From Eunapius fragilis (taxonomy: Eukaryota > Porifera > Demospongiae > Spongillida > Spongillidae): DNA of 64,000 bases. The DNA lies in contig OY811973.1 of assembly GCA_963681505.1 (NCBI GenBank), positions 10,078,559-10,142,558 of the forward strand, in the 5' to 3' direction. The notes under the pieces were generated by a model, which had not been told where the DNA came from, did not search any database, and worked only from the letters and a program-made list of their open reading frames with translations. Positions within the stretch are counted from its first letter, which is position 1. Each line of letters begins with the position of its first letter. Positions 1 through 64,000 of this stretch are shown here, in pieces. Made by a program: the position numbers and the translations under genes.

Positions 1-1085
1 GGGCTAATGAGATTATTAAATCCAAATATTAAACCCTCTGCTCGTCGAAAGCAATTAATAAAGTAGCAAACAGTTAAAACAGTGTGATCCGTTGATATTA
101 ATTCTGCCACTGCAATTGGCGGTTTGCCTCTGATGGGGTGTTTTATCACTAGGCTGTAGTAGTATGTTACAAGTTTATTTCCAGCCTCATTACGAACAGA
201 CACTATAGTGCCAGTAGCATCACAAAATATAGGGTTTCTCTTTGCTACTTCGTGATACAACCTCACTGCTGCATCATTGAAGCATACAACTGCAAATGGA
301 GAGGCCTGAATACACTGTATGTACCTACAAACAGTTGGTTTTTGGTTAAATTCTTCTTTGACAAGTTTTGTCTCATCTAATTCAAATATTTGTTTAAGTA
401 TTAGCAGAGATGATACAAGGTTTTCGTCTTCTTGTAATGCAAGCCTTGCTTCCGATGATATTTTTCGTAATGCAGAAGGGTTACAGCCTACATTGTCGCG
501 ATTTCCTGTTGCAAATTGTCCAGGTGTGAGCTTCATAAGCCTTCCTATATACTCTTTAGATGGAGGTATACGCGTCTGTTGGAAATATGTCTGTGTATCT
601 TTTCTGACACTTAGACTCAATCTACGAGCATGTCGTTCGCTGGCGATATGGCATATGCTCCCCTCAAACTTGACATTTATGGTTACATTAGTGTTCGACA
701 ATCCTTCATCTTTAATTTCCAGAAATGCTAGCACATTACACGTAGAAAATGTGCAATAAGCAATAGCTTTAAAGAAGAAATTAGATGATTTAGAAGACGA
801 TTTTTTTTTAATCCAATGTTTTCTAAACGCAAAACTGCAGTATGTATTGATTTCAGCCAATCCTTTAGAAAATAAATGAACCCATAAAGGATTAACTTTC
901 TCATTGCCAAAATGTAAGAGGAATTCATCTTGGCTTATGTCAAATTTTCCAAACTGATCTAGTGATTTCCTCACAACAGCATTGTGGCCTTCATAAATTT
1001 CCATTGATTTACCAAGACAAATAGCAGTTTGCCTTGATAGGCCTGACTGATATGAAAGATACAAATAATGTTCTTCTGTGAGAAG
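1..1085 (-). CDS. MULE/NOF-like transposase, partial, runs off the left edge
   Basis: On the minus strand one reading frame is open from about 1231 down to base 1 without a stop, so more than 350 codons continue past the left edge. The C-proximal part reads IFCDATGTIVSV, then YYYSLVIKHP, then PPIAVAELIS and INCFRRAEGLIFG. A hydrophobic strand ending in D-A-T-G, followed by a second strand and a conserved A-E-x-I segment, is the look of the first catalytic aspartate region of MULE/NOF-type DDE transposases. The N-terminal half has a Cys/His-poor, Lys-rich region of unknown role. The later catalytic D and E would lie outside the window. The true N-terminus is unclear because an RT scrap abuts it at about 1085-1130. 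Family assignment comes from memory of the motif, not a search; that it is a transposase is likelier than the exact superfamily. Confidence 0.6.
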
Positions 1086-1087
1086 GC

Positions 1088-1258
1088 CAGCTATGGCTAG
1101 GGATGAAAGGGGTAGTATGGTAATGGTGAGTTCATTAGAAATGAGTCTAAAAACGCTGACGGAGCAAGGTGAACAGCAGTCCTTTTCCCAAGGTCTCCAG
1201 ACTTTACAGGGAGTGAAGCTTGCAAATATGCACAGTCATCAAGACGGGTGTTGTTACT
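1088..1258 (-). pseudogene. LINE reverse-transcriptase C-terminal scrap
   Basis: The minus strand encodes RLDDCAYLQASLPVKSGDLG followed by AVHLAPSAFLDSF. This is the conserved post-RT block (L-Q-A-S-L-P-x-K-x-G-G-L-G) of invertebrate LINE proteins. The same block appears as SPRFGGLGFRSLALHSSAAF in the longer LINE at 21085-23172, though the wording differs enough to suggest another family. It ends at a stop and no other RT motif is nearby, so this is a short relic. Confidence 0.6.
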
Positions 1259-1909
1259 GAACATACCATGTTCCGCAGTTCATTGTCAGAAAGTTGGACA
1301 ATGACCTAAAAACCCTTAACTTGCCAACTGGAAAGGTAAGGGTTTTTATCCTTTGGATTTAAACTCACCTGTTTATGCCATGCAGTGTAACCAATCGTTG
1401 CATGCAATTGCTGGGCAGGTCAGACAACGCATGCATCGTGGTAAATAAAAATGTAGCGGCACTGTCCTACGATAACGTGCATCCTTGTACAAGCAGTGAT
1501 CGCTGGACACTATCCACACTATCAATAATCAGCGATGCGGATGAGTTTAAGTTTCGGTCCCATGCAGATTCATGCATGTTCACCGCTGCAGCGATGGTTA
1601 CAGTCCAGGCATAACAGAACCATGCATCCATTGCTGCAGTGAATTGGGTTTTAGAATCAGATCGAGACTAAGTGATATTGTGGCCGGAGGGGGCCCACCA
1701 AGCCAGTTGCCCAGGACCCACAACAGTCTAAATCCATCACTGTTTGCAAACAAAATAGTGAAAAATATAACATTTATATTTCTTGAACTACATCTGTAAT
1801 ATTTATAAATTGGTTGTTGCATAAAACTATCATAATCCTTTGCTTTCTCCCTTTTTACAGGCATTCTTGTTCACCAATTTAGTATCATTATTATCATAAT
1901 TATTTCTAG

Positions 1910-1966
1910 TGTGATAACTCTATTGGAAGCTATGCATGCAAGTGTATCACAGGGTATAATTTGTGA
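1910..1966 (+). pseudogene. Degenerate EGF-like half-exon
   Basis: After a good acceptor (tatttctag) the frame reads [18 protein letters not shown] and then hits TGA at 1964-1966. This is the second half of an EGF-like module (C..N..GSY.C.C..GY). It sits just upstream of an intact cbEGF exon, so it is probably a decayed or mis-spliced exon of that gene. The stop prevents a simple join to the next exon. Confidence 0.4.
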
Positions 1967-2047
1967 TACCAAGGCTTGTGAAGGTTACAGAATACAACGC
2001 AGGAAAATATTTTAATTACATGCTGATTATGCACTGTTCACTGGCAG

Positions 2048-4365
2048 ACATAAATGAATGTGCAGTAAACAATGGAACCTGTATGGAAACCTGCACCAAT
2101 ACAAATGGTAGCTTTTTCTGCTCCTGCAATGCTGGCTTTCTGCTGAATGCCAATGCTAAGACATGTACAGGTAAGTGAATAATATCATTTGCTTCTTCCC
2201 TGTGACTGCTAAAACATACAAGGGGTTCGAGTCTGAATTCGAAGATAGTAATAATAAATTTGTTTTTAGAAGTAATAGTTTTAGTTTCTTCAATCTACAA
2301 GTTGCTTCATGATTAAATCGCATGACGTCATCATGTTTAACATAAATGTATCCTCCTGCAAATACCACGTTACTTGACAAACACATTCTTTAATGAATGA
2401 GCTACATATGTCATTTTATCATTCGTCCCTATATAGTTTTACTCCACCCAAATATTATAATGTAATGAACCTATATGAATATATGAATCCATGAAAGTGT
2501 ACATTATTTTTGTTATTATTATCATGCGCAAAATACACAAGGTCTATGACTGGATAGCTGAATGTCAAACCTATAGTAAATAAGCTGAGAGATATCAGAG
2601 TTGATATCGCTTGCATTTGCTCTGACAAGAACCAGGTTGAGCCTACCATACTGAGTTGAGGTTATTATTCTTATATATTTATTTTATTCACTTAAGACAA
2701 CACATAGCAATACATGATTACATGGGCACCTAATGTTCTTTGTGAGAATTGCACCTTGAGAATGTCCATATAATTTGCTCTCAACACATTTAGGATGAAC
2801 TATTTATACAATAATTATTAAATAGACCATTAATACCAAATGATGTGATTATTGATAAGCTTTAAAAGTCGAAGTAGAATAAAGCATTTATCTCTTTTTT
2901 CCATAGCTTTTTCTCCAACTCTAAATGCAGTTTTAGTCACTCTTGCTGGATATACAACAAACACTGTATGTCTATCAGCATTTATAATATGGTGGAATCA
3001 ACTATTGTGTACGTATCTATCTACAGTTTACTACTGTCATTCAAGCAAAATTTGTCCAGACTGTTCAGAATTTGCTCATGTTGCATTGTAGCCAAAACAG
3101 ATGCTCAAGGTACTGTTAAGACTGTGCATGTGCTTATTAAGTGTCATTCTTTTAAAACTACAGACAAGTTTCAAGTGGTCAGTATTTGGTAACAATCCTA
3201 AATCTGGCCAACAATCAAGTTGGCGAGCTTGTGGTCACCCTGCAGGCACAGACAAGTACTACAGTCCTTAGTGTTCATACTGTTAGGGCAGCACTTATGG
3301 TAAGTTACAGCCATCAGATTTGCTATAGTGAGGAGAGCTATAGTTATTACTATTATTTTCAGGCAAACAATTCTTTCATTGTCACAAGTGACTTCACCAT
3401 TGTCAGCGTTGAACCATATACAGCTCCATCTCATGTACTGAGTACAGGAGGAATTATTGGAATTGTTATTGGCTCTTTTGCCTTTATTCTCATCATTATT
3501 GTACTCTTGAGTTTAGTGGTTCTTTTTATCAAGCGGTACGGGTAAGTTCAAATTACCAACACACAAGGTGTGTGTCTCAAAATGATATCAAATGTTTTAA
3601 TTAAACACGTACAGTGTCAAATCAATGGCCAAATCATGGTATTGTCACCTCTCAGGTGGCAGGTGTGTGTGCAAATACAATTAACATTTTTCACCATAAT
3701 TAAGGTTATTGTGAAATCAAGTTAAAAGACAATTTCATTATTATTATCTATGGTAAAAGCGGTTTTTTTTCTTTATAATGGCATCTGTCTCATGTAGATA
3801 TACCGCTGTACCAAATAACAGTACTGTACAATAATTTAGCCAGTACTTCTAACTGGTGTAGCATGTAATAAAGAGTTGATAGAACCTCTTAGTTAAAGGT
3901 TAAATGTTATATACTGTAGGTTATTGAATATATGAACTCATGTAGATGTAATTTAATTTGAGACTATAAATCATGAAGATATCTCAAAGTTAGCTCTAAC
4001 CAAACTACAGTACCATTTAGCTGGTATGCTATTCCTAACAACCAGTAGCAGCCAATTTTCATTTCTGCTACACTATATCAAAATAGATCATACACTGTAT
4101 GATGCTCCATCTAATGTTAATTGTGATGCATGTATTAATTGTTTATAATGTATGCATGCATGCACAAGTGGTATTTTCTTTTCAAACTTAAAAATTATAT
4201 GACTTTTTGATTTTTTCACATCCTAATAGTGCTGGCAAAGGAAAGCATGGTATCACCAAAGTGGGAAGAGATGTACAGGACGTGAAAGAAATGAAAATTG
4301 TATTTGATAATGAGTACATCACAACTACAGAAGTACAGGTGGATGGTAACACAAAAACTGTTTAG
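2048..4365 (+). CDS. EGF-like type I membrane protein, 3' exons
   Basis: Five exons can be placed. 2048-2170 (phase 1-1) encodes a calcium-binding EGF module starting [12 protein letters not shown], with six cysteines. 2907-2965 joins in phase after it. 3164-3299 encodes [20 protein letters not shown]. 3363-3541 holds a membrane segment ([20 protein letters not shown]) followed by the basic stop-transfer LFIKRYG. 4230-4365 encodes a short cytoplasmic tail ending DGNTKTV and the stop. Junctions 3299/3363 and 3541/4230 agree in phase with GTAAGT donors and AG acceptors. The join between 2965 and 3164 does not agree in phase, so a small exon is missing. The architecture suggests a cell-surface adhesion or receptor-like protein; the ligand is unknown. 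The 5' exons lie outside or are decayed. Confidence 0.7.
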
Positions 4366-4700
4366 CCCACCAACATAGACACCGAAAATGTGGCGACTGT
4401 TTTAAAGTTTAAAACTCAGATCTTGAAAAAAAAAGATAGCTTGTACAGTACCAAACTATTCAGTGAACTTGTACATGTAGGGTGGTAATGAATATCTGAA
4501 CATTGTAGTGTTATCTTGCTTTTATAATCTTTGCAAGCACTATATATATATTAACAATTATTCAGAGTGGACACAGTTTTGGAAGAGAGTAATGTTATAT
4601 GTGTGTCATAGGTTGAGACTGGGAGTAGGGAACCCATTTGGCCTCACCTGGGGGTTCGCTTTTTATTGGACACAATTTTTGTGGTGAACAGGATTTCCCA
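4366..4700. other. Probable 3' UTR and spacer
   Basis: No coding frame is seen. The stretch directly follows the stop of the EGF gene and is AT-rich up to about 4600, consistent with a 3' UTR. Confidence 0.4.
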
Positions 4701-4706
4701 TCTCCT

Positions 4707-5150
4707 ACATCAATGAAGTACTACATTCTCCACTTCCAATTGGTCCCATAGGTACCTGAGATGATGGGTTTTGATGGAATATTTCTTAAGCTCGTCTTTC
4801 TTTGGAAACACATTGGCTTCTCTAGCCACCAGAACTGGCACAATCGAACTATCCTCCAGCTGCTTATAATTTATCTTTACCACCCTGAGCTTCTCAGTAT
4901 ATTGTCCTGACTGCAATGTGGTTGCTTTCAAGGCCTTCACTCAATAGCCTTGACAGTGCACCGGCATTGGTTTCCATTTAGATGGATAACTGCAAAATCA
5001 AACTGCTGAAGTTGTTCTAACTGTATAGCCATCCTGCTAACTGTATGTCCCTCTGGCTCTTTGAATTGTATGCAACTTTTGAAGAGAGCTTGGTCTGTTC
5101 TTAAGGTCAGGTACCTCTCAGTAATCGGCCTTGTATTATTCAAGCCCAGT
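4707..5150 (-). pseudogene. Ty3/gypsy RNase H to integrase N-terminal relic
   Basis: Two abutting minus-strand frames encode first RYLTLRTDQALFKSCIQFK and LQQFDFAVIHLNGNQ, the C-terminal RNase H region of Ty3/gypsy pol (compare FIIRTDHNSLQWLKNFKDP in the element at 53-57 kb). They then encode KKDELKKYSIKTHHLRYLWD and VENVVLH, the linker before the integrase HHCC finger. A stop between the frames and the loss of both flanks show an old fragment. No LTRs were found around it. Confidence 0.7.
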
Positions 5151-5411
5151 TTTCGATTTGCTCACTGAGGTGTTGTATACTGTACATGCAACACCACGAA
5201 TAAATTTTATCTCACTAAAACGTTCCTTTCAGTACAAAGTACGACCGAAATCCCATGCAGACAGTGTGGGAATGAATGTGCCTAGCATGTACTGAGAATA
5301 GTCCCATACCGAACCGATCCATCCAGACACATATCATGCACCCTAAAATTATGGCATTTCAATCCATTTCTCAGGTGAGATCGGTTAATTTAATCAGCAT
5401 TTTATATTATT

Positions 5412-5692
5412 ACAAGTAAATAAAAATTATTCTCTATGAGAAAGTTGGTGGGATATAGGATTTGAAGGCAATGGTGGTGTAAAAAGCAAGGAAACAAGGG
5501 TCTGTACTAATAGTAAGGGAAAATGTCATAGTCCTATATTTAGCACACGAACATAGTATATGCTACAAACGAGCTAAATAAAGGACTATGACAGCTTCCC
5601 TTACTATTACAGACCCTTTTTTACACCACCATTGCCTTCAAATCCTAGATCCCACCAACTTTCTCATAAAGAAGAATTTTTTATTTACTTGT
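5412..5692. mobile_element. Foldback MITE, copy 1
   Basis: A long imperfect inverted repeat. The left arm starts acaagtaaataaaaatt and contains gagaaagttggtgggatat. The right arm carries the reverse complement and ends atttacttgt. The arms also share taatagtaagggaa and the central part of each. There is no coding frame. A related copy lies at 40298-40526. Confidence 0.8.
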
Positions 5693-6113
5693 TTCATTCA
5701 TTTTTTCTTTGTTCATGCACATTATTCCGATGCGTAATTCATGATGCTTAATTGATCGTAATTGATCTGGGCCGGAGTGTTCAACCACCAAAGTCATATT
5801 GTAAACTAAGCTTAGTATGAGAAGGTATACATGTACATGTAGCTACTGCAACATTTACATACCTTTATCTCTCATTCTATGGCCTCGTTTGGTTTTGCAG
5901 GGTACGCTTATCCTTCCCGCGTACCGGACTCTCTTCGCCAAGCGAGCAGATTCAGGACTCTCCCAATAACGTTGCCTTGCCTTAGTTTGATGCCGCCCTT
6001 GATAATTAAAATGTTGTCTAATTATGCGTATTATATATACCGTATAGTCGATTGTTTACCAAAATATAACGCCGACTATTGTATATATGGGAGCGCCTGG
6101 CGGGAACGAGTAA

Positions 6114-6239
6114 CACGTGGGACTGGGTACAAGATTGGAAAATAGTTTTGTTCTCTACAACCACGCGATTATCATATGTGACATCAAACAAACACGAAAA
6201 CTGCTTGCTGTTGCCTTCTTGTACGATGACGACAACAAG
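6114..6239 (+). CDS. Possible orphan exon, unrecognised
   Basis: A 42-codon open stretch after a TAA ends at a consensus donor (aacaag/gtaagc) and encodes KLLAVAFLYDDDNK at its end. I do not recognise it and found no matching acceptor exon downstream. It could be a first exon of an unseen gene or a chance frame. Confidence 0.2.
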
Positions 6240-6442
6240 GTAAGCCATCCGCTCGTCAGAAGTCTGTTTAGAAGCGGGTCGCGTTTTTAATGACTTCATT
6301 ATCGGGGTCAAATCCTATATGAGAGTTACACTGTACGTCGATATAATAATGTGGTTTGACAGGAATAGAACCTGTTATCCCACTTTAACTATTCTGCTGT
6401 ACAAACACAACTACCATCTACCATTCATGCGCTTTATAAAAC

Positions 6443-6690
6443 CATGCTCTCCCATGTTCCCCCCTCCTTCCCCATGCTCCCCCTCCTTCCCCATGCTCCC
6501 CCCTCCTTCCCCATGTTCCCCCTCCTTCCCCATGCTCTCCCCTCCTTCCCCACACTCCCCCCCTCCTTCCCATGCTCCCCCCTCCTTCCTCATGCTCCCC
6601 TCCTTCCCCACACTCTCCCCTCCTCCACACTCCCTCCTCCTTCCCCATGCTCCCTCTCCTTCCCTATGCTCCCCCCCCCCCTTCCCCATA
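6443..6690. repeat. C/T-rich minisatellite, about 19-bp unit
   Basis: Tandem copies of a unit like ccccctccttccccatgct, roughly 13 copies with small indels. All long open frames here are by-products of the repeat. It lies just 3' of the SCLY terminal exon. Confidence 0.9.
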
Positions 6691-6794
6691 CAAAAATGTG
6701 TTGGCTACATAATGTTGAAACAGGTGAGTACAATACATATCATAGCCAATCCACAGGCAAGAGGTTCAAGGATATATTTGCATAATCCAACCAA

Positions 6795-9700
6795 TCACAT
6801 CAATGGCCTTGATTGGGTCCCACCCACTTTCTCCAATAGGTCTGGATCTAATTTCTTGATAGCAGATACCAGGTCCTTTATGAAGATGTCGATGTCAGAA
6901 ACTGAAGTCTCACGACCAACACTCACTCTCAGGGCATTAAGTGCAACTTCAGATGGTACCCCAATGGCCAGGAGTATTGGGGAAGGCCTGCGGTGAGAGT
7001 GACATGTAAACAAGACAGGAGCATCACAAGCTAAAAGCCAAGTGGCCTCATTTATGATAACACACACAGACAGTGGAGTATTCAGGCTCAGTAGTATGAG
7101 GCGAGGAAGGATATCACAAGCATATGTGGAAGTCGTATATGACTACTACTTATTCCTCATATGTCTCCCTTGTTAACATCTGATGCTTGTTTAATTCGTG
7201 GTGTAAAATTGCTTTACTTCCTATTGCAGTCACAACTTCTTGTACTACGTAGCATGGTTTTGCCAACCCCCCCACCCCCTCCCCTGCGCAATTACCCACA
7301 CACACACACAGGATCACATCTGCCTATATATTGTGCAATGACAATCACAGCATAAAGATATTCCTGTCCAGCATACTTACATAGATATACTCAAGAATGA
7401 ACCCACATTATAACTCATGATTAAATTTAAATGACTTAACCACCTGCTTTCATTAATATAAATTATTGTCATTAACCAAATTGTAAGCAGTTAAGTAATT
7501 ATATCAAAACCCTCATAAATGCACACATTCAAAACCCTTTATTATCAAAATTATTTAAGATTAAGAGGCTTGGAGCTCGTTTGGTTCAAGATGCAGACCA
7601 AAGACAGGGGATCGAACCACAGACAACCATGATGCAGCATGAGGAGCTGAAACAGATAATAAGCGAGCCCTGTCTGCCATAGAGGAAGCCCCTAACAATG
7701 AATTAAAATGGTGACATTCCAATTTCTTAGACAGTTTGCTGAGTAACAGGTGTTGATGATACTCCTTCTGCTGTGATTACATCTGATGGAGAAACCTGGT
7801 CATTGAACTGATTGACTGCACGTATCAGGTGTTGGTTATCTGCACTGCTACAGCCAGATGTGGATATAGAGGCTATAAATGCTGCACATGAGTGGTGAGC
7901 AAGAGAGCGCAGACCAAGCCTGACCCCTAAAACCTACGCTAGGCTGGGCTTGTATCCAAAACAGGATGAGAAGCATTTCATTTCCTGACTTCAGATAATA
8001 CATTTAAGATCGTAATCCGTCTTAAAGTCATTAAGGTTAAAACTGTTGTTTGATAACTAATTGTAATAAGCATACCTAATTAGCCCAAATGAAATGAAGC
8101 AGAAAACACAGTTTTAATTAGGTAATAGTGTTATTAAAACTTAAAGTTAATTAAAATTGCAGGGGTCTTCTAGTGTTTTCAAGTTTGATTTATTGAATAT
8201 TAACTAGTAAATTACCGTAAGCATGCGCAGGAATGTCACAATTCTGTAACGATTCCTTCATTGTGACATTGGAATATTTCAAAGCAGTCAGATTCCTGAA
8301 TTGTGAAAATGCTGTAAAAGCAGGGCCGGCGGAACCGGGTAGGCTGGGTGGGCTATAGCCCAACCAGATTTGGCTGTCGACGCCATTTATAACTATTGAT
8401 ATTAAAGTTATATTGCGTAATAGTTTTTAAAATAATCGTTCATTGCGCAACAGCTGGTACGTATTCAATGGCAAAACATTATTAGAACTCGTAGTGTCAG
8501 ACACCCCCCATCAACCCGCAGGTTTTAAATTCCCGCAAAGGGAGATACAAAACAAGATCGTAGCTTCCAGCCAATCTGGTTTCGAAGTGGAAATGGTTAC
8601 ATTACAGTGAGTCGGATGACAAGGTTTTCTTTTATACTTGAGCTAAGGCTGTCAGAGATTTCAAAATGAGTTCAAAAAATGCTGAGGAAGCCTTTCTGAC
8701 TAGAGGGTACAGTAACTGGAAGACAGCTACTGATGTGTTTCGCAAACACAAATCAAGTACAGAGGCTTTGGATCTAGAAAAAGAGAAAAAGCAGCCAGGG
8801 AGTTTATAGTCAACTCAGACAGGCAACGTGTTCTCGGAGCGTTTTAATCATTATTTTGCAGACCGAATGAACATGCATATTAATTGATTTATGCGTAGAT
8901 ATTAACGATGAATATTAATTAACCTAATGAATATTAATCAGCCCAACCAGTTTCTATAGCCTTCCACCGGGCCTGAAAAGGTGTGCGCTATTAGTATTAG
9001 AAATCTATTCATGCACACTATGGAGAGAATGTGCCAGACCCAATCTTACTACAACATTGTCAGCGTAGGTGGCGATGTGGTTGGGGGCTAATTATAATAA
9101 CCTTTCTCAGCATATAATATTGTTTAACAGCAGGTTAAACGGAGTTAACATGCTGGGTCGGCGGACAATGGAGGGTATGCGGTACACGCAAGGCGCATGC
9201 GCATTTGGCAGTCGAGCATACACGTGGCGTGCTCATTTGGAGAGAAATGGACCAAATTTCGGAAGAGGTAAGTAATTCAAGCGATCGCGAATAGGGTCCT
9301 GAAGAAACAATCGTCGACAAACAAGGACTCGGGAGAGACCAACAGGCGGTCTGAAGCATCCGGTGGGTCTATGTCAGCATTCGGGCATGTCGGCAATAAG
9401 CGCTGTAACGGGAAAGAGGAGTGTTGAGGGTATAATGTAGCAGGGTTAAGTCAGTAGATTAGCCCAGTACTGGAGAAGGGAAGGAATGCACGACGTAAAA
9501 GGAAATTATGGTCAAGGGGTGACGGGAAAAGCAAATGCCCCAGTGCAAAGCAACTATTGTCCTAGCTAAAGCAGGTGGACACAGGGTTCCGGTGCAAAAG
9601 GGGACTAGCCGTCCTAGCTAAAGCAAAACAGACACAGGGTTCCGGTGCAGAAGGAACTAGCCGTCCCAGCTTAAACAAAACGGACGCAGGGTTCCGGTGT

Positions 9701-12700
9701 AAAACGGACCTGCCGTCCCGTCTAATGCGAACGGACACAGGGGTTCCAGGGAAAAAGGGATTAACCGCCGCAGCTAAAGCAAAATGGGACATCTGGTTCC
9801 GGTGCAAAAGGTCTATAATCAGTCAGACTAAAGCGGCGCAAAAGGAACTAGTTTTTCCATGCAGCTGGTGCAATGCAGGCAGAGCTAACAGTCCGGTGCA
9901 GAAGGACTAGTCGTCCTTGCTAGAGCAGAACGGGCAAAAGGTCCCATTGCATGCTCGCATGGGCATGTAATGTCACTGATTAAAAGAAAAAGAGGGGGGG
10001 GGGGGGGGGTGTGCCTCGTGGAAACATTAAGGCATTATTGGAAGTTGGGGAGGCCGTATTATACTAACTAATGGTAACAATAAGGATGGTTGCACAGGTC
10101 TTGTACATGTAAGAGCAGGAAGGGTATAAGGTGTGATTAAACACATACAGGGGTAGGAACATAAAGGGATGGACCTCGTGTGTATAATGTTTGTATCGCT
10201 CTGCAGCAGGCTCTAATTCAATCAAACTGCAAACCTTTGGGGAAAGCGATACGGGTAACAGCAACACCGATCACGAGGGGTCAGGAGAACTTGACAGAGT
10301 AAAGAATGCCAACGCGCTGCTTGTAGCAGGACTGCGCATGTCCGATCTGCTACGGAAGGAGGGGCCGAGCGGGAGCGGAGCAACTAAGGTCTACGTAGGC
10401 AGTGGGTTTCCACCCCTCCCCGGTAGAGGACGTATACACACCTGGTCAATCTGTTTCAAGACCTACATTGCCGCAGTGGGCCAGAAACACCCTGCAATGA
10501 TGGGTGAGATGCTCGCATACATGCAACAGATTCTGCGTACACAGGCAGAATACGAAGGGCAGGCGTGGCGCGAATACGTGGCTTGCGATTTCAGCAGATA
10601 GCAGCCGTGACGGGCAACAAGACCTGGTCGCAGCTAGATGCACAGATCTATGACCAATGCTTCGTCGGAAGAGCTCGTAGGGTGGATCAAACCAAAGGTG
10701 GCAGCCTGGAAGTCCCCAAACGTGGCCAGGAGAGAGCAGGGGGCAAGGCGAAAACCGACTGCTGCCTAATATTCAATCGGGACGTGTTGTGTCCCTACAG
10801 CATGAACTGTTGCTACCGGCATGCATGCCGCATCTGCCAGGGCCTACACCCAGCAGCCCAATGCAAGAGGGCCGACCATCGTTAGTAGAAGTGCAGGAAA
10901 GTCTTGTAATTGTGTATGGCCATGATTATTTCCTAGTTAAAGGGCATTGGGATGGGGGGAGGGGGGTTGGAGGTTAGGACTTAAATGGATGCTAGCCAGG
11001 GAAGAGGTTGCATGTGCTCCGTCTCCAACGCACCCGGTGTGACATACATAAACGGAGTGGGTATGGAGTCATTACATCTGCTTGCTCTCCCACAGAGGCA
11101 AGAGGCAAATACACCGCAGACCTACTGGGAATAGACAGTTGCAGGCCTGTTCGCCGGCCAGTGCTGCCATCTGAAATAAAGATAGTACGTACATGTACAC
11201 CCCTAAAAGTCCAGGAATGGGGAGAAATGCTTGCGGGCCACCCAGATGAAACATTTGCACAGTATGTGCTGTCGGGCTTATTAGGTGGATTCCGGATCGG
11301 CTTCAACTATAGACATCACGTATGCACATCGTCGAATACCAACATGTGCTCAGCGCTGAGCAACCCGGCGGTGGTAGCGGACTATTTCCTAGAGGAAGTT
11401 GGGCAGGTAGCTTCCAGTTTAAACTAGTTGCACGCCATGTGGAGGGGGCAAGGAACGACAGGGCAGATGATTTATCTAGGATCGACTATGTTCCTTCTTG
11501 TTTAAGATACCGTCAGCAAAGGACAGCCCCACTCATATCCCACCCGAACCAATGTGGCTAGCGGGTCAGTTGGTGGACTGGACAAGCAAGGATTGGAGCA
11601 GCTGGTTGACAGACTTTTTCGGGAGGCATTGGCACCATCCACGAGACAAACTTACGCGTCAGCCCAAGGAAGATACCTGGAGTTCTGCAAGGTGACGGCA
11701 AGAAACCCAGTACCAGTGAATGAGCACTCATTATGTGTGTATGTAGCATGGCTTCATGGTCAGGATCTTGCACCTTAAACAATAAAAAGCTGCCTGTCAG
11801 CGGTGCGGTACTTGCAGATCGCTTGTGACTTGGGGGACCTTAACATTGCGACCATGCCAAGGCTAGAATACGTGCTAAAGGGGGTTAAGGTCGAGCGAGC
11901 CCGACAGCTACCTGGGGCGGAAAGCACATGCTTACCGATCACCCCGGCCATTCGTCTATAACTAAAAGTGGTGTGGACGGAGAGGAATACAGACGCTGAC
12001 AGCTGTATGCTATGAGCGGCCGCATGCGTTTGCTTGTTCAGTTTCTTCCACTCGGGGGAGATAACCGTCGCTAGTACGAATGGTTACGACGCAGGGGTAC
12101 ATCTGAGCATGGTCGATCTCGCAGTGGATAACGCCACCACACCCAAAGTACTGCGGCTGCGCCTCAAATCGTCCAAGACTGATCCATTCCGGCTAGGGGT
12201 AAACGTCTTCATGGGCAGGACAGGAGAGGCCATCTGCCCAGTGACGGCTATGCTGGCTTATCTGGTCATAAGGGGCACAGACAATGGCCCTTTGTTCCGG
12301 CTACGAGGTGGTAACCCATTGACAAAGCCAGCCTTCGTGTCCTCAGTTCGTGGGGCATTGGCACGAGCAGGTCTGGACCCGACAAAATATGCAGGCCATA
12401 GCTTTAGCATTGGGGCAGCAACAACGGCAGCGGCCGCGGGAATAGAGGGTTCATTAATTCAGAAACTTGGCAGATGGAAAAGCAGCACATACTTGCTCTA
12501 CGTCAAAGTACCACGTGACAGACTTGCGGGATAATCAACCACGTTGGCAAAAGCAGGGCACACCGAAGGGTAGGCAGCCCTGACACACATGGCGAACAGT
12601 TACCAATTAACTGGTGCATGAATGCCAACAGATAAGCATGTATATTGCATACTATAGACGCGCATGTATCAGGCGAATGTATTAATCACTGCGGGACGAG

Positions 12701-14595
12701 AGGGAATGGACGGATAGGAATCTTTGGGGGAGAGTCGAGGAAGACTCTCTCTCATTCCCTTGGCTCTGGAGCTAAATATAATAGAGCCGACCTGCCTCTC
12801 GGGACCCCGCGTGGCGAAGAACAAGTTTTATTTGCACGGGGTTAATAACTACCAATTTTCCAACCGACCGGCCAAGATAGCTCCGAAGGTAAGGCCATCC
12901 TGGCAGTCAGCCAGAAGCGACGAAGCCAGGCTGGCATGCTAACCTCAGCATAAATGTTAAATCATCATTAGAGAAGAAAGTACACTGCCCTCACCCCTCA
13001 CCCCCCCCCATGCCACCACTGTGACAGAGAGTCTGACACAGATGGTCCTACTCAGCTATGTCTTCAAATACCTCCAAACACTCGTATTCACTAAGGTCGG
13101 GCTACATCCAACAAATTACTCCGATTTAATACACAAAGGGGATCGATTCTAGGCCAAAACTAAGTGTTAGATTGAATCCGTGGGGTGTAGACGCCCAAGG
13201 CTGGTCTTCAGGGCACACGCCTTATTCCTTAATTGTGAAATAATGTGCAGCGCTCTTCCTTAAATTCCTTACATTCATAATGTTTCAAACTTCCATTTTC
13301 ATTATTCTGCTGTTTATAAATCTCTGAATTAAATAAATTAAGACCCCATGCTCAACCTCTTTCACCCGTTGACTATATTGTCGCTTTTTTTCCAATTCAT
13401 GTCTGTGGTATATTGTACATTATTATAGACATCCTTTAGTTAATTTATTAAATTAATTACCTCTTAATAATATTGATTTAAAAATGTGTAAACAAATTTG
13501 CCGGAACCCCCAATCTTAGTTTATTCTTCAACCTACATGTATCAAAATTTATTTCGCTTCAAACACTGTCGGTTCACTCTTGGACACCCTGAACATATTC
13601 TGTTTGGAACGTTAAATTTGAAGCTGTTAGGTACATAATTATGCCAGAAATGATGGATGGGATTTGCTAATGCCAGGATGTGAATCCTTTGCTTCTTATT
13701 GCCACTCAAATTCCTCACCAAGCCCCAGTGCCACAGAACTTTTGAATTTGTGGTCCCTCCCCCCCCCCCCCCCCTTCCCCCCCCCCCTTCTGATTGAAAT
13801 GGCACGATGTTTGTAATCACCGTGCATAGAGGTAATGCTTTCTCATTGCTGGAGAGCACTGTGCTCTAAATCACTTAGGTGAATGTTTAAGTGCTGCATC
13901 AAGCCTTGCTGGGTGAAAATCAATCTTTTAAAACTAAAACTGGTGGTAGCTGAACACTAACCAGTAATAAAATACATATGCAAGCATAAATGTAGGTTAT
14001 CAACAGCATTATCACAGGTCAACTATATTGCTGAGGGCTTATGCAATAACACATAGCACCTGCTAAGGGACTTAACCAATACTTGGACATTTTAGAGTTG
14101 AATGACAATTGATTTATTCAGTATAGAACTGTCCAATTAAAGAATTTCATTATCTGACTACAAGGTGCAAGATGTGATAATGCCAGCATTTTAACTGGCA
14201 CTGCTAACCACTAGATAACAGCTTTCACCTACAGTTACCAATGCTAAGACATCAGGAATAAAAGACTATTCAAGAATTCATTGACACACAGGTAGAAGTG
14301 TTCCCCTTTGTGTGTGTGCATTGTGTGTGTACATGTATGTGTTTGTGCACATGTGTGCTCACCTAGCCTCTGCGTGGGAGTGACATGCAGCACCCACACT
14401 GGCCAGCGTATGCTCCAGAGCTGAGAGCACCTTGTTACCTGATGGGGGGGGGGGAACGTGACGTGAAGCGATGACATCACCAGCAGTATAAAACATGACC
14501 AGTAAGTAATATCTCACGTTGGCAACTAACACAAATGGCTGTACACTCAGCACATGAACATGTGCATGCCCACATACACACACACTCACACAAAG

Positions 14596-14635
<40 letters not shown>

Positions 14636-17600
14636 CATTCACAGCATACCTTTCAGATTGCTTCCCAAAAGCGAGAAATTGGAGGTGTTGGGAATTCGCT
14701 TGCTGGTACAGAAGCGACCATTAAAACGCACTTGGTCTCCAAATGCTTTCTACACATGTACAATAAATATGATGGAGCTGCTATTTCCTCCCAACCACAC
14801 AACTCCTCTCTCCACATCACACCACAACTCCTCCCCACCGTAACCTCCACACCACGCCTCCTCCAATTGGTTTTAATTGTATTGCATGTTGTTGCAGTGC
14901 ACAAATGCAACAGGATATAGAGAGATTGCACAGTGATGACCACCTCAGTACATCCCAACGCCTTCCACTGATGTCCACCTCTGTACATACCAAAGTCTAA
15001 CACTGATGTCCACCTCTGTACATCCCTCAACACCTTACACTGATGTCCACCTCAGTACATACCAACACCTTACACTGATGTCCACCTCAGTACATACCAA
15101 CACCTAACACTGATGTCCACCTCAGTACATACCAAAGCCTAACACCCTCTTTACATACCAAAGCCTAACTCTGATGTCCACCTGTGTACATATCAAAGCC
15201 TAACACTGATGTCCACCTCTGTACATACCAACACCTAACACTGATGCTCACATCCGTACGCCGACTCACCTCCAGCTGTTGTTCAAGGTAGTCCCTGACA
15301 GTGCTCATGTGAGCATCATAGAGTGCCAGATTGAGGACAATAAGATCTGCTGCCTTTGTTACCATGGTTAAAAATTCGTGGTAGACAATATCTATCTTAA
15401 TACAACCTCACACCACAACATAAACACTTCATCCATAACACAAGGAACAAAATTGCACCTGTTACATGCACAAAGATGAACAAACATATCCAAGCATATC
15501 CCTAGGCAGATACTCACCTTCCCAAGACCTGCAATCATCGCTGTATTCTCAGTCCTTCACAACAAATGAATTAAGACATGGTGTGAATGTTGTAAGCACT
15601 TTCATCAAACCTATATATTACGTACTGCACAGTTGGGAATACAGAATTCCCACAGCCTCATCATTGCCTGAACATAATCACCATGTCCATGTGCACTGGC
15701 AACTTGATCTCAGCAATTACAGATAGCACCAATAATACAATTTAACTCTTCCTCTCTTATTCCTCTATTACTCCTTCCCCCCCCCCCTCACAAGCCTCCC
15801 CCACAACCCACCTGCCCATCCTTACTCCTCCCCCTCACTCTTGCATACATCATACCCAGATCGGAACCCTCTCTCCTGGCCCCCGCCATAGAAGAGTGGG
15901 TATAGAGGTGTGGTTTTCTGCTCCAGGCCTCTAACAAACAGGGCTCCAGTCCTGGGTCCATAGAACTTGTGTCCCACAATGGTGACATAGTCCACACCCA
16001 GAGCCTCCACATCGACAGGTGTCTTACCCAGGGCCTGCAAGTGTGTGCGTGTGGGGGGAGGGGGGGGGGGTGATAATTAAATTCCTCCTCCCCCTTACTT
16101 TTTTAGCAATTAAAATACAGGTACTGACACCTACTCACACACACTCACACACACATACAGGTACTGTATGCACAGGTGAGGTTGGGAATATCAATGATGA
16201 TGCACTAGAGCAGAACTCATGGATGCTTGAGATGAGGTGTTTCTGAATGAGTGCAACGTTTTTAGTACTTGATGTTAAAATAGCTATTTGCAGATCATGT
16301 GTTCATCTTGAATATTTGGTCATGATTTAATTTACTTCAGAGGTTGATGCAGTTTATTTGTGCCACATAAGCATGTACATATATTTCTTTAACCTACTAA
16401 TGCCCAGAGGCCCATGTCGGCATCAACGATGTTTTACCAAAGAATTCTTCCAGATCCTTTGAAACATGAAGTTATTCATGATCGCAGCTTCAGATGATAT
16501 CATTGAAACCATGCTTCTGCTACTTAACATGCCTCTGCTGCCTCAATTAGTACATTGTGGACAACTCTATGTTCGTTAAAATATTAATCAGTTAACCAGC
16601 TATAGGCTGCTAAATAATTTTTTACACCGACTGAATTTATATACATTAGTGCATAGCAACTACTCATAGGGTCAGGTGCATGGGTGTGGGTGTTGTGGTA
16701 AGGACCCTCCCACCCCTCCTACCCACTCTCCACCCTCCCCCTTCTACCCACTCTCCACCTCCCCCTCCTACCCACTCTCCACCCTCCTCCTCCTACCCAC
16801 TCTCCACCCTCTCCTTCCCACCCACCCCTCCACCCTCTCCTTTCCACCCACCCCTCCACCCTCTCCTTTCACCTTCTCCCTAGCTCTCCACCCTCCCCCT
16901 CCTACCCACCCTTCCCACCTCCCTAGCTCTCCACCCCTCCTACACCCTCCACCCTCTCCCACCCTGCATCATTCTTCCCCTTGCCTGGGCAGCGTCAGTG
17001 TGGACGAAGATCCTCCTCCCCTTCTCCGCTCTTCTTAACCCCTCCACCACCTCACCAACGGGCTGTACCACACCCGTCTCGTTGTTGGCGAGCATCACGG
17101 AAACAAGCACGGTGTTAGGTCGTACGGCTTCCAGCACCGACTGGGCTGGCACAGTGCCACTGTCAGAGGCCGCACCCACCTCTGTCAGCTCTGTGTAATT
17201 GGGAGGATGAGAATGGGGAGGAGGGGGATAAGAAGGGGAAGGAGGTGAGGGTGGGAGGAGGGGACACCAAGGCTGTCTATTGCAGCACTCAATGTACATG
17301 TGACCATATGCAGAGAGAGGACCAACATAAGCCCAGCCAAGCACAGTCAGAACAAAAGTCCACAGAATTGTAATGACTTAAATAAAGTAGTAACACCAGA
17401 GAGAATGAGATCATGAGCAGCATGATAGGACGAACCATGTGGATACAATGCAATGCCAGAAAAACAGCTCAATTAAAGCTTCCTGCACTACGTTACAATG
17501 TTTGATTGCAGACTACACTCGTACACCTAACTCATCAGATTCTAAATAAAGCCAACTGCACAATAGTGCACCCAAGGATTGTGCTGACACACAACAGAAC

Positions 17601-18861
17601 GCCTCATGTCTACCCCACATGTAACAAGGGCTTACTACATTAGCCTCTTCCTTCCCCTTTCTACCTATCATGGCATTGCTCTCACTCACCGATGATGCCC
17701 TTCATTGCCATGGCCCTGGCCGTAAGAGCACAGAGTCATGCTCCAGGACTGTAGTGATCACGTGAGGGATCACATGATCCCCGGTGCCAACGCTCTCTTT
17801 GAAATATGTCTCGATGGAAGTGAAGACGAGGTTGTTACTCTTTTGAAACGGGGGGGGGGGGGGGGGGGGGGGGGGGGTACTGTGGAGTGCATGTTGGCAG
17901 GGTCACATGTATCTATAGGCTGACCTCAGTCCCTCCTGACGTGAATACAATGTCTATTGGAGTAGATGGCAGACATGAATGACAGTTGACTACTCCCCCC
18001 TCCCCCCCCCCCCCCCTCCCCTTACAAATGATGGCATAAGAGTGAATATTGTACTACAACCATAGGCATGCATGCTGACTGTTAACAGCACCCCCACCAA
18101 TGCTAACAGCACCCCCACCAATGCTAACATGAACCCCCACCCTCTCCCCCCGCCCACCAAAACACCACAACTGGTGCATAGATACAGTGATGTTTCTTTT
18201 TTCACAGCGGTACCTTTGCAACCTGCCAATGCTCTATACATGTCTTTCACTACTTGTACCTCAAGCCTCCTCCCTAAGTACCCACAAACCCATCCTTCCA
18301 GGCACTTCAAGCCTCCTCCCTAAGTACCCACACACCCCGTCCTTCCAGGCACTTCAAGCCTCCTCCCTAAGTACCCACACACCCCGTCCTTCCAGGCACT
18401 TCAAGCCTCCTCCCTAAGTACACACAAACCCATCCTTCCAGGCACCTTGGGGCATGGCATTGATCATCTTAGCTACAGAGCTTCGGGCCTCAGCAATGCA
18501 CCTACGAGCCCTGACTCCTAACGGAAATGAAGAGGGGAGGTGAGAAAAGGTGGGGGTGGAGGGATGGGGAGGGAAGGGGGTGAAGGGGTGGATGGAGTGG
18601 GGAGAAGCAGAGCAAATGAAAAGCTACAATAGGATATGTATAGGGTGGTGTGCATGGGGTGGTGTGTACAGTGAATGGATAGGGTGGTGTGTACAGGGTA
18701 GTGACTGTACAGGGTGGTGCATACAGGGTGGTGTGCATAGTGAATGTATTGGTGGTGTGTATAGTGAATGCATAAGATGGTGTGCTTTTAATAGAAAACA
18801 TGACACATGTACACACATGCAGGCAACACACACACATGTACACACACACACACACACACAT

Positions 18862-18898
<37 letters not shown>

Positions 18899-19278
18899 GA
18901 AGGTTATGTAACCAGTAAAAGTGCAATAGCTAGTGCAACATCGTCGTGTGATCGAGGACTAGCAGTTTTCGCGCCACACATGCATGGTCCATATTTCAAA
19001 GGGTGTATTAAAAGTACTATGCCCTAATAAGGAGGGGGGGAGAAAGGAAGAGTTGTTTTGCTTTTTTGCGTGATCGGAGGTAGCGTGTGGAAATGGGCGG
19101 GGTGAAATATAATTAGCTCTAAAAAACTTGCTCTCGATCCGAGGTGCAGGTGCTGACCTCCAAGATGGCTGCTGCTTGGATTGCCCCACGCGTCTCTCAG
19201 CGTGGCAGCGATGGTTTCCAGGACCTCAGGAGCAAGTGGTGTGGTAGCGTTGTAATCCAAGTATACTATATCAGCCAT
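6795..19278 (-). CDS. SCLY: Selenocysteine lyase (PLP enzyme), 11 exons
   Basis: Selenocysteine lyase splits L-selenocysteine into alanine and selenide for selenium recycling in the cytosol. Exons (complement): 19158-19278, 18446-18514, 17925-17953, 17690-17839, 16985-17190, 15856-16034, 15518-15554, 15270-15353, 14650-14749, 14363-14438, 6795-6987. In order they encode [44 protein letters not shown], the PLP-lysine motif [31 protein letters not shown], the catalytic-cysteine block SVGAACHS and [17 protein letters not shown] favours SCLY over NFS/IscS. About 414 residues are expected, against 445 in human. All phases fit except for one missing base in exon 4 near 17722-17732, which otherwise gives an in-frame TGA at 17702-17704. 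Exon 5 uses a GC donor (cag/gcaagg). The last intron is 7.4 kb and full of mobile elements. Confidence 0.93.
7563..7985 (-). pseudogene. LINE post-RT fragment inside SCLY intron 10
   Basis: The minus strand encodes [37 protein letters not shown] and, after a frameshift, [20 protein letters not shown]. These align segment by segment with the LINE at 21085-23172 ([44 protein letters not shown]). Internal stops and frame changes show it is dead. It has the same orientation as SCLY. Confidence 0.8.
8321..8975 (+). mobile_element. Short hAT-like element with TTF-domain remnant
   Basis: The ends are roughly inverted (cagggccggcgga at the left, ccaccgggcctg at the right), with a shared ctatag-cccaacc subterminal block. 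A direct repeat AAAAG flanks both ends (8316-8320 and 8976-8980). Inside, starting near 8666, a short frame reads [19 protein letters not shown] and then FRKHKSS, the start of a TTF-type zinc finger as in hAT (ZMYM1-like) transposases, and stops soon after. A 5-bp flanking repeat is shorter than the 8 bp usual for hAT, so the outer ends could be off by a few bases. Confidence 0.65.
9550..9930 (+). repeat. Tandem repeat, unit about 54 bp
   Basis: The phrase acacagggttccggtgcaaa recurs at about 9578, 9632, 9685 and, more diverged, near 9735, 9795 and 9890. Between the copies lies ctagccgtcctagctaaagc. About six units. The array lies just upstream of the gag frame of the tyrosine-recombinase element and may belong to its 5' region. 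Confidence 0.75.
10191..10884 (+). pseudogene. DIRS/Ngaro-type gag, frameshifted
   Basis: The first frame (to 10601) encodes [17 protein letters not shown] and [15 protein letters not shown] second frame from about 10580 continues [20 protein letters not shown] and CFVGRARR, and ends with the zinc motif [19 protein letters not shown]. The order fits Gag of DIRS/Ngaro elements (capsid-like helices, conserved W-S-x-L-D, then a Cys-rich knuckle). The frame change near 10580 shows decay. The following coding blocks on the same strand belong to the same element, which lies antisense inside the last SCLY intron. Confidence 0.7.
11090..11400 (+). pseudogene. Reverse transcriptase N-terminal part, catalytic core deleted
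   Basis: The frame encodes [20 protein letters not shown] and [11 protein letters not shown], then [19 protein letters not shown], the segment that precedes RT motif 1 in DIRS/Ngaro pol. Immediately after, at about 11405, the sequence jumps to the RNase H end. No polymerase motif or YxDD box exists between, so more than 1 kb of RT/RNase H has been lost. Confidence 0.65.
11405..12534 (+). pseudogene. RNase H tail plus tyrosine recombinase, inactivated
   Basis: The RNase H end ([20 protein letters not shown]) is followed in another frame, from 11554, by a tyrosine recombinase: the core-binding domain ([20 protein letters not shown]), then the catalytic domain. The motifs are [16 protein letters not shown] (catalytic Lys), [17 protein letters not shown] and YLLYVK (Tyr). 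In active DIRS/Ngaro recombinases the first motif is LRSGEI and the third HSFRIGAA. Here Arg I is His and Arg II is Ser, so catalysis is impossible. Three in-frame stops (11776-11778, about 11958 and 12013) confirm a dead copy. The stop at 12532-12534 is the natural end. Confidence 0.85.
12945..14285. other. SCLY intron 10 spacer, no gene seen
   Basis: AT-rich intronic sequence with two C-runs near 13757-13792. No credible coding frame, TIR pair or tandem array was seen. Confidence 0.5.
14300..14637. repeat. TG and CA microsatellites with SCLY exon 10 between them
   Basis: TG-rich repeats at about 14308-14358 and a pure CA run at about 14598-14633. Exon 10 of SCLY (14363-14438) lies directly beside the TG tract. 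Confidence 0.85.
14930..15250. repeat. Minisatellite, unit 33-35 bp, about nine copies
   Basis: The unit cactgatgtccacctcagta followed by cataccaacacctaa recurs with small changes from 14930 to 15250. It lies wholly in a SCLY intron and stops about 20 bases from the exon 8 donor at 15269. Confidence 0.9.
16395..16620 (+). repeat. Dispersed repeat, copy 1
   Basis: Shares ordered blocks with 32530-32775: gaattcttccaga followed by cctttgaaa, then cctctgctgcctca, then ttaatc-gttaacc. It has no coding frame. Probably a SINE or MITE family, but no end is defined. Confidence 0.6.
16700..16970. repeat. C-rich minisatellite in SCLY intron 5
   Basis: Tandem variants of ctacccactctccaccctcc fill most of the intron just 3' (minus strand) of the GC donor of exon 5. 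Apparent proline-rich frames are by-products. Confidence 0.85.
18262..18447. repeat. Minisatellite of four 46-47-bp units containing a splice donor
   Basis: Units start at 18262, 18308, 18355 and 18402 (caagcctcctccctaagtac then ccttccaggcac). On the minus strand each unit begins with a copy of the exon 2 donor region (gtgcctggaagg). The first unit overlaps the real SCLY donor at 18444-18445. Confidence 0.9.
18640..18896. repeat. GGTGGTGTGTAC repeat and CA microsatellite
   Basis: A degenerate tandem of gggtggtgtgtacagtgaatg units at 18640-18785 is followed by a CA tract with acatgta interruptions to 18896. Both lie in SCLY intron 1. Confidence 0.85.
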
Positions 19279-19316
19279 TTATATTAATAGTAGTTATGAT
19301 GCCGTGAGTCTGGGGA

Positions 19317-19417
19317 GGGGGATACAATTACCCACACTACGAGCAGACTGGTTATACAAACTATTATAATAGTTTGTATAACCATAGTCTGCTCGTAGTG
19401 TGGGTAATTGTATCCCC
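19317..19417. repeat. Near-perfect 100-bp palindrome upstream of SCLY
   Basis: Arms of about 50 bp (ggggatacaattacccac... and its reverse complement ...gtgggtaattgtatcccc) differ only by a 2-nt indel and have almost no loop. The centre is at about 19367. It begins about 40 bases upstream of the SCLY start codon, so it sits in the 5' UTR or promoter. It could be a tiny foldback MITE or a regulatory cruciform. Confidence 0.9.
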
Positions 19418-19439
19418 CTATACTGCGGATATAACCGTA

Positions 19440-20155
19440 CACAACTCTATAACTTTGGTATAAACTCAACATATTTTTTACAACTTTAGTTTAAATGCAC
19501 ATAATTCATTTAACCTTTAATCTCCAGGCAGTGGTCCTAGACCTAGACCGTTAGCGGTCCTACATCTAGGACCACCATATTACAGCTTTGAAATTAATAG
19601 AAATGTATTTTCGAACTTAATATTTTATTATGGTCTCCAATCATAGTTGGATAAATTTTAGTTAAGAAGAACGCTCTTTAACAATTCATTTATTTTTTAA
19701 TATTACTGCAGCAAAATGAGTTTTTTGCAAAAATTGGGGAAAAAAGTGGAGAAAGTGAATCGGTTTCTTTTTTTGCTTGTTTACTTCACACCCACATGTG
19801 CTCTATTTCAGAGGAACACATTTTTACATTAGTATAACACTGCCCTGTAACCGCATTCATGATTTATGCATACTTATGCTCCAATCCCTATGTGTGATGA
19901 GATAAACGAATTAGGTTTGAGTGACATCTATAAATGATACCATTTACATGACGAGCAAAATTAGCATTCAGGAGGAGAATTTTTATAATTGACCTAGCCA
20001 GATCCAATCCTGTATGGTTCTGCTAGCTAGTGCTCTTTCCTCAAATTAATTAACCAATTACATGTTGTGATTTTAATATGCAAGGTTTATGAATTAATTA
20101 TGTAGTTATTTTTATTTTTTTATTTTTATTTTTTCTGCCATTATTATTATTTTTC
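19440..20155. other. AT-rich intergenic spacer
   Basis: No gene seen. It holds one short inverted pair (ggtcctaga at 19534, tctaggacc at 19564). Confidence 0.5.
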
Positions 20156-20156
20156 G

Positions 20157-20596
20157 CCATTATTATTATTATTAAAACATAACATTACAACATTAAACAG
20201 TAGCACGTATCAATAACATGAACAAAATGACATCACGTGGGAGTCCTAAACTAAAGTTTTTAACCCTCTGGGGTCTGGGTGCCGACACGGGAAAGTAAGG
20301 CCCTGGCTACGCAGCGAACCAAAGTGAGGTTCAGCCGTTGGTAAATGCTGACCAAGGCTTTGGATTTGCTGCAATGTAGCTGTAAGGCCAGCCGAGCTGC
20401 TAAACGAGAGAAGGAGTCCCTGGCTTCTGTTCCCCAGCACCCATAGGTCTCGACGGCCAGTGGAATGCAAACCCACCCCAAGGCCCTGCACTTGGGGTCG
20501 TTGGAGATGTATTTGCGCATCTCGGCCATCCGAGCTGCAGAACCACCAGTGACCTTCGCTTCAGGCAAAGAAATAGGTTTAAGCGGAGAGGTCATT
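20157..20596 (-). pseudogene. LINE A1: 5'-truncated 3' end with (TAA)n tail
   Basis: The minus strand encodes the last 111 residues of the LINE protein (KVTGGSAARMAEMRKYISND, LGWVCIPLAVETYGCWG, QRLNLTLVRCVARALLSR), open to its natural stop at 20260. It begins abruptly against the (TAA)n tail of the next copy. Its own tail is the ATT run at about 20158-20175 (plus strand). This C-terminal region contains the PD-(D/E)xK-like fold of RLE-type LINEs, here without its catalytic part. Confidence 0.8.
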
Positions 20597-23408
20597 ATTA
20601 TTATTATTATTATTATTAATAATCAATTTTTATTATTAATTGAAATAGTACACCACTCACAAGAACAAACAACTAACTACAATACACTACACTATTGTAA
20701 ACTAAACAAAAAGTCTATTCATGAGCTAACTCCCTTCCCATGATGGCCCTTGCCACAGACCTCACCAGTGACAGGTTGAGGCGTCCATAAATTTCAGCAA
20801 CCATTTTAGGTTTGAAACTGGACTGGCTGACAGCAAGTAAGGATGCAAACGTGAAAATACGCACTGTGCTTCCTTCCCCCAGTTTCCATACAATTCAACT
20901 GCCAGGGGAATACACATCCACCCCAACTCCTGGCACCTTGTGTCATTAGTGGCATGTTTTCTATTTTCTGCCCCGTAGGCTGCTGCCCCTGCAGAAATGC
21001 TAGCTTCATTCAGGACAGCAGGAGTGAGAGGTGAGGCAACTGTGACATCAAAGGCTGCTGGCTTTCCTCTGTCCCAACTTTGAACTAGAATGTCTGCAGG
21101 CCGGGAGTTAATATGGTCCCTAGATAAGCCATATCCACTTCCACCTTAACAGAAAGGTGGGCCCGGCGACAGAAGTCTGCAAAAATGTCACGCAAATGAT
21201 TATGCCGTGAAACCACATTCCCACCATGTCTGCAAGTGGCTGCATGGTGACCTAGTGGGTCCAGGGCAGTGCCAGGGCAAAAAGGGCAAGTGGAACCTCC
21301 TGAGGTGTCAAGACCCAGCCACCATCTAAGGGCAACCTGACACTCAGCATTGTCAAGGTGCAGGTCCAAGCCAGTGGAAGGAACTACAGATATCCAAGAC
21401 CCTGCATGAGGGGCAGAGACAGAAAGGATTCGAGCCTTGTTTACTGGAGAAGAGGAGGATAGCAAGGACTGGAATATATGGTCATCCAACGTCTTTGACA
21501 AAGCTTTCTGCAGAGGAGGAGAAGCTAAGATAGTCCCTACTGTGATTGAATCCTGTGGGGAGACCTGGGCGTTAAAGCGAGTGACTGCCTGATGCATGTG
21601 GATGTCATCCGGGCTACACAGCTCTGAAGAAGCAAGGGAAGAGATGAAAGCAGCAGAGGAGTGGAGTGCAAGGGAACGAAAGCCTAGACCACCAAAACGT
21701 GGGCTGAGCTGCGCTTGCTGCCAGTGAGAATCGGGGACATCCACAGCAAGGCAAGAAGTAAAACAAAGCCTTATGTCTTCATCGAAGGACTTAAGAGAAT
21801 CAGCGCAGAGGCTAGGCGGTGTTGCTCTAGTTAGGTGTACTAACTTACAGTAGCTTCCACACATGCGGAGAAGTGAGAAGGCCACATGGAGGTCAACCAC
21901 AGAGACATCTACCAATGCTTTAAGCAAAACCTTGGAAATCGCACACTTTTCCGCTATAAATCGAGCACAGTGTACAAAGTCCCCAATTGGCACCCCAAGA
22001 ATGACCAGGTTGGGGAGCAATGATGATTTCACTACTGGTGGAAATAGGGAGTTGCCCCTCCTACTAAACACTTCACACTTTGAAAAGTTTAAGTTAAGCC
22101 CCAAGTGTGGACCCAGCTCCTCAATCAGTTGTAAAGCTCGTAGCACAGATGACCTTTCCCCTGCCAGGACACCATCATCCAGGTACCAAGCTTCAAGAAG
22201 CAGGTGGAGACAGTCATCATCCGCATCTATGCTAGTCACAAGCTTATGAAGGACCAGAGCAAACAGCATTGGGCCTAGAGGATCACCCTGCTGTACTCCT
22301 GATTGTGAACTAATCTTACCCATAGGGTGCCACAACCAAGTATGTGATCCATAGCACCATGAGACCCATGGCAAAAGCTCAGGGAAAAAAGTTGCACACT
22401 CATCTATGACTGCCTGCCTGGATACCGCATTAAAGGCATTTGACAAGTCCACCTTAAATACTACAAAGTCGCCACTGAGCCAGTTATCTTCAATGCATTT
22501 CCTTAATCTGTGCACCATCTTTTCTGTGCCGGCCTTACAAGCTACCCCAAACTGAGATGGTTGGAAGAAAGACGACACCCTAACCTTTAGGATAGCACAT
22601 ATGCATTTCCCTGTCAGCCTACACAGCGTTTCTCCCACTGCAATGGGCCTAACATCTGGTGGGAAACCTTCCTTATTTTTGTTTAAAGCAATCAGTCTGC
22701 CCCCAGCCATGAAAGTTGACACAAGTGGAGGGACCTTTCCAGAGGCCAGGAGGTTCACAACTTCCTTCAGGGAGGAAACAATTGGTGTGTGAAGAGGGAT
22801 AGAAGCAACATCAAGCAGGTGTTGAACAGAGAGTCCTGAGGGGCCAGCGGATGTGCCTTTTGGAAAGGATCTAAGAATCGGAAGGATGGCAAAGGCAGGA
22901 CTGAGTGTTATGGGATCAGAAGTGACATTTGGAGCCACTGGAGGTGGACAGGATGGATGCTTGTCCTTCAGCAGTTGCCATGTTGTGTCAGTATTTGGTG
23001 CAACACCACTGGATAGAAGCATTTGGCAGGCTTTACCCATCATTCCTGAACGGCCAAGGGAGATGGCAGAATAAATCACTTTTCTGTAACTCTTTTGTGA
23101 CTGAACTTCATCTGTAGTGTTTGTGGCTGCTTGCACGAGTTTTTGCCATTGCCCAAAGGGTCGCCAAGTCATTTCTCAACCACATGTTGCAAAGAGACTC
23201 TATGGATGTGTGCGGATTGTGAACCCCTTTGTGCTTCAAGGAGGGGAGGACACACTTTGGAAGCATGAATAGCTTCAACCATGCCTCTTCTGAATTCCTC
23301 TGGAGAACACCTTTTAAAGCAGATGACAAAGCTGTTGCAAAAGCTAGCCTGGCTTTAGCCGGAATAAAACGCAATGTTGGATGATTTAATTCACACACCT
23401 GGTCGAAG
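20597..23408 (-). mobile_element. LINE A2: RLE-type non-LTR retrotransposon, 5'-truncated
   Basis: A minus-strand copy extends from a 5' junction at about 23408 to an ATT-rich tail at 20595-20640. Protein order: an N-terminal segment (TLRFIPAKARLAFATALSSA, EEAWLKLFMLPKCVLPSL) in one frame, then after a frameshift near 23110 the main 695-codon frame, then after a second frameshift near 21120 the endonuclease-like C-terminus (NSRPADILVQSWDRGKPAAF, DVTVASPL). The N-terminal zinc fingers seen in the copy at 44 kb are missing because of 5' truncation. Confidence 0.85.
21085..23172 (-). CDS. LINE reverse transcriptase core (copy A2)
   Basis: The frame copies element RNA into DNA at the target site. 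Reverse-transcriptase blocks in order: GPSGLSVQHLLDVA near residue 100, FPPDVRPIAVGETLCRLTGK, SQFGVACKAGTEK, catalytic D in FKVDLSNAFN, GVQQGDPLGPMLFAL, catalytic box YLDDGVLAG and NFSKCEVFS. After the RT come SPRFGGLGFRSLALHSSAAF, then a CCHC-like knuckle (CPFCPGTALDPLGHHAATCRH) and RHNHLRDIFADFCRRAH. The frame ends out of register at 21085; the RPAD...D endonuclease block continues in another frame. A catalytic YLDD and a restriction-like endonuclease point to the R2/R4/Hero-like group of LINEs; the exact clade is not decidable here. Confidence 0.85.
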   Translation of the reverse strand: MTWRPFGQWQKLVQAATNTTDEVQSQKSYRKVIYSAISLGRSGMMGKACQMLLSSGVAPNTDTTWQLLKDKHPSCPPPVAPNVTSDPITLSPAFAILPILRSFPKGTSAGPSGLSVQHLLDVASIPLHTPIVSSLKEVVNLLASGKVPPLVSTFMAGGRLIALNKNKEGFPPDVRPIAVGETLCRLTGKCICAILKVRVSSFFQPSQFGVACKAGTEKMVHRLRKCIEDNWLSGDFVVFKVDLSNAFNAVSRQAVIDECATFFPELLPWVSWCYGSHTWLWHPMGKISSQSGVQQGDPLGPMLFALVLHKLVTSIDADDDCLHLLLEAWYLDDGVLAGERSSVLRALQLIEELGPHLGLNLNFSKCEVFSRRGNSLFPPVVKSSLLPNLVILGVPIGDFVHCARFIAEKCAISKVLLKALVDVSVVDLHVAFSLLRMCGSYCKLVHLTRATPPSLCADSLKSFDEDIRLCFTSCLAVDVPDSHWQQAQLSPRFGGLGFRSLALHSSAAFISSLASSELCSPDDIHMHQAVTRFNAQVSPQDSITVGTILASPPLQKALSKTLDDHIFQSLLSSSSPVNKARILSVSAPHAGSWISVVPSTGLDLHLDNAECQVALRWWLGLDTSGGSTCPFCPGTALDPLGHHAATCRHGGNVVSRHNHLRDIFADFCRRAHLSVKVEVDMAYLGTILTPGLQTF

Positions 23409-23790
23409 GTATTATTATTATTATTATTACGTCACTTATATTAATAATATAACATCAACAGGAATACAAGATGCAGCAGAATACACTAATCAGAATAAAT
23501 GCACTAAATAACGAATGCTATTATTAATACATACATACATATCCAGACACACTGAGACACACTGGCTATGAAAGTGACAATGAGGAACTATCCCCCTCCT
23601 GAGGGAATAGCCACATCGTAAGAGGAGGGCTCGGGCATTGGCTCGCACAAGAGTCAAATTAAGGCGGCCATACAAGCTGCAGACAACCTTAATTGGACTT
23701 GGGGGAGTTGGTCCTTGTGGCAAGGTATGATGCAAGCCGTGAAAAAGCTTGCATTGCTTCGTTGCCCCAGGCTCCATATGACCTCGGCCA
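23409..23790 (-). pseudogene. LINE A3: 3' end fragment
   Basis: The minus strand encodes SYGAWGNEAMQAFSRLASYL and, in another frame, SLYGRLNLTLVRANARALLL, the C-terminal end of the same LINE protein. It is followed by a tail with a run of ATT (plus strand) at about 23409-23430, into which copy A2 is joined. It is frameshifted and short. Confidence 0.75.
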
Positions 23791-24240
23791 CAATTTATTT
23801 ATAAAGAGTTAAACATGGACTTTAATAAACATTTTATAAACCTACATGTATGGCTCGTGCATGGTCACGTGCACGCTTCTGTCACAAATTCACAAAAGCT
23901 TTCCGTCACGAATTAAATTGCTGAGCAGTAGGAACCATGGCATTGTGAAGAATGAAGAGCTTTCTGGTCGCCATCCATGCAGGCTCTAGTAATCCGGATA
24001 TCGCGTGATGTATATGCATGTATTGCCACTATTGGATATCACTGTGAATTTCATGCAAAATAAACGCAAAAGCATAAAAGCGGCTGAGCGAAGCCCCAGA
24101 CGCCACTGGTGGGGCTATCAGCGCTCCTCCAGACCCCTTTGCTGTCACGGGAGGGGGTATGCCTTCCCCAGTTGTGAATATATTTATCAGACCCCCCCTT
24201 TCCCAAAATCCTGGATCCGCCCCTGGTGTTGAAACATTCT

Positions 24241-24419
24241 CAGTGGCGTCCTGGCAGGGAGGGTAGGGGGGGGGGGGGGGTGGGGGGGGGGGGGGGGGGG
24301 GGGGGGCAATTCCCCCCCCGACCCCCTGCGGGACTCAAAAGAGGGGGCGCCAAAAAGGATAAGATGACGTGATTGTACGCGTGCGTGAAATTTATACAAG
24401 GGGCGCCATTTTTGGTTCT

Positions 24420-24452
<33 letters not shown>

Positions 24453-24483
24453 ATGGTAAAAGACAGCAGCCAGGACGCCACTG
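24241..24483. mobile_element. hAT-type MITE with poly-G and poly-C interior
   Basis: The TIRs are CAGTGGCGTCCTGGC at the left and its reverse complement GCCAGGACGCCACTG at the right. Flanking 8-bp direct repeats aacattct (24233-24240) and aacatttt (24484-24491) match at 7 of 8 bases, as expected for hAT. The interior is dominated by long G and C runs and has no gene. Directly left (24189-24227), tttcccaaaatcctggatcc is typical of the end of another hAT-like MITE whose partner end was not found. Confidence 0.8.
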
Positions 24484-24799
24484 AACATTTTGCAGGAAGG
24501 AAACTCGTTGCGCATACACGGTAGGTAGTTTGATTTTTTTTTGAAATTGGGATTTAAGCCGCATATTATATATCGTTGGAAAGAGCAAAAAATCTACATC
24601 CCAAAGATACCTTACATTCATGGTGATGCGTTTCGTTGCGAGCACCACGCTATTCGAAAGATCACAAATGAAATGATCGCGAATGTACGTGAATTGATAG
24701 GGTACGCAAAACAAAAACTGTCCCGGTTGAGTTTATAATCAGTATAGAGATATAAATAAGTGTGCAGCCTTAACCAAAACTTTAATATACATAGTCCTG

Positions 24800-25249
24800 C
24801 TGATATCATACATAGGGATGCATTGGATTTCGCTTCAATAAGTAACTAACACTTACCATTGGTCATGATAAGAAGAAAGGTTATTCTGCACATATAACTA
24901 TATGTACTGAGTGATTAGAATTATGGTACTAACCTGATATAACTCTAACTGCTAGTACAATTTTTAATGCAAAGCTGACATAAGAAACATATCAAAAACA
25001 CCACTACATGTACAAATAGATTCATGTATTCAGTTCACTTATCCCCATTTTCTTCAACTTCCAATAGGTTACAATGACTTTAGGAATTTTGGCACTGTAA
25101 AAGGTTTCACACAAACTACATGCCCATTATCAGAGTACATTCTTCTACCAAAGATGTAAATGTAGACACCATATATCTGACAATTCATGATTTAAATGAC
25201 AAAACTTCTATTTAGACATATGTGATATCCAATAACAATCCCATGCAGT
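24800..25249. other. Spacer / 3' flank, no gene seen
   Basis: AT-rich. It lies downstream (minus strand) of the membrane protein gene and may include its 3' UTR. Confidence 0.45.
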
Positions 25250-26744
25250 TCATTTACACTTTTCGCAAAAATAAGCGCATGCATAGAATGGTCCACAAAC
25301 AATCAAGACCACTATTAATCCTGGAAGAATGGCTACGGCGGTGGCTACAGCGGGTGGAATCATAGATATGATCGTTGCGATGCCCATTATTATTACAATC
25401 AATAATATAACCGAAGCAGCAATTATTGCGGCCATCTCCAGAATATTGATGAAATATATAAATGAGTTCACTATGGTTATTAAGTGAATCAGTAGTAAAG
25501 GACTCGAGATGTAAAAGAAAATTGAACTGACTTGCGCGCTTATAATGATAGAAATGAAAGAACCGTGAATGCAAATAGAAGAGATACGTAGGTGAAATTA
25601 AGGATCTGCAGACATGGACTAGTCAGCACGTAGCAATTCCGCACAGCCACGGAGGGCTCAGTAAGTTTGTCACCAGATCTCGTTACGTCGTTGAGAATGA
25701 TATAAGGAATTCTTGGAAACGGAAAAAATGGATGACCGCAAAGGTGTACGGACCAATGCACGGGAGCACCAACGCCCCAGCAATCTGGTACCACAGGTTT
25801 GGACTGATGTGTATTTCCTTTGCGTTAGTAATGTGACTATTCTCTAAATAGAATGCAACACCCACACTAGCCGTCATAAGAGACTGCATTATCTTCTGAC
25901 CGAACATGTGACAAAAGAACATTACTGGCAAACACATTCCGGAGTGGTTTGATTGAAAACGCTGTTGCATCCGATGTATTTTCCAAATCACGTGGGCAAG
26001 CACGGCCACAGGTAGGATGTAAATGAAAACAATGTTCCAGGTAGCTGTTACTCCAAAGAATACGATGTTTAGCATTGTTTGTGTATTATTTGTCATAAAT
26101 CCACCATTTTCATTAAGTGTATGTAGCGAGTTGTATGTAACAAGAAATCGAAACATTGAACTTATAACGAGGGGATACAATAGGATCTCTGTGAGCCAGA
26201 TACGAAGCAGATCAGAGACTTTGCATGCATTCATGCTGCATTGTGATTGACGGCAACGCTTATCCCCCTCTGCGGGCTTTTCCCCCTCTGCGGGCTTTTC
26301 CCCCTCTGCGGGCTTCTCCCGCTTAGCAATTCTTCCGATGCATTTGACGCAGCTGTGGCATACTTTGCACCTTTGTAGCGTAATTATCAGTATTACATCC
26401 AAGGTGGAGAATACCATAGTTACTAGCGAAAACGCAAGGTTAACAACATCCAGAAGAGATGGTTGTTCCTCTAGGATCAAGAAAACAATGACGTTGTGCA
26501 ACAGAACGGCTAGCGCAATCAAGAACTGGAGACACACCCACGCTTCCCTAGAAAGCTCCGAAACAAGAGGAGAAACAGTTTTCAGCAACAACTTCCAACC
26601 TTTGGTCCGTGCATGGCGCAACCCCTCAGTTACAAGCACGAGATTTTTACCTTTCCCTCGGCCGATGCCGCAGTAGTCACAGCACAGACAAAAATCTGTT
26701 TTCATCTCCCTGTTTGCTTCAGCAACCAATTCAGACACCTGCAT
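25250..26744 (-). CDS. Multi-pass membrane protein, unrecognised, two exons
   Basis: The first exon (complement 25687-26744, start ATG at 26744) encodes 352 residues. A cysteine pair CLCCDYC lies near residue 18. Hydrophobic segments start near 72 (VCLQFLIALAVLLHN), 100, 180, 227, 255 and 325. Between segments 2 and 3 is a cysteine-rich loop (CKVCHSCVKC) with the tandem GEKPAEGEKPAEG, encoded by an 18-bp repeat. I infer a 148-nt intron (donor ac/gtaacg, acceptor cattataag) joining in phase to complement 25250-25538. That adds two or three more membrane segments (IIAASVILLIVIIMGIATII, VAILPGLIVVLIVCG) and the tail YFCEKCK. The total is about 448 residues. I know no family for it; it is perhaps lineage-restricted. 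Without the intron the first frame stops at residue 353. Confidence 0.65.
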
Positions 26745-26920
26745 TTTTCAAGCTTTCGTCTTTAACAACTGCAAAGTTTTTCGATCCCCTGCTAACTACT
26801 TGAGTTACCAGCGACACTGAATTTACAAGTGCTGTAATACATGTACATTCACGAGCAATTTTTATAGTATACGAAGGTATGTCGCTAATTGTGAGAAGCG
26901 CCAAATAGTCTCAGTATATG

Positions 26921-27014
26921 TGTTATGCGCGAAGCATGGATTTGCGCAATCCAGGGATTGCCCTGCGCAAACCCTGGATCCATGGTTTGTTTGCGCAATC
27001 TCGAGATTGCACCA
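26921..27014 (+). repeat. Left TIR of the Ginger-type element
   Basis: Carries the terminal TGTTATGCGCGAAG, then small internal palindromes such as caatccagggattg and caatctcgagattg, so the end can fold on itself. Confidence 0.8.
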
Positions 27015-27227
27015 CCGTATTGACGTAATCAGTTGCATTTCGAATTAAAGGACTGAAGCTATTACGAAGTTACAACTTGTATCGTACCGTTCAGAATACA
27101 CATTGATAACAGCCTCTTGGTCTCCAAGCTGTTTGGGCTTTTTCAACACCATACGTTGTGTACAGCTGCTTCATCAACCAACTGTCAGTTGCTAGGCGTT
27201 ATTTAGAGCGGATCGGTTATATGCGAT

Positions 27228-28593
27228 ATGGATGCTCAAAAGGACACCTTCCAGACGTTTTTGGTGGATTCATTCTTGTCAGGGAAGAAACCTGGCAGTA
27301 AAGTAATAACAAGAGCAAAGGGCAACAAGATCGTTGCGCTTTTGAAAGGGACTTGTAACGATAGTGATCATTTGAAATTTGGGTAAAATCACGCAAATTT
27401 TCCCTAATGTCCTATCCTGCGCTTGGTCTGTCGGATGTGCTTTGCTTGCCTGCCAGAAAAAAGGTGAGCATTAGAAAAATGTGTTAAGTATTTTTTACTT
27501 GTACTTGTTTTTTCTGTTTTAACCATACAGGATTGTAGTGACACCACCGTGCTTAGCCACGTTAGAAGAGTGGCTTATGTTGAAGACTTCTTTGAGATAC
27601 TTCACAGGGTGCATTGCCAAGAGCGAGGTCATGTGGGCTACAAAAAAACTCTTGCAGAGGTATTCTGGTAGAATTTGTTTCATGAATATTATACAGTATT
27701 ATTAATAGAGTATGGTTTTTACTATTACAGATTTCGGCATGCTATGAGTGTCTTCCACGGTCAGCTGTACAGAAGTTTGTGAGCCTGTGCCCCCTTTGCA
27801 GTACTCAAAAAGTACAGCCAATCAAGCACCCCTGAAACCCATCATTGCATCAGGATTTATGAGTAGAGGTCAGGTGAGTTACACTTTATGCACAGCAAAA
27901 CAAAGTTGACAGTGGTGTTTAACAAGCTAGGTAGACCTAATAGACATGCGCTACCGACCTGATGGACCGTATAATTGGATAGGACACTACATGGACCATT
28001 GGTCTAAATTCCATGTACTATTTGCCCTTCAGAGGAAGAGTAGCAAAGAGGTGGCCTGGAACCTTGCAACAAAAGTTTTTGCATATCTTGGTTTACCCAA
28101 AATATTGCAATCTGACAATGGGCGAGAATTTGCAAGCACTTTGATGGCCGAATTAGTAAAGAACTGGCCTGGTGAAATTACCATTGTCAATGGCAGACCA
28201 TGCCATCCTCAAAGCCAAGGACTGGTAGAAAGAGGCAATGCAAAAGTGGAAGAAATGATAGCTTGTCATTTTCATGAAAGCAAGGGAACAAAGTCCTGGA
28301 CAGACTGGCTACATGAAATTCAATGTAAGTATAATTATCTACTACATCAGTAAGTGATAAATATAATTGCAGATAAATTGAACCCTTGCGTGCATGCAAC
28401 AACAAAGACAACTCCTTACCAGCTGGTGTTTGGTCAACCTCCTCATTCATCACCATTTCCTGGTACAACCAAAGGCATTGTTATGGAAGAAGCAGTGTCT
28501 GATATCTTAGGTGCAGTACACATGTGTAGCTTATATTTATACAAAAAAACTTGTAGACTTTTACAAGGCACATTTTGTTTTTGTGGTCTCTAA
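27228..28593 (+). pseudogene. Integrase of Ginger/KRBA2-like type, multi-exon, decayed
   Basis: Exons: 27228-27463 (MDAQKDTFQTFLVDSFLSG, then after a 1-base frameshift near 27377 WVKSRKFSLMSYPALGLSDV), 27531-27659, 27731-27873 and 27931 onward. The second and third carry the HHCC finger (H in FEILHRVH, GHVGYKKTLAE; CPLC). The catalytic core shows D in VDLIDM, D in LQSDNGREF and E in GLVERGN, the DDE triad. Further lesions are a frameshift near 27828 and a TAA at 28351, after which the same frame goes on (KTTPYQLVFGQPPHSS). The layout and wording match integrases that vertebrates kept as KRBA2/GIN1-like genes. It would cut and paste the element through its TIRs. Confidence 0.8.
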
Positions 28594-28734
28594 TATTTTG
28601 TACACATAGATGTATTTTTTGTGAGGCTGAGATAGATTCTTGTGACTAAAGAATTGTAAAATTGTAACTATACTGTATTTTATGTATGGCTAAGGTACCT
28701 TGATGTACTTGTACTTGTTACTTTGTATATTACT

Positions 28735-29345
28735 GCAGATACTTGCGATGTTGTGAAAGAAGTGTCTGCAGATGTACAGGGTGTATCAGGTGAATTATTT
28801 TTAATTTATGCTAGCAATATTTCATTGATTCAGATTTTTACAGTCACTGGTAATTTTGTTAAAGAAGAAAGTGATGAATCAGGTCAGTAAATTATATACA
28901 TGTAGTAATACACAAGGCCAAGGTACCTTAATGCACCTGTTAACTCCATACATTGCTGTAGATACTTGTGATGTAGAGAAAGAAGTGACTGATATACATG
29001 TATCAGGTGAATTGTACTTTCTCGCTAACATTATTCAGTCACTCTCAATTTGATTCAGATTATTTCATTTACAGCCACTGGTATTGTAGATAAAGAAGGA
29101 AGTGATGAATCAGGTCAGCAGATTTTATGCAATATAATATACATTGAATAATAACACAAGGCCAAGGTACCTTAATGCACTTTGTTACTCCATAAATTGC
29201 TGCAGATACATGTGGTGTTGAGAAAGAAGTGACTGATATACATGTATCAGGTGAATTGTGCTTCCCCGCTAACATTATTCAGTCACTCTCAATTTGATTC
29301 AGATTATTTTATTGTTGATAGAGAAGGAAGTAGTGAATCAGGTCA
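28735..29345 (+). repeat. Tandemly duplicated exon-intron units, about 225 bp
   Basis: Three units each contain a small acidic exon (gatacttg-gatgt then gagaaagaagt-gactgatatac, ending atcag/gtgaatt) and a second (gaaggaagtgatgaatcag/gtcag), separated by short introns with similar aaggccaaggtacctt blocks. Exon starts are near 28740, 28960 and 29205. The units lie in the linker between integrase and barrel and would encode repeated V-E-K-E-V-T-D-I-like stretches. Confidence 0.75.
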
Positions 29346-30513
29346 GTAAATGATATGCAATTTGTATGTGTACATGTATACTATTACATCACTCCAGATT
29401 CAGATGCAAAGCAAAGTGAAACAAATGTAACGCAATGCATAAGTGAGAAGAAACCCACATACATGAACTATAAAAATGGTATTAGTTTTATATAATATTA
29501 GGTGATCGGTATAGTTAAGGTTAAAAGATTTGAATAACTAGTATTATGGGTAATCATATTATTTATACTAGTGTCTGCTGCAAAAAATCAAGATGATTTC
29601 TATGCAAGGTAATTAAGGTATTAATGTGTAAAGCAATGTTGCATTTGCAAACTTTTCTGTGTGCAAATTTGTTACAGTCCTGCAGATATGCACCTGTTCA
29701 ACTATATCAAAGCAGAAATGGATCGATTAAAAGTCATACCAGATGCATTGATTTAAAAATTTATTCATTGTATCCATCAACACAATCAGCCAGAACTTAT
29801 TGGAATAATTCAGGGGAAACAAACTCTAATTTGCACAACATATACTGGCATGGAAGCAAGAGTGAGAAAAGTAACATTCACCTTCATGACAACTTTGGAC
29901 CATCCAAAGTGCTGCCTGATCATTTGGTTAGTCATGAATGAAGTTGTAATTATGTACATTTACATGGCTATAAACATGCTCCTTATATAGCAAGGAAGAT
30001 TATGTACTTATCTGGGTACTGTTACAAATGCATATATGATGCGTGGATATGGCATATCATATGTTTATGAAGTTTTGATTCCTGAGGTGGGTTCAAATAT
30101 TTATCAAATTTTCCACCTAGATACACATGTACATGTAGCTTGTTTTTGCTTTGACCTACAGTTTTACACTCGGATGGATAAAAAGCATAAATTTGTGATC
30201 TCTACTGGTTCAGAAAGTACTGAGCTAGCAAAGGCTGATGATGATGATGGAGTAGATGATGATGTTGATGCTGATAGGGATGATAATGAAGGTATCACAA
30301 TGCAATTATGATGAGGGGTAATTAAGATACATGTCTTAATGTCATGTATTTATCACTTCTTGTAAAATGTAAGATTCATTCATAATTATGATAGCCCTTA
30401 GTACATGTAGCAATGATTTATTTTGTCTCAGTTTATAGTAGCTTGTTTTTAGCTATGTATGTTGTATTTAAAGCTCATTTTGGCAAAATAATGTGTAATT
30501 TCTTACTTGTATA

Positions 30514-31321
30514 GGGCAATATCGTGGCAGATTTGGAAGCTCCTTCAAGCACCTCAAAGCACGTATTGACGCAGACAAGCATTACCGCTGCAATGCTGAA
30601 AGGATGTATATGGTCTGCAAGAATATGACAAAATTTAATGTTGGAGACCTAGTGTCTGTTAGAATCCCTAGAATTGATCGGGCCCGTACAGTCACTAACC
30701 AATTACCATGCATTGTTGTGGAGAAGACTGGAAAAAAGCATATGTTTCATCGCCTCAGGTGTGCACAAGGAGTACTTAAATCCTGCTATCAGGAAAGTGA
30801 TTTAGAGTTGTATCCTGGTAGTAGCTCATCAAATGATGCATTAAAGGTGAAAGGATGGAAGAATGAGAAACTCATTAGCTTGCATGAGGCTTCAAAGAGG
30901 CAGAACCCTTGTAATAAATTCTATGGAGACAATTGCTCATGTCAGAAAGGCTGCTCATCGCGGCGATGTGGTTGTGTCGTTAAAGGTAAACCATGCACTA
31001 GCCATTGCCATGGAGGGAGGCCATGCCAAAATGAAGTGGAGCATATTACTCCTGGATGCTCATCCAGCAACAGCACAATTGAAGGAAAAGATGAAGCAAA
31101 GCGTATTTCTCCTTGAAGTGCACCGAGCAACAGCACAGAAAAAGATGAAGCAGAACTTATTACATGTACTTTGGAGGCTCACAGTACAAATCGAGAGTAT
31201 TGCTCATGCAAAAAGGACTGCTCATCCAGTCATTGTGGTTGTGTCCTGAAAGGGAAAAAAATGCAGCAGTCTTTGCACTGAATGGAGGGAAATCATGCAA
31301 AAATGAAGCAGAATGTATTAA
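30514..31321 (+). pseudogene. Integrase C-terminal barrel plus duplicated CXC-like cysteine domain
   Basis: After an acceptor at about 30514 the frame runs FNVGDLVSVRIPRIDRARTV, LPCIVVEKTGKK, GVLKSCYQESDLELYP, a small beta-barrel like the one after the catalytic core of KRBA2-like integrases. It is followed by NCSCQKGCSSRRCGCVVKGK and CTSHCHGGRPCQN, a tesmin/TSO1-like CXC cysteine cluster that likely binds zinc and DNA. A second, diverged copy of the cluster (YCSCKKDCSSSHCGCVLKGK) follows at about 31197-31320, past a stop and a frameshift. The duplication is visible at DNA level too. Confidence 0.65.
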
Positions 31322-31327
31322 TCCTGT

Positions 31328-31800
31328 TTGGGTGTGTCTGAACTAGGTTTAATTTTAGATGACAAGAATGCTATCCTATTAGGTGATTGGTTGACAGACA
31401 AACACATCTCTGCTGCTAACCAAATACTTAAAAGGGGATTTCCACAGTGTAAGGGATTAGACAATCCAATTTTGGGGGGAAACTTTTCATTTCCTATCCT
31501 GAGAGGAGAGGGTGTTCAGATGTTACATGTAGATAAATCCCATTGGATCTGTGTGTCAACAATTGGATGTACTTTTGGGGAATTAAATGTATATGACTGC
31601 CGACTTACCATTCTCTCTCCAGCAACACTTAAGGTCTTCTTCACTGCAGTAAAGATGACGTGACTGTCAATTGCAACAACAGTAATGGAAGTGACTGTGG
31701 GGTGTATGCAATGCATGTGCAGCATCTTTGTGCAATGGATCAGACCAGTGCTGGGATGAGAAAAAGCTGCGCCTTAATCTCCTTCAGTGTTTTGAAAGTA
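31328..31800 (+). pseudogene. Ulp1-like C48 cysteine protease domain
   Basis: The frame encodes LLGDWLTDKHISAANQIL, then the His motif DKSHWICVST, the Asp motif NVYDCRL and, after a frameshift near 31660, the Cys motif NGSDCGVYAMHV. His-Asp-Cys in this order and spacing is the Ulp1/SENP fold. Such proteases are known passengers of Ginger-class and other large DNA transposons; here it is broken by the frame change. The substrate is unknown. Confidence 0.75.
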
Positions 31801-31871
31801 CCTCTATGTCAGTCTTTCCAGCTTCAGCTGCAGAGGATGAAAGTCGTGCACAATGTACCACCACAATCCTA

Positions 31872-32051
31872 AATACCCTAAAGGTACCAGAAGTCTACTG
31901 CATTTGTCGCCTTCCATGGCACAAGGAAGATATGATACAGTGTGGGACGTGTATGGAATGGTATCACCCAAGCTGCTTGTCTTTGCCTTACCACATTTTT
32001 AAGAGTTCTAAACCATGGCGCTGTTCACTGTGCTCGGTGTCTCGTGTATAG
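31872..32051 (+). CDS. PHD finger, C-terminus of the Ginger-type protein
   Basis: The frame encodes VYCICRLPWHKEDMIQC, then GTCMEWYHPSCLSLP and WRCSLCSVSRV before a stop at 32049-32051. The Cys4-His-Cys3 order (CxC, CxxC, HxxC, CxxC) with W before the last pair is a PHD zinc finger, usually a histone-tail reader. It is in frame with the end of the protease domain (KLRLNLLQCF). It may steer integration to a chromatin state; that is inference. Confidence 0.8.
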   Translation, partial: NTLKVPEVYCICRLPWHKEDMIQCGTCMEWYHPSCLSLPYHIFKSSKPWRCSLCSVSRV

Positions 32052-32164
32052 TACTGTACAATATAGTCCTTTTATTTGTACACGCGCATACATGATACCA
32101 GTCAATGCATCGTTTCACATTTGATGTAATAAAATCATTCTCCGTTTAAACCATCGCTTATACA

Positions 32165-32344
32165 TGTACATGTACATATCTATACTTTGCGCAAGAACAA
32201 TCCCAGGATTGTCCCGATCCATGGTTTGCGCACGCGCAATCCGAGGATTGCGCGGTCAATCCATGGTTTGTGGTACAAACCATGGATCCAGGGTTTGCGC
32301 AGGACAATCCCGGGATTGCGCAAATCCATGCTTCGCGCATAACA
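32165..32344 (-). repeat. Right TIR of the Ginger-type element
   Basis: The last 95 bases are the inverted match of the left end. Further inward, three more palindromic caatcc-ggattg motifs and atccatggtttg copies extend the structured zone to about 32165. Confidence 0.8.
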
Positions 32345-32529
32345 TATGCATGTATAAACACGGGCAGCAGACATGAGCTTTTGATGAAGTGGTTCACAGA
32401 AGCCATTGGCATGAAAGAAGTCATGCATACGACAGATGGTCTCTGAATATGACATGCACGTGTTGAATGCTGCATGAATAAATAAATGTAGGTCTGCCTC
32501 TTTTAACCGATACCGCTGAGATACGCATA

Positions 32530-32775
32530 TCTGCGTCAATAATGTGTTTACCGTTACCAATGAATTCTTCCAGACCCTTTGAAAAATTGAACTAATTTAA
32601 AGCTACTCATGTTCACGGCTTCACAGGACGATAGATCCAGATTATGTTGTTGAAACCCCTTCCAGCTACGAAAGATTCCTCTGCTGCCTCATTTAGGTGT
32701 TTTTTTAACAACCCTACTTTAGTTGAACAAAAATATTCCGACGTTAATCGGTTAACCTATTGCTGTATAGGATGG
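32530..32775 (+). repeat. Dispersed repeat, copy 2
   Basis: The same ordered blocks as at 16395-16620 (gaattcttccaga, cctttgaaa, cctctgctgcctca, gttaatcggttaacc), with about 20-30% divergence by eye. Confidence 0.6.
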
Positions 32776-32982
32776 ATGGCATACATGCATGTGTGGTGCT
32801 CTGTTCATCCTCCTCCCCTCTTCACACACACACAGGTACTGTTAAGCTCTTTTGATGCCCATACAAGGATGTTGACCTGTGTACACTGTGGATAGATAGA
32901 TTGCCTGGTTAGCTGTTGCCAAATCCAGTACATGAGCTTGAGAACCTAGCTAGTACCATGACGAAGAATTATGGGTCGAGTG

Positions 32983-33022
<40 letters not shown>

Positions 33023-33197
33023 AGGGGCAAGAAAAACTGTACGGACCCCCATCGTCCAATATTGTAGAGTTTGGATTACGAATCTGCTTTCAAAATAAAA
33101 TCGGACCTAAAAGAAAAGAGATATAATGGTTTTAAAAATAATGTGGTTTTTAAAAGGGGGCGTAGGTGGTAGTACCTCCTGCTAAAATTACATTTTA

Positions 33198-33382
33198 GGG
33201 GGCTTGTCCAAACTATGTTTAGAAAAATTAGCGTCATTGTGACGTACGCTGCAGCTAACTAGATGTTCCGTATTATAAAACAATACTTGCGGACAATAAA
33301 TTTTTTCTTAACGTCACCCCCCCCCCCCCCTCTAACGTCACAATGACGCTAATTTTTCCAAACATAGTTTGGACAAGCCCCC
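33198..33382. mobile_element. GGGGGCTTGTCC MITE, copy 1 (185 bp)
   Basis: The TIR of about 45 bp starts GGGGGCTTGTCCAAACTATG and includes aaaaattagcgtcattgtga. It is flanked by TTA on both sides (33195-33197, 33383-33385), a 3-bp TWA duplication as in PIF/Harbinger-like elements. A C-run lies just inside the right TIR. Confidence 0.85.
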
Positions 33383-33629
33383 TTAAGAAACATTCCCGTG
33401 TTTTTTTAATCTGTTTTTGTTTCTCTTTGAATTTACATGGGAGTTGCATTAATCTGTTTCTCCCAGCCAAAGGACGTCACTGCGACCCCACATATAACCG
33501 CCAGATGCTTGCAAAACTAGCAGCAAGGAAATTAACGCTTAATCCCCTCGTCCCTTATTTGGTTCAATGGATGTGATAAGGGTGTGGCAAATTAGTAATT
33601 AACGTAAGACGGCACGGAAGACTGCAGCG

Positions 33630-35587
33630 ATGAACCAGCAGCCACCTGCAAAAGCGGAAGTGGCTTCTGAGCAAGTGCTGCTTCTACTGAGGAACCCATT
33701 CTTTGTGAGGAATCCGTTCGATCGTATTGTAGCGGAGCAGAACCAGAACGTACGTGTACCGAAAAAGTGGTAACCGAGTATAAATTGTGACGGAAGTGAC
33801 GGATTGAAGTTGTACGGGATATAGAAACGAAGGCTAGTTTGTATTTGTTCGGTTGCAATTGAGGACTCTGCTGTGCTTTTCAGGTAGGATACTAAATTAT
33901 CTAAGCCTTGGTGCAGTCAAAACCTAGAAAACTAGACTTGTTCTATATTTCTGGCGCGCTGAAATAATGGTTGATTTTCATATTCTGCAAAACTTTTGTA
34001 TGTGTTGAGCGGCGGGGATAGAGTTTTAATAAACAGGTTCCAAAGGTTATAATCTACTGGCATTTCTTTTTTCATGGACTTCATACGATGCCCAAGGTGT
34101 TATCAAATGGCCTTCGTGATTGCACTTGATATGCGCTCTTTGTAAAACCAAATCACGTACAAAACCTCTTAGTGTAATAAGCACTTTTTTAAAATTAGTT
34201 TCTGTAACTTATAAAACAGTGGAAAATAGTTTTATGTGTCTAATGATCGAGCACATTATAATTCTAATTAGAGCGTACCTTAATCTTCGAGCGGCGCAAC
34301 TATTTAGTTGAGATTCTTTCATGGCTAATGCAACAGTACTAGGGATTAGAATTCTGTAATTTACAACCGATGCCCAAGGTACTTTTAAACAAGGTTATCA
34401 TTTCAAACCTAGTCCCCAGACCAATTATATTGACTTACTTTACGGTCACAAAGTAAAAATATATGTAGACGTTGTAAACAAATCGTCAAATGTGTGTCAT
34501 TTTGTACATTAGGATGAAGACTGCTGCTGATTTTATCAAGCATCTTGAAGAATTCAGAAGTGACATGAGTGATGACAATATTCTACAGGCTGCAGTACTA
34601 AGAAAAGGACTCATTGGTGATGTACTTATATACAAATGACACAAATAGAAGCATTTCAGGCACTGCCAAAAAAGTGGCTTCTCTACAAGCTGGAGCATTT
34701 GTGAACTGGATGCCTTACAGAGGTCAATACAACGTTTCACAGACACAATAAAAACAATCAAGAAGCATCTAGATCGGAATTGGGATGCCATGATTAAGCT
34801 CTTAGATGAGCAATTCATCCTTCCAACTCAAATCCTTTCAGCACCTCATACTTCTACCTCATTGTGTCCAGTAGTTGACAAGCCAAGTAGTTCCATCTCA
34901 CAGAAGCTAAGGACCCACTGTGAACAATGTCTACGCAATTGAAAGTAAACGAGATTTGGATCTCAAAGAAGGTACTGAAGCAAAAGTTTCAAACTATTTT
35001 AAACAGAAAGCATGACAATCCCAAGCAACAACAGGCTTTGAGTAGAAAATTAAGAATTGAAAGCAACCTTCACTCACAATTAAGGGATCTTAAGAAAAAG
35101 ATGGCTCAGAAAGATGCTGCAATAAAACATTTGAAAACTGAAAACTTATTGTTGAAGCAAACAAGTAGATGGTGTGAAATAACCCATTCAGAAGAAAACT
35201 GCAAAAGAACTGCAGGATGTGGCTGATGGAAAGGCCCAGCTGCATGACGAGTTCCCAGAACTACAGGATAATCAGAGAAGCACCATTACTGCAATACTCA
35301 CCAATCCAGCCATAATTATTGGATTTCACTTTGAACATATGTGGTTTGTAGACAACCAAAATGTCCTTTACCAAGGTCATGTCTTATCAGGAAAGTGTTC
35401 CAAAAGGTCAAATATGCCAAAAGTTACTGCTACCTACTGGAAACACGATGAAAATCAGGATGAAGGACATGATGCTACTATGACCATTTATGAGTTCTTA
35501 GTTGACTATGTTACTGATGACCTGCAAATATCTGAAAATGTTATTTCATCTAATTTGTATGCATATATATGTGTACCTTACATGTAG
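33630..35587 (+). pseudogene. Unrecognised spliced gene or transposon-derived gene, decayed
   Basis: Pieces in order: a 40-codon exon 33630-33749 (MNQQPPAKAEVASEQ, donor gaac/gtacgt); exon 34513-34616 (MKTAADFIKHLEEFRSDMSD); and, after a 43-nt intron joined in phase, 34660 onward (TAKKVASLQAG). One frameshift later comes the coiled-coil-like DTIKTIKKHLDRNWDAM. 34927-35226 encodes a Lys-rich coiled coil (SQLRDLKKKMAQKDAAIKHL). 35219-35587 encodes IIIGFHFEHMWFVDNQNV and KVTATYWKHDENQDEGHD, a beta-rich stretch that could be a Tudor/SH3-like domain. Exons 1 and 2 do not join in frame and later pieces change frame, so it looks dead. No family recognised. Confidence 0.35.
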
Positions 35588-36059
35588 TTATATTCTGTCA
35601 AGATAATATTGAGTGGTACAATAGCTGCAGTAAAGAGAACATTAACCGTCACATTTTTTTCTATGATTGCGCATACCGTACCGTTCACTCAAAATGCAGT
35701 GTTTGGAACGCTGTAACTTTTGATATACTAAACCAAATATCATGCTTAAGGTGTCATTCTGCAGCATTTGTATTGCTCTTTTTGATGATAATAAAATCGC
35801 AAAACAAAACACGATTTCAAAAAAATCTTGAAGTACCTAACCAGAGGTTGCCAAAGCTGTCGGGGGTACAGGTATGTACTAGATGTGCCCTTCGTCCTTC
35901 GTGCAAAGGACTATGTAGCACAAGGAGCTGAAGAGGCTAAAGATAGACCTCACCAGGTTGAAGACGATGTGCAGTGTCAAATCTTAACAAGTTCCAAAAG
36001 CAACTTATCCATTATTGGGTGCGGTGATAAACCTAATTAAGAGGTTTTTATCCTCGTTA

Positions 36060-36222
36060 ATGTCAGGCAGGCCACCTTGAGAGAGATAATGAGAGAGAGA
36101 GAGAGGGAGGGAGGGAGGGGAGATGAGAGAGAGGGTGATAGGAAGGGAGTGAGGGAGGGTGTGAAACAGATGGGAGGTAGAAGTGGGGAGCGAGGGAGAT
36201 GAGATGGGGAGGGATTGAGAAA
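36060..36222. repeat. GA-rich low-complexity tract
   Basis: Runs of gagagagggagg-type sequence. Overlapping serine/proline-rich frames on the other strand are by-products. Confidence 0.85.
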
Positions 36223-36432
36223 AGTGGCCAAGCCGGTTTTTCATAACAATATATCGCGATCACACGAATGCACTCCCACCATTCAGCCATTTAAATTGAC
36301 CTTGGATGTCCACAGGAATTCACTCTCATATGAGCTATGGCTACATTTTCCTTGAACCACAAACCATGCATGCATGCATGCATGCATGCATTCAACACCT
36401 GGTGAGTAACATCACACATCACGTTAATGTAA

Positions 36433-36677
36433 GGGGGCTTGTCCAAACTAATATTGGAAAAATTAGCGTCATTGTGACGTTAGCATAGTAACCCCCCCCC
36501 CCCCCCCCCCCCTTAACGTCATTGAGAACATTACTCAATATACAGTGTAATCTGAATAAGAACAATACTTGCGGACAATAAATTTTTTCTTAGCGTCATA
36601 GCCCCCCCTCCCCCCCCCCCCCCCCCCTAATTTCACAATGACGCTAATTTTTCCAAAAATCGTTTGGACAAGCCCCC
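36433..36677. mobile_element. GGGGGCTTGTCC MITE, copy 2 (245 bp)
   Basis: The same TIR start (gggggcttgtccaaacta) and the same inner block (caatacttgcggacaataaa) as copy 1. Flanked by TAA (36430-36432, 36678-36680). Two poly-C tracts lie just inside the two TIRs. Confidence 0.85.
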
Positions 36678-36732
36678 TAAAATTAATATCACTGGATGAT
36701 TGAGACAGTTGGCAGCGTTGCTAGGTTACTTA

Positions 36733-37120
36733 CACTGTGCAAAAACGTAGTATACGTTAGTGTATATTTTTGCGTATATTTCGCGTATACCATCAATATA
36801 CCAAGGGTAGTGTATATTTCGAATATCCACCTGGTATATATTAAGAATCCATAGGTGACAATTATTCATTGCGCGTATTCTTTAAGTGTCAAGAATACGC
36901 ACCGCAATGTATTATGCAATTTGATAAGAAATATAACTTTGATATGAATTCAAATATTAATTGTCTCGATCAATAATGTACGACTGTATTTCTCCTATGT
37001 GAGTTCGAACGTCGAACGTAGAGCATTATGGATTATGCCGCGTTTACACCTATTGAACTATAAGCGTCGGTAGGTATCTAGGATATTAACGATGCATGGC
37101 TTGGGCTTAACAAGTACAAT
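36733..37120 (+). mobile_element. One end of a CACTG-type transposon, solo
   Basis: Starts cactgtgcaaaaacgtagta and matches 46973-47335 block by block (gcgtatatttcgcgtatacc, ccaagggtagtgtatattt, gcattatgga, ctataagcgtcggta, gatgcatggc). No opposite end is nearby, so it is truncated. Confidence 0.8.
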
Positions 37121-37229
37121 TGGTCAAGGGTAAAATTTTGAAGCCACTTATCGACGGTAGACGAAAATGATCATCACGCGATTAATGTGGCATCTGTACC
37201 TATACGCGCATGCGTTGTACTTCAAATTA

Positions 37230-39817
37230 GGGGACGTCTCCAAACTATTTTGGAAAAGTTAACGTCATTTTGACGTTTCATTATACCCCCCCCCCCCCCC
37301 CCCCCACCGATAACGTCATGGACTTTTTTTTACTATCATGATTACAGTTCTAACGATTCCACAATCAGTACACAAAGAACACTTAAACTTCATTTCTTTT
37401 TTCTCTTTCCACGAACACATGTAGGACAAGAGAAGTCATCATCATCAGTGAATTCTAAAATGTAGTCAGCTGGGATGCATTTAACATGGATCAAGTTGAA
37501 ACATTGAGTGCACTCCACCCCCATATCTCTCCTTCTTCATCATTAATTTTTCGTCTGGTAACATACACACCATGCATACTTCATAACCTTTGTCTAATTC
37601 ATCACATTTGTTTTCTTGCTGAACTATCTCCTCTCCTTGAACTTCACATTCACTTTCAACAATCAATTCACATTCTTTCTCAATTTCACTTTGAGCTTGG
37701 TCATCTCTCTCGTCTTCACTTTCTCTCCCTTTTTCCTTATCTTCAAATTCCCCTTGGTCAACTCTCTCTTCACCACTCCATTCTTCCAAGACTTACATAC
37801 GAGCTGCACAGATGTTCGAAAATTTTCTGATAGGCACATCAATTTTTTTTTGCGTTTCTTGCAATGCCCTTGGTGCTCTCGATGTCTTCATAGCTGATAT
37901 ACTGAAGAAAACTTTTCACCACACACACTCTTGGAATCAATGTTGAAGTTGCATACATGCTACCCTGAATTACTTGTGCACTTTCTTATATATTTTCTAC
38001 TATGAAAAATACTCATGTGTCTTCTCTTCTCTGTTTTCGACAGAAATACATACGCTCGACAATACAAACATTCTCCTAAATTTTTATGTATATAAGAAGG
38101 CATACCACAATACGACTGAAAATTGCACTTCTTTTGGTGGCTTCTCAATCATCTCCAGAAAAGTGCAATAGTGACCAGGGTGATTTTCACTTGGCATGGG
38201 TGAAAAAAACTTCATTTCATACTGATTTAAAAATTCAAAAACCTGTTTGGCTTTTATTTGATTTTTTGAACATTGGGGACACCCAGTGTTTAAACATTTA
38301 ATAAATATCAGTTCATTGTGGTGCCTTTGTACATGTTCTAACATAAACTTCATTTCGTGTAACAAATCTGTAAACTGGCTCATTCAGCATATAGGTGCCT
38401 TCAAAAAATCTTGAATTTTATCATGGGTATCAGATATCACTTGCTTTACAGGATAGGAACAGGGCAAACTTCATTATTGTTGAAAACTGCTCCCTTCCAG
38501 TAAGCATTGCATGACGTTGATAATGCATTGTTAAATACTTCAAATTCCTTCTTTTGCAGTTCTTCAGAAGAGATATTTGGAATACTGCATGGAGGCCTAT
38601 CATCGCCTTGAGCATTTGCTGGAAACCGAACTGAATTCAACTTTTTGGACATTGGTGATCTGAATTTGTGAAAGGTAACACCAGCTATTCCAACTTCATT
38701 TCGACGACGATTGTGAGCCGAGTATCCATGTTGCTTTATAAATTCAGTTGTATAATCAACAATCTGTGGAAAACCGGTGATGTGCAATGGTCAACCACTC
38801 ATTGATGATAATTTGTTTTTGTCAGACTTTGGTTTGTCAGGCTTTAGTTTGGCAACAGAACTGTATGGAGTTTCAAGATCACCATCTAAGGCTATAAAAC
38901 TGGAAAAGCTATCAGGACTTGTCACCAACTCTTCACAATCACTTCAGTATTATTCCATCTCAAAAGCAAAACAGGATCAACATCAATCAACAACAAACTA
39001 TCCAACAGCTGTATTTGGAAATCATGACTGGATATAGGAGCTTCTTGGAACAGATTAATCATATCTGAAAGATTGACTGCAATAGATGACTCAATTAGAA
39101 CTCCAGTCTGCCTATAATTAAAAAGAAAAAAAATAGAGTTTAGATATACACAACTAAAATAGAATATTATACATGAAGGGCTTCGGCACCATGTTTCATA
39201 GCAAGCATGCAGACAATAGCCTTTTCAGGTTGTATGTTATACATTCTACAGCACACAGCTTTAGTTCACAGTTGTCAGCTATAGAAACAAAGAGTCAATA
39301 GGCAAATATATGGATTACTTGTAGGCACACTGCACTCTCAGTGGCAGGTTGGCACATAATGTTAGTATGCAAAGTGTACACTTAAAACTATATTGTATAT
39401 CTGGCAAGCAAAGTTAACGTAGAAAAAAGGGTATTTAAGTTAATGAGCTCCTCACCATGCATTTTTTTACGAAGATTCCCCCAACCCCCAAATTGTAGGA
39501 ATAGTTTTTTCTGGACCCGGAGGCCCCTCTACACCCTGAGGCCCATGCAGGTAAACTTACCCTGCTTAACCCACCCCCCCCCCCCCCCCTCCCTACGGTA
39601 CTGCTGATGTACATGTACTAAAGTATTTAATACCTGGGCATCTCGAAGTAGCGCATCTTTGTTCGTGGTTTTGCGATTTTTAAAGCAATAGCGCTCAACG
39701 AAGTTGGAGAGCATTGTTGGAATCCATTTTGTATGAATAATAACGTCACACGCCTGACCCCCCCCCCCCCCAACGTCAAAATGACGTTAACTTTTCCAAA
39801 ATAGTTGAGACGCCCCC
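37230..39817 (-). mobile_element. Coding member of the GGGGGCTTGTCC TIR family (2.6 kb)
   Basis: The ends GGGGACGTCTCCAAACTATT and, inverted, GGGGGCGTCTCAACTATTTT share ttttggaaaagttaacgtca with each other and the pattern of the two MITEs (gt-caaact, ggaaaaatta-cgtca). The flanks are TTA at the left and TTT at the right, where TTA is found one base further. Poly-C tracts lie just inside both TIRs, as in the MITEs. The interior carries one decayed gene on the minus strand. Confidence 0.75.
37390..39714 (-). pseudogene. Transposase-like gene with C-terminal PHD-like finger, decayed
   Basis: First exon complement 39628-39714 (MLSNFVERYCFKNRKT..., donor cccag/gtatta). A later exon, after the acceptor ttaattatag near 39112, encodes TGVLIESSIAVNLSDMINLF. 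Next come IVDYTTEFIKQHGYSAHNRR and RRNEVGIAGVTFHKF, a helix-turn-helix-like N-terminal block I associate with a large invertebrate DDE transposase group. Further on are LNTGCPQCSKN, PSENHPGHYCTFLEM and CLYCRAYVFLSKTEKRRH (C2H2-like), then an acidic Glu-rich stretch. The C-terminus is CMVCMLPDEKL, CTQCFNLIHVKC and FSCPTCVRGK, i.e. C4HC3 spacing of a PHD finger, split by a frameshift near 37530. The stop is at 37390. No catalytic DDE could be traced. Confidence 0.55.
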
Positions 39818-39829
39818 TTTAGTTGACAT

Positions 39830-40297
39830 GCATAACTGACGATAATTTTAAAATGGAAGTTCCGAACAGTGTACTAACAAAATCACCCTTGTGATACTTT
39901 TTCAAACAAACAAAAGAAATGTATAGTTCCTGCTTTGAAATGTATGGCTAAATTCAGTGTCTAATAACTATATGATGACAGTCCAATTTAGGATGCATAA
40001 GGACCATTTTATAGAAGCACTTTGGTGTTCACAAAATTTTGAAAACGTGAAAAACTACACTAAAGGGTGATTTTGCTGGACACTGTTCCATACTGCAGTT
40101 ATAACACCTATATACCACATACGGCCGCAATTTCCTACATGTCTTTTACGATAGCAGACACCCAAAACAGCCGTCACAAGACTAGTTGAAACAATCATCA
40201 ATGTCACTGGTACGACTTCTTCGAGATAATAGGACTTCCACGAATAGGTTTGTTATCGGCATCACATGATATCAGGAACTACTATCGTAGTTCTTAT
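39830..40297. other. Spacer, no gene seen
   Basis: AT-rich, no frame or repeat that I can support. Confidence 0.5.
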
Positions 40298-40526
40298 ATA
40301 GGAATTAAGGGAACAAGGTTTTTGGAAAAGAAAAATGAGACAAAAATCCTATATTTAGCATATGTACATATAACAGAACAAAAGAAGTGCTAAATATAGG
40401 ATTTTTGTCTCATTTTTCTTTTCCAAAAACCTTGTTCCCTTCCTTTTTACACCACCTTTGCCTCCAATTCCTATATCCCACCAACTTTCTCGTTAGAGAA
40501 AGTTTTTCTTTACTTGTAAAAACAAG
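40298..40526. mobile_element. Foldback MITE, copy 2
   Basis: The arms share aagggaacaaggtttttgga and tcctatatttagca with their reverse complements. The right arm contains ttacaccacctttgcctcc and ccaccaactttctcg as in the element at 5412-5692. The left arm is internally deleted. Confidence 0.75.
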
Positions 40527-40529
40527 GGT

Positions 40530-41570
40530 CGCGTACGTTGTTGTATAAATATTAATGTCACCACAGCGGGAAATACTTGCATGTACTATAAGTACACAAG
40601 ACATCATTACTCCGGTATGACGGGTTATAGGCACTAGTGTTGCCTACGTTCTGCATAAATAATACCTCGAAGCAACAGGGTTATCTTGAAACTTATTAAA
40701 TACATCGATATTAAGGAGTTATTACGATCGAAGGGGCGGGGCACGTAAACATCGAAATCTTTCTCGATCAGGGTTTCCTAGCCTTATTTTATCTACTACA
40801 GGTGTTAACGTAGCCAACTTCAAGCTACACAACTGATGCACACGTCTTCTTGGCCTGCCACCTCTCATAAATCATTGCAATCCGGCTAGAAACAGAAGAA
40901 GCCCCATTAGCATGAACTCGTACACAGCCGCCGATCGCGAGATGTAGCCTTTAGCGATATATACGGAGAGAGATTGCATTCTGATCATGTGTACATAATG
41001 TACCAACCCTTGTCAGTCACATTACAGTTTTATCTGTACGTTTCATCCTCCGTCAGGCACTTTCGCTAGTTCTCAACGATATGGTAATACGACGTTATAC
41101 CTTGCGCCGGAAGCATCAGTTTCAATGTACGACGGTTAGACGTGTACATGTACATCATGCAGGGGGAAAAAATGTTCCTACTGCTACCCAGAAGATTTGA
41201 AGTATTTCTGTAAATACCACTAGCTCTTTGCACTATATGGCAGTGTAGTAAATAACAAGTCTGAGAACGAGAAACTACAGCCATAAATTATTAACTAGAA
41301 ATTAACTTTATAAAAGAGTGATAATTTTCGCATCAACTTTACATAATCCAGCCATTGATTTAATCTCTTCCATGAGTCCTTTTCTAAAACGATAAATTTA
41401 TGCAGTGTGCAGTTCTTTTTATTGGTCAACGAATTCCAAGCCAATCAATCTGAGCAACAATCCCTGTAATGCACACTCATGCACTGTTTATTCTGTTGAA
41501 TATTTCGGACCCTAGCTATAGCCAATTCATACTCTGTTCTGTTTTCTGCTTCTTTATCACTGGTTGACTT
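40530..41570. other. Intergenic, no gene seen
   Basis: No coding frame, TIR pair or array that I can support. Confidence 0.45.
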
Positions 41571-41579
41571 TGAAGGGAA

Positions 41580-42640
41580 AAGTTCTGTCAAAAGCTAACC
41601 TGATGAGGACACGCCCACAAATGTCACATAACAACATCCATAGTGGGTGGTGCAGTGTTGGACTATGACCTAATAGCCAGTAAGACATGAGTTGCCTTGG
41701 ATATCCAGAAAAGTGCCTGTGCCAATACAATATTAGACGTAAGAGAAATGTTCTGTTTTAAAGGCTCACCTGATGAGGACGCACCCACAAAGTTCACGTG
41801 ACAACATCCATACTAGGTGGTGCAGTGTTGGACTACGACTTAAAAACTAGCAAGACGTGAGTTGCCTTGGATATCCAGAAAAGTGCCTGTGTCAATACAA
41901 TATTAGACGTAAGAGAAACGTTCTGTTAAAGGCTCACCTGATGAGGACACGCCCACAAATGTCACGTGAAAATCCATAGTGGGTGGTGCAGTGTTGGACT
42001 ATGACTTACAAGACATGAGTTGCCTTGGATATCCTGAAAAGTGACTATGTCAAAACAATGTTACAGAAAAGAGAAGTTCTGTTAAAAGTTCACCCGATGA
42101 GGACACGCCCACAAATGTTACGTGACAATGTCCATAATGGCTGGTGCAAAGATGAACTATGACTGAAAAGCTTGCAAAACTTGAGTTGCCTTGGATATCC
42201 TGAAAAAGTGCCAATATTACAGATACGAGAAAAGTTCTGTTAAAAGCTCACCTGATGAGGACACGCCCACAAATGTCACGTGAAAACGTCCATACTGGGT
42301 GGTGCAAAGATGGACTATGACTGAAAAGCTTGCAAGACATGAGTTGCCTGGATATCCTGAAAAGTGACTATGTCAATACAATATTACAGATACGAGAAAA
42401 GTTCTGTTAAAAGCTCACCTGATGAGGAAACGCCCACAAATGTCACGTGACAACGTCCATAGTGCCAGTGCAAAGATGTACCATGACTGAAAAGCTTTCA
42501 AGAGATTAGTTGCCTTGGATCCCGAAAAGTGCCTGCATGTGTCAATACAACATTACATGTAAGAGAAAATGCTCACCTGATGAGGACACACCCATAAAAG
42601 TTACATAACAACATCCAAAATGGTTGGTGCAATGATGGTC
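41580..42640. repeat. Satellite-like array, seven units of about 155-170 bp
   Basis: The landmark cacctgatgaggacacgccc recurs near 41597, 41767, 41935, 42092, 42250, 42417 and 42570. The rest of the unit (gggtggtgca, atgagttgccttggatatcc, agttctgttaaaa) follows in the same order each time. It is non-coding. Confidence 0.9.
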
Positions 42641-42659
42641 TCTCATACACTCAAATGTA

Positions 42660-43150
42660 GAGACAGACAACTCAAACCAGAACCAATCTATCTCTGCCTT
42701 CATACATCACCAGCTACAAACCTTCCCTGTTTCCCACCTTAGCTCTACAAATTTCACCCTTGAGGATCTGGTGGTAATTACCACCAAACCCAAGGACATA
42801 TCTTTTAAATGCAGGCTAGTATATTTTAGAAACAACACACACCATTAACACACAAGTACTCACACACATATGAAAATGCACAACACAATGCATCCATTCA
42901 CACACACAAACATACGCATACGCGGCAGGGATGTGCATAAACACATATCGAATCAGTGCTCCCACCACCAAATGCAAGTAAACCTATGACAGTGTCACTG
43001 ATAAAAATAGCAAATTTCAGCCCCTGATGGCTTCCTATGTCTCTGACACGCACAATGAAATGCAGTATACCACTAAAATTAGTACAGGTAAGAAGAGCTC
43101 AGATGTATGAGTTAATAATCTCACGATGCATGGTTCAATTTCAAATTTTG
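42660..43150. other. Spacer with short CA tracts
   Basis: No gene seen. Degenerate cacacac stretches at 42830-42910. Confidence 0.5.
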
Positions 43151-43154
43151 CAAT

Positions 43155-43683
43155 GGGCTGTTCCAGTAAATAAGTGCACAGGGGGGTGGATGAAAACGAG
43201 AGGCTGTCCTGGGGGGGGGGGGGGGTTTAATATGGATGTCCAGGGGGGGGGGGGGGGGGGGGTGAGGTTAAGTGAAGCAGATTGCATTAGTTAACAAGGG
43301 ATATGCCTCGAAAGGACTTAAATGAATTCACTCTGTAAACTATACCTGGATGATTTCACCTTTTTGGAAATATAAAGATAAACGATCAGGGTACATGTAT
43401 TGTCCAGGGGGTTAAGATATCCAGCGTTTTTGTGATAAATTAGCGTTTGGAATATTAAATGATGTACCTTCATAAAATGATCAGAGTATTGTCCAAAGGG
43501 TTAAGGTTGTTAGAATTATGGCTACTGTGAGCCGACTACCACATGTATGGCTATGCAAAAACCACATAGCACAGAAATAACCAGGGTGTATAATTTTTAA
43601 TCTTTTGTCGGGGGGGGGGGGGGGTTACTAGTAGGGGTCTGTTCATCCACCCTACCCTGTGCAGTTATTTACTGGAACAGCCC
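43155..43683. mobile_element. GGGCTGTTCCAGTAAATAA MITE (529 bp)
   Basis: The left end gggctgttccagtaaataag and gtgcacagg-ggtggatgaa match, inverted, the right end ttatttactggaacagccc and ttcatccaccctaccctgtgc. Flanked by AAT (43152-43154, 43684-43686). It contains several G-runs and no gene. The 3-bp duplication is compatible with a Harbinger-like origin. Confidence 0.85.
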
Positions 43684-43689
43684 AATGCT

Positions 43690-44045
43690 CGTATTGAAGG
43701 CAATGTTTCGAGTGGACATAGTGACAGCCATACTACTTTCTCTAGTTCCAGTTCGAATGCCCTTAGTCTAGCTGCTGGAGATTCAATCAAAAAATCAAAA
43801 ATAATGTGTGATGCTCTTGACACCTGCTTTGAGATATCCAAGTTATTGAAGAACTCACCTCAGCGTGTTGCTCTGTTTCAGAAGCTAAAGGGTGACATCT
43901 CTCCAGAAACTACTGGATTAAGGGTTTTATGCCCCACAAGGTGGACCGTTCGAGCTGACAGTCTACAGAGCATTGTTGACAACTATAAAGTTCTTGAAGA
44001 ACTGTTTGAAGTATGCTGCGGACACAGAAATCAACATGTCAACTG
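43690..44045 (+). pseudogene. hAT transposase fragment, TTF/ZMYM1-like
   Basis: The frame encodes LAAGDSIKKSKIMCDALDTC, FEISKLLKNSPQRVALFQKL, then LRVLCPTRWTVRADSLQSIV. CPTRWTVR is the signature of the hAT core in ZMYM1-like transposases. Upstream (the expected asn-rich YDGASNM block) and downstream parts are missing. A MITE ends directly on its left, and the 5' end of LINE B begins directly on its right. Confidence 0.8.
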
Positions 44046-44052
44046 ATTGATT

Positions 44053-46711
44053 ATGCCGTGTTGCAAATGTAATGGAAACAACGCGCGCTGTAAAGGTTGT
44101 TCCTGTGCTAGGCAGAAGATTGCCTGTACCAACTGCCATGCTGGAAGACATGGGAAGTGTATGAACTCCGTAGTCTTGCCACCGAACGCCTTGTCACAGC
44201 CTTAATTTTTCGACTTCCTCGGTGTCACCTCCTTCCCCATCATCTAGGATGCCATCTTCCTCGTCACAGCCTTCTTCCTCTGCTTTACGGTCTTCAGATT
44301 CCCAGCCTTGTCCTCTAGATCTGTTACAACCCCCTGCGTCGCCGCCTGCGCCTTCGACACCTCGAGCAGCTCAATCGTCACCGCAGCCACCGATGCCACC
44401 GCAGGCGCCTCATTCCACACGTACGTATATGGCTCCGCCGTCATCGCAGCCTCCCTTTCCTCTACGTAGTAATTCGACACACAGGGTCCCTCCAACTTTG
44501 CAGCAGCTGCCTGCAGCACCTCAGCAGCTGTTGTCGCCACCACATCAGGATTCTTTGGCACCGCATGATATCCTTGTGCCTTCAACGACATCCGCAGGTC
44601 ACCAAACGAGTTGCTCTTTCCGGAAGCGGTGCCCGGTTTCCGAATGCCCAGAGCGAATAGCTCCATCCATGTGGCGATCTCACATGTCCCTGCACGCCCA
44701 AGGTTTGTTCCCTGGAGGGGTCCCACAGACGTGGTTGGTTGAACAAGATCTGTTCATCTGCCCACATTGTTCACAATTGGTAGCGAACTCGAGGGTAGCT
44801 TCACATTCTAGACAATGCAAGATTCCTCACCCCATATCTTCAGCCCAGAATGATGCCACACAGTCAGAGCCAGCCATTGTGCCTGATCTGCCCACTTTTG
44901 CAGATGTTTGCCAGCTTAGATGCCCAACATTACAGTTTGTCCCTAAAAAGGCAAGACCCAGTTTTGCTAGAGCACTTTCATCTACCCTACGGTCTGTCTT
45001 AGCTGAAAACCCAGAAGAGGCTTGGTTGAAGCTCTTCATGTTACCAAAGTGTGTTCTTCCCTCCCTAAAAAGTAAAGGCCGCCACTTCAAGCACACCCCG
45101 ATCAAAGTCTTGTGTGATCTTTGGGCAAAGGAAGAGTTTAGTACCCTTTGGAACCTTGCAGGGTCCAATGTCCATAAAGCCCCATCACAGCAGAAGCAAA
45201 GGAACTCTAAGAGCCTGTTAGATTCGGTTATATCCTTAGCAAAGATCGGTCTGCATGGTAAAGCCTGCAGAATACTTTTATATGATGGGCTTGCTCCCCT
45301 CAATAATGCTACCTGGGAGCTGCTCAAATCAAAACACCCTAGCTCTCCCCTACCCACTCCTCCAGATGTTCCTTCCACTCCACTTTCTCTAGGTCCTGAT
45401 TTCAACATCCTACCCTTCCTTTTCTCCTTCCCAAAGGGCACTGCTGCTGGCCCCTCAGGCCTCAGGGTACAACATCTAATTGATGCTGCACAAATCCCTC
45501 TTCCAATTTCCATTGGCTCATCCCTGAGGGATATTGTCAACCTCCTTGCAGCAGGCAAAGCTCCAGTGTCAGTTGCCAGATTTCTAGTGGGTGGAAGCCT
45601 CACTGCTTTGAACAAGTTTAAAGATGGCTCCCCACCTGATATCAGGCCTATTGCTGTTGGGGAAACTCTCAGAAGGCTAACAGGAAAGTGCTTGTGCTCC
45701 TTAGTGAAAGATAAAGTGTCCAGTTTTTTTGAGCCCCATCAGTTTGGTGTAGCCTGTTCACATGGCACAGAAAACGTGGTACATGGCCTTCGAAAGTGCA
45801 TCAAAGAACACTGGGGTGATGAATTAAGATTATGTCGTCCTGAAAGCAGATATGAGAAACGCTTTCAACCTTATTTCCAGGCAAGCTCTTTTATTTGAAT
45901 GCTCTACCTTTTCCCCAGAACTCCTTCCATGGGCAAGTTGGTGTTATGGTTCACACCCCTATTTGTGGCACCCCCTAGGACATCTCACATCTGAGGCAGG
46001 TGTGCAGCAGGGAGATCCATTAGGCCCTTTGTTTTTCGCTCTGGTTCTACACAAGGTCATTGCCGCCATCGATGCAGATGATGACTGTCTTCGTCTCATC
46101 CTTCAGGCATGGTACTTGGATGATGGGGTGCTGGCTGGCCCCAGACAAGCTGTTCTGCGGGCGCTCTCCATAATTGAAGACCTTGGTCCATCACTGGGTA
46201 TTTTCATCAATTAATCCAAATGTGAACTATTTAGCCGCAGCGATATTTCCATGTTCCCTCCTGCTATGAAAGCTTCACATGTACCACACCTAGACATTCT
46301 GGGTACTCCTATTGGGGACTATCTTTACTGCACTAGGTTCTTTGCCGCGAAGCGTGCTGAAATCTCAAAGTTGCTATCTAAGTTGGAAGATGTTTCAGAT
46401 ATTGACCCACAGGTGGCATTTAATTTGCTACGGCTTTGTAGTGGTTTTTGTAAGATGGTGCATTTAGCCAGATCACCCCCCCGAGCGTGGCTGCTGATTC
46501 TCTGAAGATACTTGACTTGGATTTAAGGAATTGCTTCTCTAAGTGTTTATCTTTAGATCTCACCGAGGCTGCCTGGTGCCATTCTCAACTGAGCCTAAGA
46601 TTTGGAGGTTTCGGCCTTCGTTCACTCTCTCACCACTCGAGTGCTGCCTTCATTGCATCCTTTTGTTCATCTGGTTTTGCCACTGCAAATAACCATCATC
46701 TGATTCATGCG
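44053..46711 (+). pseudogene. LINE B, 5' part: zinc motifs and RT, split by an LTR element
   Basis: The start MPCCKCNGNNARCKGCSCAR, then CTNCHAGRHGKCMN, is a Cys-rich N-terminal knuckle. After a frameshift near 44200 comes a Ser/Pro-rich spacer, then two zinc fingers (CPVSECPERIAPSMWRSHMS, C2H2; CPHCSQLVANSRVASHSRQC). EEAWLKLFMLPKCVLPSL is shared with LINE A2. The RT blocks are RPIAVGETLRRLTGKCL, HQFGVACSHGTENV, KADMRNAFNLISRQA, GVQQGDPLGPLFFAL and YLDDGVLAG. Lesions: frameshifts near 45825 and 46485, and TAA at about 46212. The copy is interrupted after NNHHLIHA by the LTR retrotransposon and resumes at 57892 with NTFNSLVS. N-terminal C2H2 fingers plus the RLE-type C-terminus match R2-like organisation. 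Confidence 0.85.
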
Positions 46712-46818
46712 CTTTAATCAAGAGAAGTGCGCAGCAAGAGTAGATGCACAGTATATATACAGGCACACAGATCCAGTGCGCATGCGCAATAATTAACTAA
46801 GATATTATATTCGCTACA
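46712..46818 (-). repeat. 3' LTR of the Ty3/gypsy element
   Basis: 107 bases, nearly identical to the 5' LTR over the shared part. The outer tgtaaaggccag is missing, so LINE sequence meets ctttaatc directly. Confidence 0.85.
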
Positions 46819-47786
46819 CTATTCCCCTCTCCCGGGAACAAGTCCGTCAATAATTAGTCGTATATATTATGTCCGAATCTTTCCGGCTTTTTGTGCCTTC
46901 GGTTGGACTTTCTGCTTGGTTGATCCGCCGGATTTCGAGATTCAATTTGAGGTAGTTCTGGAAATTCAATTTCACTGTGCAAAAAACCTAGTATACGCTA
47001 GCGTATATTTTTGCGTATATTTCGCGTATACCATCAATATACCAAGGGTAGTGTATATTTCGAATATCCACCTGGTATATTTCAAGAATCCCTAGGTGAC
47101 AATTATTCATTGTGCGTATTCTCGAAATATCACGTATACGCACACCGCAATGAATTATGCAACGCATTCAAATCTAAATAACTTACATGTATAACTTTGA
47201 TATGAATAATTTGAACCGCAGTATGCCTGCTATGTGAATTCGAACGTAGAGCATTATGGACGTTTACCACTTGAACTATAAGCGTCGGTACGTATGTAAG
47301 ATATTAATGATGCATGGCATGGCTTAACAGGTGGGTAAGATAAGTGAGGAGGACAGGAATGGGGGTGTGTATGCCAGGGTTATGTGTTATCGCATGCGTC
47401 ACTGTTGACCAGTGGGTACTTTAGGCAACACTAGCTAAGTTAACGAATGCGTAATTGTATGCTGTATACCAGTGGGTTAATGTGTCTACAGGATGGTAGG
47501 AAGCATGGGAGACCATGTTTGACCGGGAGCAATCTTTGTAACCAGGTAGCCCAGCAGGGTGGTGAATTGGCCGCCCCATGCAACCATATAATTGCAGCTC
47601 ATCATTTATATCAGCCATTGTTTTAAAGTGTGTGAGGGAGCAGGAGAATGGTCAAGATTCCCAGTGAGAAGGACCTAGAGTTGCAGAGGTTAGCTGATAT
47701 GGTTCCTGACAAATAGGCCAACAGTATGATCACCACTGAAATAGCAGTGAAATAGCAGTGACACCTTGTGGTCTTGGCACTTGCAC

Positions 47787-48025
47787 TGTGTAAAAAGGAT
47801 TGTTATACTCGCCTGTATAACATTGTTATACAAGTAGTTATACAGCATTTGTTATACACATTGCATATAATTGTGTATAACTGTGTATAATGGTAGTATG
47901 TACTAATTAAAAAACCGCAGTGTAAAAAGGGTTGTTATACTCGCCTGTATATCCGCCTGTATATCATTGTTATACAAGTAACTGTTATACACATTGTGTA
48001 TAACTGTATACATGTGATGCTAATT
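47787..48025. repeat. Two direct copies of a TGTTATAC-rich end-like repeat
   Basis: Blocks beginning cactgtgtaaaaaggattgt (47787) and gcagtgtaaaaagggttgtt (about 47929), each followed by atactcgcctgtata, cattgttatacaagta and gttatacacattg. The start resembles a CACTG terminus, so these may be ends of a related small element. Confidence 0.7.
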
Positions 48026-48399
48026 TTATACCGCATCATAGCGAGGGCGTAATTCGTTGTTAATTGAGCTATTGGCCATTAATAATGGGCCATTAAATTT
48101 AAATTTAAAAAGAAAGATGGCTATACGTGTTCCGAAGTGTCAAATAAAGAAATCGCGGAAGGAAAGCGTATATCTGGTTGGTCGGAGTTCTGGCTAAAAT
48201 GTATGTATACACATACTAGCTTAGTTTATGAATTACGCACATTTGAATTTGATTCGTCTACCGGTACTTGTATACAGTTTCAGTGATGATATGTGTGAAG
48301 CCAAAAAGCCCCAAGTTGTGTAGACGTCGCGTTGGATGGAGTGACCACTGAAAGGTAAGCCAATGTAGTTTTGTAATATTTCTGGGTTGTACCATGTCT

Positions 48400-48880
48400 A
48401 TAAATAATTTATGGTGTCATACATACTATTATAATCAATTTTTAAAAGTCACCTTTTGAAATGGGCTGATTGTAACTGTGGCAACCAGCTCAGTATACAC
48501 GCCCAGGGTCAGGCTACATGCTGCATATGTGTGTGATTGTGTGTGTTGTGTGTGTGTGTGTGTGTGTATACATGTGTATATAATAGTAACATGTATGATA
48601 TGTGTGTGCATTTGGTACATGTGTGTGCGTGTGTGTTTGTTGTGTGCATGAATGCGCATACATGTGTATGTGAGCATGTATATGTGTACACGTTCAATGT
48701 GTGTATATTCACTGATTCAATGTTCCTGTTACATTGGTCATGATGTAATCTGTGCATCAAGCATGCAGGATCGGTGCTCTGGGTACATTGCATGTATATG
48801 TGTGTTCTGAGTTATTGGTGAGACAAGCGTATGCCGTTTGACAGTCTGATGCACATGAACAATGGCCTCCTTGATAATAA
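48400..48880. repeat. TG microsatellite region
   Basis: tgtgtg runs with acatgtg interruptions, mostly 48530-48710. No gene. Confidence 0.85.
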
Positions 48881-48883
48881 TGT

Positions 48884-49793
48884 GCTCACCTCATGCTGTC
48901 ATGTGCTCACCTCATGCTGTCATCATGTGCTCACCTTATGCTGTCTCGTGTGCTCACCTCGTGCTGTCATCAATCCTCATGCTGTCATCATGTGCTAACC
49001 TCATGCTGTCATGTGCTAATCTCATGCTGTCATCATGTGCTCACCTCATGCTGACATCATGTGCTCTCCTCATGCTGTCATCATGTGCTCACCTCATGCT
49101 GTCATGTGCTCACCTCATGCTGTCGTCATGTGCTCACCTCATGCTGTCATGTGCTCACCTCATGCTGACATCATGTGCTCACCTCATGCTGTCATCATGT
49201 GCTAACCTCATGCTGTCATGTGCTCACCTCATACTGTCATTATGTGCTAACCTCATGCTGTCATGTGCTCACCTCATACTGTCATTATGTGCTAACCTCA
49301 TGCTGTCATGTGCTCACCTCATACTGTCATCATGTGCTCACCTCATGCTGTCATGATCTCACCGCATACTGTCATCATGTGCTAACCTCATGCTGTCATG
49401 TGCTCACCTCGTACTGTCATCATGTGCTCACCTCATGCTGTCATCATGTGCTATCCTCATGCTGTCATCATGTGCTCACCTCATGTTGTTATCATGTGCT
49501 CACCTCATGCTGACATGTGCTACCCTCATGTTGTCATCATGTGCTAACCTCATGCTGTCATGTGCTCACCTCATACTGTCATCATGTGCTAACCTCATGC
49601 TGTCATCATGTGCTAACCTCATGCTGTCATCATGTGCTCACCTCATGCTGTCATGTGCTCACCTCATGCTGTCGTCATGTGCTCACCTCATGTTATCATG
49701 TGCTAACCTCATGCTGTCATGTGCTCACCTCATACTGTCATGTGCTCACCTCATACTGTCATGTGTTCACCTCATACTGTCATCAGGTGCCTG
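48884..49793. repeat. Minisatellite: tgctcacctcatgctgtcatca, over 40 copies
   Basis: A 16-22-bp unit with two common lengths (with or without a second atca) fills 0.9 kb. Variants include tgctaacctc and catactgtca. The long leucine/serine/cysteine-rich frames across it are products of the repeat and not proteins. Confidence 0.95.
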
Positions 49794-50099
49794 ATGAAGA
49801 TGGTTTGGTATTTAATGCTAGCATTCCTACTTACCCTAATCACCTAATAATGTCTACTAAACCACATCACATGATCTTAACACTCACCTTGCATGCACAC
49901 ACATGCGCACACACGTACACACATACACACATACACACACATACACATTCTTGAAGAAGTTGCCAAGGGGTAATACACTCACACAGTTGGTGGGATGGCT
50001 GCTTTGCCACACCCCATGATGAGGCTACCATGATGCATGTAGCCACAGTCTTGATAACTGGGGCACTCCTGCCAAAGGGGAGGGTTGGTGGACTAACTG

Positions 50100-50980
50100 T
50101 GGGCTGTTAGCACTGAAGTTTGATTGCTTTGGTGTCACTCTGAAGTTTTTATAGTTCACTGTGTGATGTTTAGTCAGTGCCAAATAGACCCAGGCAGCAA
50201 TATGTTTTGGTGCCTAGCTGTGTAGGGCTTTCATTGTTCTGTGAACATTCTTACATGTAGTGGTTGTATTGAAGGACCTTTTGGGAGGATATTGGCATGT
50301 GTGCAGCTACATACATAGGGTACGCATGTGTGTGTATCTGTGTCTGCATGTCACTAGGAGAAGAAAGCACAATTCTGTCAAGATGTGTGTATGCATGTGT
50401 CTGCATTTTACACCAGTATGTGCATGTGCATCCACATATGTTTACAATTGTCTGTACGTGCTTATATCTGTGTGAGTAGGTGAAGATGCTTAGAATGTGG
50501 TTTGAAAGAGGCGAATGTGATTTTGGAGCATTCAGAATGAAAATGTTTAGCTAGAGGCTTGGCGCTTGGAGGTGGCACCAGTATTACTGCCATTTAGTAG
50601 CTGAGTGCACTAAGAATCTATCCTTCTCAATAGTCTTCATCCAAATTGTATGTATGGTATGTTTGCATGGTGTGATATCTTTAAATGATATATTTTCACC
50701 CTGATAGGATCAAGCCTTACATCAATTGAATGAAACTGAAAGATCTGATGTGAACTTACATTTGTTGTATTGTTACATCTTTACATGTACATGTTGTGTA
50801 CTATTCTATCTCCACTTGTGAGACTAGCTGGGTGTAACCGAACGTTTCCATACATGTACATGTCATGTTAATGTACATACATAGAAGTCTTACAAAGGGG
50901 TGTGGCTATATATTACTATATAGCAATGACACAGTACACTTCTTCCATGCATCATGCTTCTAATAGGGTCATGTGATCAA
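50100..50980. other. Non-coding interior of the CACTG element
   Basis: No gene seen. Contains short TG-rich stretches at 50290-50480. Confidence 0.5.
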
Positions 50981-50989
50981 ATGGAACCA

Positions 50990-51690
50990 GACCTGGTGTG
51001 CATCAGATTGAATCTTTTTTATGAAATCAGGGTATCCTGATTCTATTTGATGCACATTGGTCTGGTCGCTACCATGTTTCTATTTGATGCTCACTAGGAT
51101 CTGGTTGATACCACAATCCTATCAGCTGCACACCAGAGAATGGCCAATAGCTTTATTTGATGCACACCAGGTCTGGCCGCTAATATGATTCTGTCTGATG
51201 CACACTGCTACCCTGACCCTCACATTAGGAATTGCCACGTACTAGCATATCAAGTAATGCGAGCAGCAGTCCCTGGTGTGCATCATATAGAATCATGTTA
51301 GCAGCCAGACCTGGTGTGTATCAAATGGAATCATATTAACTCGTCTGCATCAAGTAAAGACACGCTAGTGGCCAGTCGCTGTTGTACATCTGGTAGGTTT
51401 GTGATATCGATCAGACCCTGGTGTGCATCAAATAGAATCATGTTAGCAAACTGACCCAGTTTGCATCAAATTGAATCATTAAATTCTAGTAGTGGCCAAT
51501 CCCTGGTGTGCATCTAATAGAATCTTGGTAGCGACCAGACCTGGTGGGCTTCAAATAGAATCAGGATAGCGGCCAGACTTGGGTTTGCTTATTTGCATCA
51601 AATAAAGTGGCAGTCCCTGGTGTGCATCTAATAGAGTCATGTTCGTAGGTGTGCATCAAATAGAATCATGTTAGTGGCCAGACCAGGTAT
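50990..51690. repeat. Degenerate repeat array with orientation switch
   Basis: A roughly 40-bp unit (ccagacctggtgtgcatcaa followed by atagaatcatgttagcggc) recurs about 16 times. Units left of about 51230 are mostly in the opposite orientation (gatgcacaccaggtctggcc, 51157-51180), and units right of it are in the forward orientation. Confidence 0.8.
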
Positions 51691-51699
51691 TGTAATACA

Positions 51700-52930
51700 G
51701 TCTTGTGTACATCAAATAAGTCATTTCTAAGTTGCTTTTGAAACCCCACTCTGAGCAGAACAAATACAGTGTGTACGAGGCTTCTTGTCAAATGAAAGTA
51801 ACGCGCATGCGTAGACTCTTCAAAGCCGCATGCATATATGGCGTCATCGTCGGGAAATCTACTGCAACTATAACCGTACGTTCCTATCATCCAGAAGAAA
51901 TATCTTAGGTGGGTCTTCAAGTAAATTGAGGGACTAGTGGCTAATTCCCAAGTCTCTCCTCTAACAGGTCCCCGAGAAACGATGAAGTCATGTCGTCACA
52001 GCAGAACCTACATGTATATCGATACTAGTACGATGATGACGAAGAAGACCGCGCCAAATCCTAGGTCCTAGGCAGCATGGCGATGCTGTTTGCACGGTCC
52101 GTTACACTACTGCAGGAGGTTGCGAAACTACAGATCCAAAACTGTCTCAAAGCGATGCTGTAAGACCAACTCGAGGGAAAAGGACATCACTTTCTGTACA
52201 GGTACAGTAACGTTATATCGGCTTTTTTTTTTCCTACTGAGGAGAATCCAGCTGAAGTCTCGAAGCGTAAGCAGTGATCATCACCTTTTTTTTCTCGATC
52301 AAATTTAGAGACGTCATAAAAACTAGCAAAGGCAGAGCGGGTAAGAGATTGCGTTTTCATTCACACTTGCTGTTTATCAGTGTCTGTTGTCAGAATTGAC
52401 AAATTATACGAAGAGCGGAGATAGAGAAGTAGCGGATTGCTTTGGAGTATAAGGTAATGGCTTCGTTTGTTTTAACCCTGTATATTCCCTGCAGCTAGAC
52501 AAGGAAACTTCAGATTCAGCTGAGCTTGTCAAGCAATCCCGCCGTCAGTGTAGGCCTCTGTTTGCATTTGTATCGTATGGATGCTCTATTTTGCTGTAGC
52601 TATATGGACTATGGTGACAGTACAGGGAAGCAGTTTGAAGCCTACGCTCAACTGCTGCCGCGCGTTTCGTTAGAAGAGGTTGCAATGGATTTCTGAGCAA
52701 CTCGTGGCAACGGCGGGTTGGAGGGCCACTACTGGAGTATCTCCTTCCTGGATGGCTGGAGAGCTTGAACGTTGTCTATTGATTGTATTGCTTTATTAAA
52801 TATTGATAATAATTTTAATACTAATCAAGCCAGTATACAACGAACATAATCGGGTGGCGTACCCAATACAGTATACGGTCAACGTAGGTACAGTGTAGTA
52901 TCCGGAGACATTAATTAGAGAATCCTCCAT
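51700..52930. other. Non-coding interior of the CACTG element
   Basis: No coding frame, splice-linked exon set or repeat array that I can support. Confidence 0.45.
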
Positions 52931-53100
52931 AAGCGCACGTGATACATTTGAGGATACTCGAAATATACGCAGTGCGAAATTGGTTCTATACGCAAAATAT
53001 ACCAGTGGGATATTTCGCGTATACGCACGCGTATATTCATGCGTATACTCGAAATATACGCAAAATATACAATAGCGTATATCCTATTTTTTGCACAGTG

Positions 53101-54964
53101 TTTGAGGTAGGTCAGGCTCGCCCATAACCTCTGGAGGTACAGGTGCTGTAGTAATTTCCTCTTCAGCTACCATCTGCTTTCCGTCAACCGGGTTCTGAAA
53201 TACTTCAACATCAAGTGGTTCTGGTTCGTCAATACCATCTAGAGGATCTGTAATAGTTGCCTCTTCTTGTGTAACGAGTAAAGGCGTTGTCTCCCGATCC
53301 TCGTCTCGTTGGACCGTGTTTTCCTCCAAGGGTATGGCTTCCGGTAAGGCAACATACGGCTTCAACCTGTCAAAATGAACCACCGTACGCCTTCGACGAG
53401 AATCCCTGTGTTGGAGCAAGAACAAAACATCACTTATTTGTTTTACTACCCTGTATGGCCCCTGCCAATATCGATGCAGCTTTGGTGACTTCCCCCGAGG
53501 AACTGCTGGGCAATGAAGCCATACCAAATCATCTACCACGTACGGTTTCCCATGTGTAGCTCTATCGTATAGAGCCTTTTGCCGTTGATGTTGCAGTCCC
53601 ATTCTTTCTCGAACCCGTTGGTAGGCACTCTCCAGTCGCAGCCTATGATCCAGGGCATACTGATTGACCTGTGAGGGAGTGGTAGACGGGGGAAGGCCAT
53701 ACATAACATCAGCAGGGAGGCGTGCCTCCCGGCCGAACATCAAATCAAAGGGTGTGCACCCAGTTGACTCTTGCACACTAGTGCGATAGGCCAGCATGAC
53801 CATCGGGAGATGAAGGTCCCACTCCTGCTCATTCTCCGATGCTGCAAGGCTGAGGAGATTAAGCAGTGTACGATTAAACCTTTCCACTAGACTGTCCGAT
53901 TGCGGATGGTAAGGCGTAGTTCTAGTTTTGACTATGCCTAGCAATTTGCATACTTCCTTCAACAAGGTAGATTCAAAGTTATGGCCCTGATCGGTATGGA
54001 GAATATCGGGTACTCCAAAATGGCTGACAAAATGGTGGACAAAAATACCCGCAACAGTCCCCGCCTCCATATTGGCCATTGGGTATGCCTCCATCCATTT
54101 GGTAAAATAGTCACCCACTACTAACACATACCTGTTACCTCTATCGGTCATCGGCAGGGGCCCGAGTATGTCCATAGCAACTCGCTGCAGTGGATAGCCA
54201 GCTATGTCAGTTTGAAGTTGAGCTCTCCTGGTTTTGGGTGGGGACTTTCTGGAAGCACACGTTTCACAGCTTTTGCACCAATTTTCCACGTCATGACGTT
54301 GTCCTGGCCAGTAGAATCTGCAACGAATCTTCTCTAACGTCTTTCGTGTGCCAAAATGACTGCCACTGCAAGCATCGTGATACTGTTTCAAAACGCTTCG
54401 AATCCACAATTTTGGTACTACAAGCTGCAGGTGACGATTAGATCCCCCTCCAGGCACATCCAACCATTGACGATAAAGAATTCCATCGTTCAATAGCAAA
54501 TGATTTTTCTGCAACCAGAGAGTTTGTAGCCAGTAGCTACTGCTAGTGGGAAGAGCAATGGGAACATTATTGTGTAACAGCCATGATACAACTTGCTGCA
54601 GATCAGCATCCTCCTTTTGTTCCTGCTTAGGGTCGCCTTCGAATCTGGTTTCAGCAGCCATTGCAGCATTTGTTACGTCATCACAATTGCCCTCCTCGAT
54701 GGGAAGATCCTTATCACAATGTGGGGGTGGGGCTGCCAGACCACATTGCTTGCAAGGAAGCCTTGATAGTGCATCAGCGTTACCATGCTTAGCTCCGGGA
54801 CGATGCTGGATCTGGAAGTCATATTCAGCTAATATGTCCAACCACCGAGCCACCTGTCCTTGTGGATCCTTGAAATTCTTCAACCACTGCAAAGAATTGT
54901 GATCTGTACGTATAATGAACCGACGACCCCACAGATATAGGCACGAAAGTAGTGGACCGCCCAC
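53101..54964 (-). pseudogene. Ty3/gypsy RNase H end and integrase
   Basis: A long open frame. It starts in RNase H (RRFIIRTDHNSLQWLKNFKD, ADALSRLP). It then has the integrase HHCC finger (H in YHDACSGSHFG; CKSCETCASRK) and the core with D in VAMDILGPLP, D in LHTDQGHNFES and E in LVERFNRTLLN. The GPY/F module is LHRYWQGPYRVVKQISD and VHFDRLKPY. All catalytic residues are present. The frame begins after a frameshift near 54955 relative to the RT frame. It ends prematurely because the CACTG transposon interrupts it after PDLPQ. The original tail (IESRNPADQPSR ... HNIYD, stop) survives beyond the insertion at about 46852-46960. Confidence 0.85.
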
Positions 54965-56349
54965 ACGACTGCCAACATCTCTCGCCTTGTTGCACAGTAT
55001 TGGCGTTCAGCTTTTGTCAGCACCCTGCTAGCGTATGCAACAACATGTCTGTCTCCATCTTGTGACAGCACCGCTCCCAGACCGTCCTGGCTAGCATCCG
55101 TATCCAGGACGAAAGTCTTATCGAACTGCGGAAAAGACAAGATGGGTGGTGACAGTAACGTACCTTTTAACGTTACAAAAGCAGCTTCACACTGTGTGGT
55201 CCAATGCCAGGGTTTAGTTCTTTCTGTCAGGGCAAACAAGGGTGCAGCAATTTGGGAAAAGTTCGTAACAAACTTCCTGTAGTAGGAAACAAATCCCAGA
55301 AAACGACGTAGGCTCTCTCGACTGTCGGGCACAGGCCAGTCACGAACACAACTAATCTTGGCAGGATCTGCCTCCACGCCTTTCTCTGACACAATGTGCC
55401 CCAGATATTGCACACTTTTGGATAAAAGTTGGCACTTGCCTGGTTTTATTTTGAGGCCCGCATCCTTCAATCTTCGAAGAACATCGGCGAGGCGCTGCAA
55501 GTGTTCCTCAACTGTTTGGTTGAAAATAATAATGTCATCGAGATATACCAAACACGTTTTCCAGCATAATCCCGACAGTACCAGGCTCATCAGCCTCTGA
55601 AAGGTACTGGGGGCGTTGGTCAGTCCGAACGGCATGACTCGAAACTGGTGTAGTCCAAATGGAGTGGCGAATGCTGTCTTTTCCTTGTCAGCAGGATCCA
55701 GCTCCACCTGCCAGTACCCACTGGCTAAATCAAGAACCGAGAATAACTTCGTCCCTGCCAGACTGTCCAATGCGTCATCAATTCTGGGGATTGGATGTAC
55801 ATCCTTTTTGGTTACATCATTCACACGGCGGAAATCAACGCAAAACCTGTACGACCCATCCTTCTTCTTCGCAAGCACAATAGGAGACGACCATGCACCT
55901 TCAGCTGGTTCCACAATACCCTGATCCAGCATCCCCTCTATCATATTATGCACCAATTCTCTTTGATGGAAGGGCAACCTGCGGGCTGTCTGATGAATGG
56001 GCGCGGCATCTCCTGTATCAATCTTGTGACGTAACATACTAGTACGCCCCAAATCGCCATCGCCCACGGAAATTACATCAGAATGCTCTTTTAAGAGAGC
56101 CCTTAATCCCTCGAGTTCGCTTACTGTTAGGCCCTGTACCTTTTTCAAGATGCCCTCTATTGCCTTACCAATGGCTTCTTTTGATCGAACAGCTGGCTTT
56201 CTATCCAGTGACGGCTCCACTAAGCCCACCATGTTCATATCTCGCAGCCCAGACAACTCACCAATTTTTTCCTTACCATACAAGGTTACTGGAACTGCTG
56301 TTGGATTCAGCAACTGTACTGTGGTCTTTCCACTACGAGTCGGTGACAC
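54880..56349 (-). pseudogene. Ty3/gypsy reverse transcriptase and RNase H start
   Basis: The open frame encodes the RT with HKIDTGDAAPIHQTARRLPF, SSPIVLAKKKDGSYRFCVDF, catalytic D in SVLDLASGYWQVEL, FGLTNAPSTFQRLM, and the YLDD box in TCLVYLDDIIIFNQ. Next are VQYLGHIVSEKGVEADPAKI, LRRFLGFVSYYRKFV and the RNase H opening VLDTDASQDGLGAVLSQ. The polymerase motifs are intact. The frame ends out of register in RNase H near 54955, where the next frame takes over. Confidence 0.87.
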
Positions 56350-57755
56350 AGAGTGAGCAAGCAGTAGAGACCACCATGCTTGTCTGGGAACTCGGGCTTC
56401 GGTTCAAAAAAACCAATGGAGTCGGGTACTCTTTTCTCCTGAGCTAGCTCCAGGTCGACTGGAAGCTGGACTTGGTGGAAGGCAGGAATAACAGTTGATT
56501 CATGAACCATCCCATGGCATGTAAAAGCACATTCACCCAAAAACAAGTGTACAGGTTTAGTACAACCTGCTATTGTTAGGAGTTTGTTCTTAACATCAAT
56601 GACACAGTCACCTTTCTCCAGGAAGTCTGTTCCCAATAAACACTCTTGAATCATCTCCTTAACAACAAGCACCTTATACACCCCAACATATTCTCCCACC
56701 TGGAAGGACACTTCTGCTTGCCCGCAAATGGGAAGGTTCTCGCCATTTACCGCGCCTTTACTGGGCCAGCTGATGGCTGCAGTTTCCTCCTTCCTTGTAC
56801 CGCTTCCTTCCAAACCCTTTTGTGCAGCAAAGTAACTGATGACCCTGTATCCACTAACATAGGTGTTATACGCCCCTCCACCTCGCCTTGCAACGTCAAG
56901 GTACACGCAACTGCTGACGTAAACTCGGCTGACCTTTCCGGTGTGATTTTACCCTTAGTTGGCCGTCTTTGTGGACAGTTTCTACGAAAATGTCCAGGTC
57001 TCCCGCATTTCCAGCAGACGCCTCTTTTATTTGCTCCGTTCTCTCCACTATCAGCACGCAACTTTCCTAACTGCTGCGATAAAGACCTTACCTGCGCGAC
57101 CAACTCCTGATAATTATCTCCACTTGCTCCAGTGGTATGCCGATCCGACGTATGGTCCGACACACCAGCGGTCAGCTTCGTGGTTTGAAGGCTCCGTTGT
57201 GCCAATTCTACCGCCTCCAGCTGGGTTGCCAGCGTGACAGCATCGTCCAATGCTGGCGGCTGCTCTTGCAACAACTTCAGCTGTATTGTGGAAGAAAGGA
57301 CACCATTAATAAATTGGTTACGTGCCATTTCCAGCCTGTCTATCGGTTCCCATGATGGAAAAGATCTATCGGCCAACATTCGCAGTCGTGCGGCAAACTC
57401 GGTGAGAGATTCAGCGCTCTTCTGCTGTGCCGTGTGGAGTTTTCGCCGCATGCCATTCAAGCTCTACGCCTGGAGGGGCAAACTGCTTCTCCAAGCACTT
57501 CTTTACCGCTGTATAATCAATGGCATCGTCACTTAGATAACCCATTTGACTCACAATACGGAAAGCCTCATCTTCTAACAGCGAGACAAGCTCTTGACCT
57601 TTCTTTTCGTCAGGGACATTCGCTTCTTTTAAATACAACTCCACGCGTTGTATCCAGAGGGTGAAGTCCACTCCTTTTCCAAACCTAGCTGGTGGTCTGA
57701 CACTAAACCTAGTGGGCCTGTGGTCGGCGCCTGCGGTTTGCGATTGAGCATCCAT
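56307..57755 (-). pseudogene. Ty3/gypsy gag, zinc knuckle and protease, frameshifted
   Basis: Gag starts at ATG 57755, overlapping the primer-binding site, and reads RFGKGVDFTLWIQRVELYLK and LEDEAFRIVSQMGYLSDDAI. A frameshift near 57445 moves to the frame with LTEFAARLRMLADRSFPSWE, the CCHC knuckle CWKCGRPGHFRRNC and the protease active site MLVDTGSSVTLL. A second shift near 56830 leads to the frame carrying the protease end ECLLGTDFLEKGDCVIDV. The frame steps exceed the single one expected between gag and pol, so decay or sequence error is likely. Confidence 0.82.
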
Positions 57756-57771
57756 CCCACTCCTGACACCA
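57754..57771 (-). promoter_or_regulatory. tRNA-Leu primer-binding site
   Basis: On the minus strand TGGTGTCAGGAGTGGGAT, complementary to the 3' end of tRNA-Leu including CCA. It starts one base after the 5' LTR end (TTTACA). Confidence 0.8.
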
Positions 57772-57772
57772 A

Positions 57773-57891
57773 TGTAAAGGCCAGCTTTAATCAAGAGAAG
57801 TGCGCAGCAAGAGTAGATGCACAGTATATATACAGGCACACAGATCCAGTACGCATGCGCAATAATTAACTAAGATATTATATTCGCTACA
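57773..57891 (-). repeat. 5' LTR of the Ty3/gypsy element (119 bp)
   Basis: Starts TGTAGCG and ends TTTACA on the minus strand (TGTA/TACA termini). Very short for an LTR. It contains a TATA-like tatatatact. The adjoining LINE sequence resumes right after its outer end. Confidence 0.85.
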
Positions 57892-58860
57892 ATACCTTCA
57901 ATAGCTTAGTCTCTACCTCAGATGCCATATCTCCAGAGTATGCCATTGAGTCTCCTCCCTCACAGAGATCTCTCTCCCATACGCTGGATAGCTCGACTTA
58001 CAGTAGTTTGTATGACTCAGCTTCTCCAGCAAACAAAGCTCGCCTCCTCTCTACCTCTGCTTCCTTGGCCACTTCATGGGTTTCAGTCCTTCCTTCGGGT
58101 GAGCCTGGCCTGCATCTTGACCCTATTGAATTCCGCACAGCTATTTCATGGTGGCTGGGTTTAGAAACAACAACAGCCTCCTGCTGTCTGCTATGTCCTG
58201 AAATTGCTTTGGACCCCCTGGGGCATCATGCACTGTCATGCAGACGAGGTGGTGATGTGGTTCTCCGACACAACCAGCTGCGAGATGTCTTTGTAGATAT
58301 TTGCCACAAGGCAAACCTTGGAGTGAGGATCGAGGCAGGTAGTGCACTTACCCCTGACCTTTCTAGGTCTCGTCCTGCGGATGCCCTATAGTGAACAACT
58401 GGATAAGTGGTCTCTCTGCCGCTTTTGATGTAACTGTGACGTCTCCTCTTACACCTGTGTCACTTCGTGAAGCAAGCGTCACTGCAGGAACAGCTGCTCA
58501 TCTGGCAGAGCAGAGGAAGCACCAGGCGAATGACCCCAAGTGTGATACCCTTGGATGGAAATGTATCCCTCTTGCTGTGGAAAGCTATGGGAACTGGGGT
58601 CTTGAAGCCAGGCAGGCTTTTTCCCATTTGGCCTCGCGCCTGTCCTTTGGCACAGGACACCAGAGGTCAAAGACCTTGGTAGAGATCTATGGGAAGCTAA
58701 ACTTAACCCTGGTGAGGTGCAATGCCAGAGCTCTCCTAAGCAGAGCATGCAATTTGGCGTAGTTTCTCTATGTATGTGCATAGTGTAATAGTAGCAATAA
58801 CAATTTATGTGTACATATATCAATCCTGTAAGTGCATTTATTATTAATAATAATAATGTG
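57892..58860 (+). pseudogene. LINE B, 3' part: CCHC and RLE-like C-terminus, (TAA)n tail
   Basis: Resumes the LINE protein at NTFNSLVSTSDAISPEYAIE, then SASPANKARLLSTSASLATS, the knuckle CCLLCPEIALDPLGHHALSC and RHNQLRDVFVDICHKANLGV, then SRSRPADAL. A frameshift near 58388 separates RPAD from AAFDVTVTSPLTPVSL, which breaks the endonuclease-like active site. The C-terminus (DTLGWKCIPLAVESYGNWG, YGKLNLTLVRCNARALLSR) ends at 58760. The 3' end at about 58840-58857 is a TAA-type run as in copies A1-A3. Confidence 0.85.
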
Positions 58861-58869
58861 CATTTATTC

Positions 58870-59170
58870 AATTGAAGTATTCTGTAATCTATTATCTATC
58901 ATTATTAAAATGAAGTAAGCAAATTTAGCTGCTAGATTTTAATAAATTAACTTTTCATTTTGTGTCAATGGCGCAATTCAATTACTTGTATGCTGTTCCA
59001 ATGTATTTTGATGTGTTTTTAAAATTGAGTACGTATTTAAAAATTTGATTCCAGCTGAACTACTGCCGTTCTGAACAGAAAAATGCATAAGCAGTTGTTT
59101 CTTTTTTTCGCCATACCTATGTGTATGTATGTTTTTAAGCCTTGTTTTTTTGTACTGATACTGTGCCACT
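58870..59170. other. AT-rich spacer, no gene seen
   Basis: Nothing supported. Confidence 0.5.
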
Positions 59171-59174
59171 CAAC

Positions 59175-59280
59175 ATCATAATGTAACGCCGTCACGTCAT
59201 GCTATATGGACGTCACGTCATGCTATAAGGACGTCATGCTGTAAGGACGTCATGCTGTAAGGACGTCATGCTGTAAGGCA
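59175..59280 (-). repeat. Array of a 16-bp unit AAGGACGTCATGCTGT (left, about 6 units)
   Basis: Tandem copies of atgctgtaaggacgtc on the plus strand (minus strand ctta-cagcatgacgtc). The array runs directly into the coding frame at 59283-59500. Confidence 0.9.
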
Positions 59281-59515
59281 CTTTTTCTGCCCTGGCACAG
59301 ATGATTCTCTTCATTGATAGGTGACAGCACTCAAAAAAGCGTTCTGGATGCATCTGAGCATTGTCAGTGGAGGTGTTGATTGCAAAAGCTGTTAACAGAT
59401 CATCTGCGAATCCTTTGCATTCATAAGTGCTCTTCTTTTGCCCACTCTTCATTAGCCTCTTTTCACAAACTCTGCAGTGCAGCGGCAGTTGTTTTGTGTG
59501 GTAACCATCCCTTTA
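59237..59515 (-). pseudogene. RAG1-N-terminal-like zinc domain fragment
   Basis: The minus strand encodes LPLHCRVCEKRLMKSG, then FADDLLTAFAINTSTDNAQM, then HPERFFECCHLSMKR. The pattern CRxC ... DLL-x-F-x-I ... D-x3-(I/M)HP-x2-F-(C)-x2-C matches the zinc-binding region N-terminal to the RING of RAG1 and of RAG1-NTD-like proteins and transposons of invertebrates. Here the first Cys of the FCxxC pair is Phe (one base change), so zinc binding would be damaged. Upstream there is a stop; downstream the frame reads VPYSMTS and dissolves into the 16-bp satellite. No RAG1 catalytic core or Transib transposase is present. Assignment is by motif only. Confidence 0.5.
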
Positions 59516-59689
59516 ACCCGCAACATGCATCGTTTATTCATAAGATACACTCAAGGTTTTCTAGTGACAGAAAATCCGAGACCAGATATCTGGTTCGTCA
59601 GTTACGTTACTGACATGCCTTGGCTTGACCGACAGACTAGTCTTACCTCCAGATCAACTTCGGGTAGCCCGTTCTATTCGATCTAGTTC

Positions 59690-60690
59690 CCACCTAACAG
59701 AAACAAGTACCGCATGGGGTTATAAACACGGCTTGCGCATACGGTAGGCCTGAAATTTGGGAAAGTGCGTGAGGACTATAGTTAAAAGAGCATGAAAGGT
59801 TGTGTTGTATATTAGTTTAAAATACTGCATTTACTACTTCTTCTGAGACGCTTTGAAACATAAGCATTTTTAATGAGGTGTTTCTTCGCTATCTATTAGA
59901 CAGGTACCGTAATGTTCTAATTATAAACCTAGTTTCCAGCCGCATACAACCGTGATGCCAACGTTCCAGTTAATTAATTAATTTGCATTTAGCCATGTAT
60001 CCGTATCCATGGAAGCTACATTAAAAACACTCAACAAGATGGCGCTAATTGTATCCTAGTCTCTGTGGCCCAAAACAATTTAAAATTCAAATGGCCGAAA
60101 TCTATACTAGGTATATATTTTTTAATATCTCTAAAAATAATAGAACTGCACGATCTCTTATTCTGGGGGCACACAAAATTTGAATCTAAACTGGTGTAAG
60201 AATTATGAGCTGCAGAATACATTAATTAGGTGCGAAAAAGTTGATTTTCCATACATCTCTTTGGAAAGTGCTGTTTTCACAAAACTACAGCAATTTTCAA
60301 TACAAAGCGTTGTTTTTTGTTCAGCTAAATCAAGATCATACGTATCTGAAACAATATTGATAGCCACAAAAGTTGTACCCTATTACGTTATTAAATAGCA
60401 ATCAAGTTTAAAAAACGCCGTTCCTTTTCTATGGGAGTTATCCGGAAGTATACGCGAGTGTACAAACCGCAACAATTGTCAATTCCCTTTGACCGCGCAT
60501 TTCTGGATATGGTTTTTTAAAAATGATTTATTCACAATTACATGTATCAATGCAGACACTAGTACATGTGTTGGCGTGTTACAATAGGCTCGTTCTAGCT
60601 TTGTGTATAGGATTGAACAATTTTATCGACGGGCTCGGAGGGGAGATTTAACACCCCCCCTACCCAGATCCGTATGACAAGCGGTATGTA
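59690..60690. other. Spacer between two inverted satellite arrays, no gene seen
   Basis: AT-rich, no frame or TIR that I can support. Confidence 0.45.
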
Positions 60691-60699
60691 AGAAGAATA

Positions 60700-60966
60700 A
60701 ATCATGTCGTGACGTTACCTTACAGCATGCATGACGTGCGGTCCTTACACCATGACGTGACGTCAGCATGACGTCCTTACAGCATGATATGACGTCCTTA
60801 CAGCATGACGTCCTTACAACATGACATCCATACAGCATGACGTCCTTACAGCATGACGTCCTTACAGCATGACGTCCTTACAGCCTTTACAGCATGACGT
60901 CTTACAGCATGACGTCCTTACAGCATGACGTCCTTACAGCATGACGTATTTACAGCATGACGCCCT
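60700..60966 (+). repeat. Array of the same 16-bp unit, inverted (right, about 13 units)
   Basis: Copies of cttacagcatgacgtc on the plus strand, inverted relative to 59175-59280, with diverged units at its left edge (accttacagcatgcatgacg). Confidence 0.9.
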
Positions 60967-61144
60967 TGTATGCATGATCTCGTAATTGGGCCTGGATGGT
61001 AGATTTACTAACCCTACAATACTGATGCGTACGTATGTCATGTAGCAGTATGTAAGGAACGATTCACGCTTCAGTCTCAAATACATTTGCATTAGAGTCA
61101 GTGAAGCAAAAAAGGGGGGGGGGGGGGGGGGGGGGGGGGTAAAG

Positions 61145-61994
61145 CATAGATATTATACGGAAGGGATTGGAAACGGAAGTCTTTAACACCAATCAACAGG
61201 TTCCATCCATGCAGGAAAAATAAAATAAAATGGCGGATAATATCTATGGTTTCAGATACTTTTTCGAAGAAAACCGGTCGTTGTGTATAGTTTGAGGCTT
61301 TTTCCTTTATTCTGTCACTTGCTTAAAAGGTATGGATATTTTTAGATATGTTTTTATGACTGTAAATGATTTTAGACCCGAGTTTTTTTAAAGACCCGCG
61401 TTCCGTGTCTTTGCGAAGCCTTTGTGGGCGTGTAGGAAACGTTAGCGTTGTCATATTGGCTACTTTATTGTAGAATCGAGTGGAGCTTCGTGAGACAAAT
61501 CGAACTGGCTAGGTATTATCTCAAATGCGTGTTATACACTCGTACAAAAGTTGGCCATAAAGACTTTGACATGAGACTGGTTGTGGGCATCTAAAGTGCG
61601 CCAAGAGCTTTTGAGATAATACCTAGCCAGTTCGATTTGTCTCACGAAGCTCCACTCGATTCTACAATAAAGTAGCCAATATGACAACGCTAACGTTTCC
61701 TACACGCCCACAAAGGCTTCGCAAAGACACGGAACGCGTGTCTTTTAAAAAACTCGGGTCTAAAATCATTTACAGTCATAAAAACATATCTATTAATATC
61801 CATACCTCTTAAGCAAGTGACAGAATAAAGGAAAAAGCCTCAAACTATACACAACGACCGGTTTTCTTCGAAAAAGTATCTGAAACGCAGTGGCAAACGT
61901 GTTAATTGATCCTACAGTGACAGGCCGTAAGCCAGCCTATGCAATGTATTGCATCACGTGATCCGTTTCCAATCCCTTCCGTATAATATCTATG
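61145..61994. mobile_element. Foldback element, 850 bp
   Basis: The outer arms catagatattatacggaagg and their inverse close the element. Inner arms of more than 200 bp (for example ggtttcagatactttttcga, cgagtggagcttcgtgagac, each with its reverse complement) flank a loop of about 80 bp at 61533-61612. GGTAAAG directly repeats at 61138-61144 and 61995-62001. No coding frame. Confidence 0.9.
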
Positions 61995-61999
61995 GGTAA

Positions 62000-63500
62000 A
62001 GCCCAAAAATTTTGGACCAGCATATTATAAGTTTTCATTGTAGATTAATAGATGCGATTTCCAATAAAGTGCGCCGTGCCATGCATGCATAAACGAGCAT
62101 TTTCAATATTAACTACAAGCCGCCTGTGCATATTGATTGAAGCCCTTCATTGGTGAGGTGGGGGGGGGGGGGGGGGGGGGGGGGGGGGAAGGAACCTCCT
62201 CATTAATCGCACAGATGAGTTCCAATCAGTAAAGAAGTGTGTCGTGATAACACTTTCACCTGAGCTTGTGCCTTAGGAAATAATTCCTTAGAAGTAACGA
62301 TATATAGAGCTACCAGCGGATAAATGAACATCAACAGTAGTAGCTATGCCAATAAATAGTGCGATCCTCTTTAGTGCTTTCTAAACGTGTGCACTCCTCG
62401 AGATAGCTTGCACCATGCCGGTCGCTGACGTTTTTGAATTTTAGCGTAGGGCAAGCAAATTTGATATATGCATGCATGCATAACTCGATGACCCAAGATT
62501 TTTTAAAAGGAGAAAAGGTTGTGGATATCTTCGCTAAATTACACCCAAGACATGATGTTTACTAATAAGAAATGAAGCCCTAACCTTGACATCTTTGTGC
62601 ACCTGCACTGTACTCTTACGTCATATGCACATTCTGTTACACATGAACAGTTCTGGTACTATTATAAGTTGCTTGTACCAATGCACGCAGTACATCAGTG
62701 CACAGTTTCCAAGGTTTAACATAACGACCTTCTTCTTGCTGTTTATCAGCAGCCTATACTGGCAATTTAGATGGAAATAAACTTCTAGTTAGTGGAGCAG
62801 CCGATCCTTGATTATCCTTATAAAATGCAGGCTATGTTAATACATATCTGTATGCAAATGACTTTGACGGTGAGCGTTTAGCCACCTGATTATCTCTTCT
62901 GGACTGCAATCTTTCCTTTGAAGTTCATATAGTCTGAAAGGTGGCATGAAATTAAAAAAAAAAAGAACAATCATCCAACTTTTCTAGCAACTCGTTTCAC
63001 AGCTCAACTATACATAGAGGTACTGAAGCTTGCAAAATTTATTCTTGTAATGCGCCAGCAGTTAGAGAATTGAACGTTGCTCGTGAAGACATGGCGTACG
63101 GGAGGTGCCATGCACCAGACTTGCATGGTGCTACATGCACTATACTGATATGCTACAGACCTTCGAGCAGCCTTTGTAAGCCAAAATTCAAACCACCATA
63201 CAATAAAAATTTGTTTAAAACTAACCCTAAATCTAGAGCTATCATGTATCATTGCCCATGCACGCATGCACACGATGTGTTCTTTTTTCTCTACATGATT
63301 GATTTGGCTTTTAAAATTACTTCGATTAACTATTGCCATGTATATATGTCTTCCAAACTCAAAGAGTAGTACATTTCCACATCTCCTTTATATATCGCAA
63401 GTCAATTTTGGAGCATGTGAATACTAGCTGCTGTCTTAAAAAGTTACAAGTAGGGGCTAACATATAGACCATGCATAACTACCTCCTGCTTATGCATGGT
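62000..63500. other. Intergenic, no gene seen
   Basis: Contains a G-run (about 62160-62188) and scattered AT-rich DNA. Confidence 0.45.
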
Positions 63501-63662
63501 TCATTCAGATGAGTTGAGTTTATGTGTTTCACTGTCAATGTGTTCTTGCCTTCAAGAAAAGATTTGTATTATAGCACCTCGCTATGGTGGGTCATTGATG
63601 CCGTTTATGGAAGACCCATTATTAGAAGAAATATTTTTCTCCTTTTAAAATTACCTAGCTCA

Positions 63663-63893
63663 ATGGCAAACAATGATTGGAATAGCTCGTGGACGAGATA
63701 TTTTGACGAAGTGAGCAAATTTCTAAGTGACACCGAGCGCCGCTATGGAGTTGCAACAGCAAACTATTGCGAAAACGTCTTGGATAGGCTCGATTGTATC
63801 TACACTTGCACAAACCTACACGATAGCATGGATCAGGAAAGGGACGACGAGGACGTCATCTCATGTCGGAGTACTTCCAGTGTATACTGATGT
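63663..63893 (+). CDS. Hypothetical small acidic protein or first exon
   Basis: The frame from ATG 63663 encodes MANNDWNSSWTRYFDEVSKF, then LSDTERRYGVATANYCENVL, DRLDCIYTCTNLHDSM and the acidic DQERDDEDVIS before a stop at about 63888-63890. Predicted helical and acidic. The frame is open upstream to about 63522, but the internal ATG looks the better start. It could be a first exon whose donor lies near the acidic end. I do not recognise it. Confidence 0.35.
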
Positions 63894-63904
63894 TTTGTGT
63901 CGGC

Positions 63905-64000
63905 TACACATTTCAACTTTGAGTGTACTATGCCAGTGTTGTGTGTAACTTTGAGTGTACTTGAGTATTCAACTTTGAGTATATTATGTGTTGTGTAATC
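63905..64000 (+). repeat. Short tandem aactttgagtgta-type repeat at the right edge
   Basis: caactttgagtgtac and variants recur four times up to the end of the window. Confidence 0.6.

Follow-up and report, generated by a model that had tools for sequence, protein, structure and literature searches.

How a coding sequence comes to run directly into a tandem repeat is the question raised by a short segment of the window analysed here, a 64-kb stretch (G000:C3:10078559-10142558) of the sponge genome that we searched (219 Mb, 24 contigs). In this segment, a reading frame resembling the N-terminal domain of RAG1 continues into a 16-bp tandem array, and the same array occurs inverted further on. 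A reading made from the sequence alone had proposed either that the satellite was born from the domain-coding segment or that a transposon with satellite ends had picked up the domain. We describe below the domain and the element that carries it, then the element that carries the arrays, and finally the point where both meet. Coordinates of the features are collected in Table 1.

Table 1. Features around the junction, in window numbering (empty strand cell: none assigned).
Feature	Positions	Strand	Remarks
Inner right-end sequence, array transposon copy A (IS3EU-like)	58844-59172	plus	about 80-82% match to L009 from 6630 on
Truncated right TIR, copy A	59173-59278	plus	16-bp units (ACGTCATGCTGTAAGG), of which five can be recognised
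Point where the array of copy A meets the Chapaev fragment	59278-59279		about 1 bp shared
Truncated Chapa (RAG1 N-terminal-like) coding piece	59279-59509	minus	1-bp deletion after ATG position
5' terminal 676 bp of Chapaev transposon	59279-59954	minus	5' end CACGGTTGT... at 59954
Dispersed sequence	60010-60511		also adjoins Chapaev 5' end in L026; partly in L013
Left TIR, array transposon copy B (IS3EU-like)	60673-60967	plus	5' TATGACAAGCGG..., then inverted 16-bp array
Copy B body	60968-64000	plus	broken by fold-back insertion 61145-61994

Identity of the coding piece

The motifs CRVC, DLLTAF-I and HPERFF-CC, followed by VPYSMTS, are all present in one minus-strand frame (59234-59512), as the sequence-only reading had described, and its attribution to the RAG1 N-terminal domain is borne out. 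Indeed, a sister copy, taken with its complete exon, matches PF12560 (RAG1_imp_bd) with an E-value of 1.9e-6 (28.1 bits for a cut-off of 23.3 bits), and a nine-row domain profile, composed of the window copy and eight sister copies, retrieved RAG1 as the best match among the solved structures of the PDB (21wb_A, E 3.6e-7). The window fragment alone stays under the 23.3-bit cut-off of PF12560 (E 0.0071, 16.4 bits) and, submitted to the PDB as a single query, retrieved the zif268 fingers first (E 0.011) and RAG1 at 0.18. Judged by these comparisons, the domain piece in the window is a RAG1-type N-terminal (Chapa) domain. One base found in the sister copies just past the ATG is missing from the window copy; this loss, combined with the truncation, marks the window domain copy as a pseudogene fragment. 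Rfam and tRNA scans of the whole 64-kb window gave no matches.

The Chapaev element carrying the domain

Of the 29 other domain loci, 24 contain a 25-base probe taken from just inside the 5' terminus, one mismatch being allowed, and in these it is mostly preceded by CACGGTTGT. The window fragment, which is 94.8% identical to the copy L017+L044, keeps only this 5' terminus, and the sister copies extend beyond the point where it stops. Over 4,530 bp, L017+L044 can be aligned with a second copy, L016+L045, with a sharp joint stop at both ends; the two include, 3' of the Chapa exon, a RING piece and a core piece matching DUF1280 (PF06918; E 2.9e-13 in L044 and 2.7e-9 in L036), which the window fragment lacks by truncation. 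The RING piece matches the RAG1 RING structure with an E-value of 1.8e-5 and RNF125 slightly better (7.7e-6); in a longer Chapaev relative, RING families were matched under their cut-offs (E 0.00086 and weaker). Termini of the CAC..GTG type were observed in all eight copies inspected at both ends, and the 4-bp target duplication, a length within the 3-4 bp of Chapaev, is exact in seven of the eight inspected copies, the remaining one having a mismatch. Among the more distant copies, the element of L051 has its 3' boundary at 2361, L055 and L056 match each other over nearly their whole length and hence give no boundary, and no ends were found in the domain group L060/L061 (39% identity).

The succession of Chapa, RING and DUF1280, the CAC..GTG ends and the 4-bp duplications fit the Chapa+RING type of Chapaev, and the element carrying the domain is, on these sequence features, a Chapaev transposon. 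In the portions of the literature covered, DUF1280 is identified as the transposase of Chapaev, grouping with RAG1 (PMC3985635), CAC..GTG ends and a 4-bp duplication are given for Chapaev (PMC4079192), and Chapaev elements with a Chapa domain and a RING finger are described (Kapitonov and Koonin 2015, PMC4411706). The sponge elements share with the latter, as far as the covered part of that article goes, the order Chapa then RING, the DUF1280/Chapaev core, the termini and the duplication length; they differ from them by their many diverged subfamilies in one sponge and their conserved 8/19 ends (see below), the window containing a 5' fragment only. They also resemble N-RAG-TP of Aplysia, another mobile element with RAG1 N-terminal-like sequence, which is described in the consulted part of PMC8355894 as consisting entirely of N-terminal-like sequence, whereas here this sequence is succeeded by a RING and a DUF1280 core. 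Two RAG1/Transib traits are lacking: the target duplication is of 4 bp instead of the 5 bp of RAG1/Transib, and RAG1 was absent from the PDB matches of the one Chapaev core piece searched.

The transposon built on 16-bp units

The second, inverted array that had been reported is confirmed: the first array lies at 59194-59278 and the inverted one at 60741-60967, with about 1.46 kb between them, and both are beyond chance (TRF scores 121 and 274). Genome-wide, a two-unit pattern gave 297 forward and 295 reverse matches with at most two mismatches, for none with the backwards control. These units fill most of the TIRs of a complete element of 6,074 bp (L009 1665-7738), which has TATGG..CCATA ends, a perfect TIR match over 82 bp and CGGAAC on both sides. 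A relative of 16.2 kb (L010/L011) shares these ends and is flanked by CGCGCG at either side, a duplication that is ambiguous since the flanks are CG repeats. TA..TA termini were noted at both ends of L009 and L010/L011, at the right end of L012 and at the left end of copy B in the window.

We propose to call this array transposon IS3EU-like, a putative assignment made from the ends only. Indeed, IS3EU/GingerRoot DNA transposons are characterised by TA..TA termini and a 6-bp duplication according to the part of PMC10045372 that was covered, and both traits are found in L009; compared with the elements described there, ours differ by their long TIRs made of a 16-bp tandem unit, and no IS3-like transposase was found in the six long frames scanned in L009, L010 and L011 (the frames of L012 and L013 were left out). 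The 16-bp units are probably serial transposase-binding sites. The 16.2-kb element also encloses frames for a hAT transposase, a RecQ-type helicase, DUF6589 and zf-AD, of which the hAT, RecQ-helicase and DUF6589 frames in L010 are taken as nested insertions.

Copy B extends past the window, its homology running to about 65464 in window numbering. The fold-back element that interrupts it is composed of two 280-nt arms, 98% complementary, plus terminal arms of 33 nt, and is bordered by GGTAAAG on both sides. Reverse-transcriptase-like sequences are located at an approximately equivalent position of the array transposon in copy A (58149-58842) and in L009 (6103-6684), in opposite orientations, and copy B also breaks there, at 65464 beyond the window (L046); the site may be a hot spot for retrotransposons.

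The junction at 59278/59279

The codons for VPYSMTS are, as claimed, the sequence of the 16-bp array. The coding sequence had been described as dissolving into the satellite, which is not what we observe: left of 59279 the native Chapaev reads differently, and array and coding sequence meet at a single sharp breakpoint with no grading. We therefore regard the locus, with high confidence, as a place where two unrelated DNA transposons of known kinds were joined by accident. Two IS3EU-like copies, A and B, stand in tandem, copy B supplying the inverted array; we infer that a deletion or end-joining event fused copy A to the Chapaev element at 59278/59279, copy A losing its outer right TIR and Chapaev its 3' part. 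Translation across the junction yields VPYSMTS.

Among the other explanations, the one that survives best, although improbable, is that the junction is an error of the assembly. The site does lie within a tandem repeat, a kind of sequence that can be misassembled, but the breakpoint is exact to the base, and the sequence on its Chapaev side is about 5% off its sisters, as expected for an old fixed fragment.

Still less probable is the capture of the domain by a transposon whose two satellite ends would be the arrays of the window. One part of this proposal stands, since the arrays are indeed transposon ends and, inverted relative to each other, are found to the left and right of the fragment. 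The other part does not, as these ends come from two different copies in tandem and do not enclose the domain as a pair. In L009 and L010/L011, which are complete, the units are in minus orientation in the left TIR and in plus orientation in the right TIR, an order that is reversed in the window. Outward from either window array the sequence is transposon interior, and the fragment ends at 59954 in a Chapaev terminus of its own. In the reading that we prefer, the arrays of the window are opposed because they are the neighbouring ends of two array-transposon copies in tandem.

The birth of the satellite by amplification of the domain coding sequence has a negligible probability and is already refuted for the loci examined. 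It would explain that the reading frame of the window runs on into the array codons, but in the sister domain copies what follows is HHKCTLTPFEWEEH... and not the 16-bp unit, and the unit builds long TIRs in elements that lack the domain. The genome search for the unit beside other copies of the domain gave none within 1.5 kb of it at the 29 other loci (L015-L043) and none in the 43 loci L015-L057, a set in which L046 and L057 are not Chapaev and from which L058-L061 were left out. Conversely, the outcome that the sequence-only reading had named as its own refutation was obtained at the loci examined, where the unit occurs with no link to the domain: among the matches listed (the first 100 of the 592 unit matches), none of the five array loci L009-L013 has a Chapaev element match. 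Since the sister copies have a coding continuation of their own and the other domain loci lack the unit, VPYSMTS is the product of reading through a fortuitous fusion. No satellite derived from a RAG1 domain needs to be assumed, and the locus becomes a junction of two transposons.

Finally, the view of the piece as an exon belonging to a RAG1-like gene of the host, outside any transposon, would agree with a RAG1 homology that is real by profile, but is practically excluded by the number of genome matches (at least 150 scored, out of 406 candidates), the transposon termini with their 4-bp duplications, and the truncation and frameshift of the window copy.

Asymmetric ends of the Chapaev elements

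Beyond the locus itself, the sponge genome is rich in Chapa+RING Chapaev elements for which ends could be paired and target duplications recognised. Their ends are bipartite, composed of CACGGNNGT, a spacer and GGAAACTA, the spacer being of 8 bp on the domain side and of 19 bp at the other end. With spacers of 0 to 30 bp allowed, this end pattern has 113 genome matches (77 and 36, against 14 and 4 with backwards-pattern controls), distributed as 73 with 8 bp, 32 with 19 bp, three each with 10 and 13 bp, and one each with 6 and 23 bp. The 8-bp type is the domain-side end in the copies inspected, and the 20 facing pairs of ends within 10 kb are all 8/19, none being 8/8 or 19/19. These spacers were noted in L016, L017, L036, L040, L041 and L051.

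Because the copies of S1, S1b and S2 are related by descent, their agreement on 8/19 is not independent. The distant subfamily S3 (L051, domain 37% identical) has 8/19 again, with AACC on both sides and a 3' box matching at 7 of 10 positions (chance 0.0037 at a fixed place). In group G4 (L059, 34%), box-like words GACA and AGGT occur at +10 in the 3' end, while the best unbiased 8-mer match between the ends is at offset -11, which counts against 8/19, as does L054, whose 3' box is largely missing. As most copies share ancestry, we keep the 8/19 spacing as a lead suggested by sequence comparison.

The difference between 8 and 19 is 11 bp, as in the 12/23 RAG signals. The covered parts of PMC8355894 and PMC8289069 give spacer pairs of 12/23 in RSS and some Transibs and of 27/31 in ProtoRAG, and the Chapaev ends resemble RSS and Transib/ProtoRAG TIRs, as presented there, by a terminal block starting with CAC, a spacer and a second conserved block. 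Compared with RSS, the Chapaev 8/19 is counted after a 9-bp terminal block and the second block, GGAAACTAGG, does not look like a nonamer. We tentatively raise the possibility, which we consider rather unlikely on present evidence, that Chapa+RING Chapaev elements use paired 8/19 ends with spacers differing in length by one helical turn and that synapsis would require one of each. If true, a 12/23-like rule would exist in the Chapaev branch, outside Transib/RAG and in an early-branching animal, and it would be either older than V(D)J recombination or independent of it. No mention of an asymmetry of Chapaev ends was found in the literature covered, which did not extend to the Repbase reports or to a part of PMC4411706. 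The conserved spacing provides a cheap and concrete way to ask whether 12/23-like pairing exists outside the Transib/RAG line.

Other repeats and mitochondrial sequences

Upstream of the junction, the minus strand of 53084-57869 has long frames with the look of an LTR retrotransposon (protease, reverse transcriptase and integrase recognised by eye), located between retrotransposon frames, and a 24-bp unit is repeated about 40 times in tandem at 48880-49790. Elsewhere in the assembly, contig C24 carries cox1, with nine in-frame TGA codons and with ordinary tRNAs as neighbours, and a match to ATP-synthase C; a mitochondrial genome that bears atp9 and uses this code is indicative of a sponge. Pieces of cox1-like sequence, also with TGA in frame, were found in the nuclear contigs at G000:C9 9.62-9.68 Mb, C11:5693715 and C2:14191734, and are probably mitochondrial insertions.
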